Shown here piece by piece: positions 1-64,000 of a DNA stretch of 64,000 nt; the stretch's first letter is position 1, and each line of letters begins with the position of its first letter. This DNA is from Rhodobacterales bacterium 32-67-9. Its GTDB lineage: Bacteria > Pseudomonadota > Alphaproteobacteria > Rhodobacterales > Rhodobacteraceae. The position numbers and the translations under genes are program-made. The stretch spans positions 41,047 through 105,046 of the forward strand of contig NCEA01000005.1 of NCBI GenBank assembly GCA_002280515.1. The letters run 5' to 3'. The notes under the pieces are model-generated. The model was not told the origin of the DNA, did not search any database, and saw nothing but the letters and a program-made list of their open reading frames with translations.

Positions 1-205
1 TCAAAACCATCGCGCCAAGGACGGCCCCGACAAAGCCGGCCGCAAAGCCGGTGATCGCGAGAAGGATCCGCAGGACAAGCCCGCCCACCAGCGCGCCAAG
101 AATTCCGATGACGATCGTCGTGACCAGATCGGTTTGGAGATTCATCAGCCGCGTGGCGATGAACCCCGCCGCAGCGCCGATGATGATAAGGGCGAGAATC
201 GCCAT
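1..205 (-). CDS. GlsB/YeaQ/YmgE-family membrane protein (C-terminus outside window)
   Basis: ATG at 205 on the minus strand opens a frame that runs off the left edge of the window, so 68 codons are visible and no stop is seen. The product begins MAILALIIIGAAAG and is almost entirely small and hydrophobic, with a second glycine-rich segment (IGILGALVGGLVL) and a third near the edge. This alternation of Gly-rich membrane helices is typical of the transglycosylase-associated GlsB/YeaQ/YmgE family of about 80-90 residues, small inner-membrane proteins linked to stress responses but without a known reaction. A purine-rich GAGGAG stretch lies just upstream of the start. Family call from composition and pattern only. 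Confidence 0.7.
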   Translation of the reverse strand, partial: MAILALIIIGAAAGFIATRLMNLQTDLVTTIVIGILGALVGGLVLRILLAITGFAAGFVGAVLGAMVL

Positions 206-224
206 GACCGACTCCTCTTGATAA

Positions 225-242
225 GGCCCCAATATGGGGGCC
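225..242. terminator. short perfect hairpin downstream of fmt
   Basis: Inverted repeat GGCCCC / GGGGCC around AATATG, between the fmt stop (263, minus strand) and the next minus-strand start (205). No T-run follows, so it may be a weak terminator or a processing/stability hairpin. Confidence 0.35.
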
Positions 243-262
243 CGCGTCCGGTTTGGAAACGG

Positions 263-1159
263 TCAGCCGAGCCGGCCGGGCAAGACCAGCCCGCGCAGCA
301 CCTCGGCCGCCGGCATCGGACGCTTGCCCTCGCGCTGCGCCTCGGTGACCTCGACGGCACCCTCGCCGCAGGCGACCGTGAAGCCAGACAGCACCGCGCC
401 CGGCGCCCCCTCCCCCGGGGCAAGCCGCGACCGCAAAAGCTTCACCCGTTCGCCGCCGATCTCGACCCAGGCGCCGGGAAAGGGCGATAGCCCCCGGATG
501 AGGCGGTCGACCTCGCCCGCCGGCCGGGTCCAGTCGACCCGCGCCTCGGCCTTGTCGATCTTCGCGGCATAGGTCACGCCCGCCTCAGGCTGGGGCACCG
601 GCACCAGCACGTCGAGCCGCGCCAGTGCCTCGACGATCAGCCGCGCGCCCATGCCCGAAAGGCGGTCGTGAAGATCGGCCGTCGTCTCTTCCGCGCCGAT
701 ACCCGTCCCTTCGCTCAAGATGACCGGCCCGGTATCGAGCCCCGCCTCCATCCGCATGATCGAAACGCCGGTCTCTGCGTCGCCGGCCATGATCGCGCGG
801 TGGATCGGCGCCGCCCCGCGCCAGCGCGGCAGAAGCGAGGCGTGAATGTTGAGGCATCCTTTCGCCGGCGCGTCGAGAACCGCCTGCGGCAGGATCAGCC
901 CGTAGGCCACAACCACCGCGACATCGGCCTTCAGCGCCGCGAACTCCGCCTGCGCCTCGGGCGTCTTCAGGCCGACCGGGTGGCGGACCGGCAGGCCGAG
1001 CGCCTCGGCTTTCGCCTGCACCGGGCTCGGCCGGTCCTTCTTGCCGCGACCGGCGGGCCGCGGCGGCTGGCAGTAGACACAGACGACCTCATGCGCTGCC
1101 ACCACCGCCTCCAGCGCCGGCACGGAGAAGTCCGGCGTCCCCATGAAGATCACGCGCAT
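263..1159 (-). CDS. fmt: Methionyl-tRNA formyltransferase
   Basis: Transfers a formyl group from 10-formyl-tetrahydrofolate to Met-tRNAfMet in the cytoplasm. Product 298 aa, beginning [18 protein letters not shown], the classic Fmt N-terminus. The formyltransferase active-site signature [15 protein letters not shown] is present in the N-terminal Rossmann domain, and the C-terminal tRNA-binding domain is complete. The frame is open further upstream, but the ATG at 1159 is preceded by a GGGGCGAGGG ribosome site and matches the family start. It lies downstream of the two def-type genes on the same strand, the usual pairing because deformylase removes the formyl group Fmt adds. Confidence 0.97.
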
Positions 1160-1259
1160 CCCTCGCCCCTTCTTCGTTGCCCCATTCACCTGCAGTGGTC
1201 GTCCAGTGATTCGCCATTGGGTCAAGAACCAACGGGCGACGGGGACACAAAATCCCCCG

Positions 1260-1763
1260 CTATCCGCGCTTCCTCAGTTTTTCGGCCTTCGCCGCCAGCA
1301 TCCTCCGGCGTACCGGCGACAGGTGGTCGATGAACATCCTGCCGTTCAGATGGTCGATCTGGTGCTGCACGCTCGTCGCCCAAAGCCCGACGAAGTCGCG
1401 TTCCTCGACCGCGCCCGTCTCGTTCAGGAACCGCACCGTCACCGCACGCGGCCGCTCGATCACTGCCGAGACGCCGGGCAGGTTCGGGCTCGCCTCCTCA
1501 TGCCGGCGCATCTGGATCGAGGCATGCAGAACCTCGGGGTTGGCCATCCGCACCGCCTGCCCGCGCCTGTCGGAACAGTCGACGACGGCCAGCCGCAGCA
1601 TGATGCCGATCTGCGGCGCCGCCAGCCCGTAGCCCGGCATCGCGTCCATCGTCTCGACCATGTCGTCCCAGATCATGCGCACCGTCTCGTTGACCTCGGC
1701 CACCGGCGCGGCCGCCGTCCTCAGGCGCTTGTCGGGCCAGGGAACGAACGGGCGGACGGTCAC
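1260..1763 (-). CDS. Peptide deformylase-like protein lacking catalytic residues
   Basis: 167 aa, full-length PDF fold by alignment with the upstream def product, but two of three catalytic motifs are altered. Motif 1 is intact (GYGLAAPQ, residues 44-51). Motif 2, EGCLS in active enzymes, reads EASPN (90-94), so the metal-binding Cys is Ser92. Motif 3, HEIDH, reads HQIDH (134-138), so the catalytic Glu is Gln135. It therefore should not deformylate by the known mechanism. Start is GTG at 1763, overlapping the TGA of def as GTGA, which implies translational coupling. PDF-like paralogues without these residues are, as I recall, annotated in other Rhodobacteraceae; their role is not established. 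It might bind nascent chains or regulate the active enzyme (inference). Confidence 0.9.
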
Positions 1764-2281
1764 AGACGCGCCCGCTCGCGCTTCAGCTTGGTCATCCTGC
1801 GGGTGATGAGCTGGCGTTTGAGCGGCGTCAGGTAATCGATGAAAAGCTTGCCGTTCAGGTGGTCGATCTCGTGCTGGACGCAGGTCGCCCAGAGGCCGGT
1901 GAAATGTTCTTCCCGGGCGGCGCCCTCGAGGTCCATCCAGCGCACCTTGACCTCGGCCGGACGCGTCACCTCGGCATATTGCTCGGGGATCGAGAGGCAG
2001 CCTTCCTCGTAGACATTCGTCGCCGCAGACGACCAGGTCACCTCGGGATTGAGCAGCACCATCGGCCGCGGCGACGCCTCGGGGTCCTTGACGCAATCCA
2101 TCACCAGAATGCGTGACATCAGCCCGACCTGCGGCCCGGCAAGCCCGATGCCGGGCGCATCGTACATGGTCTCGAGCATGTCGTCGGCCGCCGCGCGCAA
2201 CTCGTCCGTAACCTCGGTCACGGGATCGCAGCGCTTCTTCAGGCGCGGGTCGGGATGGATCAGGATCGGGCGTATCGTCAT
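1760..2281 (-). CDS. def: Peptide deformylase
   Basis: Removes the N-formyl group from nascent proteins at the ribosome exit. 173 aa. All three motifs are present: GIGLAGPQ (44-51, Gly in place of the second Ala), EGCLS (93-97, metal-ligand Cys95) and HEIDH (137-141, catalytic Glu138 between the two His ligands). ATG at 2281 gives MTIRPILIHPDPRL, the typical N-terminus. The open frame extends far upstream, but that part is antisense to the divergent aminotransferase-like gene and is not coding. Probably first gene of a def / PDF-like / fmt operon. Confidence 0.96.
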   Translation of the reverse strand: MTIRPILIHPDPRLKKRCDPVTEVTDELRAAADDMLETMYDAPGIGLAGPQVGLMSRILVMDCVKDPEASPRPMVLLNPEVTWSSAATNVYEEGCLSIPEQYAEVTRPAEVKVRWMDLEGAAREEHFTGLWATCVQHEIDHLNGKLFIDYLTPLKRQLITRRMTKLKRERARL

Positions 2282-2428
2282 GATCCGGGATTTAGGCGAA
2301 CGCGGGCAGGCTTGCAATGGCCGCGCGGGCTCCGCGAACGGTGCGGCTTGATGCGCCCCGACCCCTCTCCGCAATCCGCTTGCACAGGACGGCCGGGCAG
2401 ATAAGTTCAGCCGCAAAAGGGAGTCGCC

Positions 2429-3601
2429 ATGAGCTTCGACGACATCATCGACCGCATCGGAACCCATTCGAGCAAATGGGACCTGATGGAACCCCGGTTC
2501 GGCGTTCCGGCCAGCGACGGCCTTGCCATGTGGACGGCCGATTCGGATTACCCGACCGCAGACTGCGTCCGCGACGTCGTGCGCGCGGCCGCCGATCTCG
2601 GGATATTCGGGTATTTCGGGGATTACGGCGACTTCCACGAGGCCATCGGCTGGTGGATGCGGGAACGCCACGACTGGACGATCGAGCCCGACTGGATCCT
2701 CACGACGCATGGCCTCGGAAACGCCGTGGCCCTTTGCATCGACACCTGGAGCAAGCCGGGCGACAGCGTCGTGATCTTCCCGCCCGTCTACCACGAGTTC
2801 GCCGGAAAGATCGAAAGGGCGGGACGCAAGGTCACCGAATGTCCGCTCAGCCGGGTGGGTGACCGCTACATGCTTGATCTCGACGCCGCTCAAGCCCGCC
2901 TGACCGGGACCGAGCGGCTCTTGATCTGGTGTTCGCCGCAAAACCCCTCGGGCCGCATCTGGACCCCGGAGGAGCAGCGCGCCGTGGCGGACTTCGCGCT
3001 GCGCAACAACCTCATCCTCGTCTCGGACGAGGTGCACCACGATCTCGTCTATGCCGGCGAGACATTCGTGCCGATGGATGTCGCTGCCCCGGCGGCGCGC
3101 CATGCCCTCGTCACGCTGACCGCCGCCTCCAAGACCTTCAACATCGCCGGCCAGCGGACCGGGAACATGATCATCGCCGATGCGACACTGCGTGCCGCCA
3201 TGACGACCCGGCTCCATGCGCTCGACCTGGCGCCGAACGGGCTCGGGGTGAAGATGGTCACCGCAGCCTATTCGCCCGAGGGCGCCGCCTGGGTCGATGC
3301 CCAGATCGCGCATCTCGACGCGAACCGCCGGCTCTTCGACGCGGGTGTGAACGCCATTCCCGGCGTCCGGTCGCTGCCCCTGCAGTCCACCTACCTCGCC
3401 TGGGTCGATTTCTCCGGCACCGGCATGGCGTACGAGGAGTTCGATGCTCGGGTGCGGAAGACGGCCAGGATCGCCGCAAGCCCCGGCCCCGGCTTCGGCA
3501 CTGGCGGGGAAAACTTCCTGCGCTTCAACCTCGCCACCCAGCGGGCGCGTGTCACCGAGGCGGTCGAACGCCTGCAGAAGGCCTTTGCCGACCTGCAATG
3601 A
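2429..3601 (+). CDS. PatB/MalY-type PLP-dependent C-S lyase (aminotransferase fold)
   Basis: 390 aa, fold-type I PLP enzyme. The PLP lysine is in TAASKTFNIAG (Lys235), the SDEVHHDL segment (199-206) supplies the cofactor-binding Asp, and WCSPQNPSGR (167-176) is the conserved Asn-Pro-x-Gly loop. The N-terminus (GTHSSKWDLM) and the SKTFNIAG motif place it in the PatB/MalY group, which cleaves cystathionine or cysteine conjugates to thiol, pyruvate and ammonia. ATG at 2429 follows an AAAAGGGAG ribosome site. Transcribed divergently from def. Substrate cannot be told from sequence; it may be a cystathionine beta-lyase or a cysteine-S-conjugate lyase. Confidence 0.88.
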   Translation: MSFDDIIDRIGTHSSKWDLMEPRFGVPASDGLAMWTADSDYPTADCVRDVVRAAADLGIFGYFGDYGDFHEAIGWWMRERHDWTIEPDWILTTHGLGNAVALCIDTWSKPGDSVVIFPPVYHEFAGKIERAGRKVTECPLSRVGDRYMLDLDAAQARLTGTERLLIWCSPQNPSGRIWTPEEQRAVADFALRNNLILVSDEVHHDLVYAGETFVPMDVAAPAARHALVTLTAASKTFNIAGQRTGNMIIADATLRAAMTTRLHALDLAPNGLGVKMVTAAYSPEGAAWVDAQIAHLDANRRLFDAGVNAIPGVRSLPLQSTYLAWVDFSGTGMAYEEFDARVRKTARIAASPGPGFGTGGENFLRFNLATQRARVTEAVERLQKAFADLQ

Positions 3602-3609
3602 ACGGCCCG

Positions 3610-3625
3610 GGCACCGAAAGGTGCC
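3610..3625. terminator. GAAA-tetraloop hairpin between convergent genes
   Basis: GGCACC-GAAA-GGTGCC, perfect 6-bp stem, 9 bases after the patB-like stop and before the convergent gene ending at 3694. A pyrimidine-rich stretch (CCTTCATCTT) follows on the plus strand. Confidence 0.5.
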
Positions 3626-3693
3626 GCCGCCCTTCATCTTGCCGGAAATATCCCCGCCGGAGGCATCCGCCGCGCAGGTCCGAGACCGGCCGG

Positions 3694-4044
3694 TCAGTCG
3701 CGCGGCAGATAGGCCACCGGCGCGTTCTCGTCGCGGACATAGTCGAGCGGCACCTTGTCATGCGCCACGGTGGACCGCTTCATCGTGCAGATGAGCTCCC
3801 CGGCCTCGACGCCCGAGGCGACGATCAGCGAAGTGTAGACATGCCGCGCCCCGTCATAGATATCGACAAGCCCGCGCAGGTGCTGCACCTGATCGGCGTC
3901 AAGCGCGAAGCCCGTCTCCCAGAATCGCAGGATCGGATAGACCTCGTCACCGGCCAGAACCCGCAACCGCGAGCGCCGGCGCAGATCGCGTTTGCGCGCC
4001 TCTTCCAGTCCCGCGCGCACCTCTTTCGGCAGATAATCAGACAT
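3694..4044 (-). CDS. Conserved hypothetical protein
   Basis: 116 aa, begins MSDYLPKEVRAGLEEARKR and ends in APVAYLPRD. ATG at 4044 is preceded by GGGGGAAGG at good spacing; the upstream in-frame extension lacks such a site. The N-terminal third is rich in Arg/Lys/Glu and probably helical, the rest looks mixed alpha/beta. No signal peptide or membrane segment. I do not recognise a named family; it looks like a short protein conserved in Rhodobacteraceae. The divergent-looking neighbour on the same strand upstream is a receiver-domain protein, with no evident functional link. Confidence 0.75.
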   Translation of the reverse strand: MSDYLPKEVRAGLEEARKRDLRRRSRLRVLAGDEVYPILRFWETGFALDADQVQHLRGLVDIYDGARHVYTSLIVASGVEAGELICTMKRSTVAHDKVPLDYVRDENAPVAYLPRD

Positions 4045-4185
4045 CGCACACCTTCCCCCGACGTCGAAGCATGAGCCGATCGTGGTGAAAATCAAGGTAA
4101 CCTTCTGGATTACAACGCCTCTGTCGCCAATCCGTTCCCCGAAAGCCACGCTATGCGCGACAACGCAACAATAGCGCCGGTACGG

Positions 4186-4548
4186 TCACTCCGTCGTGCC
4201 GTAATGCTCCACGACCGCAGCAAGGTCTTCAGGCGGCATCCGCGACGGCAGGAAGGCACAGGCATTGGGGATGTGCTGGAAGATCGACCCATCCGAGAAG
4301 AAGGTCGTGTTGGTGACGAAGATGACTTTCGCCCGCGGATGCCGGTAGCTCGCATAATCGGCCACCGCGATGGCGCTTCCTTCGCCGAGGATGAGGTCGA
4401 GCACGATAACCTCCACCGCCTCGCTCTCAAGATAGGCCACCGCGTCATCCTGACCCACAACAAGATGCACGCGCGCCGAAAACCTCTCGAGGTGACGTTT
4501 CCACAGCCAGCCGAGGTTCGGGTCACTTTCAACGATGAGAACACGCAT
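4186..4548 (-). CDS. Stand-alone response-regulator receiver domain, atypical
   Basis: 120 aa, a single receiver domain with no output domain, beginning MRVLIVESDPNLG. The phospho-acceptor is probably Asp51 (VIVLDLILGEG). The usual acidic pair at the N-terminus is reduced to the ESD at 7-9, and the conserved Lys near residue 102 is missing: the segment reads CAFLPSRM instead of the usual KP motif. It may therefore be phosphorylated poorly, or act by protein contact alone. GGGGG precedes the ATG at 4548. No histidine kinase gene lies nearby, so its partner must be elsewhere. Confidence 0.85.
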   Translation of the reverse strand: MRVLIVESDPNLGWLWKRHLERFSARVHLVVGQDDAVAYLESEAVEVIVLDLILGEGSAIAVADYASYRHPRAKVIFVTNTTFFSDGSIFQHIPNACAFLPSRMPPEDLAAVVEHYGTTE

Positions 4549-4721
4549 GGTAACCCCCGGAAACCGCCAGAGCAGTACGGTTCTGCCCTTCTTGTTGTTT
4601 TGTTAGAGAATCGTCAACAATGCTTAAGCAATTGTTAATGCCTGCCCCGCCGGGCAGGAATTCGCCCGTTGTTCCGGCCGATGACCGGCCGGAGGTGGCG
4701 GACGCAAGATCGGAGACCGAC

Positions 4722-5888
4722 ATGAGACGCCTGATTGCCCTCCTCGCCCTCTGCCTTGCCCCGGGGGCAGCACTTGCCTCCTGCGGCGGCGGCTTTGGCG
4801 ATTTCGTCGCCGGGCTGAAGGCCGAGGCGCGCGCCGCGGGGCATCCCGCGGATCGGGTGGAAGCCTTCTTCGCCGGTGTACGACAGGACGAAAGCGTGCT
4901 CCGGGCCGACCGGGCGCAGGGGGTCTTCCGCAAGAGCTTCATCGACTTCTCGCGCGCCGTCATCAGCGCGAACCGGATGCAGAACGGCCAGCGCAACGCG
5001 AAGGAATACGCCGGCACCTTCCGGAGGATCACCCGGGACTACGGTGTGTCACCGGGCGTTCTCCTTGCCTTCTGGGCGCTGGAGACCGACTACGGCGCGG
5101 TCCAGGGCGATTTCAACACGCTGAACGCGCTGGTGACGCTCGCGCACGATTGCCGGCGGCCCGAACTGTTTCGGCCGCAGGTCTTTGCCGCGCTCGAACT
5201 TTACCAGCGCGGGGATTTCGATCCGGCACGTACCAAGGGTGCCTGGGCGGGCGAGATCGGCATGGTCCAGATGCTGCCCGACGACATCCTCAGGAACGGC
5301 GTCGACGGCGATGGCGACGGCCATGTCGCGCTCAAGACCTCGCCGCCCGATGCGCTGATGTCGGGGGCGAAGATGCTGAAAGGGCTCGGCTGGCGGGCCG
5401 GCGAACCCTGGTTGCAGGAGGTCGTGGTGCCGGAGGGGCTCGACTGGTCGAAGACCGGGCTCAACCACGAAATGCCGGTCTCGGACTGGGCACGGATGGG
5501 GGTGAAGGGGCGGTCGGCTCCGCTCGCCTCGGGCTTGCGCGGCTCGATCCTCCTGCCGATGGGCCGCAAGGGGCCGGCCTTCCTCGCCTACCCGAATTTC
5601 CGCGTCTATTTCGAATGGAACAAGAGCTTCGTCTACGTCACCACTGCGGCCTATTTCGCGACCCGCCTCGAAGGAGCGCCGGTTTACGATCCCGGCAATC
5701 CCGAGCCCGGGCTGTCGGATGGCGACATGAAGAACCTGCAAAAGAAGCTCGCCGCGCGCGGGTACGATGTCGGCGCGATCGACGGCATTCTTGGCGAAAA
5801 GACCCGCGAGGCGGTTCAGAAGGAACAGGCCCGTCTGGGCCTGCCGGCGGATGCCTGGCCGACGCGGGCGCTCCTCGGCAAGCTCTGA
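4722..5888 (+). CDS. Lytic murein transglycosylase, MltB/SLT2 type, with peptidoglycan-binding domain
   Basis: 388 aa. ATG at 4722 gives MRRLIALLALCLAPGAALASC: a secretory signal with a possible lipobox (LASC, 18-21), so it may be an outer-membrane lipoprotein, although cleavage by signal peptidase I is also possible. The catalytic Glu is most likely Glu121 in AFWALETDYGAVQG, the MltB-type active-site motif. A C-terminal peptidoglycan-binding domain follows (about 325-388; LQKKLAARGYDVGAIDG, GEKTREAV). The enzyme cleaves the MurNAc-GlcNAc bond, making 1,6-anhydro ends in the periplasm. The frame is open to 4620, but that stretch lacks a signal peptide. Confidence 0.93.
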   Translation: MRRLIALLALCLAPGAALASCGGGFGDFVAGLKAEARAAGHPADRVEAFFAGVRQDESVLRADRAQGVFRKSFIDFSRAVISANRMQNGQRNAKEYAGTFRRITRDYGVSPGVLLAFWALETDYGAVQGDFNTLNALVTLAHDCRRPELFRPQVFAALELYQRGDFDPARTKGAWAGEIGMVQMLPDDILRNGVDGDGDGHVALKTSPPDALMSGAKMLKGLGWRAGEPWLQEVVVPEGLDWSKTGLNHEMPVSDWARMGVKGRSAPLASGLRGSILLPMGRKGPAFLAYPNFRVYFEWNKSFVYVTTAAYFATRLEGAPVYDPGNPEPGLSDGDMKNLQKKLAARGYDVGAIDGILGEKTREAVQKEQARLGLPADAWPTRALLGKL

Positions 5889-5896
5889 GCGGCTGG

Positions 5897-5938
5897 GGGG
5901 GCTTCGGCCCCCGGGGACGGGCCCGCAGCAGTCCCCGG
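5897..5938. terminator. Two successive hairpins between convergent genes
   Basis: First hairpin GGGGGC-TTCG-GCCCCC (5897-5912) has a C(UUCG)G tetraloop. Second is the perfect 8-bp repeat CCGGGGAC / GTCCCCGG (5911-5918 and 5931-5938). They overlap by two bases, so the two structures are mutually exclusive at the join. Position between two convergent stops suits a bidirectional terminator. Confidence 0.6.
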
Positions 5939-5958
5939 GAAGCACACGGGGGCCCCGC

Positions 5959-6177
5959 CTAGGCGCCGGCCTGTAGCGACCGGACCGCCTCGGCCGTCAT
6001 CGCCTGACCGCCGATCCCCCATTCGCCGCTGGCGACTTCGAGCACGCGGACCCAGGTCACGCCGCGCATCTTCTCGCCTTCGATCCCGACCATCGTGTCG
6101 GTGACTTTTTCGATCATTTCCTTCTTCTGGTCCGCGTCGAAAACGCCCTTGATCAGATGAATATCCACGAGAGGCAT
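5959..6177 (-). CDS. 4-oxalocrotonate tautomerase-family protein
   Basis: 72 aa, begins MPLVDIHLIKGVF; removal of Met exposes the N-terminal Pro that is the catalytic base in this superfamily. Length and the pattern of a beta strand, helix (DADQKKEMIEKVTDTM) and a second strand (GVTWVRVLEV) fit the small tautomerase subunit, which acts as an oligomer. The gene is divergent from an HxlR-type regulator, and a cluster of CTGAAC half-sites lies between them, so it is probably the regulator's target. The physiological substrate is unknown; members isomerise enol/keto acids or handle related electrophiles. Confidence 0.9.
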   Translation of the reverse strand: MPLVDIHLIKGVFDADQKKEMIEKVTDTMVGIEGEKMRGVTWVRVLEVASGEWGIGGQAMTAEAVRSLQAGA

Positions 6178-6257
6178 AACTTTTCCTTCCAGTTCCGTTC
6201 GCGCCGGGCCAGTCCCGTTCGCTGAAGGGACAATGCCTGCGGCCTGCCTTTCCGGGC

Positions 6258-6299
6258 CAGTTCAGGAACTGAACCGACCCCAGTATAGATTCTGAACTG
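6258..6299. promoter_or_regulatory. Candidate HxlR operator: three CTGAAC half-sites
   Basis: CAGTTCAG (6258-6265), GAACTGAAC (6266-6274) and CTGAACTG (6292-6299) form nested inverted repeats between the divergent tautomerase and HxlR genes. A TATAGAT -10-like element sits between the outer arms (6284-6290). Layout suggests autoregulation and control of the tautomerase. Confidence 0.55.
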
Positions 6300-6354
6300 G
6301 ATCGGATTCCGCCCGCGCGCCTATGCTTGTCCGACCACAATGGAGGAAGATGTC

Positions 6355-7053
6355 ATGGCCGAAGGAAGCTACAAACAGTTCTGCCCGGTGGCGATGGCGG
6401 CCGAGATACTGTGTTCGCGCTGGACGCTGGTGGTTCTGCGTGAACTCGTCGTCGGCTCGACCCGGTTCAACGACCTGCGCCGCGGCGTGCCGCGCATGTC
6501 GCCGGCGCTGCTCTCGAAACGGCTCAAGGACCTGGAGACTGCCGGGGTTATCGAGAAGGTGGCCATGGCGGACGACCCGGAGATCTCGGAATACCGGCTG
6601 ACGAAATGCGGCCGCGACCTCAAGGCCGTGGTGGAGGCCGTCGGAATCTGGGGCCAGCGCTGGGTCGGCACCAAGCTCTCGGTCGACCATCTCGATGTCG
6701 GGTTGCTGATGTGGGACATGCGGCGCCACCTGAACCCCGAGCCGATGCCGAAGCGGAAATCGACGATCCAGATCACCTATACTGATCTGGAGCCTGTGCG
6801 GAGGAAGTGGTGGCTGGTGGTCGAACCCGGCGCGGAGGTGGACCTCTGCTCGGTCGATCCGGGGTTCGACGTCGACCTCTTCATATCGGTCGATCTCAGA
6901 ACGATGACGGAAGCCTGGATGGGGCACCGGCTGACCCGCGCGGCGGTCAGCGACGGACTCATGACGCTGATCGGCAGCCGGGAGCTGGAAACCAAGATGC
7001 CGCAATGGCTGGGGCTCAGTCCGTTCGCGAAGTTTCCGCGCGCTGTGGCCTGA
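6355..7053 (+). CDS. HxlR-family transcriptional regulator
   Basis: 232 aa. The N-terminal 110 residues hold the winged helix typical of HxlR/MarR-like regulators: FCPVAMAAEILCSRWTLVVL, then RFNDLRRGVPRMSPALLS and LSKRLKDLETAGVI. HxlR proteins often sense electrophiles or redox through the conserved Cys near the N-terminus, here in FCPV. The C-terminal half (about 120 aa) is an extension of the SCP2-like type seen in longer members. ATG at 6355 is preceded by GGAGGAAG; an ATG at 6340 lies within that ribosome site and is less likely. Divergent from the tautomerase gene, which it probably controls. Confidence 0.9.
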   Translation: MAEGSYKQFCPVAMAAEILCSRWTLVVLRELVVGSTRFNDLRRGVPRMSPALLSKRLKDLETAGVIEKVAMADDPEISEYRLTKCGRDLKAVVEAVGIWGQRWVGTKLSVDHLDVGLLMWDMRRHLNPEPMPKRKSTIQITYTDLEPVRRKWWLVVEPGAEVDLCSVDPGFDVDLFISVDLRTMTEAWMGHRLTRAAVSDGLMTLIGSRELETKMPQWLGLSPFAKFPRAVA

Positions 7054-7070
7054 GCGCCCTTTTGCCCAGT

Positions 7071-7118
7071 CCGGGGCGGAGAAGGTCTCCCCCCGATCCT
7101 TGGGGCACCGCCCCGCCT
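7071..7118 (+). terminator. Compound hairpin after the HxlR gene; one copy of a dispersed repeat
   Basis: CGGGGCGG and CCGCCCCG are perfect arms around an inner CCCC / GGGG pair with loop GATCCTT. A very similar 44-base sequence occurs at 46343-46386, also just after a plus-strand gene end that faces a minus-strand gene end. Confidence 0.5.
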
Positions 7119-7121
7119 TGA

Positions 7122-7250
7122 TCAGCAGGTCGCGAAAAGATCGGCAATCAGACCGGCCTTGCAGGTCTTCGCCACCTGGGCATGGCCGGGTTCAATACCT
7201 GCGAAGGCAAGGAGGAGGAACAGGGTGGCGATGGAAAGAATTTCACGCAT
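7122..7250 (-). CDS. Small secreted or membrane-anchored protein
   Basis: 42 aa, missed by length cut-offs. ATG at 7250 gives MREILSIATLFLLLAFAG, a clear signal sequence, followed by a possible cleavage site after GHA and a short tail containing two Cys (KTCKAG and the final ATC). AGGTG lies upstream of the start. I recognise no family. The signal peptide and two cysteines make it more credible than a random frame, but expression is unproven. Confidence 0.5.
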   Translation of the reverse strand: MREILSIATLFLLLAFAGIEPGHAQVAKTCKAGLIADLFATC

Positions 7251-7261
7251 GACGGGCACCT

Positions 7262-7281
7262 GAGAGGTTTGTTCACCTCTC
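7262..7281. terminator. Hairpin downstream of smc
   Basis: GAGAGGT / ACCTCTC, perfect 7-bp arms with a 6-base loop, 80 bases after the smc stop on the minus strand. No T-run, so the role as terminator is uncertain; it also lies in the leader of the small gene at 7250. Confidence 0.35.
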
Positions 7282-7360
7282 GTTCTAGTCATTTACCATT
7301 AATGCGAGGTTAGCGCGTCGCGCGGCGCAAACGGCCGCCACATCCGGCCCGTCCGCGAGG

Positions 7361-10300
7361 TCACGCCACCAGCGCCTCTGCCTTCTTCAGATCGACACTG
7401 ACAAGCTGGCTTACGCCCTGCTCGGCCATTGTCACGCCGAAGAGCCGGTCCATCCGCGCCATCGTCACCGCATGGTGGGTGATGATCAGGAAGCGCGTGT
7501 CGGTGCGCCGCGTCATCTCGTCGAGAAGATCGCAGAACCGCGTGACGTTGGCGTCGTCCAGGGGCGCATCAACCTCGTCGAGCACGCAGATTGGCGCCGG
7601 ATTGGCGAGGAACACCGCGAAGATCAGCGCAAGCGCGGTCAGCGTCTGTTCGCCGCCCGAGAGAAGCGACAGCGTGGCAAGCTTCTTGCCCGGCGGCTGG
7701 CACATGATCTCAAGGCCCGCCTCTAGCGGATCGTCGCTTTCGACCAGCACCAGATTGGCCTCGCCGCCACCGAAGAGATGGGTGAACAGAAGCCGGAAAT
7801 TGGCATTCACCTGCTCGAACGCGGTCAGCAGCCGTTCGCGCCCTTCGCGATTCAGCCCGGCGATGCCAGAGCGCAGCTTCTTGATCGCCTCTTCGAGGTC
7901 GGCCTTTTCCATGACCAGATTGTCGTGCTCGGCCTGCACCTCCTTCGCGTCCTCCTCGGCGCGCAGGTTCACCGCGCCGAGCGCGTCGCGCTGGCGGCGG
8001 AGACGGTGAACGTCAGTGTCGAGCGCCTCGGCCGAGGGCATCCGGTCGGGGTCGGCATCGAGGCTTTGCAGGAGGCCGGCCGGATCGGTCTCCGTCTCCT
8101 CGTGGATGCGGGCGACGGCATGGGCGACGGTTTCGCGCGCCGCCTCGGTTCGGGCCTCGGCGCGGGCGCGGGCCTCGCGCGCCTCTGAGGCGGCGCGTTC
8201 GGCCTCGCGCTCGGCGTCGGTCGCCTGACGCAGGGCGGTTTCCGCCTCGGCCAGCCTGTCGGCGCTGGCGCGGCGGCGGGTCTCGGCCGTGTCGATGGCG
8301 TCGGTCAGTTCGGCGTGCTTGGCGGCGATCTCGGCCGGTGCCGCCGACGCGCCCTTCAGTTCCGCCTCGGCTTCGACCTTGCGATCGGCCAGTTCCGCGG
8401 TGCGCTTTTCGGCGGTCTCCAGCCGGTGCTTCCAGCCCGAGATTTCCTTGGTGATCTCCTGCCGGCGCTTCGTCCGCGCCTCGCCCTCGCGGCGGATCTC
8501 GTCATGGGCGGAGCGCTTGGCGAGCATGGTCATCCGCGCCGCCTCGACAGTCAGCTTCACGTCCTCGACCTCGGCGCGGGCGGCATCCAGATTCGGCAAC
8601 GCCTTCACCGCTGCCTCGGCCTCGCGGAGCCGCGTGCGGGCGGCGAGCGCCTCCTCCTCGTGCCGCGCCACAGCGAGCCGCGCGCTTTCAAGCTTGCCGC
8701 CGGCGATGGACCGGTCGGCCTCGGCCCTCGACAGCGCGCGCGAGGCTTCGGCCATGCGCCGGTCAGCTTCGCGCCGGGCATCGCGGGCGGCGCGGTCGGC
8801 CTCCGTGGTCTCGGCCAGCCGCCGCGTCAGCACCTCATGCGCCTGCCGAGCGCCGGTCGCGCGGGCGTTGACCTCCTCAAGGTCGCGCTTGAGGTCGGTC
8901 AGGCGGTTCAGCTGCTGGAGCCTCAGCGCGGCGGCGGACGGCGCGTCCTCGGCCGCCGCTCGGAACCCGTCCCAACGCCAGAGGTCGCCCTCGACCGAGA
9001 CAAGCCGCTGGCCGGGTTTCAAAAGCGGCTGCAACCGCGCGCCATCGGCCTTGCCCACGAGCCCGATCTGGCCGATGCGGCGGGCGAGGACAGCGGGCAC
9101 GGCGACGTGGTTCGACAGCGCCGTCACGCCGTCGGGCAAGGTCTGCGCCTGACCATATCCCGGCAGGACCGTCCAGCCCGACCCGGCGGTCGCGGCGACT
9201 TCAGGGGCGCGAAGATCGTCGGCAAGCGCAGCACCAAGAGCCTTCTCAAAGCCCTTCTTCACCTCGACCCGGTCAAGAAGCTGCTTGCCGGTGGCGGCTT
9301 CGCGTTCGACGAGCTTCAGAAGCGCCGCCGCCTCGGCCTTCAGGGCGCCGGCCTCACCTTCGGCCTCGGACCGCGCGGCGCGGGCCTCGGCCTCCTTCGC
9401 CTGCGCCTCGGTGCGGGCATCGTCGGCGGCGACGAGTGCGGCCTCGGCGGCCTCGGCCGCCGAATTCGCCCCGGCCTGCGCGGCCTCGGCACCGGCGAGA
9501 TCGGCGCTGGCCTTGCGCTGCGCCGCCTCGGCCTCTCCGGCTGCGGACTTTGCGCGGGCGGCCTCGGCCTCGGACTTCTCCAGCGTTGCGCGGTTGTCGG
9601 CCAGAAGCCGGTGCGCCGACTGGTGGCGGGCCGACAACCGCGCCACGTCCTCGGCCAGTTCGGACTGCGCCGATTCGCGGTCCGAGAGCACCCGGGCCGC
9701 GTCCTGTGCCGCCTCGAGCGCACCTATCAGCCGTGCCTCGTGACCCTCGGCGGCCTTGAGAAGCTGCGCCTGTTCCCAGTCGAGCCGCTGGATCGTCTCG
9801 CCCGCGTCGCGGTTGAGGCCGGCCTCGCGCTCCATGTCGCGCGACAACTGGTCGATGCGGCCCTTCAGCGTCTCGATGGTCTGAAGCGCGCGGGCCTCCT
9901 GGTCCTTCAACGTGTCGCGCTGGACCTGAAGTCGTTGCAGGACGGCCGCGGCGATTGCCTCCTCTTCGCGAAGGGGCGGCAACGCCGCCTCGCGCTCCGC
10001 CCTGGCACGTGCCGCGGCTCGCGCGGCGGCTTCGCCCTGCGCGGCGAGCCGGGTCCGCTCGGTCAGGTCGCCCTCGGCGCTTACGCGGGCCTGATCAGCC
10101 TCGCGCCAGCGGCGGTACAGCAGCATCCCCTCGGCGCGGCGCAATTCTTCGCCGATCTCGCGGTAGCGGGCGGCCTGCCGGGCCTGCCGGGCCAGCGTGG
10201 CAAGCTGCTGGGCAAGCTGCTCCACCACGTCCTCGACCCGGGCAAGGTTCTGCTCGGTGCCGGTCAGCTTCAGCTCGGCCTCGTGCCGGCGCTGGTAGAG

Positions 10301-10816
10301 GCCGGAAATGCCGGCGGCTTCCTCGAGGATACGGCGGCGGTTCTTCGGCTTGGCATTGATCAGCTCGGAAATCTGGCCCTGCCGGACGAGCGCCGGAGAA
10401 TGCGAGCCGGTCGAGGCGTCGGCGAACAGCATCTGCACGTCGCGCGCCCGCACGTCCTTGGTATTGGCCTTGTAGGCCGATCCGGCATCACGGGTAATGC
10501 GACGGACGATCTCAAGGCTGTCCTGATCGTTGAAGCCCGACGGCGCGAGGCGTTCGGAATTGTCGATGGTGATCGCCACCTCGGCGAAGTTCCGCGCCGG
10601 ACGCGAGGCGGCGCCGGCGAAGATCACGTCCTCCATCCCGTCGCCGCGCATCGCGGTCGGGCGGTTCTCGCCCATCACCCAGCGCAGGGCTTCGAGAAGG
10701 TTCGACTTGCCGCAGCCGTTTGGCCCGACCACGCCGGTCAGCCCCTCATGGATCATCAGATCCGTGGGGTCCACGAAGCTCTTGAAGCCGTTCAGTCTGA
10801 GCCGCGTAAAGCGCAA
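7361..10816 (-). CDS. smc: Chromosome segregation protein SMC
   Basis: 1151 aa. Head domain: Walker A GPNGCGKSN at 31-39, ABC signature LSGGEQTL and Walker B CVLDEVDAPLDDAN near the C-terminus. Two long Ala/Glu/Arg-rich coiled coils flank the hinge (around GSGWTVLPGYGQ and GQIGLVGKADG). The protein dimerises through the hinge and organises chromosome arms with ScpA/ScpB. The start is taken as TTG at 10816, giving LRFTRLRLNGFKSFVDP, the standard N-terminus in relatives, with AAAGG upstream; an in-frame ATG at 10969 would add 51 residues that look non-coding. Confidence 0.96.
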   Translation of the reverse strand: MRFTRLRLNGFKSFVDPTDLMIHEGLTGVVGPNGCGKSNLLEALRWVMGENRPTAMRGDGMEDVIFAGAASRPARNFAEVAITIDNSERLAPSGFNDQDSLEIVRRITRDAGSAYKANTKDVRARDVQMLFADASTGSHSPALVRQGQISELINAKPKNRRRILEEAAGISGLYQRRHEAELKLTGTEQNLARVEDVVEQLAQQLATLARQARQAARYREIGEELRRAEGMLLYRRWREADQARVSAEGDLTERTRLAAQGEAAARAAARARAEREAALPPLREEEAIAAAVLQRLQVQRDTLKDQEARALQTIETLKGRIDQLSRDMEREAGLNRDAGETIQRLDWEQAQLLKAAEGHEARLIGALEAAQDAARVLSDRESAQSELAEDVARLSARHQSAHRLLADNRATLEKSEAEAARAKSAAGEAEAAQRKASADLAGAEAAQAGANSAAEAAEAALVAADDARTEAQAKEAEARAARSEAEGEAGALKAEAAALLKLVEREAATGKQLLDRVEVKKGFEKALGAALADDLRAPEVAATAGSGWTVLPGYGQAQTLPDGVTALSNHVAVPAVLARRIGQIGLVGKADGARLQPLLKPGQRLVSVEGDLWRWDGFRAAAEDAPSAAALRLQQLNRLTDLKRDLEEVNARATGARQAHEVLTRRLAETTEADRAARDARREADRRMAEASRALSRAEADRSIAGGKLESARLAVARHEEEALAARTRLREAEAAVKALPNLDAARAEVEDVKLTVEAARMTMLAKRSAHDEIRREGEARTKRRQEITKEISGWKHRLETAEKRTAELADRKVEAEAELKGASAAPAEIAAKHAELTDAIDTAETRRRASADRLAEAETALRQATDAEREAERAASEAREARARAEARTEAARETVAHAVARIHEETETDPAGLLQSLDADPDRMPSAEALDTDVHRLRRQRDALGAVNLRAEEDAKEVQAEHDNLVMEKADLEEAIKKLRSGIAGLNREGRERLLTAFEQVNANFRLLFTHLFGGGEANLVLVESDDPLEAGLEIMCQPPGKKLATLSLLSGGEQTLTALALIFAVFLANPAPICVLDEVDAPLDDANVTRFCDLLDEMTRRTDTRFLIITHHAVTMARMDRLFGVTMAEQGVSQLVSVDLKKAEALVA

Positions 10817-11034
10817 ATGCGGGGGCCTTTCCCGTGATTCCCGAGGGTCTGCAATCCTTGGGCCGGGACGCCCGCGAGTCAATCCCGACGCCCCGTATAT
10901 GGGCGGCGATGGGCAGTTTTCCACAACATATCGCGAAATCCGCGGTTTGGACCCGGCGCGGGGCGCCACGTCCGGCTTGACCCTGGACGCTCCGCTGCGC
11001 CTAATCTCAAGGCAAGCGGTTCCAGGAGGCGGCG

Positions 11035-11892
11035 ATGGATGGTGGATCGGGGCGGTGCCTTTGCGGCGATATTCGCTTTGTCTTCGAAGGCGCGCCCAAC
11101 TGGCAGGCGCATTGCCATTGCGAAAGCTGCCGCAGGAATTGCTCGGCCCCGTTCACCAGCTATTTCGGCATCAGCCACGGCCGCTGGCGCTGGACCGGCA
11201 AGACGCCCGCCGTCTACCACTCCTCACCCGGCGTCAAGCGGCATTTCTGCCCGACCTGCGGCACGCCGATGGCCTTCGAGGGCGCCGAATGGGCGCATGA
11301 GATCCATTTCTACGCAGCCAGCCTCGACGATCCCTCCCGATTCCGTCCGACGCTGCATGTTCATTGGGACGAACACCTGCCCTGGGTAAAGCTCGCCGAC
11401 GGGTTGCCGGTGAACCGCTCGCCGCGCCGGCTGTCCGGCGACGAACCGATGAGGCCGATCCTGAACCTCATCCGATCGGCCTTCGCCTACATGGACGGGG
11501 TGGTCGATCCCCCGTCCTCGGTGCACCGGTTGAGCGAGGAAGGGATCGCCCGAACCGCGCGCGAGGGTGAAGTCTGGGTGCTGACCGACGGGGCGCGGCC
11601 GCTCGCCTGCGTCTTCCTGTCGCCGAAGGCCGACCGGCTCTATATCGGCAAGCTCGCGGTGGCCGAAAGCCACCGGGGGCAGGGGCTCGCCCGGCAACTT
11701 CTGGCCCATGCCGAGACGCGCGCCAGGGCGCTTGGCCTGCCGCTCCTTGAAATGCAGAGCCGGGTGGAACTGGCCGGCAATCACGCAGCCTTCGAAGCGA
11801 TGGGCTTCGTGCGGGCCGGCGAGACCGCCCACGAAGGCTATGACCGGCCAACCTCCTTGACCTTCCGCAAACCTGTCGGCGACGACGCATGA
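11035..11892 (+). CDS. GFA-domain / GNAT acetyltransferase fusion
   Basis: 285 aa with two domains. Residues 1-135: a GFA (glutathione-dependent formaldehyde-activating/CENP-V) zinc domain with CLCG (8-11), CHCESC (27-32) and CPTCGTP (72-78). Residues about 160-285: a GNAT N-acetyltransferase with the acetyl-CoA loop AVAESHRGQGLARQLL and the C-terminal GFVRAGE segment. ATG at 11035 follows AGGAGG. It overlaps the next gene as ATGA, so the two are co-translated. The joining of a carbon-sulfur-lyase-type domain with an acetyltransferase is uncommon; the substrate is unknown. Confidence 0.9.
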   Translation: MDGGSGRCLCGDIRFVFEGAPNWQAHCHCESCRRNCSAPFTSYFGISHGRWRWTGKTPAVYHSSPGVKRHFCPTCGTPMAFEGAEWAHEIHFYAASLDDPSRFRPTLHVHWDEHLPWVKLADGLPVNRSPRRLSGDEPMRPILNLIRSAFAYMDGVVDPPSSVHRLSEEGIARTAREGEVWVLTDGARPLACVFLSPKADRLYIGKLAVAESHRGQGLARQLLAHAETRARALGLPLLEMQSRVELAGNHAAFEAMGFVRAGETAHEGYDRPTSLTFRKPVGDDA

Positions 11893-12674
11893 CCGGTGCG
11901 GAGGTGCACAGGCGAGAGCGGCTCGATTCTGCCCGGGCCGAGGCGCTCGCGGACACGCTCGGGTGCGATTACGAGCCGGAGGCACCGCTGATCCCCTTCG
12001 GGCATCAGGTCTACTTCTGGACCGTCGTCGCCCCGGGTGCCCTTGGCCGAGACGGGCATCCGGCGACCGGTGGGTTCCTCCCCGATCTCGGCCTGAAGCG
12101 GCGCATGTGGGCCGGCGGCCGGCTGCTGTTCGCCGCCCCGATCCGGACCGGCCGTATGGCCGAGAAAAGCTCGGTCGTCGAACGGACAGAACGCAAGGCA
12201 GGACGGTCGGGGCCGCTCGCCTTCGTCACGGTGCGCCATGAGATCCGGCAGGCGGGGCGGCTTTGCGTGACCGAATGGCAGGATCTCGTCTACCGCGACG
12301 ATCCCGCACCGGGCGCGCCCGTCCCCATGCCGCCGGTCGCTCCGGACGCCCTCGGGGACGAGGTCCGGCGCAGCTTCACGCCCACCGACCTCTTTCGCTA
12401 TTCGGCGCTGACCTTCAACGGCCACCGCATCCACTACGACGCCGACTATGCGCGGACGATCGAAGGCTACGCGGGGCTCGTCGTCCACGGTCCACTTCTG
12501 GCGCAACACCTGATGCTGATCGCCGAAGGCGCGCTCGGCGCGCTCCGCCAGTTCCGGTTTCGCGCGACCGCCCCGCTGATCGCGGGCGAGGACGCGACAT
12601 TCTGCCGGACCGGCACTCGGTTTTGGGTGAGAGGGGCCGATGGCCGTATGTGCATGGAAGCCGAGGCCGGCTGA
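11889..12674 (+). CDS. FAS1-like / HTD2-type acyl-CoA hydratase
   Basis: 261 aa. The C-terminal half carries a hot-dog hydratase motif (SALTFNGHRIHYDADYA followed by GLVVHGPLLAQHL), as in MaoC, HTD2 and mesaconyl-C4-CoA hydratase. The N-terminal half is a degenerate second hot-dog domain (WTVVAPGALGRDGHP, AGGRLLFAAPI). Such enzymes hydrate or dehydrate short acyl-CoAs such as mesaconyl- or hydroxyacyl-CoA. Start ATG at 11889 lies within the stop of the GFA-GNAT gene, indicating coupling. Exact substrate not determinable. Confidence 0.85.
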   Translation: MTGAEVHRRERLDSARAEALADTLGCDYEPEAPLIPFGHQVYFWTVVAPGALGRDGHPATGGFLPDLGLKRRMWAGGRLLFAAPIRTGRMAEKSSVVERTERKAGRSGPLAFVTVRHEIRQAGRLCVTEWQDLVYRDDPAPGAPVPMPPVAPDALGDEVRRSFTPTDLFRYSALTFNGHRIHYDADYARTIEGYAGLVVHGPLLAQHLMLIAEGALGALRQFRFRATAPLIAGEDATFCRTGTRFWVRGADGRMCMEAEAG

Positions 12675-12724
12675 ACGTCAACGCTTGCGCTGACTGTACA
12701 ATGAAGCGGCCAAAGGCGCCGGTT

Positions 12725-13795
12725 TCAGAAACTGTCCTCGACCCGGAACCCGTCTGGAATCCCGTCCCGCCCGTCGAGCACCAGATCGGCCATCACCTCG
12801 GCCACCTTCGGGGCCATGCCGAAGCCGATCTTGAAGCCGCCGTTCGCAACGAAGTGCCCTTCCCGCCCCAGCCAGACCCCGAGCATTGGCGCCCGGCTTT
12901 TCGCGCGCGGCCTGACCCCCGCCCAGCGCTCGATGACCGGCGCATCGCGAAGTGCGGGGACAAGGCCGCGCGCGGTGGCGATCAAGGCCTCGAGTGCCGC
13001 ATCGGTCGACCTCGGATCGGCAAAGTCCCGCTCCGAGGTAGACCCGACAGCCACGGTTCCGTCATGGTGCGGCACGACATGAAGACCGTCCGCGAAAAGC
13101 TGCGCTCGGTCAGACGCAGAGCAGGCGAAAAGCGCCGCCTGTCCCTTCACGCCGGCGCCGAAATTCCGCCCGAGATCCGCCGAGAGGTCGGCAAGCCCCT
13201 GCACCCCGGTCGCCCAGATGACCGGGCCTTCGGTTCTTCTGTTCGAAAATACCTCCGCCAGAGGCTCCGACACCGCCTCCTCCACCACGCCGCCCCTGGC
13301 GCGGATCGCCGCCACGAGCGCGCCTGCCGCCGCGCGCGGATGCAAGCGCGCCGTCAGCGTGTCCGCAACCATCCAGCCGCTCGGGCTGACGGGCGCCCAT
13401 CCGTCGGGCATGGCCGGCACCACCCGCCAGTCCGCCTGCCCGCGCCAGAGTTGCGCCGCCCCCTCCGCGCGTTCGCGCGCGCGCGCAACGGCCGCGTCAT
13501 CGGCCAGCGGCTGGAGCCGGCCAAGCCGGGCGTAGCCAGGATCACTGCCCGATGCCTCGGCCACCCCGGCCCAGAAGCCCGCCGCCATCAGCAGGCTGTC
13601 GAGCTGGAACGCCTTCTTCGGATTCCAGTTTTCCGGCACATGCGGCGCCAGCGCACCGACAAGCCCGCCCGACGACCCGGCGCCGATCCGGTCCCGCTCG
13701 ATCAGCCGGACCGAGGCACCGCGCCGGACGCATTCCCAAGCGATACCCAGCCCGAAGATGCCGCCGCCCATCACTGTCACATCCGCGATTGCCAT
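12725..13795 (-). CDS. FAD-dependent oxidoreductase, DAO family (possible split MnmC oxidase half)
   Basis: 356 aa. The dinucleotide-binding motif GGGIFGLGIAWE follows MAIADVTVM, and the C-terminal WAGVRPRAKSRAPMLG and GGFKIGFGMAPK are typical of D-amino-acid-oxidase-fold enzymes. ATG at 13795 has GGTGGGG upstream; a GTG nine bases earlier is possible. It is divergent from mnmD with only 44 bases between starts. In gammaproteobacteria MnmC fuses this fold to MnmD, so this gene may supply the MnmC(o) activity that removes the carboxymethyl group of cmnm5U34 in tRNA (inference from context). It could instead oxidise a free amino acid. Confidence 0.85.
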   Translation of the reverse strand: MAIADVTVMGGGIFGLGIAWECVRRGASVRLIERDRIGAGSSGGLVGALAPHVPENWNPKKAFQLDSLLMAAGFWAGVAEASGSDPGYARLGRLQPLADDAAVARARERAEGAAQLWRGQADWRVVPAMPDGWAPVSPSGWMVADTLTARLHPRAAAGALVAAIRARGGVVEEAVSEPLAEVFSNRRTEGPVIWATGVQGLADLSADLGRNFGAGVKGQAALFACSASDRAQLFADGLHVVPHHDGTVAVGSTSERDFADPRSTDAALEALIATARGLVPALRDAPVIERWAGVRPRAKSRAPMLGVWLGREGHFVANGGFKIGFGMAPKVAEVMADLVLDGRDGIPDGFRVEDSF

Positions 13796-13839
13796 CGGCC
13801 CCACCCTTCGCCTATCTGCCGGGCAAAGGGGTAAGGCAG

Positions 13840-14526
13840 ATGATGTCGAAGGACCAGAGCGAGCAGGTCATGTGGCGTGAGAACGGCGTACCGGTCTCGG
13901 CGCTCTTCGACGATCCCTATTTCTCGATCGCCGACGGGCTGGCCGAGACGCGGCATGTCTTTCTCGGCGGCAATGGCCTGCCGGGGCGGTTCCGGGACGG
14001 GTTCCGGATCGCCGAACTCGGCTTCGGCACCGGGCTCAACCTCCTCGCCACGCTGCTGGCCTGGACCGGCGCGGGCTGCACGGGCCGACTTTTCTACACG
14101 AGTTTCGAGGCCTATCCGATGCCGACCCCGGACATGCGCCGCGCGCTCGGGGCGTTTCCCGACCTCGCCGGCACCGCGGAGCCACTGCTCGCGGCCTGGT
14201 CCGCCAACCGGCGGCAGTTCACGCTCGGCCCGGTCTCGGTCGAGATCGTGGAGGGCGATGCGCGCACCGCGTTGCCCCACTGGTCCGGTGGCGCGGATGC
14301 CTGGTATCTCGACGGCTTCTCGCCGGCGAAGAACCCCGAACTCTGGTCCGAAGACCTGATGGCCGAGGTCGGCCGCCACACCCAGCCGGGGGGCACTTTC
14401 GCGACCTATACCGCAGCCGGCTTCGTCCGCAGGGGCTTGGCTTCCGCCGGATTTCAGGTAGAGCGGGTCAAGGGCTTCGGCTCGAAGCGGCACATGAGCC
14501 GCGGCTTCCTTGGCAAGGCGCGATGA
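13840..14526 (+). CDS. mnmD: tRNA 5-(aminomethyl)-2-thiouridine methyltransferase (MnmD)
   Basis: 228 aa. S-adenosylmethionine site ELGFGTGLNLLATL and the MnmC/MnmD signature YLDGFSPAKNPELWS are both present, as is the C-terminal KGFGSKRHMSRGFLG. The enzyme methylates nm5(s2)U34 to mnm5(s2)U34 in the wobble position of tRNAs. It is a stand-alone methyltransferase here; the FAD domain fused to it in MnmC is absent, and an FAD oxidoreductase is divergent next door. GGGGTAAGG precedes the ATG pair at 13840/13843. ATGA overlap with the following transporter gene. Confidence 0.93.
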   Translation: MMSKDQSEQVMWRENGVPVSALFDDPYFSIADGLAETRHVFLGGNGLPGRFRDGFRIAELGFGTGLNLLATLLAWTGAGCTGRLFYTSFEAYPMPTPDMRRALGAFPDLAGTAEPLLAAWSANRRQFTLGPVSVEIVEGDARTALPHWSGGADAWYLDGFSPAKNPELWSEDLMAEVGRHTQPGGTFATYTAAGFVRRGLASAGFQVERVKGFGSKRHMSRGFLGKAR

Positions 14527-15392
14527 CCGACCAGAATTTCCGTCTCGGCGCGATGCTGATGATCGCGACAAGCTTCATCTTCGCGATGCAGGACGGCATC
14601 TCGCGCCATCTGGCGGGCGAATACAACGTCTACATGGTCGTGATGATCCGCTACTGGTTCTTCGCCGCCTTCGTCATGACCGTCGCGTCCCGCCGGGGCG
14701 GCGGGCTCCGCGCGGCCGTGAAGACCCGCTATCCGCTGATCCAGATCTTCCGGGGCGTGCTTCTCGCCGCCGAGGTCTGCGTAATGGTCACCGCCTTCAC
14801 CACCCTCGGCCTCGTTGAAAGCCACGCGGTCTTCACCTGCTATCCGCTCCTCGTCGCCGCCCTCTCCGGTCCGGTCCTCGGCGAAAGGGTCGGCTGGCGG
14901 CGCTGGACGGCGATCGGCATCGGGTTCCTCGGCGTGCTGATCATTCTGCAGCCGGGCTTCCGGGTGTTTTCGCCAGCCGCGCTGATCCCGCTTCTGGCGG
15001 CGCTGATGTTCGCGCTTTACGGGCTTCTGACCCGCTACGTGGCGCGCGGCGACCGCTCGGCGGTCAGCTTCTTCTGGACCGGTGTCACCGGCGCGGTGGT
15101 CATGACCGCCGTGGGCCTTTTCCACTGGGAACCGATGAGCGGGCGTGACTGGGGCTGGATGGCCGTCCTCTGCTGCACGGCAGCGACCGGCCACTGGCTG
15201 ATGATCCGCGCGCTGGAAGTGGCCGAGGCGAGTGCCATTCAGCCCTTCGCCTACCTGCAACTGGTCTTCGCCGCCGCCATCGGCATCTTCGTCTTTGGCG
15301 AGGCGCTGGAAGCGAATGTCGCGGTCGGCGCGGCGATCGTGGTCGCGGCGGGCCTCTTCACGCTCTGGCGGACGCGGAAGGTGACGGGGTAG
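14523..15392 (+). CDS. EamA/DMT-family transporter
   Basis: 289 aa with about ten hydrophobic segments in two repeats of five (for example FAAFVMTVAS, LLVAALSGPVLGERVGW, then LLAALMFALYGLLTRYVARG and QLVFAAAIGIFVFGE). The paired GE/ER motif after the fourth helix of each repeat is typical of EamA drug/metabolite exporters in the inner membrane. It is translationally coupled to mnmD (ATGA), although no functional link is known. Exported compound unknown. Confidence 0.92.
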   Translation: MTDQNFRLGAMLMIATSFIFAMQDGISRHLAGEYNVYMVVMIRYWFFAAFVMTVASRRGGGLRAAVKTRYPLIQIFRGVLLAAEVCVMVTAFTTLGLVESHAVFTCYPLLVAALSGPVLGERVGWRRWTAIGIGFLGVLIILQPGFRVFSPAALIPLLAALMFALYGLLTRYVARGDRSAVSFFWTGVTGAVVMTAVGLFHWEPMSGRDWGWMAVLCCTAATGHWLMIRALEVAEASAIQPFAYLQLVFAAAIGIFVFGEALEANVAVGAAIVVAAGLFTLWRTRKVTG

Positions 15393-15466
15393 CGCAGGCG
15401 GCGCAAGGCTGGGTTAGGCCCACCTCACTTAGCGGTTTCGGCATAGGCATTTGGCGGCCGGTGTCG

Positions 15467-16585
15467 TCAGCCCGCCCGACGCAGGATCCCCCGAAGATCG
15501 TCGGCGTCGAACGGCACAGGGCTGGCCTTCATCGACGACGATTGCAACGCCGCCTCTGCCGCCGCCGCGTGATCATTGGCTCTGAGGCCCAGCGCCGAAA
15601 GGCGCGGCAGACCCTCGCCGTGCATCCAATCCTCAAGCGCGTCGATCCCGCCGCCGCCTAACGCGTCGCCGATCCACGCCCCGACCTCGTCCGTGCGGGC
15701 CGAAGGCGCGCGTTCGCTGACCCGCCGGAACACATGCGGAAGGAGCGCGCCGCAGATCGCGCCGTGGGCGGCGCCAATCATGCCGCCGATCGGCCCGGCC
15801 AGACCATGCACCGCGCCGAGGCCCGCATTGGCCAGCGCCAGCCCGCCAGAGAGGCTGACCCAAGCCATGCTGTCCCGCGCCCCGGGGTCTTCCTCGGTCA
15901 TCAGCCGGCGGAGTGCCCCCAGCCCCAGCGGTATCGCGGCGCGGGCAAGCGCATCGGTATAGAGATTGGCGCGGTGGGACAGGTAGGGCTCGATCACCTG
16001 CACTACCGCATCGAGACCGGAGGCGAGCGTCACCGCCTTCGGACAGTGGTCTGTCAGCGACGGGTCGATCACTGCGAGCCGCGCGATCATCCTGTCGTCG
16101 CGAAGGGACACCTTGCGCCGATGCTCCGGCACGTCGATGACGGCATTCTTCGTAACCTCGGCCCCGGTTCCGGCCGTGGTCGGGATCGCGACGAACGGCA
16201 GGGGGTCCGCCTCAAGCGGCCGCCCAAGCCCCACGACCTCAAGATGATCCATCGCCCCACCAGTCGCCGGGACAAGCGCCGCCACTGCCTTCGCAAGGTC
16301 AAGCGCTGAACCGCCACCAAGACCGATCACCAGATCGGCGCCACGGGCGGCCGAGACGGCGGCATCGAGCATAGCCAGCGTCGGCTCCCCCGGGCAAGGG
16401 AAGCTGGATACGGCCAGCCCCTCCTGCTCAAGGGCCGCGATCAACGGCACGGCCCGGTCCACCGTCCGGCCGTGGACGAGGAAGGCCCGTCGCCCGAGGA
16501 CCGCGATCTCCGGCACCGCCGCCAGCGCCTCGCCCCGGCCGAACCGGATGCGTCGCGGCTGAACGATGGAAAACGGCCCGGTCAT
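15467..16585 (-). CDS. Iron-containing (group III) alcohol dehydrogenase with altered metal site
   Basis: 372 aa. NAD-binding [13 protein letters not shown] and [14 protein letters not shown] are standard for the family. Of the four metal ligands, the Asp is present in [11 protein letters not shown], but the His four residues later is Gln; the two remaining His are kept ([10 protein letters not shown] and GAAHGAICG, 14 apart). A Gln here occurs in some members as I recall, so activity may persist. The ATG at 16585 overlaps the glpK stop, making this the third gene of the glpD-glpK operon. A dehydrogenase for glycerol, propanediol or an aldehyde product is likely, but the substrate is unknown. 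Confidence 0.88.
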
Positions 16586-18066
16586 ACGGACAGCGTGGCG
16601 GCGACGGCGCGTTTCCAGCGCACGTATCTGGCGCTGCGAACCGGCTCTGCCATCGCCGGTTCGAACCGCCGGTCAAGCGCCCATGCCTTCGCAAAGCCTT
16701 CGGCATCGGGATAGACGCCCGCGCGCGATCCCGCGAGCCAGGCCGCGCCGAGCGCCGTCGTTTCGAGCACCTCCGGGCGGTCCACCGGCGCGTCGATGAT
16801 GTCTGAGAGGAACTGCATCGCCCAGTCCGAGGCCGTCATCCCGCCATCGACCCTGAGGACACCGTCGGCCGCCCCGCCCCAGTCGGCCCGCATCGCCTCC
16901 AGAAGGTCGCGGGTCTGGTAGCCGACGCTTTCCAGCGCGGCTTTCGCGAATTCGGCCGGTCCGGAATTGCGGGTCAGCCCGTAGACCGCGCCACGGCATT
17001 CGGCGTTCCAGTAGGGCGCGCCGAGGCCCACGAAGGCGGGGACCAACACCACGTCCTGCGCGGGGTCGGCTGCCTCGGCAAGCGGCTGCGTCTCGGCGGC
17101 GCTGCGGATGATCTTCAACCCGTCGCGAAGCCATTGCACCACCGCGCCGGCAATGAAGATCGACCCTTCGAGCGCATAGGTGGGCTTGCCGTCCAACTGG
17201 TAGGCGATCGTGGTGAGAAGACGGTTGGTCGATGCAACTGGCGTGGCGCCGGTATTCAGGAGCGCGAAGCAGCCGGTGCCGTAGGTCGATTTCATCATGC
17301 CGGGCGCGAAACAGGCCTGCCCGATCGTCGCGGCCTGCTGGTCGCCGGCGACGCCGCGGATCGGTATCTCGTGGCCGAAGAGGTCGGCGCGTGTCGTACC
17401 GTAGTCGGCAGAACAGTCGCGCACTTCGGGAAGCATACATTCTGGAATTTTCAGTATTTCCAGAATATCATTATCCCAAAGACCTTTGCGGATATTGTAG
17501 ATCAGCGTCCTGGCCGCATTCGTGGCATCGGTCGCATGCACCATGCCGCCGGTCAGCTTCCAGATCAGGAAGCAATCGACAGTTCCGAAAAGAAGCTCCC
17601 CCGCCTCCGCCCTCGCCCGCGCGCCTTCGACATTATCGAGCAACCAGGCAAGTTTCGTGCCAGAAAAATACGGGTCGAGCAACAGGCCGGTCCGCTCCGA
17701 GATCATCGCCTCGTGCCCCTCGGCCTTCAACCGCTGGCATAGGTCCGAGGTCCGCCGGTCCTGCCAGACGATGGCGCGGTGGATCGGCTCTCCGGTCTTC
17801 CGGTCCCAGACAAGCGTCGTTTCGCGCTGGTTGGTGATTCCGATGGCGGCGATGTCCTTCGTTGCGATCCTCGCCTTCTCGATCACCGACCGCGTGGTGC
17901 CGGCAACCGAAGACCAGATGTCGTTCGGATCATGCTCGACCCAGCCCGAGGCGGGGAAATGCTGCGGGAATTCCTCCTGCGCGACGGCTTTCACCTTCAT
18001 CGCGGCGTCGAAGAGGATCGCCCGGCTCGACGTCGTGCCCTGGTCGATTGCGAGAATGTAGGTCAT
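16582..18066 (-). CDS. glpK: Glycerol kinase
   Basis: 494 aa, standard length. Starts [20 protein letters not shown], the ATP-binding phosphate-1 motif; [13 protein letters not shown] and [16 protein letters not shown] are the FGGY signatures. Makes sn-glycerol-3-phosphate from glycerol in the cytoplasm. Overlaps glpD upstream and the Fe-ADH downstream, both as ATGA. Odd feature: codons for the segment [15 protein letters not shown] (around 17430-17490) are AT-rich (AAT, ATT, ATA, AAA, CCA, TGT) and contain a perfect 8-bp inverted repeat, unlike the rest of the gene. Confidence 0.97.
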
Positions 18067-19637
18067 GCCGTCCCCCCTTCGGCCATCCAGGCGTCGAGCG
18101 CCGCGATTTCCCCGGTCGACATCCTGAGCCCGAGTTTGGTCCGGCGCCAGACCACATCTTCGGCGGTCTTCGCGTATTCCCGGTCCATCAGCCAGCGCAC
18201 TTCCGCCTCCGTCAGACCGGCGCCGAAGCTCCGCCCGAGGTCGGCGGGCGACCCAGAAGCGCCCAGAACGGTCGGCGCCTCGGTGCCGTAGGTTCGGATC
18301 ATCCGGCGTACTGTGAAGGCATCGAGGAAGGGGTAGCGCGCCGAAAGATCTGCCATCAGTTTGGCCACGCCATCGACCGGGAAGTCGCCGCCGGGCAGCG
18401 GCACGCCCGCCGTCCAGTCGCCCTTTGACACATGAAGCAACGGCACGATCTTCGCCATCGCTGCCTCGGCCAGTTTGCGGTAGGTGGTGATCTTGCCGCC
18501 GAAGACATTGAGGATCGGCGCGCCGTCGGTGTTGACGGTCAGCACGTAATCCCGGGTCGCGGCACTGGCAGAGCTTGCACCGTCGTCATAAAGCGGGCGC
18601 ACACCGGAATAGGTCCAGACCACGTCGTCGCGCGTTACCGGGCGCCTGAAATACTGCGAGGCGAAGGCGCAGAGATAGTCCTGCTCCGCCTCGGTGCAGC
18701 GTGCCTCGGACGGGTCGCCGTCGTGGTCCTGATCGGTAGTGCCGATGAGGGTGAAATCGTCCTCGTAGGGGATCGCGAAAATGATCCGCCCGTCGGTACC
18801 CTGGAAGAAATAGGCGCGGTCGTGGTCGTAAAGCCGCCTGGTCACGATATGCGAGCCGCGCACGAGGCGAATGCGGGCTTTCGGCGCCAGATGCGCCGTT
18901 TCGCGGATGATGCGTTCGACCCAGGGGCCGCCGGCATTGACCAGCATCCGGGCGCGAAAGCGCTTTTCGCGGCCCCGGAGTGCGACGGTCACTTCCCACA
19001 CGTCGCCGACCCGGCGGGCGACGGTGACCTTGGCGCGTGTCATGATCTTCGCGCCGCGCGCCTCGGCATCGCGGGCGTTAAGAACGACGAGGCGGGCATC
19101 CTGCACCCAGCAGTCGGAATATTCGTAGGCGCGTTCGAATTTCGGATCGAGCGGCACGCCCGCCGGGTCGTTTCGAAGATCGAGCGTTGCGGTGCCGGGC
19201 AGGACCTTGCGCCCGCCGAGATGGTCGTAGAGGAAGAGCCCGAAGCGGATCAGCCAGGCCGGACGGCGGCCCTTCATCCACGGCATGAAAACCGTCAGAA
19301 GCCGCGAGGTCGGCGTCGCGCTTTCGAAGCGCATGTCGCGATGATAGGGCAGGACGAAGCGCATCGGCCAACTGATGTGCGGCATGGCGCGCAGGAGAAC
19401 CTCGCGCTCGATCAGCGCCTTTCTGACAAGGCCGATCTCGAAATACTCAAGGTAGCGCAGGCCGCCGTGAAAGAGCTTGGTCGAGGCCGAGGAGGTTGCC
19501 TCTGCAAGGTCGCCCATCTCGGCCAGCGCGACCGACATCCCCCGCCCCGCGGCGTCGCGGGCGATACCCACGCCATTGATGCCGCCCCCGATGACGAAAA
19601 GGTCGTAGGCCGGTTCGGGATTGTCTTCGGATACCAC
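18063..19637 (-). CDS. glpD: Aerobic glycerol-3-phosphate dehydrogenase
   Basis: 524 aa. FAD motif [38 protein letters not shown] and the C-terminal DUF-like helical domain identify GlpD, a membrane-associated flavoprotein that oxidises glycerol-3-phosphate to dihydroxyacetone phosphate and passes electrons to quinone. The GTG at 19637 is preferred because GGAGGG lies five bases before it and the product then matches the family N-terminus; the frame is open to a TTG at 19691. First gene of glpD-glpK-ADH, divergent from a GlpR-like repressor. Confidence 0.95.
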
Positions 19638-19698
19638 GTCGCCCTCCGGGATTGCCGCATGGTTATCGCTCCGCGATGCGCGTTTTGTCAACTTTACG

Positions 19699-19713
19699 GT
19701 TCGGAAATGTTCG
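19699..19713. promoter_or_regulatory. Candidate GlpR operator: GTTCG direct repeat
   Basis: GTTCG occurs twice ten bases apart (19699-19703 and 19709-19713) between the divergent glpD and DeoR/GlpR genes. Helical-turn-spaced repeats are usual for DeoR-family sites. Inferred from position only. Confidence 0.35.
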
Positions 19714-19772
19714 TTTTAGATGACAAGAGCGCACGGCGTCGGTATCCTCACGGCGCATAGCGAGAGGGCGGT

Positions 19773-20543
19773 ATGGCGCTGAGTTTCCGGCAGGGTGAAA
19801 TTCTCGACATCGCGCGGGCCGAGGGGCGTGTCGCGGTGGAGGACCTTGCCGAAAGGTTCGGGGTGACGCTGCAGACGATCCGCCGCGATCTTGGCGACCT
19901 CGCCGATGCCGGCAAACTCGACCGGGTCCACGGCGGTGCGGTCCTGCGGGCCGGCGTGACGAACATCGGCTACGAGGAGCGCCGTTCGATGAACGCCGGG
20001 GCAAAGGCCGCCATCGCCCGGACCTGCGCGGCGGCGATCCCCGACAATTCCTCGCTCTTCGTCAATATCGGCACGACGACCGAAGCGGTGGCGCGCGCAC
20101 TCCTGAGCCATCGCAACCTGACGGTTGTCACGAACAACATGAATGTCGCGAATATCCTCGCGGCGAATGAAAGCTGCGATGTGATCGTGGCCGGGGGCGT
20201 GCTCCGCCGCACCGACGGGGGGCTTGTCGGCGACCTCACCACCGAGGCGATCGGGCATTTCAAGGTCGATTTCGCGATCGTCGGCACCTCGGCGCTCGAT
20301 GCCGACGGCGATCTTCTCGACTTCGACCCGCAGGAGGTGCGGGTTGCTCAGGCGATCCTGAAACAGGCGCGCGAAAGCTGCCTTGTCGCCGATGCGTCGA
20401 AGCTGACGCGGAAGGCGCCGGTGCGCATCGCCTCGCTCTCCGCGATCGGGCGGGTCTTCACTGACCGGCCGTTTCCCCTGCCGCTGGCCCGGAAGTGCCA
20501 CGACTGGGGCACGGCGGTCGTGCTTCCGGATCAGCCGGTATAG
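19773..20543 (+). CDS. glpR: DeoR/GlpR-family transcriptional repressor
   Basis: 256 aa. DeoR helix-turn-helix at the N-terminus (RVAVEDLAERFGVTLQTIRRDL) and the sugar-phosphate sensor domain with NIGTTTEAVARAL and VGTSALDADGDLLDFD. By position, divergent from glpD-glpK, it should repress glycerol use and be released by glycerol-3-phosphate. The last 13 bases overlap the 3' end of the convergent mtlK gene. Symbol assigned from context. Confidence 0.88.
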   Translation: MALSFRQGEILDIARAEGRVAVEDLAERFGVTLQTIRRDLGDLADAGKLDRVHGGAVLRAGVTNIGYEERRSMNAGAKAAIARTCAAAIPDNSSLFVNIGTTTEAVARALLSHRNLTVVTNNMNVANILAANESCDVIVAGGVLRRTDGGLVGDLTTEAIGHFKVDFAIVGTSALDADGDLLDFDPQEVRVAQAILKQARESCLVADASKLTRKAPVRIASLSAIGRVFTDRPFPLPLARKCHDWGTAVVLPDQPV

Positions 20544-21997
20544 TCGGACAGGACCGCGCGCGTGCCCTCCGACCAGAGCCGGCCGAGATGCGCGGCGAAG
20601 GTGGAGGCAAAACGGGCATCTTCGCCAAGCGGGCCGAACACGGTGCGGTTGGCAAGGAAGGCCGCGGGATCGGTTTTCGCCGCCAGCGCGCGCGCCTTCA
20701 GGTCGGCGGCATTCTCGTCATTGGGCGGGATCGCCTTCCCGGCCTCGTCGGTCCCTGCGCAATAACGGCACCAAAGCGCCACTTCGAGTGCGAGCCCCTC
20801 GAAGGGCATCCCCTTCGCCAGCGCATCGGCCAGGGTCGGCAGGATGAACTTCGGCTGCCGGTTCGACCCGTCGAGGCAGAGCCTCGGGATCGTGTCGCCG
20901 ACGGCGGAATTGCAGAACCGTTCAGTCACCTTGGCGAGGTAGGCGTCATAGCTGACGCCCGGGATCGGCGACAGCGTCGGCATGATCTCGTCCCGCTCCA
21001 GCCTGTCGAGCCAGCGCGCGATCAGCGGATCGGCCATCGCGTCATGAACGAAGTGGTGACCGAGAAGCGCGGACGGATAGGCGATGGCCGCGTGGCCGCC
21101 ATTGAGGATGCGAAGCTTCATCAGCTCGTAGGCGCCGACATCCGTCACGAACTCGACCCCGACCTTTTCGAGGGGCGGGCGGCCGGTCGGGAACTGATCC
21201 TCCAGCACCCATTGCCGGAAGGGTTCGCAGGCGACGGGCACCGCGTCGGTCAGCCCGAACCGCTCGGCGACCAGCGCGCGCTCGCGGTCGGACGTGGCCG
21301 GGGTGATGCAATCGACCATCGAATTCGGGAAGGCGACATGCGCCTCGATCCAGTCGGCGAAATCCGGGTCGGAAAGCCGCGCGAGACCGACGACCGTTTG
21401 CCGGGCGACATGGCCGTTTTCCGGCAGGTTGTCGCAGGACATCACCGTGAAGGGCTGCGTTCCAGTCGCACGGCGATCGCGCAGGGCGGAAAGGATCATG
21501 CCGAAGACGCTCTGCGGCGTATCCGGATTCGCGGCGTCCGCCACCATGTCGGGGTGGCCCGCATCGAAGCCGCCGGTGCGGGCGTCGACGTAGTAGCCAC
21601 CTTCTGTGATCGTCAGCGACAGAATGCGGATCGCCGGATCGGCCATCGCGGCAACGGTCGCCTCGGGCTCCACCGGCACGAAGCCGACCATCGAGCCGAT
21701 GACACGGGCGCTCAGGCCATTTGGGTCAAGTTCCACCACGGTGGTCAGCCAGTCCTGCGCGGCGAGCTTGTCGCGCATCGCGGCATCGCCGGGCCGCACG
21801 CCGGCGCCGAGAATGGCCCAGTCCTGCCCCGCGCCCAGGGCGAAGAGCCGGTCGAGATAGACCGCCATATGGGCGCGGTGGAAATTGCCGACGCCGACAT
21901 GAAGGATCCCGGCCCGCAGCCCGGAACGGTCGTAGGTCGGGCCTGCAACACTGGCGGGCAGGTGCGCGAGGGCGGACATGTTCAGTTTCATTGTCAT
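20531..21997 (-). CDS. mtlK: Mannitol 2-dehydrogenase
   Basis: 488 aa, polyol-specific long-chain dehydrogenase. GILHVGVGNFHRAHMAVYLD near the N-terminus is the family's NAD-binding signature, and KLRILNGGHAAIAYP holds the catalytic Lys and Asn-Gly-Gly-His. Oxidises D-mannitol to D-fructose (and related polyols) in the cytoplasm. The start at 21997 uses TGATG, sharing one base with the smoS stop, so it is coupled to smoS as last gene of the polyol operon. Confidence 0.94.
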   Translation of the reverse strand: MTMKLNMSALAHLPASVAGPTYDRSGLRAGILHVGVGNFHRAHMAVYLDRLFALGAGQDWAILGAGVRPGDAAMRDKLAAQDWLTTVVELDPNGLSARVIGSMVGFVPVEPEATVAAMADPAIRILSLTITEGGYYVDARTGGFDAGHPDMVADAANPDTPQSVFGMILSALRDRRATGTQPFTVMSCDNLPENGHVARQTVVGLARLSDPDFADWIEAHVAFPNSMVDCITPATSDRERALVAERFGLTDAVPVACEPFRQWVLEDQFPTGRPPLEKVGVEFVTDVGAYELMKLRILNGGHAAIAYPSALLGHHFVHDAMADPLIARWLDRLERDEIMPTLSPIPGVSYDAYLAKVTERFCNSAVGDTIPRLCLDGSNRQPKFILPTLADALAKGMPFEGLALEVALWCRYCAGTDEAGKAIPPNDENAADLKARALAAKTDPAAFLANRTVFGPLGEDARFASTFAAHLGRLWSEGTRAVLSDYTG

Positions 21998-22766
21998 CAG
22001 CTCATCCAGTTCCCGCCATCGACATTGTATGTCTGGGCGACGATGTAGTCGGCCTCGGCCGTGGCGAGGAAAATCGCCATCCCCGTAAGGTCGGTGGCGC
22101 GGCCCATCCGCCCGTAGGGCACGGCTTCGCCAACCTCGCGCTTCTTCTGGCCGGGGGCCTTGCCTTCGTATTTCGCGAAGAATGCGTCGACGCCGTCCCA
22201 ATGCTCGCCATCCACCACCCCCGGTGCGATTGCGTTCACGTTGATCCCGTGCGCGATAAGGTTCAGCCCGGCCGACTGAGTCAGGCTGATGACGGCGGCC
22301 TTGGTGGCGCAGTAGACCGCGACAAGGCTTTCGCCGCGCCGCCCGGCCTGCGAGGCCATGTTGATGATCTTGCCGCCCTTGCCGCGCGCGATCATCGCCT
22401 TCGCCACCGCCTGCATGGTGAAGAGCGTCCCGGCGACGTTGACCGCGAAGAGGCGGTCGTAGTCGGCGCGGGTGATCTCGGCAATCGGGGCGGCGGAGAA
22501 GAGGGCCGCGTTGTTGATCAGGATGTCGATGCCGTCCAGCGCGGCCCCGGCCTCGGCCACTGCGGCGTCGATGCTCGTCTGGTCGGTGACGTCGAGTCGC
22601 ACGGCGACCGCCGCCGCGCCGATCCCGGACGCCGCCTTGCGCGCGGCCTCGATATTGATGTCGCCGATTGCCACCCGCGCGCCCTCGGCCGCATAGGCCC
22701 GCGCGAATTCCAGCCCGATGCCCCGGGCAGCGCCGGTGATGAGCGCCGTCTTGCCAGCAAGCCGTT

Positions 22767-22770
<4 letters not shown>
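21997..22770 (-). CDS. smoS: Sorbitol dehydrogenase (short-chain)
   Basis: 257 aa [18 protein letters not shown] is the cofactor loop, NNAALF the structural motif, and the active-site Ser-Tyr-Lys is seen in [20 protein letters not shown]. Length and operon place match the Rhodobacter sphaeroides sorbitol (galactitol) dehydrogenase SmoS, which makes D-fructose from D-sorbitol. ATG at 22770 overlaps the smoK stop; the longer open frame upstream is inside smoK. Confidence 0.93.
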
Positions 22771-23771
<1,001 letters not shown>

Positions 23772-23782
23772 CGTTCTCTTCC

Positions 23783-24613
23783 TTATTTCACGGCGCCGAA
23801 GGTCAGACCCCGGACAAGTTGCTTCTGGCTGAACCAGCCCATGATGAGGATCGGCGCGATCGCCATGGTCGAGGCTGCGCTGAGCTTGGCGTAGAAAAGG
23901 CCCTCGGGGCTCGAATAGCTGGCGATGAAGGCGGTGAGCGGGGCGGCCTTTGCGGCGGTCAGGTTCAGCGTCCAGAAGGCCTCGTTCCAGGCGAGGATGA
24001 TGTTGAGCAGGAGGGTCGAGGCGATGCCCGGCACTGCCATCGGCGTCAGCACGTAGAGGATCTCGGAGCGCAGCGATGCGCCGTCCATCCGCGCCGCCTC
24101 AAGGATGTCCGCCGGGATTTCCTTGAAATACGTGTAGAGCATCCAGACGATGATCGGCAGGTTGATCAGGGTCAGCACGATCACCAGGCCGGTCCGTGTG
24201 TCGAGCAGACCGGTATCGCGGAAGATCAGGTAGATCGGCACGAGCACCCCGACCGGCGGCAGCATCTTGGTGGAGAGCATCCACATCAGCACGTCCTTGG
24301 TCCGCTTGCCCGGCACGAAGGCCATGGCCCAGGCCGCCGGGATCGCGATGGCAAGCCCGATCAGGGTCGAGCCGACCGAGATCACCACCGAGTTCCAGAA
24401 ATGCCGGAAGTAGTTCGAACGTTCCTGCACCGTCGCGTAGTTTTCCAGCGTCCAGTCGAAGAAGAGGAACTTCGGCGGGCTGGCGATGGCGTCGGCCTCG
24501 CTCTTGAAGCTGGTGAGGACCGTCCAGAGGATCGGGAAGAAGATGAGAAAGCCGATCGTCCATGCGGCGGCGGTGGCGATCGTCTTGCGGCGGTTGGTGA
24601 CGGCCCGGGCCAT
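23783..24613 (-). CDS. smoG: Polyol ABC transporter permease (second)
   Basis: 276 aa, six hydrophobic segments, beginning [18 protein letters not shown]. The EAA motif that contacts the ATPase is seen in [17 protein letters not shown]. MalG-type inner-membrane subunit. GGGAGGACAG is an ideal ribosome site. Lies between smoF and smoK with short gaps. Confidence 0.94.
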
Positions 24614-24626
24614 GGTCTGTCCTCCC

Positions 24627-25499
24627 TTACGCGTCGAGGTTCTTGCCGATCATCCGCATCAGGAAGATCGCAACGATATTGGCGAGAACGATGGCGACGA
24701 CGCCGCCGGCGGAGCCCCCGCCCACGTCGAATTGCAGAAGCGACTGCGCATAGACGAGGTAGGTCAGGTTCGTCGTCGCGGTGCCCGGGCCGCCATTGGT
24801 GGTCACGAGGATCTCGGCGAAGACCGACAGGAGGAAGATCGTCTGAATGAGGATCACCACGGTAATGGCGCGGGCCAAATGCGGCAGCGTGATGAACCAG
24901 AACCGTTTCAGCGGCGGTGCGCCGTCCATCTCGGCCGCTTCAAGCTGTTCGCTGTCCAGCGATTGCATCGCGGTAAGCAGGATCAGCGTGGCGAAGGGCA
25001 ACCATTGCCACGACACGATGAGGATGATCGAGAACATCGGCGCATGGGCGAGAAAGTCGAAGGGCTGAAGCCCCAGCGTCTTGAAGAGAGAGGCGAATAG
25101 CCCGCTGACCGGGTTCATGAACATGTTCTTCCAGACCAGTGCCGAAACCGTCGGCATCACGAAGAACGGGGCTATGACGAGAACGCGGACGACCCCCTGC
25201 CCCCACATCGGCTGGTCGAGCAGTATCGCCAGAAGAACCCCGCCGACGATAGTGATGGCGAGCACGCCGCCGACCAGAACCAGCGTGTTCCGCAACGCAT
25301 CGAAGAAGGCCGGATCGGTCAGGAAGTAGTAGTAGTTGGAGAAGCCCGCCCATTCCTCCATTCCCGGCATGAGAAGGTTGTAGCGCAGCGTCGAGAAGTA
25401 AAGCGTGAGACTCAGCGGCACGATCATCCAGGCCAGGAGCAGGATGACCGCGGGCGAGATCATCAGGCGCGCGGCGGAGCGGGAAGCTTTGGTGGCCAT
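24627..25499 (-). CDS. smoF: Polyol ABC transporter permease (first)
   Basis: 290 aa, six or more hydrophobic segments (e.g. LLLAWMIVPLSLTLYFS), MalF/UgpA type, with EAA-like loop LDSEQLEAAEMDGAPP. Pairs with SmoG to form the channel. Separated from smoE by 150 bases containing a strong hairpin, as often seen between binding-protein and permease genes. Confidence 0.94.
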   Translation of the reverse strand: MATKASRSAARLMISPAVILLLAWMIVPLSLTLYFSTLRYNLLMPGMEEWAGFSNYYYFLTDPAFFDALRNTLVLVGGVLAITIVGGVLLAILLDQPMWGQGVVRVLVIAPFFVMPTVSALVWKNMFMNPVSGLFASLFKTLGLQPFDFLAHAPMFSIILIVSWQWLPFATLILLTAMQSLDSEQLEAAEMDGAPPLKRFWFITLPHLARAITVVILIQTIFLLSVFAEILVTTNGGPGTATTNLTYLVYAQSLLQFDVGGGSAGGVVAIVLANIVAIFLMRMIGKNLDA

Positions 25500-25613
25500 C
25501 TCTTGTCCCTCGGATTGGGGCCCCGGACCAGGCGGGGTGCCGGTGTCGGGATACCGGACGGATCGCGTATGCGGGCCTCGGTCAGGCGCGTCGGGATCGG
25601 TGTCGGCAAGGGT

Positions 25614-25635
25614 GGCCGCCCCCGAAGGGACGGCC
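25614..25635 (-). promoter_or_regulatory. Intercistronic UUCG-tetraloop hairpin between smoE and smoF
   Basis: On the transcribed strand GGCCGTCCC-TTCG-GGGGCGGCC: nine pairs with one G-U and a C(UUCG)G loop. Located just after the smoE stop. Such hairpins usually protect the upstream message or end part of the transcripts, giving more binding protein than permease. Confidence 0.65.
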
Positions 25636-25649
25636 GGGAGCGCGGTCGG

Positions 25650-26957
25650 TTACTTGATGTAGCCGGCCTTGGTCATCTCACGGGTCGTCAGCGCCTGGGC
25701 CGCCGCAAGCGCGTCCGCCGCCGACGTCTGACCAGCGAGCGCGGCCGAGAACTGCTGGCCAACCGCCGTGGCAATGCCCTGGAACTCCGGGATCGCGACG
25801 AACTGGACACCGACATAGGGAACCTCGTCGACCGTCGGATGGGTCGGGTCGGCCGAGTTGATGCTGTCGAGCGTCATCTTGGCGAACGGCACCTTCTGGT
25901 ATTCCGGGTTCTCGTAAAGTGAGGTCCGGGTTCCCGGCGGCACGTTCGGCCAGCCTTCCTTCTCGGCGACCAGAGCGAGGTACTCTTTCGACGTCGCCCA
26001 GGCGACGAAGGCCTTGGCCGCGTCGGTCTTCTGCGACCCGGCGGGGATAGCCAGCGACCACGCCCAGAGCCAGTTGCCGCGCTTGCCGAGGCCGTTGTCC
26101 GGCGCCAGCGCGAAGCCGACCTTGTCGGCCACGGTCGAATCCGCGCCGGTCACGAAGGAAGCCGCAACCGTCGCGTCAATCCACATCCCGCACTTGCCCT
26201 GCTGGAAGAGCGCGAGGTTCTCGTTGAAGCCGTTGTTCGACGCGCCCGGAGGGCCGGCCTGCGCCATCAGGTCGAGGTAGAAGTTGAGCGTGTTGGCCCA
26301 GGGCTCGCTGTCGAACTGGGGTTTCCAGTCCATGTCGAACCATTTCGCCCCGAATGAATTGGCGGTAGCGGTGAGGAAGGCCATGTTCTCGCCCCAGCCC
26401 GCCTTGCCGCGCAGGCAGATGCCGTAGACTTCGCCGGCCTTGTCGGTCATCGCGATGGCGGCTTGCTTGATGAAGTCCCAGGTCGGGGCTTCGGGCATCG
26501 TCAGGCCGGCCTTCTCCATCAGGTCGGTCCGGTACATGACCATCGAGCTTTCGCCGTAGAACGGCGCTGCATAGAGGTTGCCGTCCACGGTCAGGCCGCC
26601 ACGGATCGCCGGCAGAAGGTCGTCGACATCGTACTCGGCCGGCAGGTCGTTGAGGCTGACAAGCCAGCCCTGCTTGCCCCAGATCGGAACTTCGTAGGTG
26701 CCGATGGTCATCACGTCGTACTGACCGCCCTTTGTGGCGATATCGGTCGTCACGCGCTGACGCAGGACGTTTTCTTCGAGCGTCACCCATTCGAGCTGGA
26801 TGTCGGGATGCTTGGCGGTGAAGTCCTCGGTCAGACCCTGCATGCGGATCATGTCGCCGTTGTTCACCGTGGCGATGGTCAGCGTCTCTGCCAGCGCCAT
26901 TCCGGACGCCATGCACAGCGCCGTTGCACCCAAAAGGGCGCGCATCGTCGTACTCAT
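25650..26957 (-). CDS. smoE: Polyol ABC transporter substrate-binding protein
   Basis: 435 aa, begins MSTTMRALLGATALCMASGM with cleavage probable after MALA, so it is periplasmic. Family 1 extracellular solute-binding fold; YDVMTIGTYEVPIWGKQGW and NLYAAPFYGESSMVMYR are typical of sorbitol/mannitol binding proteins. Binds the polyol and delivers it to SmoFG. ATG at 26957 follows GGGAGGATAG; the in-frame extension upstream is the leader. First gene of the transport operon, just downstream of its regulator. Confidence 0.94.
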   Translation of the reverse strand: MSTTMRALLGATALCMASGMALAETLTIATVNNGDMIRMQGLTEDFTAKHPDIQLEWVTLEENVLRQRVTTDIATKGGQYDVMTIGTYEVPIWGKQGWLVSLNDLPAEYDVDDLLPAIRGGLTVDGNLYAAPFYGESSMVMYRTDLMEKAGLTMPEAPTWDFIKQAAIAMTDKAGEVYGICLRGKAGWGENMAFLTATANSFGAKWFDMDWKPQFDSEPWANTLNFYLDLMAQAGPPGASNNGFNENLALFQQGKCGMWIDATVAASFVTGADSTVADKVGFALAPDNGLGKRGNWLWAWSLAIPAGSQKTDAAKAFVAWATSKEYLALVAEKEGWPNVPPGTRTSLYENPEYQKVPFAKMTLDSINSADPTHPTVDEVPYVGVQFVAIPEFQGIATAVGQQFSAALAGQTSAADALAAAQALTTREMTKAGYIK

Positions 26958-26997
26958 TCTATCCTCCCTCTTGCCCGATTTGGGCAATTGCCTATTC

Positions 26998-27015
26998 GGT
27001 GAGCAAATATTCACC
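26998..27015. promoter_or_regulatory. Candidate operator of the polyol operon
   Basis: Inverted repeat GGTGA / TCACC around GCAAATAT, 41 bases upstream of the smoE start. The core TGAGCAAATATTCA resembles palindromes bound by SorC-type sugar regulators, and such a regulator is encoded immediately upstream. Confidence 0.6.
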
Positions 27016-27097
27016 AACTGGCCGAGTCGTGTCAACAGGGAGTTCGCGCCAGGCGATACACCTGACCGCAACTCCCCTCCCGGGTAGGTTTGGAAGC

Positions 27098-28060
27098 TTA
27101 CTTGCCGGCGAGCAGCCGTTCGGCCATCGCCTCGTTGGTGACGAGACCGTTGACGAGCCGGCCGCGCAGCGCGGCCGCGAGCGCCGGGCGCTTGGCCTCG
27201 CCCACGGCGACGGCAATGATCCGCCGTTCCGCCGCCTTCGGCAGCGGCACCGACGCGACGCGGCGGTTGAAGTCGCAGTCGAGCACGTGGCCGTCGCTGT
27301 CGTAGATCCAGCTGGTGATCTCGCCTGTCGCACCGGCAGCGACGAGCGCCTCCATCTCGGCCTCGGCGACGAAGCCGTCAACGACGAGCGGCGCCTGCCG
27401 CCCCATCTGGCCGATGCCCACCAGCGTCAGGTCAGCCTGCTGGCCAAGGCCGATCGTGTTGCGCACCGCCTCCTGCGCGTGGAGGACCTTCAACTCCTCG
27501 GGGTCACTCGCCAGAACCGGAAGCGGATAGGGATAGTGTTTCGCACCGACCCGTTCGGCCATCGCGATGGTGGCGTTGTAGGGCGTGGCGGAACCGTCCG
27601 ACATCATGTTGCCCAGCAACGAGACGATGCGGTGCTGCGGGCAGGCAAGGCGCGGCAACTGCTCGACCGTGGCCTTCAGCGCCCGCCCGGTGCCAAGCGC
27701 GATGATCCTGCCCTCATCGGATTTCAGAACCCGCTCCAGCTCTTCCGCCGCCGCGATGGCGACACCGGTCAGGAGACCCGGCGCGTCGGGATCTGATGGA
27801 ACAATCTCGCAGAATTGAAGGTCGAAGCGGTCGGTCACCTGCCCGGCGAGGTCCATGCAACGCCCGATCGGATGGTCGAGCCTGACCTTGACCAGCCGCT
27901 CCGAGACGGCGAGCGACACCAGCCGCTGCGCGGTCTGGCGCGAGACGGAGAGTTTGCGCGCGATCTCGTCCTGGGTATTGCCCGCGACGTAGTAGAGCCA
28001 GCCGGCCCGTGCGGCATCGTCAAGCCGTGTCGTCTCTGCCGTGAACCGTCCCTGCGTCAC
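27098..28060 (-). CDS. smoC: SorC-family sugar-responsive regulator of polyol use
   Basis: 320 aa. N-terminal helix-turn-helix (GNTQDEIARKLSVSRQTAQR) and a C-terminal sugar-phosphate-binding domain (IALGTGRALKATVEQL, LTLVGIGQMGRQAPLV) as in SorC/DeoR-type regulators. The place directly upstream of smoE fits the R. sphaeroides regulator SmoC. Start is GTG at 28060; the AAGGA that overlaps the stop of the HAD gene upstream serves as its ribosome site, so the two are probably coupled. Confidence 0.9.
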   Translation of the reverse strand: MTQGRFTAETTRLDDAARAGWLYYVAGNTQDEIARKLSVSRQTAQRLVSLAVSERLVKVRLDHPIGRCMDLAGQVTDRFDLQFCEIVPSDPDAPGLLTGVAIAAAEELERVLKSDEGRIIALGTGRALKATVEQLPRLACPQHRIVSLLGNMMSDGSATPYNATIAMAERVGAKHYPYPLPVLASDPEELKVLHAQEAVRNTIGLGQQADLTLVGIGQMGRQAPLVVDGFVAEAEMEALVAAGATGEITSWIYDSDGHVLDCDFNRRVASVPLPKAAERRIIAVAVGEAKRPALAAALRGRLVNGLVTNEAMAERLLAGK

Positions 28061-28064
28061 CGGG

Positions 28065-28727
28065 TCATCCTTCGTCTGCGGTCAACAACACCTGCGGGAA
28101 ATCCCGCCAGTTGTCAAAACTTCCCACGCCGGGCGGCGGCACCGGCCGGTGACCGCCGCCGGTGAAGACCAGCACCTGCATCCCGGCCGCCTCTGCCGCC
28201 TCGACCCCCGGCCGGCTGTCCTCGATGACAAGGGTCCGGGCCGGGTCGGCCCGCATCCGTTCTGCGGCGAAGAGGAAGAGATCGGGCGCGGGTTTGCCGC
28301 GCGCGACCTGCGATGCGGTGAAGACATCCGCACCGAAGACGGGTGCGAGGCCGGCGATCTCCAGCGACCGGGCCACGCGCTGCGGGCTCGAACTGGTGGC
28401 GACGCATTTGGCGGGACGCAGCCGGTCGAGAACCGCGCCTACCCCAGCGGTCGGACGAAGCTCGGTCGCGAAGCGGGCGAGGAGCGCGCTGCGGTAGCGC
28501 TGTTCGAAATCCTCCGGCAAGGCGATGTCGAACGCCGCGCGGATGCCGCGCGCGACGGTGGGGAAACTGCGGCCAAGGCATTGGTCGCGGACATAGTCGG
28601 GCGTGATGGTCAGCCCGAGCCGGGCAAGCTCGGCGATCAGCACCGCGGCCGAGATCGGCTCACTGTCGACGAGGACGCCGTCGCAGTCGAAGATCACCAG
28701 TTCGGTATCGGACAGGGGCTGGATCAC
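28065..28727 (-). CDS. HAD-family sugar-phosphate phosphatase
   Basis: 220 aa. HAD motif I VIFDCDGVLVDSEP (nucleophile Asp, general acid Asp), motif II near VATSSSPQRV, motif III Lys in VARGKPAPDLF and motif IV VIEDSRPGVEAA. The cap domain suits the beta-phosphoglucomutase / phosphoglycolate phosphatase subfamily. Immediately upstream of smoC on the same strand, so it may dephosphorylate a sugar or polyol phosphate. GTG start at 28727 with GGAG upstream. Confidence 0.9.
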   Translation of the reverse strand: MIQPLSDTELVIFDCDGVLVDSEPISAAVLIAELARLGLTITPDYVRDQCLGRSFPTVARGIRAAFDIALPEDFEQRYRSALLARFATELRPTAGVGAVLDRLRPAKCVATSSSPQRVARSLEIAGLAPVFGADVFTASQVARGKPAPDLFLFAAERMRADPARTLVIEDSRPGVEAAEAAGMQVLVFTGGGHRPVPPPGVGSFDNWRDFPQVLLTADEG

Positions 28728-28836
28728 ACGATGGCTCCGTTCTCACCTATCGCCACTGCCTATCGCGTTTTGATCCCGGGATGCATCGGAAATCGAGCGG
28801 ACCGTTCCGGGGCGTTTCCTGATCGGTCTTGTTGCA

Positions 28837-28854
28837 TTTCGGCGATTTCCGGCG
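28837..28854. promoter_or_regulatory. Candidate DeoR-type operator: imperfect direct repeat
   Basis: TTTCGGCG (28837-28844) and TTTCCGGCG (28846-28854) lie in the gap between the divergent HAD and DeoR-family genes, just before the DeoR start. Inferred from position and spacing only. Confidence 0.3.
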
Positions 28855-28866
28855 GATAACCTCGGA

Positions 28867-29622
28867 ATGTCCAAATATGCCTATCAGATCGAGAATGCCG
28901 TCGCCTTGCGCGGCTCGATCTCGGTCGGCGAATTGTCCGACCTTCTGGGCGTGTCCGACCAGACGATCCGCCGGGTGATCCGGCCTCTGGTGGACGAAGG
29001 CAAGGTCCGCAAGGTCCACGGCGCGATCATGAGCGTCGACAAGCCGGTAGACGCCCCGTTCCATGCCCGGATGCAGTTGATGCGGGCGGAAAAGACCGCC
29101 ATCGCCACCCATGTCGCCGCAGGGATCGAGGATGGCGAGTCCCTCGCGATCGACACCGGCTCCACCTCGGGCTTCATCGCGCAGGCCTTGCAGATCCGGC
29201 GCAACCTGATGATCGTGACGAATTCGACCTTCGTCGCCAGCACCCTGGCCACGGTTCCCGGCAACCGCGTCTTCATGGCGGGCAGCCAATTGCGCGACCA
29301 CGACGGGGCCGCGTTCGACCGGCAGGCCTTCGCCACGATCGCGCGGATGCGGGTCAACCGCTGCATCCTGTCGTCCTCGTCGGTGGACCCCACGCGCGGT
29401 TTCCTGACCTTCGAACAATGCGAGGCCGACATCGCCGAGGCGATGCAGGAGATATCGGCCGAGACGGTGATGGCCGTCGACCGTTCGAAGTTCCAGAAGA
29501 ACGCGCGGCGCGGCAATATCTTCATCGTGCCCCTGCGCCCGCGTGCGATGGTGGTGACGGACACCGAACCGCAGCCCGAGTTCAGGCGCGTCCTCGCGCC
29601 TTACGACGTTCAGATCGCCTGA
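28867..29622 (+). CDS. DeoR-family transcriptional regulator
   Basis: 251 aa. N-terminal helix-turn-helix (ISVGELSDLLGVSDQTIRRV), then the DeoR sensor domain with IDTGSTSGFIAQAL and MAVDRSKFQKNA. Distinct from the GlpR-like protein at 19773. It sits between the polyol operon and the unassigned operon, divergent from the first and convergent with the second (its stop is 10 bases from the stop at 29632), so its target is open; sugar metabolism is the usual role of the family. The ribosome site is weak. Confidence 0.88.
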   Translation: MSKYAYQIENAVALRGSISVGELSDLLGVSDQTIRRVIRPLVDEGKVRKVHGAIMSVDKPVDAPFHARMQLMRAEKTAIATHVAAGIEDGESLAIDTGSTSGFIAQALQIRRNLMIVTNSTFVASTLATVPGNRVFMAGSQLRDHDGAAFDRQAFATIARMRVNRCILSSSSVDPTRGFLTFEQCEADIAEAMQEISAETVMAVDRSKFQKNARRGNIFIVPLRPRAMVVTDTEPQPEFRRVLAPYDVQIA

Positions 29623-29631
29623 TCGGCGGCA

Positions 29632-30561
29632 TCAGCCGGCCCGAACCGCCGCGACGTGGCCGGCGAAGGCCGGGTCGTTCATCAGTGCACGACAGCGCGC
29701 GAAGCGGCCGTCGGCATAGGCACGGAAGTCGTCCGCCGGGTTGCCGTCGGCAAGCTGGATGAGCCCCCAGAGCGTCCAGAGAAGGTCACACATCGCCTTG
29801 TAGATCACCACCCGGCCCTGTTCGGCCGCAGTCGGCGCACGGCCGAAATACCCGCGCAGAAGCTCCTCTTCCTGCGCTGCGTCCATCCCCGCCTCGACCG
29901 AGAGGTCGCCCAAGTCCCACATCGGATCGTTCATGCCGGAATATTCCCAGTCGACGATCCACATCCGGTCCCCGGTATCGAGGAAGTTCTCGCACAAGGG
30001 ATCGCAATGGCAGGGCGCGAGCGGCGCGGGATGAACCTCCAGCGCCTCGCCGACCGGACCGGCGGCCGCGACGACATCGTGATAGCCGTCCGGCAGCGCG
30101 ACATCCTTCGTCGACAGCACCTTGAGGTACTCCGCGATCATCGCGAAAAGCTCGAACCGGAAGCGGAACGTCTCACCCGACTTATGCAACCTGGCCAGAG
30201 CTTCACCGGCGCGACACGGCGATCCCGCGCGCGACCGGAAATTCGCGGGCGTCATCGTCTCGACATTCCGGATCGCCTCCGCGACCAGCACGCCCGAGGT
30301 CGGGTCGGCCCAGAGGATTCCCGGCGACACGCCGGCGCGTTCCGCAGCCCTGGCATTGTGGATCTCGACGGCGCGGTCGATATAGCTCTCCGTCCCTTCA
30401 CCGGGGATCCGGACAACCACCGCGCGCCCGCGCGCCTCGACAAGGTAGACGCGGTTCGTCAGCCCGCCAAGCCGCGCAATCGCCGCGTCCGCCGCCCCGA
30501 CCCCTTCGAACCCTGCGACATTGCGCAGGACGGCGAATACCTCTTCCCTGTTCTCCGGCAT
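29632..30561 (-). CDS. Choline-kinase/APH-like phosphotransferase
   Basis: 309 aa. N-lobe GGLTNRVYLVEARGRAVVVR; the catalytic loop APCHCDPLCENFL (Brenner-type HxD, N four residues on) and metal-binding WIVDWEYSGMNDP are intact. This pattern is that of bacterial choline/ethanolamine kinases (LicA type) rather than antibiotic kinases. GGGGGACAG precedes the ATG at 30561. Last gene of the minus-strand operon, 37 bases after the dimethylglycine-dehydrogenase-like gene, which suggests a nitrogen-containing alcohol as substrate (inference). Confidence 0.85.
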   Translation of the reverse strand: MPENREEVFAVLRNVAGFEGVGAADAAIARLGGLTNRVYLVEARGRAVVVRIPGEGTESYIDRAVEIHNARAAERAGVSPGILWADPTSGVLVAEAIRNVETMTPANFRSRAGSPCRAGEALARLHKSGETFRFRFELFAMIAEYLKVLSTKDVALPDGYHDVVAAAGPVGEALEVHPAPLAPCHCDPLCENFLDTGDRMWIVDWEYSGMNDPMWDLGDLSVEAGMDAAQEEELLRGYFGRAPTAAEQGRVVIYKAMCDLLWTLWGLIQLADGNPADDFRAYADGRFARCRALMNDPAFAGHVAAVRAG

Positions 30562-30598
30562 CTGTCCCCCTGTCGTCTTCCGTCTTTCGCGGTCCGTC

Positions 30599-33022
30599 TC
30601 ACGCCTTCAGCCGGGCGTTTTCCGGATCGTAAAGCGGCCCCTCCACCCGTTCGACCTTATACCGGTCGCCAAAAACCTCGACCTCGAATTCGGTCGCGGC
30701 GGCGTCCTTGCCGGCGAGATAGCCGAAGATGATCGTCTTGCCGATCGTATGGCCGAAGCCCGCAGAACTGGCGAGCGACACGACGCGGTCCCCAAGCAGG
30801 ATCGTTTCGCCACCGTAAAGCGGCAGCTTCCGGTCTGTGACGAAGGTGCAAAGCCGACGGTCCGGCCCGTTCGCCTTCTGCGCTTCGAGTACGGCGCGCC
30901 CGCGAAAATCACCCTTCGATTTCAGATGGACGCGAGCCCCCAGCCCGGCCTCGACCGGGGTGTAGTCGGGTGAGATATCGCTCGACCAGTAGAGGTAGCC
31001 CTTCTCCAGCCTGAGCGTGTCGATGGCGCGGTAGCCGACGTCGCGGATCCCGTGCTCCACCCCCGCCGCGCGCAAGGTATCGTAGACATGTAGGCCGAAC
31101 TCGGTCGGCACATGCAGCTCCCACCCAAGCTCTCCGACAAAGCCGATGCGGACGGCGCGGACCGGGGCGGCGCCGACGGTGAGGGTGCGGGCCGTACCGA
31201 ACGGGAAGGCGGCGTTGGAGATATCCTCCTCGACCACCTTTTCCAGCACGGCACGGGATTTCGGGCCGCAGATGTTGATGACCGCGCGGGACGAGGTCAT
31301 GTCGATCAGGTGAACCGACCCGTCCTCCGGCATCTGCCTTGCGATCCAGTCGGCGTCATGGGTGCCGAAGGCCGATCCGGTGACGATGTAGAACCGGTCG
31401 CGGCCGAGGCGGGTGATGGTCAGATCGGCCTCGATCCCGCCCCGGTCATTGCAAAGCTGGGTGTAGATCACCGTGCCGTCGGACCTGTCCATGTTCGACA
31501 CGCATATGCGCTGGAGGAGCGCCAGCGCGCCGGGGCCGATCAGCTCGAACTTGGAAAAACTGGTCTGGTCGATCAGCACCACGCCTTCGCGCACCGACTT
31601 GTGTTCATCGGCGGCATAGCGGTGCCAGCCCGGTTCTAGGAAATCGAGCTGGTCGACGGCCGGCACGCCTTTGGGCGCGAACCAGAGCGGACGTTCCCAG
31701 CCATTGCGCGATCCGTAAACCGCGCCGTTGTCCTTCAGCCGCTGGTAAAGCGGCGAGAGGCGCAAGGAGCGCGCGGTCTCATGCTCCTGCCCCGGATAGC
31801 GCATCTTGTAGTGATGGGCGTAATGTTCGACCGCGCGGGGATACATGAACGCCCTTGTGCCGTGATGCGGCCCGAAGCGGCGCACGTCGAGCGGCCAGAG
31901 GTTGAGCGACGGATGCCCCTTCACGATCCATTCCGCGATCATCTCGCCCGCGCCACCGCCGGCCGCGATGCCGTAAAGGAACCCGGTTGCCATCATCAGG
32001 TTCCTGAACCCCGGCGCCCAGCCCATGACGAAGTCGCCATCCGCCGAATAGGGGATCGGACCGTTGATGACGGTGCGGATGCCAACCTCGTTCAAGACCG
32101 GCGTCACTTGTGCAGCGAGTTCGGCCAGCGGCGCGAAACGTTCCATGTTGTCGGGCAAAAGCTGGCGGACGAAATCGCCGGGAATGCCCCTGTCGCCGAA
32201 GGGCAGCGTGCGCTCCTCATACCCGCCGACGACGAGCCGGCCGCCGGCATCCGGCTTGTAATAGACCAGGCGCTCGGGATCGCGGAGCGTCGGCAGGCCC
32301 TTGACGAGGTCGACGTCCGGCAAGGGCTCGGTGACGATGTATTGATGCTCGACGGCGCAGGCGGGGACATGGATGCCGAGCTTGGCGCCCAGCTCCCTGC
32401 TCCACATCCCCGCAGCGAGAACGACGGTCTCGGCTTGCCATTCGCCTTCCGAGGTCTCGACCGCCGTGATCCTTCCGTCGGTGACTTTGAAGCCGGTGAC
32501 CGTGACGCCCTGACGGATCTCGGCGCCGTGTTTCCGGGCGCCGGCGGCTATGGCCTGGCAGAGGCTCGCCGGATCGACATGACCGTCCGAGGGGATGAAG
32601 GCCGCCCCTTCAAGGCCGGTGGCATCGATGTAGGGGAACAGCGCCTTCGCCTCTTCGGCGGTGATGATCGACATCTCGAGATCGAAGCTGCGCGCCATCG
32701 TCGCCAGCCGCTTGGCTTCCAGAAGCCGCTCCCGCGTTGCCGCAAGCCGCAGGCTGCCGACCTTCTTCCAGTCGAAGACCATGCCGGTCTCGGCCTCCAG
32801 CCGGTCGTACATCGCGACGGAGCGCTTGAGCATCTGCGTGGTGTTGCGCGACGAGCGGAGCTGGCCGACAAGACCGGCGGCATGCCAGGTCGCGCCTTCG
32901 GTCAGCGCCGCCTTTTCCAGAAGGACGACATCCTTTTCGCCGTTCTTCGCAAGGTGACACGCCGTCGAACATCCGATGATCCCACCTCCGATGATGAGGT
33001 GCTTCGCCGCGAACTTGCCCAT
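30599..33022 (-). CDS. Dimethylglycine/sarcosine-dehydrogenase-like flavoprotein with GcvT domain
   Basis: 807 aa. Residues 1-about 390: DAO-type FAD domain (LIIGGGIIGCSTACHLA; WHAAGLVGQLRSS). About 390-440: linker domain FAO_M. About 440-800: folate-binding GcvT domain (GELGWELHVP, DVGYRAIDTLRLEKGYLYW). Enzymes of this build oxidatively demethylate N-methyl amines such as dimethylglycine and pass the C1 unit to tetrahydrofolate. Start is uncertain: ATG at 33022 gives MGKFAAKHLIIGGG, the family-like N-terminus, with a weak CGGA upstream; ATGs at 33055 and 33067 are alternatives. An AT-rich region before it could hold a separate promoter. Confidence 0.88.
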   Translation of the reverse strand: MGKFAAKHLIIGGGIIGCSTACHLAKNGEKDVVLLEKAALTEGATWHAAGLVGQLRSSRNTTQMLKRSVAMYDRLEAETGMVFDWKKVGSLRLAATRERLLEAKRLATMARSFDLEMSIITAEEAKALFPYIDATGLEGAAFIPSDGHVDPASLCQAIAAGARKHGAEIRQGVTVTGFKVTDGRITAVETSEGEWQAETVVLAAGMWSRELGAKLGIHVPACAVEHQYIVTEPLPDVDLVKGLPTLRDPERLVYYKPDAGGRLVVGGYEERTLPFGDRGIPGDFVRQLLPDNMERFAPLAELAAQVTPVLNEVGIRTVINGPIPYSADGDFVMGWAPGFRNLMMATGFLYGIAAGGGAGEMIAEWIVKGHPSLNLWPLDVRRFGPHHGTRAFMYPRAVEHYAHHYKMRYPGQEHETARSLRLSPLYQRLKDNGAVYGSRNGWERPLWFAPKGVPAVDQLDFLEPGWHRYAADEHKSVREGVVLIDQTSFSKFELIGPGALALLQRICVSNMDRSDGTVIYTQLCNDRGGIEADLTITRLGRDRFYIVTGSAFGTHDADWIARQMPEDGSVHLIDMTSSRAVINICGPKSRAVLEKVVEEDISNAAFPFGTARTLTVGAAPVRAVRIGFVGELGWELHVPTEFGLHVYDTLRAAGVEHGIRDVGYRAIDTLRLEKGYLYWSSDISPDYTPVEAGLGARVHLKSKGDFRGRAVLEAQKANGPDRRLCTFVTDRKLPLYGGETILLGDRVVSLASSAGFGHTIGKTIIFGYLAGKDAAATEFEVEVFGDRYKVERVEGPLYDPENARLKA

Positions 33023-33055
33023 GTCCAGATTCCGTCGCTGAGGAGTCCCAGCCAT

Positions 33056-33090
33056 GATATTCGACATATATGACTATATATCAACATTTT
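33056..33090. promoter_or_regulatory. AT-rich leader with palindromic core upstream of the flavoprotein gene
   Basis: ATATAT-GACT-ATATAT at 33066-33081 within a strongly AT-rich stretch, between the aldehyde dehydrogenase stop and the flavoprotein start. It is a plausible internal promoter/operator; no clear -35 is visible. Confidence 0.3.
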
Positions 33091-33179
33091 TGCTTTTCAT
33101 TCGGCGATAAATGTCGAAAACATACACGTGCCTGCCCGATGTGCTCACCCGCCACGAGACATCAATACGGTTATCCTTC

Positions 33180-34643
33180 TCAGCGCATCACGAACGGGTC
33201 CGGGATCGGATCGTCCGAGGTTCTGAGCCACACGGTCTTCACCGTGGTGTAGTCGAGGGCGGCTGCCATTCCGCCCTCGCGTCCCTGGCCGGACAGTCCA
33301 AGCCCGCCGAACGGCGCGATGGGCGAGACGGCCCGATAGGTGTTGACCCAGACGACCCCGGCACGGATGCCACGGATCATCCTGTGGGCGCGGGTCAGGT
33401 TGCGGGTGAAGACGCCGGAGGCGAGGCCGAACGCGGTGTCGTTCGCCAGTGCGAGCGCATCGTCCTCGGTGTCGAAGGGAAGGACCGACAGGACCGGGCC
33501 GAAGAATTCATCGCTCAGGCACGGCGCGTCGGGCGCAGCGCTGCAATCGAGGATGGTGGGCGGAAAGTAGAAACCGGCCGTTTCGGGTGCCCGGCCGCCG
33601 GTTACCAGCCGCGCCCCGGCCGCGACGGAGCGGGCGATCAACGCCTCGATCCGGTCGCGCTGGCGCCGGGTGCAGAGCGGCCCGACCTCCGTCGCCATGT
33701 CGCCCGGCGCACCGATGCGCACCCGTTCGGCCCGTTCCGTCAACCGGGCCAGGAAGTCTTCCTTGATGCTGCGCTGCACCAGAAGGCGCGAGCCTGCGAC
33801 ACAGCTTTGCCCGGTCGCCGCGAAGATGCCCGAGACCTGCGCATTGGCGGCCGAGTCGAGGTCGGCGTCCTCGAACACGATGAAGGGGGATTTCCCGCCA
33901 AGCTCCAGCGAGGTCCGGGCGAGGTTCGCGGCCGAGGCGCGCACGATATGGCGCGCCGTTTCCGGGCCGCCGGTAAAGGCGATGTGGGTAACCTTCGGAT
34001 GGCTCGTCAACGCCTGCCCGGCCTCGGGCCCGCCGGTCAGGATATTGACGACGCCGGCCGGGAACCCCGCCTCATGCACAAGGCGCGCGAATTCCAGAAG
34101 CGGCGCCGGCCCGTCTTCGGAGGCCTTCAGAACCACGGTGCAGCCGGCCGCCAGTGCCGGGCCAAGCTTGACCGCCGAGAGGAAGAGTTGACTGTTCCAG
34201 GGCACGATTGCGGCCACTACGCCAACCGGTTCGCGCCTGAGCCAGACCTCCATGTCGGGCTTGTCGATCGGCAGATGCGCGCCCTCGATCTTGTCGGCGA
34301 GGCCTGCGTAGTAGCGGTAGTATTCCGCGACATAGGCGATCTGCGCGCTGGTCTCGCGGATGATCTTGCCAGTGTCGCGGGTCTCCAGCTCGGCCAGCCG
34401 GGGTGCTGCCGCCTGAACCAGATCGGCGAGGCGGAAAAGCAGTTTGCCCCGCGCCGTGCTTGTCAGCCCCGGCCAGGCCCCGGATCGAAACGCCCGGTGG
34501 GCCGCCTCGACCGCGCGCTCCACGTCGCCGGCCGAGGCCATCGGCACCTCGGCCCAGGGCGCGCCGGTCGCGGGATCGAGGCTTTCGAAGCGCGTTTCCC
34601 CATCCTCGAAGGCGCCGTCAATGTAGTGCTGGAAGCGGTCCAT
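33180..34643 (-). CDS. NAD(P)-dependent aldehyde dehydrogenase
   Basis: 487 aa, standard length. Catalytic Cys in FAATGQSCVAGSR, general-base Glu in SLELGGKSPFIVF, cofactor Lys in VLKASEDGP (normally KP/KxSE). Related to betaine-aldehyde and hydroxymuconic-semialdehyde dehydrogenases. Oxidises an aldehyde, probably one released by the monooxygenase or flavoprotein of the same operon. GAGGACATAG precedes the ATG; nine bases separate it from the luciferase-like gene upstream. Confidence 0.93.
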   Translation of the reverse strand: MDRFQHYIDGAFEDGETRFESLDPATGAPWAEVPMASAGDVERAVEAAHRAFRSGAWPGLTSTARGKLLFRLADLVQAAAPRLAELETRDTGKIIRETSAQIAYVAEYYRYYAGLADKIEGAHLPIDKPDMEVWLRREPVGVVAAIVPWNSQLFLSAVKLGPALAAGCTVVLKASEDGPAPLLEFARLVHEAGFPAGVVNILTGGPEAGQALTSHPKVTHIAFTGGPETARHIVRASAANLARTSLELGGKSPFIVFEDADLDSAANAQVSGIFAATGQSCVAGSRLLVQRSIKEDFLARLTERAERVRIGAPGDMATEVGPLCTRRQRDRIEALIARSVAAGARLVTGGRAPETAGFYFPPTILDCSAAPDAPCLSDEFFGPVLSVLPFDTEDDALALANDTAFGLASGVFTRNLTRAHRMIRGIRAGVVWVNTYRAVSPIAPFGGLGLSGQGREGGMAAALDYTTVKTVWLRTSDDPIPDPFVMR

Positions 34644-34651
34644 CTATGTCC

Positions 34652-35689
34652 TCACGCGAAGGCGGGCATCACATCGCGGATCAGACGCTCCAACGAGGCC
34701 TTCTTGCGCGCGAAACTCATGCCGGTGTCGATCCAGAAGCTGAACTCGTCATAGCCGAGCGCCTCATAGGACTTTATGCGCCCGATCACCTCGTCCGGCT
34801 CGCCGATGATCTGGTTCTTGCGCATCGCCGCCGCCGAATAGAAGGGATGCGCGGCGATTTCTTCCGTCGTGAGTTCCTGGATGAGCCCCTGGCTGACCGG
34901 GCGTTCATTCTTGAACCAGGCGCCGAAGTAGCAATAGAAACGGTTGATCTCTTCCGCCGCAAGCTGCGCGTCGGCTTCGCTGTCGGCGACATAGGCGTGG
35001 CGCAGGACCATGATCTTCGGCCGCGCTACCTCGGGATGGGCGGCACAGGCGGCGTTGAACCTTTCCATCAGGCTGACCACCTCCTCATCGCCCAGGTGCA
35101 GCGGCGTCACCTGAACGTTGCAACCGTTGGACACCGCGAAATCATGGCTGTTGGGGTCGCGCGCCGCAACCCAGATCGGCGGGCCGGGCTGCTGCAGGGG
35201 TTTCGGCGACGAGGTGGTATTGGGGAACTGCCAGTATTGCCCGTCATGGGCATAGTCGCCGGCCCAAAGGTTCCGCACCGCCGGGATCAGTTCCCGCATC
35301 CGCCCGCCGGCGTTCCAGGCGTCGAGGCCCGGCATCATCCGCTCATATTCGAACGTGTAGGCCCCGCGCGCGATGCCAAGGTCGAGGCGTCCGTCCATGA
35401 TGATGTCGGCCATCGCAGCCTCGCCGGCCAGCCGTATCGGGTGCCAGAAGGGCGCGATAACGGTGCCGGTGCCAAGGCGCACGTTCCTTGTCCGCCGCGC
35501 CAGATCGACAAGGTTCAGAAGCGGGTTCGGCGCGATGGTGAAATTCATGCCGTGATGCTCGCCGGTCCAGATGGCGTGCATCCCGCCCTCGTCCGCGATC
35601 CGGCAAAGTGCGATCATCTCGTCATAGAGCTGCTTCTGCTCGTCCTCGGCCGACACACGCTCCATGTGAATGAACAGTGAAAACTTCAT
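34652..35689 (-). CDS. Luciferase-like (LLM) flavin-dependent monooxygenase
   Basis: 345 aa, begins MKFSLFIHMERVSAEDEQK; TIM-barrel flavin monooxygenase with IWTGEHHGMNF, the bacterial-luciferase EHH motif, and LGTGTVIAPFWHPIRLAGE. These enzymes use reduced FMN from a partner reductase to insert oxygen or cleave C-N/C-S bonds. The reductase gene lies directly upstream and overlaps as ATGA, so the two form a two-component monooxygenase. Substrate unknown. Confidence 0.92.
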   Translation of the reverse strand: MKFSLFIHMERVSAEDEQKQLYDEMIALCRIADEGGMHAIWTGEHHGMNFTIAPNPLLNLVDLARRTRNVRLGTGTVIAPFWHPIRLAGEAAMADIIMDGRLDLGIARGAYTFEYERMMPGLDAWNAGGRMRELIPAVRNLWAGDYAHDGQYWQFPNTTSSPKPLQQPGPPIWVAARDPNSHDFAVSNGCNVQVTPLHLGDEEVVSLMERFNAACAAHPEVARPKIMVLRHAYVADSEADAQLAAEEINRFYCYFGAWFKNERPVSQGLIQELTTEEIAAHPFYSAAAMRKNQIIGEPDEVIGRIKSYEALGYDEFSFWIDTGMSFARKKASLERLIRDVMPAFA

Positions 35690-36609
35690 GTCTGCTTCCT
35701 TTCGCCGATCGGTTCGACGCGGCCCTGGTCCTGATTTCCGAAATAGATGCCGTAGCTTCCGACGCGGCTCTCGTCGGCCAGCCGTTCCAGCATCCTGCGC
35801 ATGGCCGGATCGGTCACGTCCTCGACGCCGGCCGGGGTAAGTTCGACGAACCCGCCCCGCCGCGGCGTGCCCGGTGCCGCCGGGCAGAGGAAGGCAATGT
35901 GCTGATGCCGGCGCCCGACGTCCTCATAGACCGCGTAGATGAACCCGGGGGAGGCCTGAACGCCCAGCGCCCCAATCAAGTCGGAGAGTGCGGCCTGCGC
36001 GCCGGCCGGTCCGACCCGCGCGGTCGGCAGGGTCAGCCCGCCGGCGCCGTCGTCAACCAGAAGCACCTCGCCCGCCGCCTCGATCACCGCCGAGATCACC
36101 ACATCGGGCCCGGTTGCGACCGCCACGCCGGTCCTGGCCGGGGTGAAGTAGCTGCCACGGTAGTAGCCGAGACCCGGCGACTGGGACGCCTCGAACGCCT
36201 CGACCCGGCCGATCAGGATGGCATGGTCGCCGGCATCGACGGTCTGGTGCATCGAGCAGTCGAACCATGCCGACACCTCGGCAAGGACGGGCGAACCGAA
36301 GGGGCCGTTCGCCCAGCCGACCGTCGCGAAGCGGTCGGCGACCGGGCGCGCGAAGGTGTTCGACACGGCCTTCTGAGCCTCCGAAAGCACGTTGATCGCA
36401 AAGCCGCCGGCCGCCGAGAACGCCGCGAAGTTCTGCGACGACTTGGCGATCGACACCAGCAGAAGCGGCGGATCGAGCGAGACCGACGAAAAGGAGTTCG
36501 CGGTGAACCCCAAGGGCTTTCCCGCGCCGTCGTAGGTGGTGACGACGGTGACGCCGGTCATGAAGGTTCCGAAGGCGTCGCGCAGGACGCGGGCTTCCTC
36601 GATCATCAT
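35686..36609 (-). CDS. Flavin reductase with C-terminal extension
   Basis: 307 aa. Residues 1-about 165 form an HpaC-like FMN split-barrel (FGTFMTGVTVVTT, GFTANSFSSVSLDPPLLLVSI, GWANGPFGSPVLAEVSAWFD). The rest (about 140 aa) is an extension with YEDVGRRHQHIAF that I do not recognise. Supplies FMNH2 to the LLM monooxygenase. Start at 36609 overlaps the hydrolase stop (ATGA); GAGGAG sits eight bases before it. Confidence 0.88.
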   Translation of the reverse strand: MMIEEARVLRDAFGTFMTGVTVVTTYDGAGKPLGFTANSFSSVSLDPPLLLVSIAKSSQNFAAFSAAGGFAINVLSEAQKAVSNTFARPVADRFATVGWANGPFGSPVLAEVSAWFDCSMHQTVDAGDHAILIGRVEAFEASQSPGLGYYRGSYFTPARTGVAVATGPDVVISAVIEAAGEVLLVDDGAGGLTLPTARVGPAGAQAALSDLIGALGVQASPGFIYAVYEDVGRRHQHIAFLCPAAPGTPRRGGFVELTPAGVEDVTDPAMRRMLERLADESRVGSYGIYFGNQDQGRVEPIGERKQT

Positions 36610-37400
36610 TCCGGCGTCTCCTCTTCTTGCAGCCACCGCCGCATCGCCCCTGTCACCGCCTCCGGCGCGGTCAGGTTCACCATGTGGCGGTGGCCGGCAA
36701 CCACCACCGCTTCGCCGCGAGGGGCCGCCCCTGCCATCGCCAGCGCCATGGCCGGGCTGGAATTGCCGTCGCCCTCACCCGTCAGCACCAGCATCGGGCA
36801 AGAGATCTGCCCCAGACGGTCCGCATAGGTCGCGTCACCCTCGGCAAAGGCGCGATAAGCGGCGGCATAGCCCTCCAGGTCCACCTCCAGAAGCCAGGCC
36901 GCGACCTGATCGCGGATCGCCCCCTCGTCATCGCCGAACCACCGTGCAAGCGGCGCCGCGACGTCCGCGTCGCCCCGCGCGATTTCCTCGGCGCGGGCCA
37001 CTACGGCCAGTCGCGCCTCGGCGCTCCGGCGATAGACACCGCTCAAGAGCGCCACGCGGCGCACGAGGTCGGGCCGGTCCACCGCAAGCCCGCCGGCAAT
37101 GAGCGCCCCCATGGAATGTCCCGCCAGATTGACCGGGCCGACGCCCAGCGCCTCGATGACGCGGGCGGCCCAGGCTACATAATCGGCGAGGCACGCGCCC
37201 TTGGGAAGCATCCTGCTTTGCCCATGCCCGGGCATATCCACGGCGATGACGCGGTGGCCGTCCGAAAGCGCGGTGATCTGCGGCCCCCAGGCCTCAGCCC
37301 GCATCCCGACTCCGTGGATCAGCAGCAGTGGCTCTCCGGCCCCGGCCTCCAGCGCGCGGATCTGGCGACCGTCAGACAGCCGCAGGGTTCGCGACATCAT
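36606..37400 (-). CDS. Alpha/beta-fold hydrolase
   Basis: 264 aa. Nucleophile elbow GHSMGA, oxyanion strand LLLIHGVGMRAEAWG, catalytic His in AGHRHMVN and Asp in VLTGEGDG. Typical esterase or C-C hydrolase of catabolic operons. The start at 37400 overlaps the end of the DUF1185 gene by 29 bases; a second ATG three bases later is possible. Likely cleaves an ester or ring-opened intermediate (inference). Confidence 0.9.
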   Translation of the reverse strand: MMSRTLRLSDGRQIRALEAGAGEPLLLIHGVGMRAEAWGPQITALSDGHRVIAVDMPGHGQSRMLPKGACLADYVAWAARVIEALGVGPVNLAGHSMGALIAGGLAVDRPDLVRRVALLSGVYRRSAEARLAVVARAEEIARGDADVAAPLARWFGDDEGAIRDQVAAWLLEVDLEGYAAAYRAFAEGDATYADRLGQISCPMLVLTGEGDGNSSPAMALAMAGAAPRGEAVVVAGHRHMVNLTAPEAVTGAMRRWLQEEETPE

Positions 37401-37974
37401 GACCCAGATCCTTCAAGTCCTGATATCGGTCGCCGATCCGGTGATGCGGGCGCCCGCCGGTCGAAGCACCAAGCGCCACCACGACTTCATCGGCGGCGGG
37501 CGCGTCGGGGATGCTGAAGTGCACGGTCTGGTAATGCGACCGGCGCCCGTCGTCGTTCTTGTCCATCAGCGGGATCATGACCGGCGTATTGGCCCCGCCC
37601 CGCACGCTGGTGAAGGCAAGGTAGGTCTTGGCAGCAAGCGCCTGCCGGTAGTGGTTGCCGAACCTCAGCGTGTGGATGAGCGCATTCGCATGTTCCAGCT
37701 CTCCGTCGAGCCCCACGACGGCCGCCTTTCCATACCCCTCCACGTTTGCCGCCCCTCCGGCCGCGTCGAGGATCATCGACGTAAGGAGTTGGCCGAGTTC
37801 GGGGGCGACGGCATGAATCTGCGGCTTCAGGTCGTCGACGAAGCCCTGCCCGGCCCAGGGATTCTTCAGGACCGCGACCGCGGCGATCAGCTTGAGCGGG
37901 CGCGGCGCCTCCCGGCCGCCTTCGATCAGCGTCGTCTCGATCAGGGTGAGGGTCTTGCGAATCTGTGCCGGCAT
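37372..37974 (-). CDS. DUF1185 / amino-acid-synthesis-family protein
   Basis: 200 aa, begins MPAQIRKTLTLIETTLIEGG. LIAAVAVLKNPWAGQGFVDDL, VGLDGELEHANALIHTLRFG and SVRGGANTPVMIPLMDK are hallmarks of this family, whose structure is known but whose reaction is not. GGAGG precedes the ATG at 37974; the frame is open much further but antisense to the GntR gene. First gene of the operon, divergent from the regulator. Confidence 0.85.
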   Translation of the reverse strand: MPAQIRKTLTLIETTLIEGGREAPRPLKLIAAVAVLKNPWAGQGFVDDLKPQIHAVAPELGQLLTSMILDAAGGAANVEGYGKAAVVGLDGELEHANALIHTLRFGNHYRQALAAKTYLAFTSVRGGANTPVMIPLMDKNDDGRRSHYQTVHFSIPDAPAADEVVVALGASTGGRPHHRIGDRYQDLKDLGHDVANPAAV

Positions 37975-38002
37975 CCGGGCCTCCGTGTTTATTGTGGTAT
38001 GT

Positions 38003-38012
38003 TGGTATACCA
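38003..38012. promoter_or_regulatory. Candidate GntR (FCD) operator TGGTATACCA
   Basis: Perfect 10-bp palindrome midway between the divergent DUF1185 and GntR starts, in an AT-rich stretch. The form TnGTnnnACnA is typical of FadR-type GntR sites. A TTGACA lies at 38023-38028 on the minus strand. Confidence 0.6.
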
Positions 38013-38070
38013 TAATACGACATGTCAAGTTTTTGTTGCCACGCCCGGCGCGCCTATCTATCCTGACGCC

Positions 38071-38754
38071 ATGAACCAGCCGCATGACGCCGACCTCAGG
38101 ATCGACCATTCCACCACCACCCTGCGCGAGCTTGCGGTGGAACGGCTTCGCCAGGCCATCATCTCGGGGCGATTTTCCGGTGGCGATCGGTTGGTCGAAC
38201 GCACGCTCTGCGATCAGCTCGGGGTGTCGCGATCCGTCGTGCGCGAAGCGATCCGCTATCTCGAGGCCGAGGGCCTTGTCGAGATCCGGCCAAGGTCGGG
38301 GCCGATGGTGGCGCGGCTGGATTGGCAGAGTGCGCGTCAGATCTACGATATCCGCCGGCTGCTGGAATCGGACGCCGCCGCCGCCTGCGCGCGGGTGGCG
38401 GACGCAGCCGTCGCCGCCCGGTTGCGGGGTGCGTTGGCCGAGATCAAGCGTTCGTCTGCCGAAGGCATGCGGGCGGAGCTTTATGCTGCGACGACCGACT
38501 TCTATGAAGTGATCTTCCGCTCCGCCGGTCAGACCGTCGCCTGGGAAATCGTTCAGCGTCTGAACGGGCGGATCTCGCGCCTGCGGGCCCTGACGCTCGC
38601 CAGCACGAACCGGCAGTTGTCCGGCCCCGCGCATATGGAGCGCATCTGCGAGGCGATCTGCGCCAATCAGCCGGTGGCCGCCGCCGCTGCGGTCAACGAC
38701 CATCTGCGCGACGCGGCAGAAATCGCTCGGCAATCCCTGGAGGCCGCACCGTGA
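38071..38754 (+). CDS. GntR-family regulator, FCD type
   Basis: 227 aa. N-terminal winged helix (RLVERTLCDQLGVSRSVVREAIRYLEAEGLVEI) and an all-helical FCD ligand domain (YDIRRLLESDAAA; HMERICEAI; NDHLRDAAEIA). FCD regulators usually bind organic acids or amino-acid breakdown products. Divergent from the DUF1185-led operon, which it should control through TGGTATACCA. Stop overlaps the DUF1330 start as GTGA. Confidence 0.92.
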   Translation: MNQPHDADLRIDHSTTTLRELAVERLRQAIISGRFSGGDRLVERTLCDQLGVSRSVVREAIRYLEAEGLVEIRPRSGPMVARLDWQSARQIYDIRRLLESDAAAACARVADAAVAARLRGALAEIKRSSAEGMRAELYAATTDFYEVIFRSAGQTVAWEIVQRLNGRISRLRALTLASTNRQLSGPAHMERICEAICANQPVAAAAAVNDHLRDAAEIARQSLEAAP

Positions 38755-39056
38755 GCGCCTATTGGATCGCGCATGTCACGGTCACCGACCCCGAGCGCTA
38801 CAAGTTCTATCAGGACCGGGCTATTGCGGCATTCACCGCGCACGGGGCGAGCTTTCTGGCGCGCGGGGGCGAGTCCGAGGTTCTGGAGGGGCCAGCGCTC
38901 GCCCGCCATGTAGTGATCCAGTTCCCGTCGCTTGCCGCCGCCAAAGCCTGCTATGCGTCCGACGCCTACCGGGAGGCACGCCTGTATCGCGACGGAGCGG
39001 CCACCGTCCATCTGGTCATCGTCGACGGAACCGAAACGGATCCTGTCCGACCGTAA
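38751..39056 (+). CDS. DUF1330 family protein
   Basis: 101 aa with the dimeric alpha-beta-barrel pattern of DUF1330: YWIAHVTVTDPERYKFYQD at the N-terminus and VVIQFPSLAAAKACYASDAY in the middle. GTG start overlaps the GntR stop, so it is co-translated with the regulator. Function unknown; members resemble small oxygenase/isomerase-fold proteins and may act on an intermediate of the divergent operon. Confidence 0.88.
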   Translation: MSAYWIAHVTVTDPERYKFYQDRAIAAFTAHGASFLARGGESEVLEGPALARHVVIQFPSLAAAKACYASDAYREARLYRDGAATVHLVIVDGTETDPVRP

Positions 39057-39107
39057 GTCGTTGACGGTCCATGCCGAGAAAGCAGGGGTCAGGCCCTTGA
39101 TACCGCG

Positions 39108-39809
39108 CTACATCGACCGTGTCACGCCGCCATCGACCCGAAGGCTCTGTCCGGTGATGTAGCTGCTGTCGTCGGAAAGCAGGAAGGCGGCGGCCTTGCC
39201 CTGTTCCTCGGCGCGGGCAAGGCGACCGAGTGCCGACATCTTGGCGTATTTCTCCGGCAGGTCGAGACTGTCGGTGAAGCCGGGCAGGAGGCAGTTCATG
39301 CGGATGTTCGCCGGCCCGTAGCGGTCGGAATAAAGCTTGGCGAAGGACGACACGCCGACCCGGTAGACGCTGGAGGTCGGGAACATCAGGCTTGGCTCGA
39401 ACGCCGAGTAGGTGGTGATGCAGACGACGGAGCCGCCGCCCTGCTTCTCCATCACCGGCGTCACCAGCTTGGCCATGCGGATCACCGGCTTGAGTACCAT
39501 ATTGTTGGCGCGGTCCCAGTCCTCTTCCGGGATTTCCAGCAGATCGCCCTTCGGGGGACCTGCGACGTGGATCAGCACGGCGTCGATGCGGCCGTAGGTC
39601 GCCATCGCCAGATCGAAGATGCCGCGGATGTCCTCGGCCTTTTCGGCCACCCCGCGCCGCGCGATGCCGCCGAGTTCGGCGGCCAGCGTCTCGCAACTCT
39701 CGGAGGGCGACATGAGCGCGAGCCTGTAGCCTTTCTTATGCATCTCCCGCGCGGCGGCGGCGCCCATGCCGCGCCCCCCTCCGACGATCAGGCAAACCTT
39801 GTTGGACAT
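39108..39809 (-). CDS. Short-chain dehydrogenase/reductase-like protein with incomplete active site
   Basis: 233 aa. Cofactor loop LIVGGGRGMGAAAA, and IRMNCLLPGF and ITGQSLRVDGG near the C-terminus are SDR landmarks. The usual Tyr-x-x-x-Lys is not intact: the region reads SVYRVGVSSFAKL, with Val where Lys is expected. It may use another geometry or have lost redox activity. ATG at 39809 has AAGGA upstream. Convergent with DUF1330; next to decayed genes. Confidence 0.82.
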   Translation of the reverse strand: MSNKVCLIVGGGRGMGAAAAREMHKKGYRLALMSPSESCETLAAELGGIARRGVAEKAEDIRGIFDLAMATYGRIDAVLIHVAGPPKGDLLEIPEEDWDRANNMVLKPVIRMAKLVTPVMEKQGGGSVVCITTYSAFEPSLMFPTSSVYRVGVSSFAKLYSDRYGPANIRMNCLLPGFTDSLDLPEKYAKMSALGRLARAEEQGKAAAFLLSDDSSYITGQSLRVDGGVTRSM

Positions 39810-39822
39810 TGGCAAGTTCCTT

Positions 39823-40029
39823 TCAGTAACGGTCGATGCGATAGGGCGAGAGGTCGAGATCGGTCCGCTCGCCCGAGATAAGCTGCGCCATCAGCCGCTC
39901 GTTCGCGGCGGCACTGGTCAGCCCGAGATGGTCATGACCTGTAGCATAATAGGAGCCTTTCGTCCGCGCCGAAGCAGAAAGGATCGGCACGGCTTCGGGC
40001 GGGGCGGGCCTGTGTCCCAATGGCCCGCG
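39823..40029 (-). pseudogene. C-terminal remnant of a D-amino-acid-dehydrogenase-like flavoprotein
   Basis: The frame reads GHRPAPPEAVPIL, then SYYATGHDHLGLTSAAA and ends at a stop at 39823. GHRP followed by GHxHLGLT is the C-terminal FAD-site signature of DadA-type enzymes. An in-frame TAG at 40030-40032 and no recognisable N-terminal part mean only the last 70 or so residues survive. Confidence 0.65.
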
Positions 40030-40192
40030 CTACGCCATCAGTTGCGCTGCCACCGTGTCCGCCTGGAAGCGTCACTTCCTCAACGGTCCGGCCATCACGT
40101 TCAGGTGGTACATCTCGAACCCGTGAAGATCGGACTCTGGCCCAGGCCGCTGCCAGACAGGGTTCGCGTGCCCTGCGTTTCAGCGTGCACAG

Positions 40193-40252
40193 GCCGAGCG
40201 GCGGAAAGTCGTCATTGGTCCAGACAATGGGGTTGGTGCCGCACTGGATCAT
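40193..40252 (-). pseudogene. N-terminal remnant of an IolE-like (inosose dehydratase) gene
   Basis: ATG at 40252 opens with IQCGTNPIVWTNDD, very like the start of sugar-phosphate isomerase/IolE proteins (GTNPIxWxNDD). Similarity ends after about 20 residues and the frame then has no family features. Confidence 0.45.
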
Positions 40253-40320
40253 GTCGGTCTTTCTCCGGTTTGGGGCGCGGTCATCCGCGGTCGGTTCACG
40301 ATTGTCTGGCACGCTGAAAT

Positions 40321-40407
40321 TGTCGCGCGGCAATCGCGGCCCTTGATACGAGCAAGCATGTCTGGTGCGAAACGCCGATGGCGCTGAAGCTGGGCGATGC
40401 CGCCTGA
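40321..40407 (+). pseudogene. Remnant of a Gfo/Idh/MocA-type dehydrogenase
   Basis: The frame reads AAIAALDTSKHVWCETPMAL then stops at 40405. It matches the GKHVxCEKPMAL catalytic motif of inositol-dehydrogenase-like proteins, with the key Lys of EKP changed to Thr. A related HAEIVAR in a neighbouring frame just upstream suggests a frameshift. Confidence 0.55.
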
Positions 40408-40416
40408 CTGCTGCGG

Positions 40417-41697
40417 TCAGGGCGCCGCGACTTGCCGCAGGTCAGCGTCGAGACGGCCGGCCGCGAGAGCCGAAAGCGCAACCATCAGGGTAGCGGTTCC
40501 GAGCATCAGCCCCAACCCGCCGGCCTGATAGGCCACCCCGGACAGAAGCGTGCCGGCAAGGCGTCCGCCGGCATTGGCCATGTAGTAGAACCCCACGTCC
40601 ATGGTCACGCGCTCGGCATTGGTGAACGCAAGGATCAGGTAGGAATGGAGTGCCGAATTGACCGCGAAGACCGCGCCGAAGGCAAGCAGCCCCACGACCA
40701 GCAAGGCGGTCAGCCAGGGCTGTGGTCCCGGCGCGACCAGCGCCGCCGACGTCAGAACCGCAGGGATCAGCGCAAGCGCCCAGACCCAGCGCCGGGCGGC
40801 GGCAACGAGGTCCGCCTCGGGGCGGGTTGCCGCGCGCAGAAGTTTCGGCGCGGCGGCCTGCATGACGCCGTAGAGGATGATCCAGACTGCCATGAACGTG
40901 CCGATCATGAAGAAGGCGGCGCGGTTGCCCGCCACGGTGCCGTCCGAAAGCACCGCGTAGAAATAGATCGGGATCCCCACGACGAACCAAACGTCCCGCG
41001 CCCCGAACAGGAACAACCGCGCGGCGCAGAGCCAGTTGACGTTGGCGGACTTGGATAACACCTCGGAGAACTTCGCGCCCTTTCGCCCCTTCGGCAGCCC
41101 CGGAGGCATGGCGGCCAGCACGGCCACGAGGATGCCGGCAAGGACGAGCGCCATGGACAGCACGGCCCAGACGAAACCGACGCTGGCCAGAAGCGCCGCC
41201 CCGAGCAGGAACCCGAGCCCCTTCACCGCGTTCTTCGATCCGGTCAGCAGCGCCACCCAGCGGAAAAGCCCGCCGTCCTTCGTCGGCGCGAGCAGTTTCA
41301 CCGCTGATTTGGCGGACATCTTGGCAAGATCCTTGGCCACGCCCGAGGCCCCCTGCACCACCATGACATAGGCCACCGATAGGCCGGTCGCCCATCCGGG
41401 GTCGAGCTGCGCCAGCGCGATAAGCGCCACGACCTGAAGCGCGAGGCCCGCATAGAGCGTCGAGGTCAGCCCAAAGCGCGCGGCGATCCATCCCGCCGAG
41501 AGGTTGGTGGCCATTCCGGCGATCTCGTAAAGCACGAACAGGTAGGCAAGCTGCACCGGCGAAAAGCCGAGCGTGTGGAAATGCAGAAGCACCAGCATGC
41601 GCAGCGCGCCGTCGGTAAGCATGAAGGCCCAGTAGGCGGCGGTGACCGCGACATAGGCGCTCAGGCCCTCGGGGCGCACCGGGGCACGATCGGTCAA
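40417..41697 (-). CDS. arsJ: Organoarsenical efflux MFS transporter ArsJ
   Basis: 426 aa with about 11-12 membrane segments. Loops [20 protein letters not shown] and [11 protein letters not shown] are typical of ArsJ. ArsJ exports 1-arseno-3-phosphoglycerate, the unstable product made when GAPDH uses arsenate instead of phosphate; it then decays outside to arsenate. The gene overlaps the GAPDH stop (ATGA), and the same operon encodes an arsenic-responsive regulator, so the assignment rests on both sequence and context. Confidence 0.93.
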
Positions 41698-42692
41698 AGC
41701 GATGCCCCGACCATCAGTGCCACGTCGACAAGGCGATGCGCGTAGCCCATCTCGTTGTCGTACCAGGCGTAGACCTTCACCTGCGTGCCGTTCACCACCA
41801 TCGTCGAGGGTGCGTCGACGATAGAGGAGCGGGTATCGTTGGTGTAGTCCGCCGAGACAAGCGGACGCTCCTCGTAGCCGAGAATGCCCGCCAGCGGGCC
41901 GTCAGCGGCGGCCCGGAACAGGCGATTCACCTCTTCAACGGTCGTCTCGCGCGCCACTTCGAACACGCAGTCGGTGATCGAGGCGTTGAGAAGCGGCACC
42001 CGGACGGCGTGGCCGTTCAGGCGGCCCTTGAGTTCAGGGTAGATCAGCGTGATCGCGGTGGCGGATCCCGTCGTGGTCGGGATGAGGGAGTTCAGCGCCG
42101 AGCGCGCCCGGCGCAGGTCCTTTGCCGGCCGGTCGACGATGGTCTGGGTATTGGTCACGTCGTGGATCGTGGTGATCGACCCGTGACGAATGCCGATCGC
42201 CTCGTGGATCACCTTGACCACCGGAGCAAGGCAGTTGGTCGTGCAGGATGCCGCTGTCACGATGCGGTGCACGGCGGGATCGTAAGTGTGCTGGTTGACG
42301 CCGTAGACGATGTTCGCGGCGCCGCCGTCCTTCACCGGGGCCGAGACGACGATCTTGCCGACGCCGGCGGCAAAGTAGGGTTCCAGCTTCGCGGCGGATT
42401 TGAAGGCGCCGGTGCAGTCGATCACCACGCCCACCCCGGCGAGCGGCAGGGCTGAAAGATCGCGTGTCCCGATGAACGGCAGGCGAATGCCGTCGACGAT
42501 GACGCTTTCGGCGTCATGCGAGAAGGCGGCGTCCCAGCGCCCGTGCACCGAGTCGAATTCCAGAAGATGCGCGTGCATGGCGGGGTCGCCGACCGCGTCG
42601 TTGATCCAGGCAATCCGCGCCCCCCGGGCCAAAAGCGGCTTCAGGGCGAGCTTTCCGATGCGGCCAAGGCCGTTCAGGGCGTAGACGGTCAT
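41694..42692 (-). CDS. ArsJ-associated glyceraldehyde-3-phosphate dehydrogenase
   Basis: 332 aa. NAD motif [13 protein letters not shown], catalytic Cys150 in [12 protein letters not shown], phosphate-site residues in TTTGSATA, C-terminal [14 protein letters not shown]. In ars operons this dedicated GAPDH combines glyceraldehyde-3-phosphate with arsenate to give 1-arseno-3-phosphoglycerate for ArsJ. Start and stop overlap the flanking ars genes (ATGA at both ends). A role in central glycolysis cannot be excluded. Confidence 0.93.
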
Positions 42693-43537
42693 GCCGTTAC
42701 CCCGGCATCCGCGCTTCGGCCGATGTCATCGACCGCCTTTTGCAGCGAGATGCGGTCGAGCGAGGCGATTGGCAGGGCCGAGAACACCTTGATCCGGTTC
42801 AGGAGCGCGCCATAGGACTGGTGGAACGCCAGGCTCTTTTCCGCGTCGGTGCCCACGGCCTTGACCGGATCGGGCATGCCCCAGTGCGCGCTGACGGGTT
42901 GCCCGGTCCAGGCCGGGCACTCCTCGTTCGCGGCCCGGTCACAGACCGTGAAGACGAAGTCGAACTTCGGCGCATCCGGTCCCTGAAACTCGGCTATGGT
43001 CTTCGCGCGCAAGACCGAGGTGTCGTGACCTTTCTGCCTGAGCACGTCGAGCGCGAAGGGGTTCAGATCCGAATGCGGCCTTGTGCCGGCGGAATATGCC
43101 TCGAAGCGAAGCCCGGCCTTTGTTCGGAGGATCGACTCGGCAAAGATCGAACGGGCGGAGTTTCCAGTGCAGATGAACAGCACCCTGTATTTCCGGTCGG
43201 ATATTGGCTGGGGTCCTTGGATAAAGGGCGGGGGGAGCGGGGCACAGAGATCCGGCCGGCCTCGGCAACAGTCGAGGAACAGGTAATCGAAGGTGCGTCG
43301 CACCTCCGTCATGTCGACGGTGTAGCGAAGCGAGGTGGCAACCCGTTCCTGGCTGACCAGATTGGCCTGCATCAGGGCGGACAGATAGGCCGAGAGCGTC
43401 GACGCCTTCAGCCCGAGCGCCTCGGCCAGTTCACCGGCGGGAACGCGGTCGGGATACCTGCGGACGAGCAGCCGGAAGAGGGCGAGCCGTTGCGGATGGC
43501 CCAATGTGGTGAGGCGGGAGGCAATCTCTTTTTCCAT
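42689..43537 (-). CDS. ArsR regulator fused to LMW-PTP arsenate reductase ArsC
   Basis: 282 aa. Residues 1-about 100: ArsR winged helix ([24 protein letters not shown]) with C-terminal Cys90, Cys91 and Cys98 ([11 protein letters not shown]), a layout like the As(III) site of the Acidithiobacillus ferrooxidans ArsR. Residues about 115-270: low-molecular-weight phosphatase-type ArsC with P-loop [10 protein letters not shown] (Cys123) and the DP loop [10 protein letters not shown]. One polypeptide thus senses arsenite and reduces arsenate. No ribosome site precedes the ATG at 43537; it may be leaderless. First gene of the ars operon. Confidence 0.92.
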
Positions 43538-43557
43538 ATTTCATGGATATACGAAAT
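43538..43557. promoter_or_regulatory. Candidate ArsR operator at the arsR start
   Basis: ATTTC / GAAAT inverted repeat with a 10-base spacer, directly upstream of the ATG. On the minus strand TATATC could be a -10 so close to the ATG that transcription may start at or near it. Confidence 0.5.
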
Positions 43558-43806
43558 AAATAACTTCGCAACGGTTATCCCGCACTGTCACGAAAACTTC
43601 ACATCGACGCCGGCGCGCCGAAACGATTGCAAACCTCCCGGCCGCCAACGAGAACTGGACCCGGAACTGGAGCAAGGCGTCCGGCCCCCTCTGCACTTCA
43701 AGTCCGGCCGAAGGATAAAGCGCCATGCCATCGCGCTTGGCGCATTCTTCGCCGCTGCTTGCGTTGGCCGGCGGGATGGTGTGCCGCTTGCCAGGGACCG
43801 AAACCT

Positions 43807-44733
43807 TCAATCCGGCTTGCTCGTCGTGGAGACCTGACGGGCGCGGCGTCCAATTCGTGCAGTTTGCCCGCGCGCCGTTTTTTTCTGGACCCTCGTCCCG
43901 GTCCGGTGATCGGCCCCCTCACCGCCATCGCCGGGACCGCCAGCGTCTTGCGGCGGCGGAGCCCAGCGAAGACTGTGATAGTCGAAACCGCCCGCAAGAT
44001 GCGGCTTCACGATCTCGAAATACGGCGAGAGGTCGAAGTCGCGCGGCGCGAAGAGCGAATGGTGCCGGATATGCAGGATCTCGGCCCGCGCCTCGCGCGA
44101 TCCTTTCCGGGCCTTCACCTTGGTCACGTCGGGCAGGATCGGATAGCGGACCGACTGGAACGCGCGGGCGATAAGCGACGAGCAGATGGCCCGCGTCGGA
44201 TCGCCCGAGCCGAAAGCCAGCATCCGGCGCCGCCACCGCACCGGAACCGGAGGCGTGGGCATGAAATAGCGCAGGAGGTCGACGATGTTGCGCAGGTCGT
44301 AGTTCAGACCGATCCGGGCGATCATGAACGCGGTGACCTCCGCCCGCTCGGCATCGGTCAGGCCGACAGGGCGGCAGATGCGCGTGTTGTAGGTCGCGTA
44401 TTTCGACAGCGGCACCGAGACGCAGCCTTCGCCGAGGTTGACCTCGACAAGGTGGTGCCGTTCCGATCCGTCGTCGGGGTCGGGCAGATGGCTGCCGACA
44501 TACATCGCGGCATGGGACCAGGTGGATTGGGTAAGGTACTTGATCGCCGTCGAGATACGCTCCCCACCCTCGATGAGAAGGACATCTCCGGGGCGCAGGA
44601 TGCGGCAGAGCGTCGGAAAATCCGATGGTGTGTAAGGCTTGTAGCCCGAACTCGGGCGGTTGAGCTTCGACGCCAGTCGCTGACCGATGCTATCGAGCAT
44701 CCTGTCCAGTATGCTATTCGTCCGTCGCTCCAT
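43807..44733 (-). CDS. YiiX/YebB-like (permuted NlpC/P60) cysteine amidase-fold protein
   Basis: 308 aa. LRPGDVLLIEGGERISTAIKY then TWSHAAMYVG (His74) and later AICSSLIARAFQ (Cys) are the His and Cys of the permuted papain-like YiiX/YaeF family, which hydrolyse lipid- or peptide-amide bonds. No signal peptide is evident. The last 40 residues are basic and low-complexity and may be disordered. Substrate unknown. Confidence 0.85.
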   Translation of the reverse strand: MERRTNSILDRMLDSIGQRLASKLNRPSSGYKPYTPSDFPTLCRILRPGDVLLIEGGERISTAIKYLTQSTWSHAAMYVGSHLPDPDDGSERHHLVEVNLGEGCVSVPLSKYATYNTRICRPVGLTDAERAEVTAFMIARIGLNYDLRNIVDLLRYFMPTPPVPVRWRRRMLAFGSGDPTRAICSSLIARAFQSVRYPILPDVTKVKARKGSREARAEILHIRHHSLFAPRDFDLSPYFEIVKPHLAGGFDYHSLRWAPPPQDAGGPGDGGEGADHRTGTRVQKKTARGQTARIGRRARQVSTTSKPD

Positions 44734-44787
44734 GGGGACGCGCCTTCTCCTCTCGTCTGCCTATGAGACTCGCGCAGGCGCACGGCG

Positions 44788-45237
44788 TTACAGGGACGCA
44801 CGGCAAATGTCGCTTTCGCAGCGGATCACCGGCACCCGCGCCCCAAGCACCCGCATGGTGACGAGCGCCAGCCAGATGCCGGCGACGATCCCGAACCAGG
44901 ACGGCAGGGCGTGGGGTGACAGCGACGGAATGCCGAACAGGATCAGCCCGTCGTTGCCGCCGGGGATCATCCCGGCCCCGATGCCGAAGAGAAGGCCGCC
45001 GGACAGCCCCAGGAGGCCGAGCGGCCGCGTCGATAAGCCCGGATCGGCCCCGACCAGGGCCGCGACCGAGAGAAGGCCGAGGGTCCAGAACGATGCCTTG
45101 AGAAAGGACCACAGGACATAGGCCCGTCCTGTGGTCATGATCTCGGCCACGGCTTTTACTGTGCAAAGGCCGGCCCTGTGCGCCGAGGCCCCGAGCAGCA
45201 CGCCCAAAATGGCAGGCAGGGCGAGGTCGGGTAGCAT
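44788..45237 (-). CDS. YeeE/YedE-type half-length membrane transporter
   Basis: 149 aa, about four hydrophobic segments. The motif HRAGLCTVKAVAE (Cys in a membrane loop) and GGLLFGIGAGMIPGGNDG are typical of YeeE/YedE sulfur-compound transporters such as thiosulfate importers, here as a short form that may dimerise. Start uncertain: ATG at 45237, or GTG at 45264; neither has a strong ribosome site. Confidence 0.82.
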   Translation of the reverse strand: MLPDLALPAILGVLLGASAHRAGLCTVKAVAEIMTTGRAYVLWSFLKASFWTLGLLSVAALVGADPGLSTRPLGLLGLSGGLLFGIGAGMIPGGNDGLILFGIPSLSPHALPSWFGIVAGIWLALVTMRVLGARVPVIRCESDICRASL

Positions 45238-45277
45238 CGGGACCCCGGCGCTGGGCCAGATCACCTGCGATCAGCGG

Positions 45278-45823
45278 TCAATTAGCGAGCAGGTAATCCG
45301 ATGTGAAGACCATGTCGTCGGCGGCCCCCTGGTGGCAGGCGATGCAGCCCTCGTCCATGCCTTTCGCGATCTGGCCGGCCATTGCCATGCCGTTCGGCGT
45401 CTTGTCGAGTGAACCGTCGGGCAGGTACTTGACCCAGAACCAGTTCATGTCGTCCGGGTCATAGCCATCCTCGCGGCGGAACATCACCGTGACCGCGCCC
45501 AGATGCTTGTCGGGATCGGCCAGGACCTGATCTTCGGTCACGCCGGCCGGGCCGAAATTCCGCTTCACGATAAGATCGCCCGTATGGTCGTTGATCGTCG
45601 CCTTGGTATAGAACGTCTCCAGCATCATCCCGTGAGGGTCGGTTCCCTCGTAGGGCTTGGCGCGGAGCATGTCAGGACCGACGAGGCGTTCGGCTTGCAT
45701 GACATCCCAAAGCAGCTTGGCGTATGCGGTGTCTTCCTCGGACCCGAAAGGCATCCCCTGTGCATGGGCCGACGACAGACTGAGCGCCAATGCGAAAAGT
45801 GAGGTCGATATCGTTCGTTTCAT
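45278..45823 (-). CDS. Cytochrome P460-family c-type cytochrome
   Basis: 181 aa. MKRTISTSLFALALSLSSAHA is a Sec signal, so the mature protein is periplasmic. One haem c site, CIACH, lies near the C-terminus, preceded by NFGPAGVTEDQV and MNWFWVKYLPDGS, a layout like cytochrome P460 / c'-beta proteins that handle NO or hydroxylamine. The Lys that crosslinks haem in P460 cannot be verified here. GGGAG precedes ATG at 45823. Adjacent to the YeeE-type gene on the same strand. Confidence 0.83.
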   Translation of the reverse strand: MKRTISTSLFALALSLSSAHAQGMPFGSEEDTAYAKLLWDVMQAERLVGPDMLRAKPYEGTDPHGMMLETFYTKATINDHTGDLIVKRNFGPAGVTEDQVLADPDKHLGAVTVMFRREDGYDPDDMNWFWVKYLPDGSLDKTPNGMAMAGQIAKGMDEGCIACHQGAADDMVFTSDYLLAN

Positions 45824-46008
45824 GACTTTTCTCCCGGTTGCGATACCGTCAGGACTCCCCCGCTCGCGAAGCGTTACGATCGTTGCATTCACATGCGCGT
45901 GATGGGTAAACCGGCGATCACATCTGCGGGATGGCACGGGTGTGCCCTTCGTCGGGCGGGAAAACCGTGAAATGCTGCGGTGTCACTTCCCCGGACGGAG
46001 ATACGCGG

Positions 46009-46329
46009 ATGAAGCTTTCGGTCTTGCATGTCACTGTCTGCACCTGGACGTTTTCGGCTGCTCTCGCGCAGGCCGCGTGCGTGACGAATGAAACGGACCG
46101 GACGCTCTACTTCACCATCGACTCCTCCTCCGGCGGGGACCGTCAGGCGGATTTCGTGAAGCCGGGCGGGGAGATGTGCCTGCCCGATGCGCAGGGTCAG
46201 GTCTTCCGCGTGTTCGCGTCGGTGGATGATATCGAGGGATGTTCGCGAATTGTCGGTCCGTCGGGACGCGACTCGCTGCTCGATTTCCAGTCCGCCGACA
46301 ATTGCCGCTGGGCGTCGCACGGGGACTGA
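46009..46329 (+). CDS. Small secreted protein, unknown function
   Basis: 106 aa. MKLSVLHVTVCTWTFSAALAQA is a signal peptide; the mature part (about 84 aa) holds four Cys (AACVTN, EMCLPD, EGCSRI, DNCRW) that probably form two disulfides in the periplasm. GGAG lies eight bases before the ATG at 46009. Divergent from the P460-like gene. No family recognised. Confidence 0.7.
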   Translation: MKLSVLHVTVCTWTFSAALAQAACVTNETDRTLYFTIDSSSGGDRQADFVKPGGEMCLPDAQGQVFRVFASVDDIEGCSRIVGPSGRDSLLDFQSADNCRWASHGD

Positions 46330-46342
46330 TGCCTGCGGCGCG

Positions 46343-46386
46343 CCGGGGCCGGGTGTCCTCCGCACGATCCTTTGGGACCGCCCCGC
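46343..46386 (+). terminator. Compound hairpin, second copy of the dispersed repeat
   Basis: CCGGGGC ... CGATCCTTTGGGACCGCCCCGC closely matches 7071-7118. Located between convergent gene ends, so probably a terminator-like repeat. Confidence 0.5.
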
Positions 46387-46404
46387 TTCCCCGGCTGACC
46401 GGCG

Positions 46405-47142
46405 TCACCCGATCCGCAGGATATCCTCGCCCCGGAACGCCGGCGGCCGGATCGGGCCGGCCAGTCCGGAAAAAAGCTGCGGCAGCACCGATATGTCGGA
46501 GAGATAGAGGTCTCCGACCGCCCGGCGCAATGCCGGATCGCTCAGTCCCCGTTTCGGCAGCGCCAGTGTCAGGGTGGCTGCGGCCGCGATGATGGATGCG
46601 GCAACCCGGCCCGTCGCCGCATCGAACCCCGACGGCACATCAAGCGCGAGGATCGGCGTGCCGGACGCATTTGCCCATGCGATGAGACCGGCGAGGCGGC
46701 CATCCGGCGCTCCTGCCAACGAATAGCCCACCAACCCGTCGAGGATCAGGTCCGCCCCCTCGCCCGGCACATCGACCGGGGCGATGCCCATGGCGACGAG
46801 GCTGGCAAGCTGCGCCGCCGGCACCGGGGCCAGGGCCGCGGCCGGCCGGGACAGCACGATTTCGACCCCGGCGCCCCACGCGGCCAGCCGGCGTGCCGCG
46901 ACCAGAGCGCCGCCGCCATTTCCGCCACTGCCGGCAAGCACCGTGGCACGGGGGGCGCCGTGTGCGGCCAGCCAGCGGCGCCACGCCAGGGTGGCCAGCG
47001 CGCGCCCGGCATTCTCCATCATCTTCTCAAGCGCGATGCCGTAGGACCCGACCATCCGCCGATCGACCTCGATCATCCCGGCCCGGTCAATCTCGGGCCA
47101 GCCGTGCGACCACGGAAATTGCCAGTCATCGCGCTCCATCAT
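46405..47142 (-). CDS. NAD(P)H-hydrate epimerase (YjeF N-terminal domain)
   Basis: 245 aa. AGMIEVDRRMVGSYGIALEKMMENAGRALA and GSGGNGGGALVAARRL are the YjeF_N signatures; ILALDVPSGFDAATG is the substrate loop. The enzyme interconverts R- and S-NADHX so that a dehydratase can repair them. Only the epimerase domain is present; the usual C-terminal dehydratase (NnrD) is missing. ATG at 47142 follows the patatin stop with no gap, so it is coupled to the sigma-factor operon. Confidence 0.9.
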   Translation of the reverse strand: MMERDDWQFPWSHGWPEIDRAGMIEVDRRMVGSYGIALEKMMENAGRALATLAWRRWLAAHGAPRATVLAGSGGNGGGALVAARRLAAWGAGVEIVLSRPAAALAPVPAAQLASLVAMGIAPVDVPGEGADLILDGLVGYSLAGAPDGRLAGLIAWANASGTPILALDVPSGFDAATGRVAASIIAAAATLTLALPKRGLSDPALRRAVGDLYLSDISVLPQLFSGLAGPIRPPAFRGEDILRIG

Positions 47143-48219
47143 CTATCCCTGATGCTCGGACCCGATGCCCTGGAACATCGCGCGCAGGTCGACCGTTCCG
47201 CGCACGCCAAGATCGTCGTAGTGGCGCGCGAACCAATCCTTCGCGGTGTCGCGACCGAGGTCGCGCAGATGGGTAAGAAAATCCCATTCGGCATTCATCT
47301 TCGAAGAGGCGCCGAGCGGACCGATCGCGCTTTCGTTCTCGATGATGTGGATCAATGCGCGCCGGTAGTGATCGGAGTCGAGCTTGCCGTCGTCCAAAAG
47401 CCGGGTGACGAAGTCGATGGCGCGCAGTTCCTTCAGGAGGCTCGAATTGAAGTTGATCTCGTTCAGCCGGTTCAGAATGTCGTGCGCCGTGCGCGGCACA
47501 CCGCGCCGCTCGACCGGGTTGATCTGCACGACGATCGTGTCGGCGCTGTCGCTGTGGGTGTGAAACGGGAACAGCGTCGGGTTGCCCATATAACCGCCGT
47601 CCCAGTAGGGTACGCCGTCGATGACGACGGCCCGGAAGAGATGTGGCAGACAGGCCGAGGCCATGACCATGTCGACGGTCAGCTGGCGGCTGTCAAAGAC
47701 CTTGACCCGCCCGGTCTCGACATTCGTGGCCGAGATGAAAAGCCGGATGCCGTCGCAGTGCCGGACACAGTCGAAGTCGATGCAGACATTTACGATGTCG
47801 CGAAGCGGGTTCATGTCGGTGGGATTGAACTGGTAGGGCGAGAAGAGCCGCGTCATCACGTCCATCGCCTGATAACCCCACGACCGCTCGAGGCTCCAGG
47901 TGCCCATCATCACGTCGAGCGGGTTGCGCTGGACCGGCGAGTGGCGCGCGGCGAGGCTGATCGAATGCCAGAGGTGATGGAGCTTTTCCCGCGCCCCGTC
48001 CGGGCCGCCCGCAGTGAAGCCGTCGGCCAGCGCCACGGCGTTCATCGCGCCGGCCGGGGTGCCCGAGATGGCCGCGATCTCGATCCGCCCATCCTCGAGC
48101 AGGGCATCGAGCACGCCCCAGGTGAAGGCGCCATGTGCCCCGCCACCCTGCAAGGCCAGATTGACCCGCTTGTGCGCATTCGAGGCATGGCGGGCGGGAT
48201 GATCGGCAGGCTCGGCCAT
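47143..48219 (-). CDS. Patatin-like protein with nucleophile Ser replaced by Pro
   Basis: 358 aa. The oxyanion loop LALQGGGAHGAF is intact, and the dyad Asp is present in YWDGGYMGNP. The nucleophile elbow, GTSAG in active patatins, reads ISGTPAGAMN: CCG replaces TCG, a one-base change, so lipase activity by the Ser-Asp dyad should be lost. The rest of the protein is well kept with no frameshift, which argues against simple decay, but a recent point mutation is possible. Third or fourth gene of the sigma/anti-sigma operon. Confidence 0.88.
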   Translation of the reverse strand: MAEPADHPARHASNAHKRVNLALQGGGAHGAFTWGVLDALLEDGRIEIAAISGTPAGAMNAVALADGFTAGGPDGAREKLHHLWHSISLAARHSPVQRNPLDVMMGTWSLERSWGYQAMDVMTRLFSPYQFNPTDMNPLRDIVNVCIDFDCVRHCDGIRLFISATNVETGRVKVFDSRQLTVDMVMASACLPHLFRAVVIDGVPYWDGGYMGNPTLFPFHTHSDSADTIVVQINPVERRGVPRTAHDILNRLNEINFNSSLLKELRAIDFVTRLLDDGKLDSDHYRRALIHIIENESAIGPLGASSKMNAEWDFLTHLRDLGRDTAKDWFARHYDDLGVRGTVDLRAMFQGIGSEHQG

Positions 48220-48282
48220 GACGCAGGCTCCGGTTCTGATGGGAGCAGCGGGACAACCTGCCCCGCTGCAGCGCGGCGCGCG

Positions 48283-48720
48283 TCAGCCAAGCGCCGGCTT
48301 GGCCGCAGTGAGCGCGTGAAAGACAGCGCCCAGCACGGCACCGAAGATCACGTGCAGGACCAGCGTCATCATCGGGGCCATAACGCCCATCGCCATCCCG
48401 AAAAGTCCGGCGCCGGCCATCGGCATTACCATGATCATCATGCCGAGCCAGGCGGCGACGCCGAAGACGACGCCCTTGATCACCGCCGTACCGCCAGGGA
48501 TCATCCCGTAGAGCACGGCAAAGCCGATCCCCCATGCCAGCGTTCCGATCATGAAGTGGCCAATCCAGCCCATCAGCGCCGGTGCGCCCATCATCGCGCT
48601 CAGCATCGCGATGACGTCGAGTTCGGGCATCACACCCATCATTCCCTTGGCAACCATCATCACCGACAGGACAACGGTAGCGGCAAAGCCGGCAACAGCA
48701 CCGGCAACGAACTTGTTCAT
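48283..48720 (-). CDS. DUF6789-like small membrane protein
   Basis: 145 aa, Met- and Gly-rich, about four membrane segments (AGAVAGFAATVVLSVMMVA; IGHFMIGTLAWGIGFAVLYG; VVFGVAAWLGMMIMVMPM; LVLHVIFGAVLGAVFHAL). Resembles the DUF6789 family of unknown function. GGGAAAGACC precedes ATG at 48720. Lies between the anti-sigma and patatin genes. Confidence 0.8.
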   Translation of the reverse strand: MNKFVAGAVAGFAATVVLSVMMVAKGMMGVMPELDVIAMLSAMMGAPALMGWIGHFMIGTLAWGIGFAVLYGMIPGGTAVIKGVVFGVAAWLGMMIMVMPMAGAGLFGMAMGVMAPMMTLVLHVIFGAVLGAVFHALTAAKPALG

Positions 48721-48747
48721 GGTCTTTCCCTTCGATTGCACCGCTTG

Positions 48748-49002
48748 TCAGCCGCGCGGTTGCTCCTTGCGAAGCATCGAAAGGATCTCGGTGTAGCGGC
48801 CGTCTTCGGCCCCGTGCTGAAGCGGCTCGTCGATCTCTGCGGCGACAGCGGTCAGATGGTCCGTCTTCCGCAACTGGTCGATGAAGCTGCTGCATCCCTT
48901 GCACATTGCAAGGTGCAGGCGGATCTGGATCAATTCCCATGCCGACAGTTCCCCGTCGATAAGGGCGCTCGCCCGATCAGCGACTTGCTTGCAGCTCAGC
49001 AT
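48748..49002 (-). CDS. Zinc-finger anti-sigma factor
   Basis: 84 aa. Cys4, His30, Cys34 and Cys37 (RLHLAMCKGCSSF) form the ZAS zinc-binding motif of anti-sigma factors such as RsrA. The gene follows the ECF sigma gene on the same strand. No membrane segment, so it is probably a soluble, redox-sensitive anti-sigma factor that releases the sigma factor on oxidation or metal loss. Confidence 0.85.
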   Translation of the reverse strand: MLSCKQVADRASALIDGELSAWELIQIRLHLAMCKGCSSFIDQLRKTDHLTAVAAEIDEPLQHGAEDGRYTEILSMLRKEQPRG

Positions 49003-49114
49003 TTCCGTTCGGTCCTTTCGAAAACCTCACGGGGATAGGACACCCGTGACCGGCCTTCGTTACACTTCGGATCACAAGTTGATGTGATCTCTGGAAATAT
49101 TCCGCACCGATATG

Positions 49115-49714
49115 TCATATCAACTCCGAGAGGGTTGCACGAAGGGAAAGTCGGGCGCGATGCAGGAGCACGCGCATGTTGCCTTCGCTGAGTTCGAGAA
49201 TCCTGGAGACCTCCGCAGGCTCCAGCCCCTGCTGGACCCGGAGTACGATGACGGCGCGCTGCGCCGGCGGCAGCGCGTCGATCGCGACGGCCAGATGTTC
49301 GGCCAGTCGTCGCCCAGAGACGATCCGTTCCGGCGTGAGTTCATCCCAGAGCTCCGGCATCTCCTTCCAGCGGCCGTGCCCGTCGAAGGCGGCGGCGAGG
49401 CCGTTCTCCTCTCCGCCGTCGTCGAAGAAGATCGCGCGGCCGTCCCGCTTTGCCCGTGTCCGCGCCTTGTTGATCAGGATGGTGAAGATCCAGCCCGCCA
49501 GCGAGGATCGCTCCTCGAAACCGCCGATGTTCTTCAGGACCGACAGCCAGGTCTCCTGCGCGATCTCTTCGGCCGTCGCGGCGCTGTTCACGATCGCACC
49601 GGCCACCCGGATCATCGACGGCGTGTGACGATGGTAAAGCGCACCGAAGACAGCAGCGTCGCCCGCCTTCAGGCGATCAATGCTGTCCCGCTCGTCCAGT
49701 TGTGTCGCGCGCAT
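49115..49714 (-). CDS. ECF-type RNA polymerase sigma factor
   Basis: 199 aa. Region 2 (AEEIAQETWLSVLKNIGGF, SLAGWIFTILINKARTRAK) and region 4 (LPPAQRAVIVLRVQQGLEPAEVSRILELSEGNMRVLLHRA) are complete, without regions 1.1 and 3. ATG at 49714 has GGTAGG upstream; ATG at 49726 is the alternative. Heads a probable five-gene operon: sigma, anti-sigma, DUF6789, patatin-like, NAD(P)HX epimerase. Confidence 0.93.
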   Translation of the reverse strand: MRATQLDERDSIDRLKAGDAAVFGALYHRHTPSMIRVAGAIVNSAATAEEIAQETWLSVLKNIGGFEERSSLAGWIFTILINKARTRAKRDGRAIFFDDGGEENGLAAAFDGHGRWKEMPELWDELTPERIVSGRRLAEHLAVAIDALPPAQRAVIVLRVQQGLEPAEVSRILELSEGNMRVLLHRARLSLRATLSELI

Positions 49715-49848
49715 TGTACCTACCATTCGCCCGCGTTCATGTGCCGGCGCGGCCCCGGACGAGTCCACACACCTGTGCATTGCGCGCGAAATCGTGATGC
49801 GCCGTGAAAGGCGATGCACGACGCGACGCGTCATTCATATCGCGTTGA

Positions 49849-50085
49849 TCATTTTCTGGGAGGGAAGGTGTCGCGGCATGCGAGTCCGCAGCAGCCGACA
49901 GCGACGTGGTGGAACGCCTCAAGCTTCTGGTCGGCGATGGCGCTGTCGTCGCGGATCGCGTCGGCTACGCTGGTCGGGACCATCCGGATTCACGCCAACG
50001 CGACGCGAAGCGACATGCAGCAGGTGCAGTCTTGTTCGATCACCGTGTCGGTGCTGTGTCGCGTCCGGCCCAGTAGCAGGATCTT
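49849..50085 (-). pseudogene. Decayed AhpD/carboxymuconolactone-decarboxylase-like gene
   Basis: The 477-base gap 49715-50191 has no intact gene. One minus-strand frame reads VIEQDCTCCMSLRVALA, a TGA, then IRMVPTSVADAIRDDSAIA and DQKLEAFHHVA, before a stop at 49849. The CxxC followed by P...A-R-D...IAD-KLEA matches the AhpD-like family (an intact relative is at 53272). The internal TGA, an upstream TAG at 50086 and lack of a start mark it as a remnant. Confidence 0.45.
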
Positions 50086-50191
50086 CTATCCCCTGCATCG
50101 GTAGATCTTTTGGACCGGCCAGTCAGGAGATTCGGATTTGTCCGGTTTCGTCTTGCCGCGGCGACCGGAGCTGCCGCGGCCCGGCACCGGG

Positions 50192-51013
50192 TCAGAGTGC
50201 CTCGATCAGTGCGACCGTTTCGTCCGTGGTCCACAGCGCGTTGGCGATGTACCGGAAGTTGATGATCGCGGCGAGATAGCCGTCCCCCTCGGGAAGCTTG
50301 GCGGCGGCCGTGGCATCGCTGACCACGGCGACCTCGAACCCCATTTCCAGAAGCTCGCGCAAGTGCGCCTCGACGCAGAGGTTCGCCGACATTCCGACGA
50401 GGATCGCCTGATCGACGCCATTCTTGCGCAACTGCAACGCCAGGTCGTTCTGTTCGGGGCCATAGATCTTGTGCGGCGAGGTGACGATGGTTTTGCCGTC
50501 GTCGATGAACTCCTTGTACTCGGGCATGAAATCCGCGCCGGAATTGGCAAAGCCGTCCAGCGTGGTCGGGCCCTTGCGGTCGAACATGCCGATCGCATGC
50601 ACGAGTTTTTCCAGAGCACCTTCGAACTTCCAGCCGTGATCGGTCGGGTAGTAGTAATGCGGCGACACGGCCACGACGAGGTCCTTCGCCTTGGCGGCGC
50701 GGAACAGGCGGCCGATGTTCGCCACAATACCGTGCTCCGTCACGCTCTCACCGACGACGCCCCAGGTCACGCCGTCGAGGCTGAGAAAGTCGATCTGGGG
50801 ATCGGTGACGACCAGCGCCACGCGGCCGTTGGTCAGCGCCATGGTCGACGGCGGCAGGGCCGGCTCGGCCGGCGGCGCATAGGGATCGACCTCCTGCGCG
50901 TCCGCGCGGGCGGGGATCGTCGCCGCGCCGGTAAGCGCTGCGGCACCGACGCCGAACAAGGCGCCGCGGCGGCTCACGCCGCAGGCGTGGTCATGGTCAT
51001 GGGTATCGCACAT
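50192..51013 (-). CDS. Tat-exported isochorismatase-family hydrolase
   Basis: 273 aa. The N-terminus has a His-rich stretch then VSRRGALFGVGAAALTG, a twin-arginine signal, so the folded protein should reach the periplasm. The hydrolase domain has Asp in VVTDPQIDFLS and the catalytic Cys in GMSANLCVEAHLREL. Most isochorismatase-fold amidases are cytoplasmic, so export is notable. AAGGAGG precedes ATG at 51013. Divergent from the AraC-type regulator. Confidence 0.88.
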   Translation of the reverse strand: MCDTHDHDHACGVSRRGALFGVGAAALTGAATIPARADAQEVDPYAPPAEPALPPSTMALTNGRVALVVTDPQIDFLSLDGVTWGVVGESVTEHGIVANIGRLFRAAKAKDLVVAVSPHYYYPTDHGWKFEGALEKLVHAIGMFDRKGPTTLDGFANSGADFMPEYKEFIDDGKTIVTSPHKIYGPEQNDLALQLRKNGVDQAILVGMSANLCVEAHLRELLEMGFEVAVVSDATAAAKLPEGDGYLAAIINFRYIANALWTTDETVALIEAL

Positions 51014-51096
51014 GTGAGTTGTCCTCCTTGGTTCGATGATGCCTGGATAGACGGGGCGATGTTCGGAATCGTCTTGAAGATGTTCGGAGGCGCGAC

Positions 51097-52029
51097 ATGG
51101 TGCTGGATGAGGTCCTGTCCGCGATGGCGGTCGAGGTGGAGCCGTTCTCGCTCTGCGATATGGCGCCAAGGGGTTGGCTGGACATGCCGAAGTCACCCTC
51201 TGCCAGCCTGCATTACGTATTGTCGGGCGCGGGCGCCCTGCACATCGGGACGCGCCGGACCCACTCGATCGGCGAGGGCGACCTGATCCTCGTGCCGTCG
51301 GGGGCCAGCCATTCGATCGGTGCGCGCGACGGCCGCTTCGTCTCGTTCGCGACCTGCCAGCCGGCGCGGCTCGGCCTCACGCATCACCGCGCGGGTGCGA
51401 ACGGGGACGGACAGGGCCTGATGGTGCTTTGCGCCCATATCTCGCCTGGGCTGCGGGGGGGCCGGAACGGTCATCGACCTTCTGCGCGAACCGATTATCG
51501 AAAGGGCCGGCGCCGAACACCTGATCCGGCTGATCCTGGACGAGCTGGCGGCACCGACGCCGGGGTCGCGGGCCCAGATCAAGGCGCTGCTCCTCTACGT
51601 CATCATCGCCGCGTGCGGCGCAGCGCGATGCGCGGGGAACCGGGCACCGGATGGCTGGTCGCGCTGGCCGACCGCGGACTCTGGACGGCCCTGGCAGAGG
51701 TGATCGCGCATCCCGGCAAGGCACACAGCGTTGAATCCCTCGCGGACCGAGTGGAAATGAGCCGGGCGCGCTTTGCGGCCCGGTTCAAGGACAGCTTCGG
51801 CACCGGCCCCATGCAGATCGTCCGCGACCTGCGCCTCCAGCACGCCGCGCGCCTGCTGATGGAAGGCTCCGCCGGTGTCGCGCGCGTGGCCGACCTCGTC
51901 GGCTTTTCCAGCCGCAGCCACTTTTCGCAAGCGTTCGAAGCCCGCTACGGCGTCAGCCCGGGGAAATACGGCAGGGGTGGCGGGCCGGACCTTGCGCCGA
52001 CCCATGCTATGGACAGCACCCAGCCTTGA
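51097..52029 (+). CDS. AraC-family regulator with two compensating frameshifts
   Basis: 310 aa as read. N-terminal cupin (PFSLCDMAPRGWLDMP; LHYVLSGAGALHIG) and C-terminal double helix-turn-helix (HSVESLADRVEMSRARFAARF; VARVADLVGFSSRSHFSQAF). Residues about 122-172 do not fit the family, but the +1 frame there gives TVIDLLREPIIERAGAEHL and QIKALLLYVIIAAC, which do. An extra G in the G7 run at 51455-51461 and a missing base near 51610 restore each other, so the DNA-binding domain is in frame. Either the middle of the protein is scrambled or the assembly has two errors. GGAGG precedes the ATG. Confidence 0.85.
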   Translation: MVLDEVLSAMAVEVEPFSLCDMAPRGWLDMPKSPSASLHYVLSGAGALHIGTRRTHSIGEGDLILVPSGASHSIGARDGRFVSFATCQPARLGLTHHRAGANGDGQGLMVLCAHISPGLRGGRNGHRPSARTDYRKGRRRTPDPADPGRAGGTDAGVAGPDQGAAPLRHHRRVRRSAMRGEPGTGWLVALADRGLWTALAEVIAHPGKAHSVESLADRVEMSRARFAARFKDSFGTGPMQIVRDLRLQHAARLLMEGSAGVARVADLVGFSSRSHFSQAFEARYGVSPGKYGRGGGPDLAPTHAMDSTQP

Positions 52030-52074
52030 CGATCCCCTACCCCGCGCCCTTCCGATGGCACGAGGCGTTTCGGC

Positions 52075-52686
52075 CTAACGCCGGCGCAGGCGGTCGAGTT
52101 CCGCCTCCATCTCGGCCAGCCGGTCAATGAGCGGTGCGGTCATCGCCTCGACATCAGCCCGGGTGAACCGCTCGGTGATGTGCTGCGGGCAGTTCCAGTC
52201 GAACCCCTCGACATTGATCAGGATGCCGCGCTCGACCCTTGCGCGGTAGTCGGGCACCTCCAGACGGGCGAGGATGGCTGTCTCTTCGGGGCCGACGATG
52301 GTTGCCCGTCCGAACAGCTTCAGCCGCCTGCGGCCGGCGTAGTCCATGAAGAACAGCGACACCCGGTCGTCCGTCTTCAGATTGCCGACGCTGACATATT
52401 GCCGGTTGCCACGGAAATCGGCGAAGCCGAGCGTCGTGGCGTCCAGCACCCGCACAAAGCCGGCGGGCCCGCCACGATGCTGGACATAGGGCCAGCCGGT
52501 CTCGCCCACCGTCGCCATGTAGACCGAGTCGCGCGCGACGATGAACCCGGCCTCGGCCGCGCCGAGGTGGCGGTTCACGGGTTCGGCTCCGTCCTCCGTC
52601 CGGGCATAGGCCGTTCGGCTGCCCATATCCTCCTGAACCCGCTTCACCGTGGCGGTGAAGGCGATCTCAGCAAAACCATGCGCCAT
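52075..52686 (-). CDS. Pyridoxamine-5'-phosphate-oxidase-like FMN protein
   Basis: 203 aa. FMN split-barrel with FIVARDSVYMATVGETGWPYVQ and LGFADFRGNRQYVSVGNL, then VSLFFMDYAGRRRLKLFGRA; C-terminal helical tail. This subgroup binds FMN or F420-like cofactors; the reaction is not known. Coupled in direction with DUF1348 and CMD genes upstream, forming a small redox-type cluster divergent from a LysR regulator. Confidence 0.87.
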   Translation of the reverse strand: MAHGFAEIAFTATVKRVQEDMGSRTAYARTEDGAEPVNRHLGAAEAGFIVARDSVYMATVGETGWPYVQHRGGPAGFVRVLDATTLGFADFRGNRQYVSVGNLKTDDRVSLFFMDYAGRRRLKLFGRATIVGPEETAILARLEVPDYRARVERGILINVEGFDWNCPQHITERFTRADVEAMTAPLIDRLAEMEAELDRLRRR

Positions 52687-52719
52687 TGCATCCTCCTTTC
52701 GGGGCCATTGCCCCCCTTA

Positions 52720-53208
52720 TCACGGCCCGAGGTCGGACAGGCCGGGATGGTCCGCCGGCCGCGGCCCCAAGGGCCAGCGCAACCGGCGGTCGGCCTCATG
52801 GATCGGCTGGTCATTGATGCTGGCAAAGCGCAGCCGCATCAGGCCCAGGTCGTCGAATTCCCAGTTCTCGTTGCCGTGGCTCCGAAACCAGTTGCCCGCA
52901 TCGTCGTGCCATTCATAAGTGAAGCGCACGGCGATGCGGTTCCCGTCATGCGCCCAAAGCTCCTTTACCAGCCGGTAATCCAGCTCGCGCGCCCATTTGC
53001 GGGTCAGGAACGCCACGACCCCATCACGGCCAAGAGGAAACTCCGCCCGGTTCCGCCAGCGTCTGTCCTCTGTATAGGCCAGCGATACGCGCACCGGATC
53101 GCGCGAGTTCCACGCATCTTCGGCCATCCGCACTTTCCGCGTTGCGGTGTCCCTGTTGAACGGCGGCAATGGCGGCCGTACTTCGTCGGACGGTCCAGTC
53201 GTGGGCAT
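52720..53208 (-). CDS. DUF1348 family (NTF2-like) protein
   Basis: 162 aa. [43 protein letters not shown] and [23 protein letters not shown] are the hallmarks of DUF1348, an SnoaL/NTF2-fold family without a known substrate. ATG at 53208 with GGAGGG upstream. Sits between the CMD and PNPOx-like genes. Confidence 0.9.
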
Positions 53209-53271
53209 CGAACCCTCCATGTTCCAATGGGGGTCCGGCGCGCCAGGGCGGACGCGCCGGACCCGTGGCAC

Positions 53272-53817
53272 TCAGGCCGCCCGGGTCAGATCGACCCTGG
53301 GAAAGTCGATCTCGACCTGGGTGGCCTTGCCCAGAAGGTTGGTGAAGATGTTCATCGCGACATGGGTGATGATCTCGATGATCTCGCCGTCGGTATGACC
53401 GGCAGCGCGCACCGCCTCGACCTCGGCAGCGGTCACCTGGCCGGTGTGCTCCACCAGCGCCATGGCGAAGGTCAGCGCGGCTGCGGCCCGGGCATCGGAC
53501 GACCGGCCGGCACGGTTCGCCAGCATCTCGTCGCTGTCCAGCCCGGCCTTCCGGCCAATGGCCGTATGGGCCGAGACGCAGTATTGGCAGGCATTCTGTT
53601 CCGCCACGGCGAGCGCGATCCTCTCCCGCGTCATGGCGTCGAGCGTGCCTGCCCCGGCAATCCCGTGCAGGCCGAGGAAAGCTTGCAGCGCCGCCGGAGA
53701 ATTGGCCAGCACCCGGATGAAATTGGGCACCATGCCCAGCGCGGACTGGACCGCATACAGCAGCGCCTTCGCGTCGCCGGTGGCGGATTTCGGGTCGATG
53801 ACGGCAACTCGGGCCAT
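53272..53817 (-). CDS. AhpD/carboxymuconolactone-decarboxylase-family peroxidase
   Basis: 181 aa. The redox pair CxxC with nearby His is in EQNACQYCVSAHTAIG, as in AhpD-like alkylhydroperoxidases. LGMVPNFIRVLANSPAAL at the N-terminus is typical. Reduces organic peroxides or acts as a disulfide reductase. AAGGAG precedes the ATG at 53817. First gene of CMD-DUF1348-PNPOx, divergent from the LysR gene. Confidence 0.92.
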   Translation of the reverse strand: MARVAVIDPKSATGDAKALLYAVQSALGMVPNFIRVLANSPAALQAFLGLHGIAGAGTLDAMTRERIALAVAEQNACQYCVSAHTAIGRKAGLDSDEMLANRAGRSSDARAAAALTFAMALVEHTGQVTAAEVEAVRAAGHTDGEIIEIITHVAMNIFTNLLGKATQVEIDFPRVDLTRAA

Positions 53818-53869
53818 ATGTGATCTCCTTGCTTGAACGGGGGCGAAACGCCGGGGGCGCCGCTTCTGC

Positions 53870-53944
53870 ACAAGATGGGGCATTGCAAATATGATAATAA
53901 TATGTGGATCATGAAATATATTCTTCCATTTATCGGAATAATAC
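53870..53944. promoter_or_regulatory. AT-rich divergent promoter region
   Basis: A stretch rich in ATAT/AATA motifs between the CMD and LysR starts, far above the local AT content. LysR sites are usually T-N11-A within such regions; no single site is compelling. Confidence 0.4.
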
Positions 53945-54868
53945 ATGGATCGCCTGCAAGAGATCGAAGTCTTCGTCGCCGTCGCGGATGCGGGCAGCCT
54001 TGCCCGTGCGGCAGACCACCTGCGCCTGTCGCCGCCCTCGGTGACCCGTGCCGTCGCGGCCTTGGAAGACCGGCTGGGCGCACGGCTTTTCAACCGCACC
54101 ACCCGCAGGCTGGCGATGACAGAGGTTGGCCGCCGCTTCCATGAAAGCGCCCGGCGCATCCTCGCCGATCTGGAAGCCGCGCAGCAGGAGGCGGTCGGCG
54201 AGACCTCGGTGCCGCAGGGCCATTTGACCATCTCCGCCTCGGTGACATTCGGGCGATCCCTGCTGTCGCCGGTCGTCTGCCGGTTTCTCGACCTGAATCC
54301 GCGCGTCACCGCGTCCCTGCTGCTTCTCGACCGGGTCGCGAACCTCGTGGAAGAGGGCATCGACCTCGCCGTTCGGATCGGCCCGTTGCCGGATTCAAGC
54401 CTGATCGCGCGACGCCTCGGCAGCGTGCGCCGCATCCTGGTCACCGGTCCGGACTATCTGCGCCGGAACGGCACACCGGCAAATCTGGCCGAGCTGAAGG
54501 CCCACAGGATCATCGGATTTACCGGGCTGATGCCGCTGCGCGAATGGCGCCATCACGACGGGACGCGACAGGTCAGCACCCCGCTTGCCCCCTCGTTCGA
54601 GGTCAATGACGCGCTGGCGGCACTTCGGGCCGCCGAACTCGGTCACGGGATCGCGCCGGCCCTGTCCTACATGGTCCATGAGGAAATCGCGCAAGGCAGG
54701 CTGGTCGAGGTGCTCGCGGACGACAACCAGCCGGAGCTTCCGGTACATATCGTCTACCCGCATTCGCGACTATTGGCGCCGAAGGTCCGCGCTTTTGTCG
54801 ATTTCGCCACCCCGTCACTTGCCGCCGAGTTCGATCGCCTTTCGCGGCCGAAAGATCCCGGGCGCTGA
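53945..54868 (+). CDS. LysR-family transcriptional regulator
   Basis: 307 aa. N-terminal helix-turn-helix (FVAVADAGSLARAADHLRLSPPSVTRAVAALE) and the periplasmic-binding-protein-like effector domain (GHLTISASVTFGRSLL; GIDLAVRIGPLPDSSL). Divergent from the peroxidase-DUF1348-PNPOx genes, which it probably controls. Weak ribosome site. Confidence 0.93.
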   Translation: MDRLQEIEVFVAVADAGSLARAADHLRLSPPSVTRAVAALEDRLGARLFNRTTRRLAMTEVGRRFHESARRILADLEAAQQEAVGETSVPQGHLTISASVTFGRSLLSPVVCRFLDLNPRVTASLLLLDRVANLVEEGIDLAVRIGPLPDSSLIARRLGSVRRILVTGPDYLRRNGTPANLAELKAHRIIGFTGLMPLREWRHHDGTRQVSTPLAPSFEVNDALAALRAAELGHGIAPALSYMVHEEIAQGRLVEVLADDNQPELPVHIVYPHSRLLAPKVRAFVDFATPSLAAEFDRLSRPKDPGR

Positions 54869-54948
54869 CGATCCGGTGCGGATGCCCCGTCGGGATGGCG
54901 CCGCGCGAACGTGCGCTACATGCGTCCCGTCAGGCGCTTCCCCGCCGT

Positions 54949-55362
54949 TCAGAGCCCGCCGAGTTCGCAGATGACCTTCCACTCGGCCTCGGTCACTGGC
55001 TGAACCGACAGCCGCGTGTTTTTCACCAGCGCCATCTCGGCCAGCCGCGGCTCGGCCTTGGCCTCTTCCAGCGTCACCGGACGCGGCAGCGGTTTCTCCG
55101 CCTTGATATCCACGCAGTCCCAACGCGGATCGTCGGTGGTGCTGTCGGGGTGGCTGAGGGCAGAGACCTCCACAATGCCGACCACTTCCTTGCCGACATT
55201 CGAATGATAGAAGAACCCCAGGTCGCCGACCTGCATCGCCCGCATGTTGTTGCGCGCTTGATAGTTGCGCACCCCGGTCCACTCCTCGCCCGCCTCACCT
55301 TTCGCGACCTGCTGGTCCCAGCTCCAGGTGTCGGGTTCGGACTTGAAAAGCCAGTACGCCAT
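54949..55362 (-). CDS. EVE-domain protein
   Basis: 137 aa. MAYWLFKSEPDTWSWDQ, GVRNYQARNNMRAMQVGDLGFFYHS and a C-terminal LVKNTRLSVQPVTEAEW match the EVE (PUA-like) family, which binds modified bases in DNA or RNA. TGATG overlap with the YciI gene upstream. Function in bacteria not settled. Confidence 0.93.
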   Translation of the reverse strand: MAYWLFKSEPDTWSWDQQVAKGEAGEEWTGVRNYQARNNMRAMQVGDLGFFYHSNVGKEVVGIVEVSALSHPDSTTDDPRWDCVDIKAEKPLPRPVTLEEAKAEPRLAEMALVKNTRLSVQPVTEAEWKVICELGGL

Positions 55363-55631
55363 CAGCCGATCACCTTTTTCCATTCGGTGACGCTGACACT
55401 GTCGAAAAGCCCCGCCGCCTTGTAGGGATCGCCCGCCGCCCAGGCCTCTGCAGCCGCGAGGTTGTCCGCTTCCAACACGACCAGAGAGCCGCACATCTGG
55501 CCATCCTCAAGGAAGGGTCCGGCCATCTTAACGATCCCGGTCTTCTCGATATAGGCGAGATGGGCCGCGCGGGTGTCGAGCCTTGATTGAAGATGTCCGG
55601 GCTTGTCCCGGCAGATAACGGCAAAAAGCAT
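55362..55631 (-). CDS. YciI-family protein
   Basis: 89 aa. MLFAVICRDKPGHLQSRLDTR, then HLAYIEKTG and LVVLEADNLAAAEAWAAGDPY; the His-Asp pair of the YCII fold is present. Follows gpsA by three bases; overlaps the EVE gene. Confidence 0.9.
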   Translation of the reverse strand: MLFAVICRDKPGHLQSRLDTRAAHLAYIEKTGIVKMAGPFLEDGQMCGSLVVLEADNLAAAEAWAAGDPYKAAGLFDSVSVTEWKKVIG

Positions 55632-55634
55632 GGT

Positions 55635-56600
55635 TCACTCCTTCTTGAGCGGGCGGGCGAGGAGCGCGGTGATCGCCTCCTCGACGGTGATCTTCCGGTC
55701 GACCAGCAGGGCGACCATGTCGGCGATGGGCATGTCTATTCCGTGCTTTCTGGCCAGAACAGACACGGCTTTCGCGGTTGCGCTACCCTCCACGGTCACG
55801 GCGGGATCGAAGGCCTCGCCGGCGCCGAGCGCATGGCCATAGCGGAAATTCCGCGACTGCGACGAGGTGCAGGTGAGGACGAGGTCGCCAAGCCCCGACA
55901 GCCCCGCCAGCGTTTCGGCCCGTGCGCCGAGCGCATGGGCCAGCCGGTTCATCTCGGCGAAGCCACGGGTCATCAGCGCCGCGCGCGCGCTGTCGCCAAG
56001 CTGCGCGCCGATGACCACGCCGGCGGCGATGGCGATGACGTTCTTCAACGCGCCGCCCAGTTCCGCGCCCACGGTATCCGTGGTCCGGTAAAGACGCAGC
56101 GCCGGGGTGGAAAGGGCATCCTGCAAGACCTTGCCCTGCGCGTCTTCGGCACAGGCCAGCGTCAGCGCCGTGGGCAGGCCCCGCGCTATGTCGCCGGCAA
56201 AGCTCGGTCCCGTCAGAACGGCGGCAGTTGACTGCGGGCAGGCCCCGGCGATGATCGCCGTCGGACCGCGCCCGGTGGCAAGGTCGATCCCCTTGGCGCA
56301 GGCGACGAGCGCCCGGCCATCAAGGGTCGCGCAATGGGTCGCCAGGAACCCCGCCATCTGCTGCATCGGCATCGCCAGAAGCTGGATCGGCGCGGCGCTG
56401 AAATCGCCGATATTGGCTGAAACAGACACGGATTCGGGAAGTTCGACACCGGGAAGCCGGCGGGAGTTCGCGCCGTCCCTGCGCATCGCGGCCGCATGTC
56501 CTGCGTCGCGGGCCCAGAGCCCGACCTCGGCACCATTCCTCGCCAGCGTAACCGCCAGGGCGGTACCGAACGCTCCGGCGCCGAGGATTGCGACCTTCAT
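55635..56600 (-). CDS. gpsA: NAD(P)-dependent glycerol-3-phosphate dehydrogenase
   Basis: 321 aa. NAD motif [19 protein letters not shown], catalytic Lys in [18 protein letters not shown] and the C-terminal [20 protein letters not shown]. Makes glycerol-3-phosphate for phospholipids. ATGA overlap with tsaD. Part of tsaD-gpsA-yciI-EVE. Confidence 0.96.
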
Positions 56601-57691
56601 GCCTTTGCCCCCTTTTTTCCCGACCCGACGAGTGCCGGTTGCGACAGGTCGAGCGGCCAGCGCGGCCGTGCGGCCAGATCAGGCCCATCGAATAGCCCAA
56701 GCCGGAACCGCTCGATCCCCGCCCATGCGATCATCGCCGCATTGTCGGTGCAGAGCGCGAGCGGCGGGGCCACGAAGCGCAGGCAGGTCGCATGGCAGAC
56801 CTGCTCCAGCGCGGCGCGAATCGTTGCGTTCGCGGCGACTCCTCCCGCGACCGCTAAAACGGGTTCCGCCGGCGCGTCACTCAGGTAGTCGGCAATCGCC
56901 CGCCGCGCCTTTTCGGCCAATACGTCTGCCACGGCGGCCTGGAAGCCGGCGCAAAGATCAGCGCGGTCCTGGACGGTCAGCCCGCCCTTTTCGTCGACAA
57001 GCTGGTCGCGGACGCGCAGGAGCGCGGTCTTCAGCCCGGAGAACGACATGTCGGAACCGGGCCGGTCGAGGAGCGGGCGCGGAAAGCGGAACCGTTTCGG
57101 GTCGCCGTCGCGGGCGGCGACCTCGACCATCGGCCCGCCGGGCTGCGGCAGACCGAGAAGCTTCGCGGTCTTGTCGAAGGCCTCGCCCGGGGCGTCGTCG
57201 ATGGTGCCGCCAAGGCGGGTGAACCGGTCGGGCGCGCGGGCGATCAGGAACTGGCAATGTCCGCCGGACACCAGCAGCATCAGATAGGGAAAGCTGAGCG
57301 CGTCCGTCAGCCGCGGCGTCAGCGCATGGCCGGCAAGGTGATTGACGCCGATCAGTGGCAGCCCGGTCGCGGCCGACAACCCCTTGGCGCACATCACACC
57401 GGCGAGCACCCCGCCGATCAGCCCCGGCCCGGCGGTCACCGCAATGCCGTCGATATCCCCGAGCCCGAGCCCCGCTTGCTCCAGCGCCGCCTCGACGCAC
57501 AGGTCGATCTTCTCGACATGGGCGCGCGCGGCAATCTCCGGCACCACGCCGCCGAAGGCCGCATGAAGCTCGGTCTGGCCGGCAACCACGGACGACAGGA
57601 TCGTGCCCCGCCCGTCCGACAGGCGGACAACGGCGGCGGCGGTATCGTCGCAACTGCTTTCCAGACCAAGGAGGGTGATCGTCTCGTTCAT
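56597..57691 (-). CDS. tsaD: tRNA threonylcarbamoyladenosine biosynthesis protein TsaD
   Basis: 364 aa. [14 protein letters not shown] at the N-terminus, metal ligands in NHLAGHALT, and SGGHCQFLI and [15 protein letters not shown] are Kae1/TsaD signatures. With TsaB/TsaE it forms t6A37 in tRNAs reading ANN codons, including those for Thr. ATG at 57691; the open frame further upstream overlaps hemD. Confidence 0.97.
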
Positions 57692-57764
57692 GTCCCGGCC
57701 GATTGCGCAAGGGTTCCCCGGCAGGTAACACCGGGGACGACGCCAGACAATCCCGAGGGCCCCC

Positions 57765-58487
57765 GTGGACAGCATCCGCCCGACCCTGCTCCTGACCCGG
57801 CCAGAGGCGCCATCGCGGCGCTTCGCCGCCGCGTTCCGCGAGCGGTTCGGGGCGGACTGGCCCGTTGTGATCTCTCCTTTGACGAAAATCGTGAATCTTT
57901 CCCCCCAACTTCCCGAGGGAGACTGGCCCGACGTGATCTTCACCTCCGAGAACGCGGTTCAGGCGTTCAGAAAGCTCAGGCCCGACCACCGCGCGACGGC
58001 GTGGTGCGTCGGCGGCCGTACGGCGAAGGCCGCGGAGGCGGCGGGGTTCCGGGCGCGCACCGGGCCGGGCGATGTCGCTGGTCTTTGCGAGGCGATCGTC
58101 GCGGCGGGAACGGTCACGCGGCTGCTATATCCGCGCCCCGTCCATGCCGCCGGAAACGTCGAAGGTGCCATGTATTCAGCCGGAATAGAGACGAAATCCG
58201 TTCTCGTCTACGATCAAGTGTCCCGTCCGCCGACGGCCGCCGCACACCTGCTCATGGCAGGTGCGGCGCCGGTTCTCCTGCCGCTCTTCTCGCCCAGGTC
58301 GGCGGCGCTCGCGGCGGCGGCATTCACGTCGGCGACCGCCCCGGTCTGGATCGCCGCGATCAGCGGTGCGACCGCTGATGCCGGCGCCCCGCTGACCGCA
58401 CCGCACTGCATCATCGCCACGCGCCCCGACGCCGAGGGGATGCTTGATGCCCTCGGTGGCCTTATTGACGCAGCGAAGATGGGTTGA
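57765..58487 (+). CDS. hemD: Uroporphyrinogen-III synthase
   Basis: 240 aa. [16 protein letters not shown] and [16 protein letters not shown] are HemD landmarks, as is [13 protein letters not shown]. Closes and inverts ring D of the linear tetrapyrrole in haem/bacteriochlorophyll synthesis. GTG start at 57765 with GAGGG upstream. Divergent from tsaD; hemC is not adjacent. Confidence 0.92.
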
Positions 58488-58563
58488 GGGATAAGGCGGC
58501 TGGGCCTAGATTGACCGAAAGCGCGGTGCCCGGACGGTATCGGAGCCTGTCGCGAAGGAGAGT

Positions 58564-59886
58564 ATGCCGGTGGCAAGAGTGAAGAAAGACAAGTCGGAAG
58601 GCAGCGAAGCGCCCGTTGCCGCCGAACCTTCCGAATCCTTCGAGCCCACCGAAACCCAAGCCAGTGACGCCACCTCCGCCGAACCGGATCCGCCCCCGGC
58701 AGAGGCGCCATCCGAAAGCGGCGACCCCGTCGAAGAGGCCGTCGTCCTGGATGAGCCGGCGGCGACCGCACCCGCAGAGCACGCAGAAGTCCTGCCACCG
58801 CCACCGCCTGAACCCAGCGCGCCGCGCCGCAAGGGTGGTTTTTTCCCGATGGTTCTCGGCGGCGCCGTCGCCGCCGGCCTCGGCTTCGTCGCCGCCGCTT
58901 ACGTTCTTCCCCAGGTCTGGACCCCGAAACAGCCGGCTGCCGAAATCGCCGCCCTCCGCGACGAGATGGCTGCGCAAGCGACTCGGCTTTCCGGCCTTGA
59001 TTCCGATCTTGGCAGGGTGAAGGCCGATACGACCGCGCAAGATGCCGTCGCGGGACAAGTGACACTGGTTGAAAAGCTGACCGGCGAACTCGACACCCTC
59101 CGCCAGACCGTGACGGCGCTCGACGGCCAGTTGCAGGATCTGGCCGGGCGGTTCGATGGGCTCGACACGCGCCTGGCCGGGGTCGAGAAGCGCCCCGTCG
59201 ATGGTGGCGCGGCTTCCGCCACCGCGCTTGCGGCATTCGGGCGCGAGATGGCCGACCTCCGGGCCGAGATCGACACCCAGCGCAAGGCGGCTGCCCAGGC
59301 GCAACAGGATATAGCCGCCACAGCCTCCGCCGCGACCGAGAAGATCGGTGCGGCGGAAGCCGAGGCAAGCCGCCTTCGCGACGAAGCAGAGGCAGTGGCG
59401 AAGCGCGGCGCCGCCCGCGCGGCCCTCAGCCGCATTCAGGCGGCGCTGGAATCCGGCAGCGCGCTGGAAAGCGCCCTCGGCGATCTGGCCGCTTCCGGCG
59501 TTGATGTTCCCGCCGCACTTGCCGAACAGGCTCAGGGTGTGCCGAGCATCGGCGCCCTGCGCGCCGCCTTCCCGCCCGCGGCGCGAGAGGCTCTGGCGAT
59601 TTCGCTGAAGGAGACGGCCGGGGGCGGCACCTGGAGCCGGGTCACGGCCTTCCTGCGCAGCCAGTCAGGAGCGCGCTCCCTCAGCCCGCGTGCCGGCGAG
59701 GATCCCGACGCGATCCTGTCGCGGGCCGAAGCGGCCTTGACCGCGGGCGCACTGGCCACGGCCATCGAGGAAATCGCGCATTTGCCGCCGGAAGGTCAGG
59801 CCCGGATGGCCGAATGGGTCGACATGGCGAAGCGACGGATCGCCGCCATCGACGCCGCGGCCGCGCTTGCGAAGGAACTTCAGTGA
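58564..59886 (+). CDS. mic60: Mic60/mitofilin-family inner-membrane protein
   Basis: 440 aa. N-terminal Pro/Glu/Ala-rich cytoplasmic part (1-about 90), one membrane helix (FPMVLGGAVAAGLGFVAAAYV, about 95-115), then a periplasmic coiled coil (about 125-300) and a C-terminal mitofilin-like domain. Alphaproteobacterial Mic60, homologue of the mitochondrial crista-junction protein, shapes inner-membrane folds. Position hemD-mic60-hemY is conserved in the class. AAGGAGAGT precedes the ATG. Confidence 0.9.
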   Translation: MPVARVKKDKSEGSEAPVAAEPSESFEPTETQASDATSAEPDPPPAEAPSESGDPVEEAVVLDEPAATAPAEHAEVLPPPPPEPSAPRRKGGFFPMVLGGAVAAGLGFVAAAYVLPQVWTPKQPAAEIAALRDEMAAQATRLSGLDSDLGRVKADTTAQDAVAGQVTLVEKLTGELDTLRQTVTALDGQLQDLAGRFDGLDTRLAGVEKRPVDGGAASATALAAFGREMADLRAEIDTQRKAAAQAQQDIAATASAATEKIGAAEAEASRLRDEAEAVAKRGAARAALSRIQAALESGSALESALGDLAASGVDVPAALAEQAQGVPSIGALRAAFPPAAREALAISLKETAGGGTWSRVTAFLRSQSGARSLSPRAGEDPDAILSRAEAALTAGALATAIEEIAHLPPEGQARMAEWVDMAKRRIAAIDAAAALAKELQ

Positions 59887-59893
59887 GGAAATC

Positions 59894-61375
59894 ATGATCT
59901 GGTCCTTCGTCAAAATCGTCCTGTTCGTTGCTGTCGTCGCCGGGCTGACGCTGGGTGCCGGTTACCTCGCCGAGACCGGCAGCGGCGTCCGTATCGCGCT
60001 CGCCAACATGGAATTCACCCTCGGCCCGGTGCAGATGGTGATCGCGGTCCTCGTCGCGATCCTTGCGCTCTGGCTCCTGCTCAAGATCGTCGGGCTGATC
60101 GTCGCGGCCTTGCGGTTCGTGAACGGGGACGAGACCGCGCTCAGCCGCTATTTCGACCGCAACCGTGAACGCAGGGGCTTTCAGGCGCTGGCCGATGGGC
60201 TGATGGCGATCGCATCTGGCGAAGGCCGTGTGGCACTATCGCAGGCGGCGAAGGCCGAGAAATATCTCGGCCGGCCGGAACTGACGAACCTGATCGCGGC
60301 GCAGGCGGCCGAACTTGCCGGCGACACCAAGCGTGCGACCGAAGTCTACAAGCGCCTGCTGGCAGACGACCGCACCCGCTTCGTCGGCGTGCGCGGGCTG
60401 ATGAAACAGAAGCTTGCCGAAGGCGACACGGAAACCGCGATGAAGCTCGCCGAAAAGGCGTTCTCGCTGAAGCCGAAGCATCAGGGCGTTCAGGACACGC
60501 TGTTGCAGCTTCAGGCCGAGAAGGGCGACTGGAAGGGCGCGCGGAACGTTCTGGGCGCGAAGCTGAAACAGGGTCTCTTGCCGCGCGATGTCTTCAAGCG
60601 TCGCGACGCCGTGCTGGCCCTACAGGAGGCGAAGGAGGTCTTTTCCGACGATGCCCCCATCGAGGCACGCGAAGCGGCCATCACCGCGAACCGCCTGTCG
60701 CCCGACCTGATCCCCGCCGCAGTTCTCGCGGCGCGTGGCTACGTGCAGTCGGGAAAGCCGAAATATGCTGCCCGCGTCCTGAAGAAGGCGTGGGAAGCGC
60801 AGCCGCATCCCGACCTCGCCGCTGCCTTCGCCGCCATCGCCCCGGACGAATCGCCCGCCGCGCGGCTGAAGCGGTTCGAAACTCTGCTTTCCGCCAATCC
60901 GGGCCACGAGGAAGCGAAACTGCTCCGTGCCGAGTTGCAGATCGGGGCCGAAGATTTCCCGGCCGCGCGCCGCGCGCTTGGCGATCTGGCCGAAACCCAT
61001 CCGACCTCGCGCAGCCTGACGGTGATGGCGGCCATCGCGCGGGGCGAGGGGGCGGACGATGCCGTCGTCAGGGGCTGGCTGACGCGCGCCCTGACCGCCA
61101 GCCGCGGCCCGCAGTGGATGTGCGAGAAGTGTCACAACGTCCAGTCCGACTGGGCGCCGACCTGCGACAATTGCGGCGGCTTCGACACGCTCGCCTGGCG
61201 CGAACCGCCGCACAGCGCGACACCGATGCCGAACGGCGCCGACATGTTGCCGCTGATCGTCGGCAGCGCCGCCGAGCCAGCAGAGGACGCCGCGCTCGGC
61301 CTGCCGACAAACACGACGGGGGACGAGCCGGAAGAGGCGATCATCCTCGACGAGGAAGTCGGCCAGCGCAGTTGA
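59894..61375 (+). CDS. hemY: HemY-like TPR membrane protein with zinc ribbon
   Basis: 493 aa. Two N-terminal hydrophobic segments (IVLFVAVVAGLTLGAGYLA; VIAVLVAILALWLLLKIVG), then a helical TPR-type repeat region typical of HemY_N proteins. Near the C-terminus CEKC and CDNC, 13 residues apart, form a zinc ribbon like that of LapB. ATG at 59894 follows GAGGAAATC. Linked by context to haem synthesis and envelope function; no enzyme activity is known. Confidence 0.9.
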   Translation: MIWSFVKIVLFVAVVAGLTLGAGYLAETGSGVRIALANMEFTLGPVQMVIAVLVAILALWLLLKIVGLIVAALRFVNGDETALSRYFDRNRERRGFQALADGLMAIASGEGRVALSQAAKAEKYLGRPELTNLIAAQAAELAGDTKRATEVYKRLLADDRTRFVGVRGLMKQKLAEGDTETAMKLAEKAFSLKPKHQGVQDTLLQLQAEKGDWKGARNVLGAKLKQGLLPRDVFKRRDAVLALQEAKEVFSDDAPIEAREAAITANRLSPDLIPAAVLAARGYVQSGKPKYAARVLKKAWEAQPHPDLAAAFAAIAPDESPAARLKRFETLLSANPGHEEAKLLRAELQIGAEDFPAARRALGDLAETHPTSRSLTVMAAIARGEGADDAVVRGWLTRALTASRGPQWMCEKCHNVQSDWAPTCDNCGGFDTLAWREPPHSATPMPNGADMLPLIVGSAAEPAEDAALGLPTNTTGDEPEEAIILDEEVGQRS

Positions 61376-61458
61376 ATTTGGGGCTACACACCTGCGCGAG
61401 TTGATGCTATCAGCCCGCCAGTCGACTGCGGTACCCCGCAGGGAACGCATTGGAATGT

Positions 61459-61497
61459 GCCGGTGTAGCTCAGCTGGTAGAGCAGGTCATTCGTAAT
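61459..61497 (+). pseudogene. 5' half of a disrupted tRNA-Thr(CGT) gene
   Basis: Acceptor strand GCCGGTG, D-arm TAGCTCAGCTGGTAGAGCA and anticodon loop TTCGTAA (anticodon CGT) are canonical; the gene then stops matching. No T-arm with TTCGA and no CACCGGC-CCA 3' end follow. The break falls in the anticodon stem-loop, a known integration site class for tyrosine recombinases. Confidence 0.8.
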
Positions 61498-61525
61498 GTG
61501 AAAAACCCACCAACATGCGGTGGTA

Positions 61526-61590
61526 TTTGACCGGCATTACCTAACAAAATCAGGCGCTTGACCAATTTCCGGTTGGGTTTGACCGGTGTT
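61526..61590. repeat. Direct repeats TTTGACCGGNNTT, possible integrase arm sites
   Basis: TTTGACCGGCATT (61526-61538) and TTTGACCGGTGTT (61578-61590) differ at two positions and lie between the broken tRNA and the integrase fragment. A CCACC / GGTGG hairpin (61507-61523) precedes them. Confidence 0.5.
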
Positions 61591-61640
61591 GGAACGTATC
61601 GTGAACCTTGCAAAAATCATCGGTTTGCAAGGACACGAGA

Positions 61641-61847
61641 ATGCCCAAGATCAAGTTCACGGACACCGCCGTTGAGAAGCAGTGCATCGCGCACGACGGC
61701 AAAACGACCTGGTACTCGGACACGGAAACGAGGGGCTTGCAGCTCTGCGCAACGGCCGGGGGTGCGAAGACCTGGTATCTCAACAAGTGGGACCCGACGG
61801 CTAAGAAGGTCCGGCGCGTGAAGCTCGGGCAGTTCGCGACGAAAGGC
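61641..61847 (+). pseudogene. N-terminal fragment of a tyrosine integrase
   Basis: ATG at 61641 opens with MPKIKFTDTAVEKQ, then TRGLQLCATAGGAKTWYLN and VKLGQFATKG: the arm-binding (DUF4102-like) domain of P4-type integrases. After about 69 residues the frame enters unrelated sequence, so the catalytic domain is gone. Confidence 0.8.
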
Positions 61848-61944
61848 CACCGGCAATCCGGTTCTTGGCGTGCAGCTTCAAGCCGATGTGGTCCAGCAGA
61901 GCAGCCAGTTCCTCGGGCGACGCGAAATCCGCTTCCGCCTTCAT
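61848..61944 (-). pseudogene. Truncated small gene coupled to the resolvase
   Basis: ATG at 61944 overlaps the resolvase stop (ATGA). It reads KAEADFASPEELAALLDHI and GLKLHAKNRIAGG, then crosses at about 61847 into the antisense of the integrase fragment and soon stops. No family recognised. Confidence 0.5.
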
Positions 61945-62525
61945 GATGCCCTCTGGCCCCGCTCAGCGCCCTCGTGAGCCTGAAGTACCCGATAGACGGA
62001 TGCGCGGCCAAGCCCCAGCTTTCGAGCGATCTCCGTCGCTCCTGTGCCCTCTCCATGCAGCGCAAGCACCTCCTTGGCCTTCGCCCTCGCAGTCGGTTTT
62101 CTCCACCGATACTTACCCGCAGCCTTGGCTTTGGCGATCCCCTCACGCTGCCGTTCAAGCATAATCTCCCGCTCGAACTCAGCGATCCCGCCAAGCACGG
62201 TCAGCATCAGCTTCCCGGTAGGCGTGCCTGTGTCGATCCCCATCGCAAGGATGCGCAGGCTCGCGCCCTTGACGGCCAGCCGGTCGAGTATTTCCAGCAG
62301 GTGCGAAACGGAGCGGGCGAGGCGATCCAGCCGTGTGACGATCAGCGTGTCGCCCTCTCGCACATAGTCCAGGGCTTCGGTCAATCGTCCCCGCGCGGCG
62401 ACATCCACAGAGGACACCTGCTCCAGGAACACCTTCTCGCAACCGACCTTCGCAAGTTCCTCAAGCTGGGCCACCAAACCCGCCTTCTGGTCAAGCGTCG
62501 AAGTTCTTGCATATCCGATGAGCAT
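61941..62525 (-). CDS. Tn3-family serine resolvase
   Basis: 194 aa. Catalytic Ser9 in YARTSTLDQ, LIVTRLDRLARS and GGIAEFEREIMLERQREG are resolvase landmarks; C-terminal helix-turn-helix (TGATEIARKLGLGRASVYRVL). Complete and apparently intact. No Tn3 transposase is seen in the window, so this is either a remnant or part of another element. A res-like site lies directly upstream. Confidence 0.93.
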   Translation of the reverse strand: MLIGYARTSTLDQKAGLVAQLEELAKVGCEKVFLEQVSSVDVAARGRLTEALDYVREGDTLIVTRLDRLARSVSHLLEILDRLAVKGASLRILAMGIDTGTPTGKLMLTVLGGIAEFEREIMLERQREGIAKAKAAGKYRWRKPTARAKAKEVLALHGEGTGATEIARKLGLGRASVYRVLQAHEGAERGQRAS

Positions 62526-62537
62526 GAGGGCCTTCCT

Positions 62538-62632
62538 GTCTCATTAGGTTCTAAGAGATTAGGAGGCAGAATGTCTCAAAAGTCAATTGCCATTTTATTG
62601 AGACTGGCTTGGGGCGCTCCGGCGCTGTCTCA
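62538..62632. promoter_or_regulatory. Candidate res site: four GTCTCA elements
   Basis: GTCTCA at 62538, 62573 and 62627 and its complement TGAGAC at 62599. The middle pair forms GTCTCAA / TTGAGAC around 18 bases, the size of a resolvase dimer site. Lies just upstream of the resolvase start, where res is found in Tn3 elements. Confidence 0.5.
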
Positions 62633-62697
62633 CAGGGGCAAGCCCTAGTGGGCGACAAAAGTTGAGTAACAACCAACGCCCCGGTCGTTCGCGCCGA

Positions 62698-63060
62698 ATT
62701 CCCCTGTTCGAGGTCCCACAGATAGTGGATGTTTCCGTTGCTGAGGATCACGAAGCGGGCGTTCTGCGATCGAGCATATTTCCGAGCCTACTCTTTCGCC
62801 GAAAGCGGGTTCTTGTCCTCGGACTTGGCCTCCAAGACGATCAATGGCTTCCCGCGCCCATCCAGTAGTAAGAAATCTACGAAGCCTTTGGCGGCCTTCT
62901 CAAGGTTGTCCCCAAGGGAGTGCAGCCGCTCCGGTGTCAGCTTCACGTTCGGTTCAAGGACGATGTTCGCTGGCCCAGCGGCCTCATCGAAAAAACGCCA
63001 CCTGGCTTGTTCGAGCAGCCGGTTGATCTTGATCCGGGCTGTCGCCTCTTTCTGAACCAA
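62698..63060 (-). pseudogene. Fragment of type I restriction enzyme HsdR
   Basis: ARIKINRLLEQARWRFFDE, NIVLEPNVKLTPERL and PLIVLEAKSEDKNPLSAKE are the HsdR N-terminal nuclease domain with its catalytic D-E-K. A TAG at 62788-62790 stands where a Gln codon is expected; the frame then continues ARKYARSQNARF and HYLWDLEQGN before losing similarity at about 62698. So it has a stop and a 3' truncation. Confidence 0.75.
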
Positions 63061-63232
63061 AACAATGTCTCCGACTGAACCTATCCTCCTTATGTCGGAT
63101 GGAGGTCCGCCTACAAAGCGCAAAGTGGTTGATACATAGGGCCTGAGCACCGCCTTGGGTGGATATCAGGGTGGATTGATTGAGGCAAAATGGCCGCAAG
63201 ACACAGAAGAGTAAAAATAAAATGTGAAAATG

Positions 63233-63308
63233 TGGTGCCTCAAGAGGGACTCGAACCCCCGACCTACTATTTACGAAACAGTTGCTCTACCAGCTGAGCT
63301 ATTGAGGC
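63233..63308 (-). tRNA. tRNA-Thr(CGT)
   Basis: 76 bases including encoded CCA. Acceptor GCCTCAA / TTGAGGC, D-arm TAGCTCAGCTGGTAGAGCA (same as the broken copy at 61459), anticodon stem ACTGT / ATAGT with one G-U, loop TTCGTAA (CGT), T-arm GGGGG-TTCGAGT-CCCTC with one G-T pair, discriminator A. Reads ACG. Lies inside the mobile region. Confidence 0.95.
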
Positions 63309-63315
63309 GGCGACC

Positions 63316-63331
63316 CGTCGTTTAGACGACG
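63316..63331. terminator. Hairpin upstream of the tRNA
   Basis: CGTCGT-TTAG-ACGACG, perfect 6-bp stem between the HNH-like gene end (63355) and the tRNA 5' end (63308) on the minus strand. Confidence 0.35.
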
Positions 63332-63354
63332 AGCCGCTGCCGTGCAAGGCCGAA

Positions 63355-63807
63355 TCACCACGGGATGTCGTCGTCGCCATCATCGGGCGACGGTGCGGGC
63401 CAGTCCGAGTCGAACCAGTCCTTCTTCTCACGGTTCATGTCTTGTGAGATTGCCCGAAGGTTCCAAGGGACGTGCAGGCCGCAGACAACCTGTTTGCGCT
63501 CGCGCGTTGCCAGCCACGTTTTCCGACTGATGCCGACTAGCGGGACGAAGTGGTCGCCTGCGAAAGGCCCGCCCGCGATCTCGCTGAGATCGACTACCTG
63601 CTGGTAGACGGCGATGTTCGCCGCTTCCTGTTCTGCGGTCAGCCAAGGCGGGACGGCATCGCCTGCGCGATAGGCGGCGCTGTCAGCCATGCGCTTCGCC
63701 GCGTTGCGCGCGTAGTACCTCTGATCTTTGGTCATCGCCTTCAACGATGCCTCGCGCGCGGCTGCGCGCTGAGCCTCATACTCGGTGGTCTCGCGTTCGG
63801 CCTCGGC
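63355..63807 (-). pseudogene. HNH-like protein gene, 5' end replaced by an insertion sequence
   Basis: About 150 codons remain. GPFAGDHFVPLVG and CGLHVPWNLRAISQDMN resemble phage-type HNH proteins (DHxxPL ... CGLHxPWNL). The frame stays open to 63891, but bases beyond about 63807 belong to the IS end, so the native start is lost. Ends PDDGDDDIPW. Confidence 0.6.
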
Positions 63808-63837
63808 GGGGCGTTGTTGCAGAACTCTGGCCCTCAA

Positions 63838-63856
63838 GGATTCACATTGTGAATCC
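63838..63856. promoter_or_regulatory. 19-bp palindrome with two GANTC sites before the transposase
   Basis: GGATTCACA-T-TGTGAATCC is a perfect palindrome containing GATTC and GAATC, both CcrM methylation sites, 20 bases before the transposase ATG. Confidence 0.55.
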
Positions 63857-63875
63857 ATGCGGTTAGACGGGCGGC

Positions 63876-64000
63876 ATGAGCAAGCCATCACCCGCCCGCT
63901 GCCGCACGACGAACTGGTCCAGCTACAATGCGGCGCTGAGGAAGCGCGGCGCGCTGCTGATCTTGTTGGACAAGGAGATGGCCTGGCACGCGCCGCATGA
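63876..64000 (+). CDS. IS5-family transposase (N-terminus only)
   Basis: 41 codons visible, cut by the window end. RCRTTNWSSYNAALRKRGA and LLILLDKEMAWHAP match the N-terminus of IS5-group transposases (RTTNWxxYNxALxxRGxLxxWLD). The DDE domain is beyond the edge. Confidence 0.85.
   Translation, partial: MSKPSPARCRTTNWSSYNAALRKRGALLILLDKEMAWHAPH

Follow-up and report, generated by a model that had tools for sequence, protein, structure and literature searches.

The window, as we use the term here, is the whole 64 kb stretch of DNA that was analyzed: positions 41047–105046 of contig C53 in a genome (G000) of 3.72 Mb, assembled in 60 contigs and 93.6% complete. Towards its right-hand end lies a hemY-like TPR gene (59867–61375, + strand), recognized by Pfam HemY_N (1.6e-21) and, under that model's own cut-off, by TIGR00540 (7.6e-27). 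This gene adjoins tRNA-Thr(CGT) in relatives of the same genus, and it serves as the conserved left neighbor that marks the resident tRNA-Thr(CGT) site. Here it is followed by the 5′ half of that tRNA gene (61459–61499, + strand), the ortholog of which is intact in relatives. The half comprises the acceptor strand, the D-arm and the anticodon loop, and breaks off three bases beyond the loop; past 61499 the sequence diverges from the intact relatives compared, and gives way to unrelated DNA. An earlier interpretation made from the letters alone (the 'sequence-only reading') had described a resident gene reduced to its 5′ half up to the anticodon loop, and in this it was right.

The only tRNA that ARAGORN calls in the 64 kb lies further along, on the opposite strand. 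It is a complete tRNA-Thr(CGT) (63233–63308, − strand; 69.9 bits with the Rfam tRNA model), and the same 76 bases occur in an element of a genus relative (G012). As first reported, it shares its anticodon with the half but has a different acceptor stem, GCCTCAA versus GCCGGTG. The D-arm and anticodon loop are common to both genes and form an inverted match of 31 nt (87%). The sharing of the D-arm, on which the sequence-only reading had remarked, is thus real but of no special significance, since the genome's own tRNA-Thr(TGT) shares it too. Immediately upstream of the complete gene is a block (63309–63356, − strand) that recurs with other element-borne copies; tRNA and upstream sequence together are 87% identical to those of the G012 element over 158 bp. 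By eye, a CTTG...TTTAAAC-like block precedes several other element-borne copies as well, and the block in the window is probably the promoter of the complete tRNA.

Between the half and the complete gene lie pieces of several kinds. The DNA that follows the break (61500–61640, + strand) corresponds to the left end, or attL arm, of an integrated element, and includes a 26-nt direct repeat (61509–61534 and 61561–61586; 77%). Elements in two other genomes (G042 and G181) have left ends that match the segment 61454–61833 at 75.5% and 76.6% identity. Some 140 bp past the break begins the N-terminal fragment of a tyrosine integrase (61641–61847, + strand), within an ORF that spans 61608–61946, and so the integrase fragment and repeats that had been noticed behind the break are indeed there. 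About 70 codons remain. By tblastn the fragment is 53–61% identical, over 65–80 residues, to seven integrases of elements that we call type A (types A, B and C are names coined in this analysis and explained below), and 45–61% identical to all 17 integrases compared; likeness to type A ends near 61847, and a Pfam and NCBIfam scan of the fragment by itself gave no match. Just past the end of this similarity sits a serine recombinase of the resolvase/invertase type (61941–62525, − strand; Pfam Resolvase, 5.4e-41, and HTH_7), followed by a fragment that weakly resembles the N-terminus of a type I restriction subunit R (62788–63150, − strand; HSDR_N, E 0.032, below cut-off). DNA from 62699 to 63302 is 83% identical to DNA adjoining tRNA-Phe in a relative (contig C94 of G018). 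Beyond the tRNA is a phage-type endonuclease-like ORF (63355–63891, − strand; phrog_26577), a neighbor that the tRNA also has in the G012 element, where the endonuclease-like gene belongs to the same family; DNA from 63604 to 63809 matches the elements of G012 and G360. The start of this ORF runs into the end of an insertion sequence (63810–64000, strand unassigned), in which the contig stops. Copies 96–99% identical lie at the ends of contigs C45, C43, C32 and C38, and a copy 85% identical on C30 carries DDE transposase domains.

Because the left end, integrase, tRNA block, restriction fragment and insertion sequence match different sources, the window appears to hold a decayed, composite island. 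Its left end and integrase fragment are of type A, and its complete tRNA and endonuclease-like gene resemble type B. More than one element contributed, and the original carrier of the tRNA is uncertain, since 62699–63302 also matches DNA beside tRNA-Phe. The far end of the island, and any 3′ half that lies there, are out of sight because the contig stops inside the insertion sequence, and so the window displays only half of the proof. The far side could not be placed elsewhere in the assembly: pairwise comparison of downstream ORFs from 12 loci gave no match at E 1e-8, and comparison of such ORFs with five contig-end stretches of the window's genome gave one weak match (30% over 152 aa, on C38), 5 kb away from the insertion sequence. 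A search of that genome with a related terminase, run without a positive control, likewise found nothing of the remainder of the element. Among 2603 plasmid records that match the window segment, none covers 80% of it; for the 15 that were listed, the similarity falls on the serine recombinase, on the restriction-like fragment or on an integrase.

For tRNAs as a whole, the genome has 38 matches, among which ARAGORN identifies a single gene each for Thr(CGT), Thr(TGT) and Thr(GGT), a census that rests on an assembly of 60 contigs and 93.6% completeness. The sequence-only reading had asked for other intact Thr(CGT) genes, and none was found in the assembly: 63233–63308 is the only complete one detected. 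Leaving aside a match to Thr(TGT), a pattern search that allowed up to three mismatches detected no further copy of the 5′ half in the genome, and a detached 3′ half was likewise not found in the assembly.

Relatives display the resident site in its intact form. When 22 genomes of the genus were searched, 21 had a match, one of them to Thr(TGT) only, and the hemY-like protein was then used to compare the remaining 20 loci. In 13 of the 20, a Thr(CGT) gene that is complete by ARAGORN stands directly behind hemY on the same strand (HemY identity, 69–94%), and its acceptor is invariably of the GCCGGTG or GCCGCTG type. Two more genes are complete, one behind a weak hemY match (G004) and the other with no hemY in the DNA examined (G014). 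Broken 5′ halves occur at four loci (G000, G012, G016 and G001), and in G017 what appears by eye to be a decayed half is followed by a complete tRNA on the opposite strand, likely a fossil of the same kind of event. We considered whether the complete gene in the window might be the ancestral chromosomal copy, and the half a chance or duplicated fragment. One genome (G237) does have, at the hemY site, a GCCCCAA gene with the anticodon arm of the window's complete copy, and such alleles can therefore be residents elsewhere. The 13 complete genes behind hemY in the genus are of the other two types, however, and it follows that the GCCTCAA copy is not the ancestral gene of the genus. In 15 elements of other genomes (described below), moreover, the halves fit each other, and where acceptors differ (as in G102) they do not fit the inner copy. 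An ancestral origin is accordingly extremely unlikely.

It is also very unlikely that the contig is a chimera of unrelated pieces joined by assembly error. A repeated insertion sequence terminates the contig, and the assembly is fragmented into 60 contigs, circumstances in which such errors might arise, but the left junction is 75–77% identical to junctions in independent genomes, Tabrizicola sp. SY72 among them, and the arrangement of a half gene followed by a tRNA on the opposite strand recurs in G012.

What the window lacks can be seen in relatives. Fifteen genomes of the Rhodobacteraceae, in the broad sense, have on one contig a 5′ half, an element of 5.2–23.9 kb, a 3′ half, and between the halves a complete Thr(CGT), so that a counterpart of the missing 3′ half that the sequence-only reading hoped to locate, although not found in the window's own assembly with its unassembled far end, is present along with its partner in all of these. 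When the two halves were joined by script, ARAGORN called a tRNA-Thr(CGT) in 15 of 15 cases, each with seven of seven acceptor pairs. Since the script itself placed the halves at the anticodon loop, the evidence consists in the acceptor pairing and in identity to residents: 12 of the 15 joined sequences equal an intact resident sequence (one of six distinct intact sequences from 23 loci). One genome (G130) has two 3′ halves, and the one that paired best with the resident half was used. A common core of 8–16 bp is present in 14 of the 15; the exception, G204, has a right end without TTCGTAA. None of the junctions of the 15 elements contains a rebuilt tRNA gene. ARAGORN called the inner tRNA in every one of the 15 (the copy in G137 has no encoded CCA) and called no other, so that the sole tRNA of these elements is Thr(CGT), the very isotype of the disrupted gene. 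The inner copy of G102 has an acceptor of the GCCGCTG type and the halves have one of the GCCTCAA type; with acceptors that differ in this way, the inner copy cannot have arisen by rebuilding of the resident gene. No half gene was seen to lack a complete Thr(CGT) counterpart, although such cases may have been overlooked, as genomes with a single match were covered only at the loci retrieved.

These observations lead us to conclude, with a probability of roughly 85%, that an integrative element broke the Thr(CGT) gene beside hemY, that the element's own complete copy replaces the broken gene, and that the window preserves a decayed composite of the result. According to this account, an element would enter the tRNA-Thr(CGT) behind hemY by way of the anticodon arm, leaving the 5′ half at one of its ends and carrying the 3′ half to the other. 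Integration would not rebuild the gene, because the attachment core is only about 8–16 bp in the relatives, and the complete tRNA-Thr(CGT) of the element, equipped with its own upstream block, would take over the resident's job. The element-borne tRNA is presumably both expressed and needed. That the element supplies a replacement instead of rebuilding its target was the central proposal of the sequence-only reading, and it gains support from the lack of any other intact Thr(CGT) in the assembly and from the same design in relatives.

The further suggestion, that the arrangement acts as an addiction device in which the element persists since its loss removes an essential tRNA, fares less well. 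It has in its favor that no complete Thr(CGT) other than the element-borne copy was found, and that ACG accounts for 304 of 843 Thr codons (36%) in 46 ORFs of the window chosen by codon bias, although Thr(TGT), which the genome also has, might read ACG. In all 15 relatives, however, joining the halves gives an intact tRNA-Thr(CGT), and precise excision should therefore restore the gene; only imprecise loss, such as a deletion, would cost the cell its tRNA and be punished. This weakens the addiction idea as it was stated, and we regard it as unlikely. In the window, furthermore, the swap is probably permanent, because the integrase is truncated, and recombinase, restriction fragment and insertion sequence lie among the parts; with the 3′ half also unlocated, this copy looks locked in rather than like an active device.

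Phage-borne tRNAs are common, and the complete tRNA might instead be ordinary phage cargo, carried to boost translation or to escape tRNA-cutting defenses, and matching the broken isotype by chance. The phage-type endonuclease-like gene beside the tRNA in the window suits such an origin, as does the PrrC-like gene that one related element carries. Two findings speak against it. The sole tRNA in each of the 15 two-ended elements is of precisely the isotype that is broken; and the tRNA is intact even where the integrase is truncated (G000 and G361) or where none matches the integrases searched (G016 and G204). We judge mere cargo to be quite unlikely, and somewhat less likely than addiction. Replacement of the resident gene by an element-borne copy remains the preferred reading.

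The elements that exhibit this design fall into three architectures. In type A, the integrase, where present, is beside the 5′ half, and the replacement tRNA is near the right end, on the same strand. Members are G042, G181, G355, G358 and G137, the last with a left end that is 72% identical in DNA to that of the window, together with G016 and G204, which have no match to these integrases. In type B the integrase is beside the 3′ half, and the replacement tRNA is near the left end, on the opposite strand (G012 and G361, and G360, where the ends are on different contigs). In type C the replacement tRNA lies about 90–100 bp inside the left end, on the same strand, to give a tandem of a half gene and a whole one. 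Thirteen such tandems were aligned, and in six of them (G102, G130, G152, G188, G200 and G257) the resident 3′ half occurs 10–24 kb downstream; of the other seven, the contig ends first in five (G001, G159, G172, G239 and G304), and two (G182 and G191) were covered to the tandem only. We considered whether the tandems might be mini-elements of 125–136 bp, or duplications; for the six, the distant 3′ half rules this out.

The elements differ in what they carry. Five elements of types A and B (G042, G016, G012, G181 and G204) have in common a block that includes a terminase-like protein, and three of these (G012, G181 and G204) also share a portal-like protein; the G012 element encodes, in addition, a primase-like protein and an excisionase-like regulator. 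With lengths of 5–15 kb, elements of types A and B resemble satellites or remnants more than they do complete phages. Two type C elements were annotated. That of G102 encodes an integrase, a VapE-like protein and, together with a cytosine methylase, a NaeI-type restriction enzyme, and that of G188 an integrase, a type I restriction system and the PrrC-like gene; near-identical integrases thus travel with different defense cargo. No phage structural domains were found with Pfam among ten proteins from two type C elements. The integrases of the type A and B elements have no relatives in IMG/VR, and one that was compared with phage records has none there either, so that no phage carrier is known; relatives of the portal protein occur in 1596 of 50,697 phage records, all at less than 60% identity.

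The pattern emerges as well from a search that is blind to the tRNA. Three integrases (search A1) retrieved 19 loci, in hosts that include Tabrizicola, Roseovarius, Tropicibacter, Dinoroseobacter, Roseisalinus, Silicibacter and other Rhodobacteraceae. A broken Thr(CGT) lies beside the integrase at 10 of the 19, and each of these 10 genomes contains a further Thr(CGT) that is complete; it shares a contig with the 5′ half in eight of them and lies on a different contig in two (G356 and G357). Six of the remaining loci adjoin an intact tRNA-Lys(TTT) or tRNA-Thr(TGT), and three adjoin a 3′ fragment of Thr(TGT), from which we conclude that the integrase family also includes apparent target-rebuilders; for the six beside intact tRNAs, no displaced fragment was found within the DNA retrieved. 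A Roseovarius locus (L148) was considered as a case of broken Thr(TGT) and set aside, as the presence of a complete Thr(TGT) at a distance of 30 kb agrees with an ordinary island that rebuilds its target. The integrases of the relatives have Phage_integrase and Arm-DNA-bind_3 domains, and the window retains the N-terminal fragment only. In a tree of 17 integrases, those of type A form one group (89/89) and the two of type B another (100/100). Between G102 and G188 the type C integrases are 91% identical; the G102 integrase is only 23% identical to one of type A (E 1e-7).

How widespread this is was gauged by a pattern search for half-tRNAs over 295 genomes of the family, from 294 genera. Three or more matches occurred in 24 genomes, of which 18 have a broken Thr(CGT), and one with two matches (G181) brings the number to 19. 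At least 19 of the 295 genomes, then, have a broken Thr(CGT), a figure for which single-match genomes were only partly read. Several configurations depart from the simple picture. In G359, half and complete gene are identical in sequence, the complete copy having the resident's own sequence; in G202, a half with one changed base accompanies a complete gene with nearly the same upstream sequence. In two genomes (G246 and G162) the stretches retrieved contain two complete copies but no half, and in another (G189) both matches are at contig edges.

One genome, G159, shows signs of replacement upon replacement. A resident half of the GCCTCAA type is followed by a type C copy (GCCGGTG) with a break of its own in the anticodon arm, and then, about 1.1 kb further in and on the opposite strand, by a complete GCCCCAA copy, an order that suggests nesting. 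Two other genomes are compatible with serial replacement, and do not prove it: G130 has an extra 3′ half with no 5′ partner, and G334 has a broken element-type tRNA along with a complete one of resident type. It is possible, although we would put it at somewhat less than even odds, that the tRNA-Thr(CGT) of the Rhodobacteraceae is a site of serial takeover, at which elements with distantly related integrases—defense islands and satellite-like elements alike—have repeatedly broken the copy in charge and installed their own, sometimes one within another, the replacement outlasting the element that brought it.

Judged from sequence, the system appears to work like the tRNA-dependent lysogeny of mycobacteriophages Fionnbharth, LeBron, Gaia and others (Guerrero-Bustamante and Hatfull, mBio 2024, PMC10865867). 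Common to both are a tyrosine integrase, an attB within a tRNA gene, a core of about 10 bp, a tRNA that is not rebuilt, and an element that carries a full tRNA of the same isotype; in both, too, there exist related integrases whose elements rebuild the tRNA (PMC10865867) or, in the present family, seem to. The hosts here are Rhodobacteraceae, whereas those described in that work are Actinobacteria (PMC10865867). The carriers here, in contrast to those phages, are of 5–24 kb; phage packaging genes are present in some of them and restriction systems in others, and there are signs of serial replacement, and decayed copies, known from sequence alone. What seems to be new, then, are the hosts, the defense islands and satellite-like carriers, and the signs of serial takeover.

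Three other bodies of work are close. In Sinorhizobium meliloti, also of the Alphaproteobacteria, phage-related sequences and genomic islands replace an inactivated tRNA gene with a divergent, element-borne tRNA of the same kind (Int J Mol Sci 2024, PMC11476347). Hosts and target genes are different there, and the portions of that paper on which we draw describe neither nesting nor Thr(CGT); according to a sister paper, phiLM21-like prophages do rebuild the tRNA (PMC12429752). In Rhizobium leguminosarum, replacement has been proposed for tRNA-Leu: vTRX32-1-like phages share a 12-bp core with the tRNA-Leu that they interrupt and bring a whole tRNA-Leu with them (PMC8631192). These are podovirus-like phages of 42–45 kb, and the phage tRNA is without the core motif (PMC8631192), whereas several element tRNAs here keep CATTCGTAATG. 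Canonical tRNA-targeting islands (Islander, PMC4383910) resemble the present elements in having a tyrosine integrase, a tRNA-gene target and a crossover centered on the anticodon, but they carry a tDNA fragment that rebuilds the gene (PMC4383910), and the elements here do not. A search of the open-licence literature brought up neither this Thr(CGT) site nor serial replacement, which falls short of establishing that they are absent from print.

How common the strategy is beyond actinobacteriophages was said to need further work (PMC10865867). The present case adds recurrence at a single gene in no fewer than 19 of the 295 family genomes sampled, in three architectures, and by elements that are not obvious phages. 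It comes with a signature that can be scanned for in sequence, two half genes and one foreign whole gene, and the relatives with full-length integrases allow direct tests of the need for the tRNA and of excision. A core gene of translation has here been made replaceable by mobile DNA and, if serial takeover is true, the tRNA-Thr(CGT) of the family would be largely of mobile-element origin.

In the window, the DNA adjoining the replacement tRNA-Thr(CGT) gene (63233–63308, minus strand) is 83% identical, from 62699 to 63302, to DNA flanking a tRNA-Phe gene in a relative (locus L203, G018:C94), a match that would fit the use of both tRNA ends by a third island. The integrase remnant (61641–61847, plus strand) is adjoined by a serine recombinase gene (61941–62525), and similar recombinases are carried by plasmids of Methylobacterium and others.

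Relatives display several other arrangements of these genes. Behind hemY in G017 (L189, ~1390–1538), a decayed 5′ half accompanies an intact tRNA-Thr(CGT) on the opposite strand, a pair that is likely a fossil. In G334 (L116, 7484–9076), a complete resident-type gene lies 1.5 kb after a broken element-type one. The insertion in G159 (L248, C19, 4849–6160) is nested: the resident half is followed by a broken copy of type C (replacement tRNA just inside the element's left end) and then by a complete copy on the opposite strand. Two further genomes, G246 (L249/L250) and G162 (L251/L252), each possess two complete copies, on different contigs, and no half gene was seen in these fetched stretches.

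One type C element, in G188 (L262, 5100–12409), combines the replacement tRNA with a type I restriction system that is accompanied by a PrrC-like anticodon-nuclease gene (PADLOC, 2.8e-127). Its integrase (3729–4970) is 91% identical to that of the type C element in G102 (L253, 4527–5762), and the restriction cargo of the two differs, as though defence genes had been exchanged behind one integration module.
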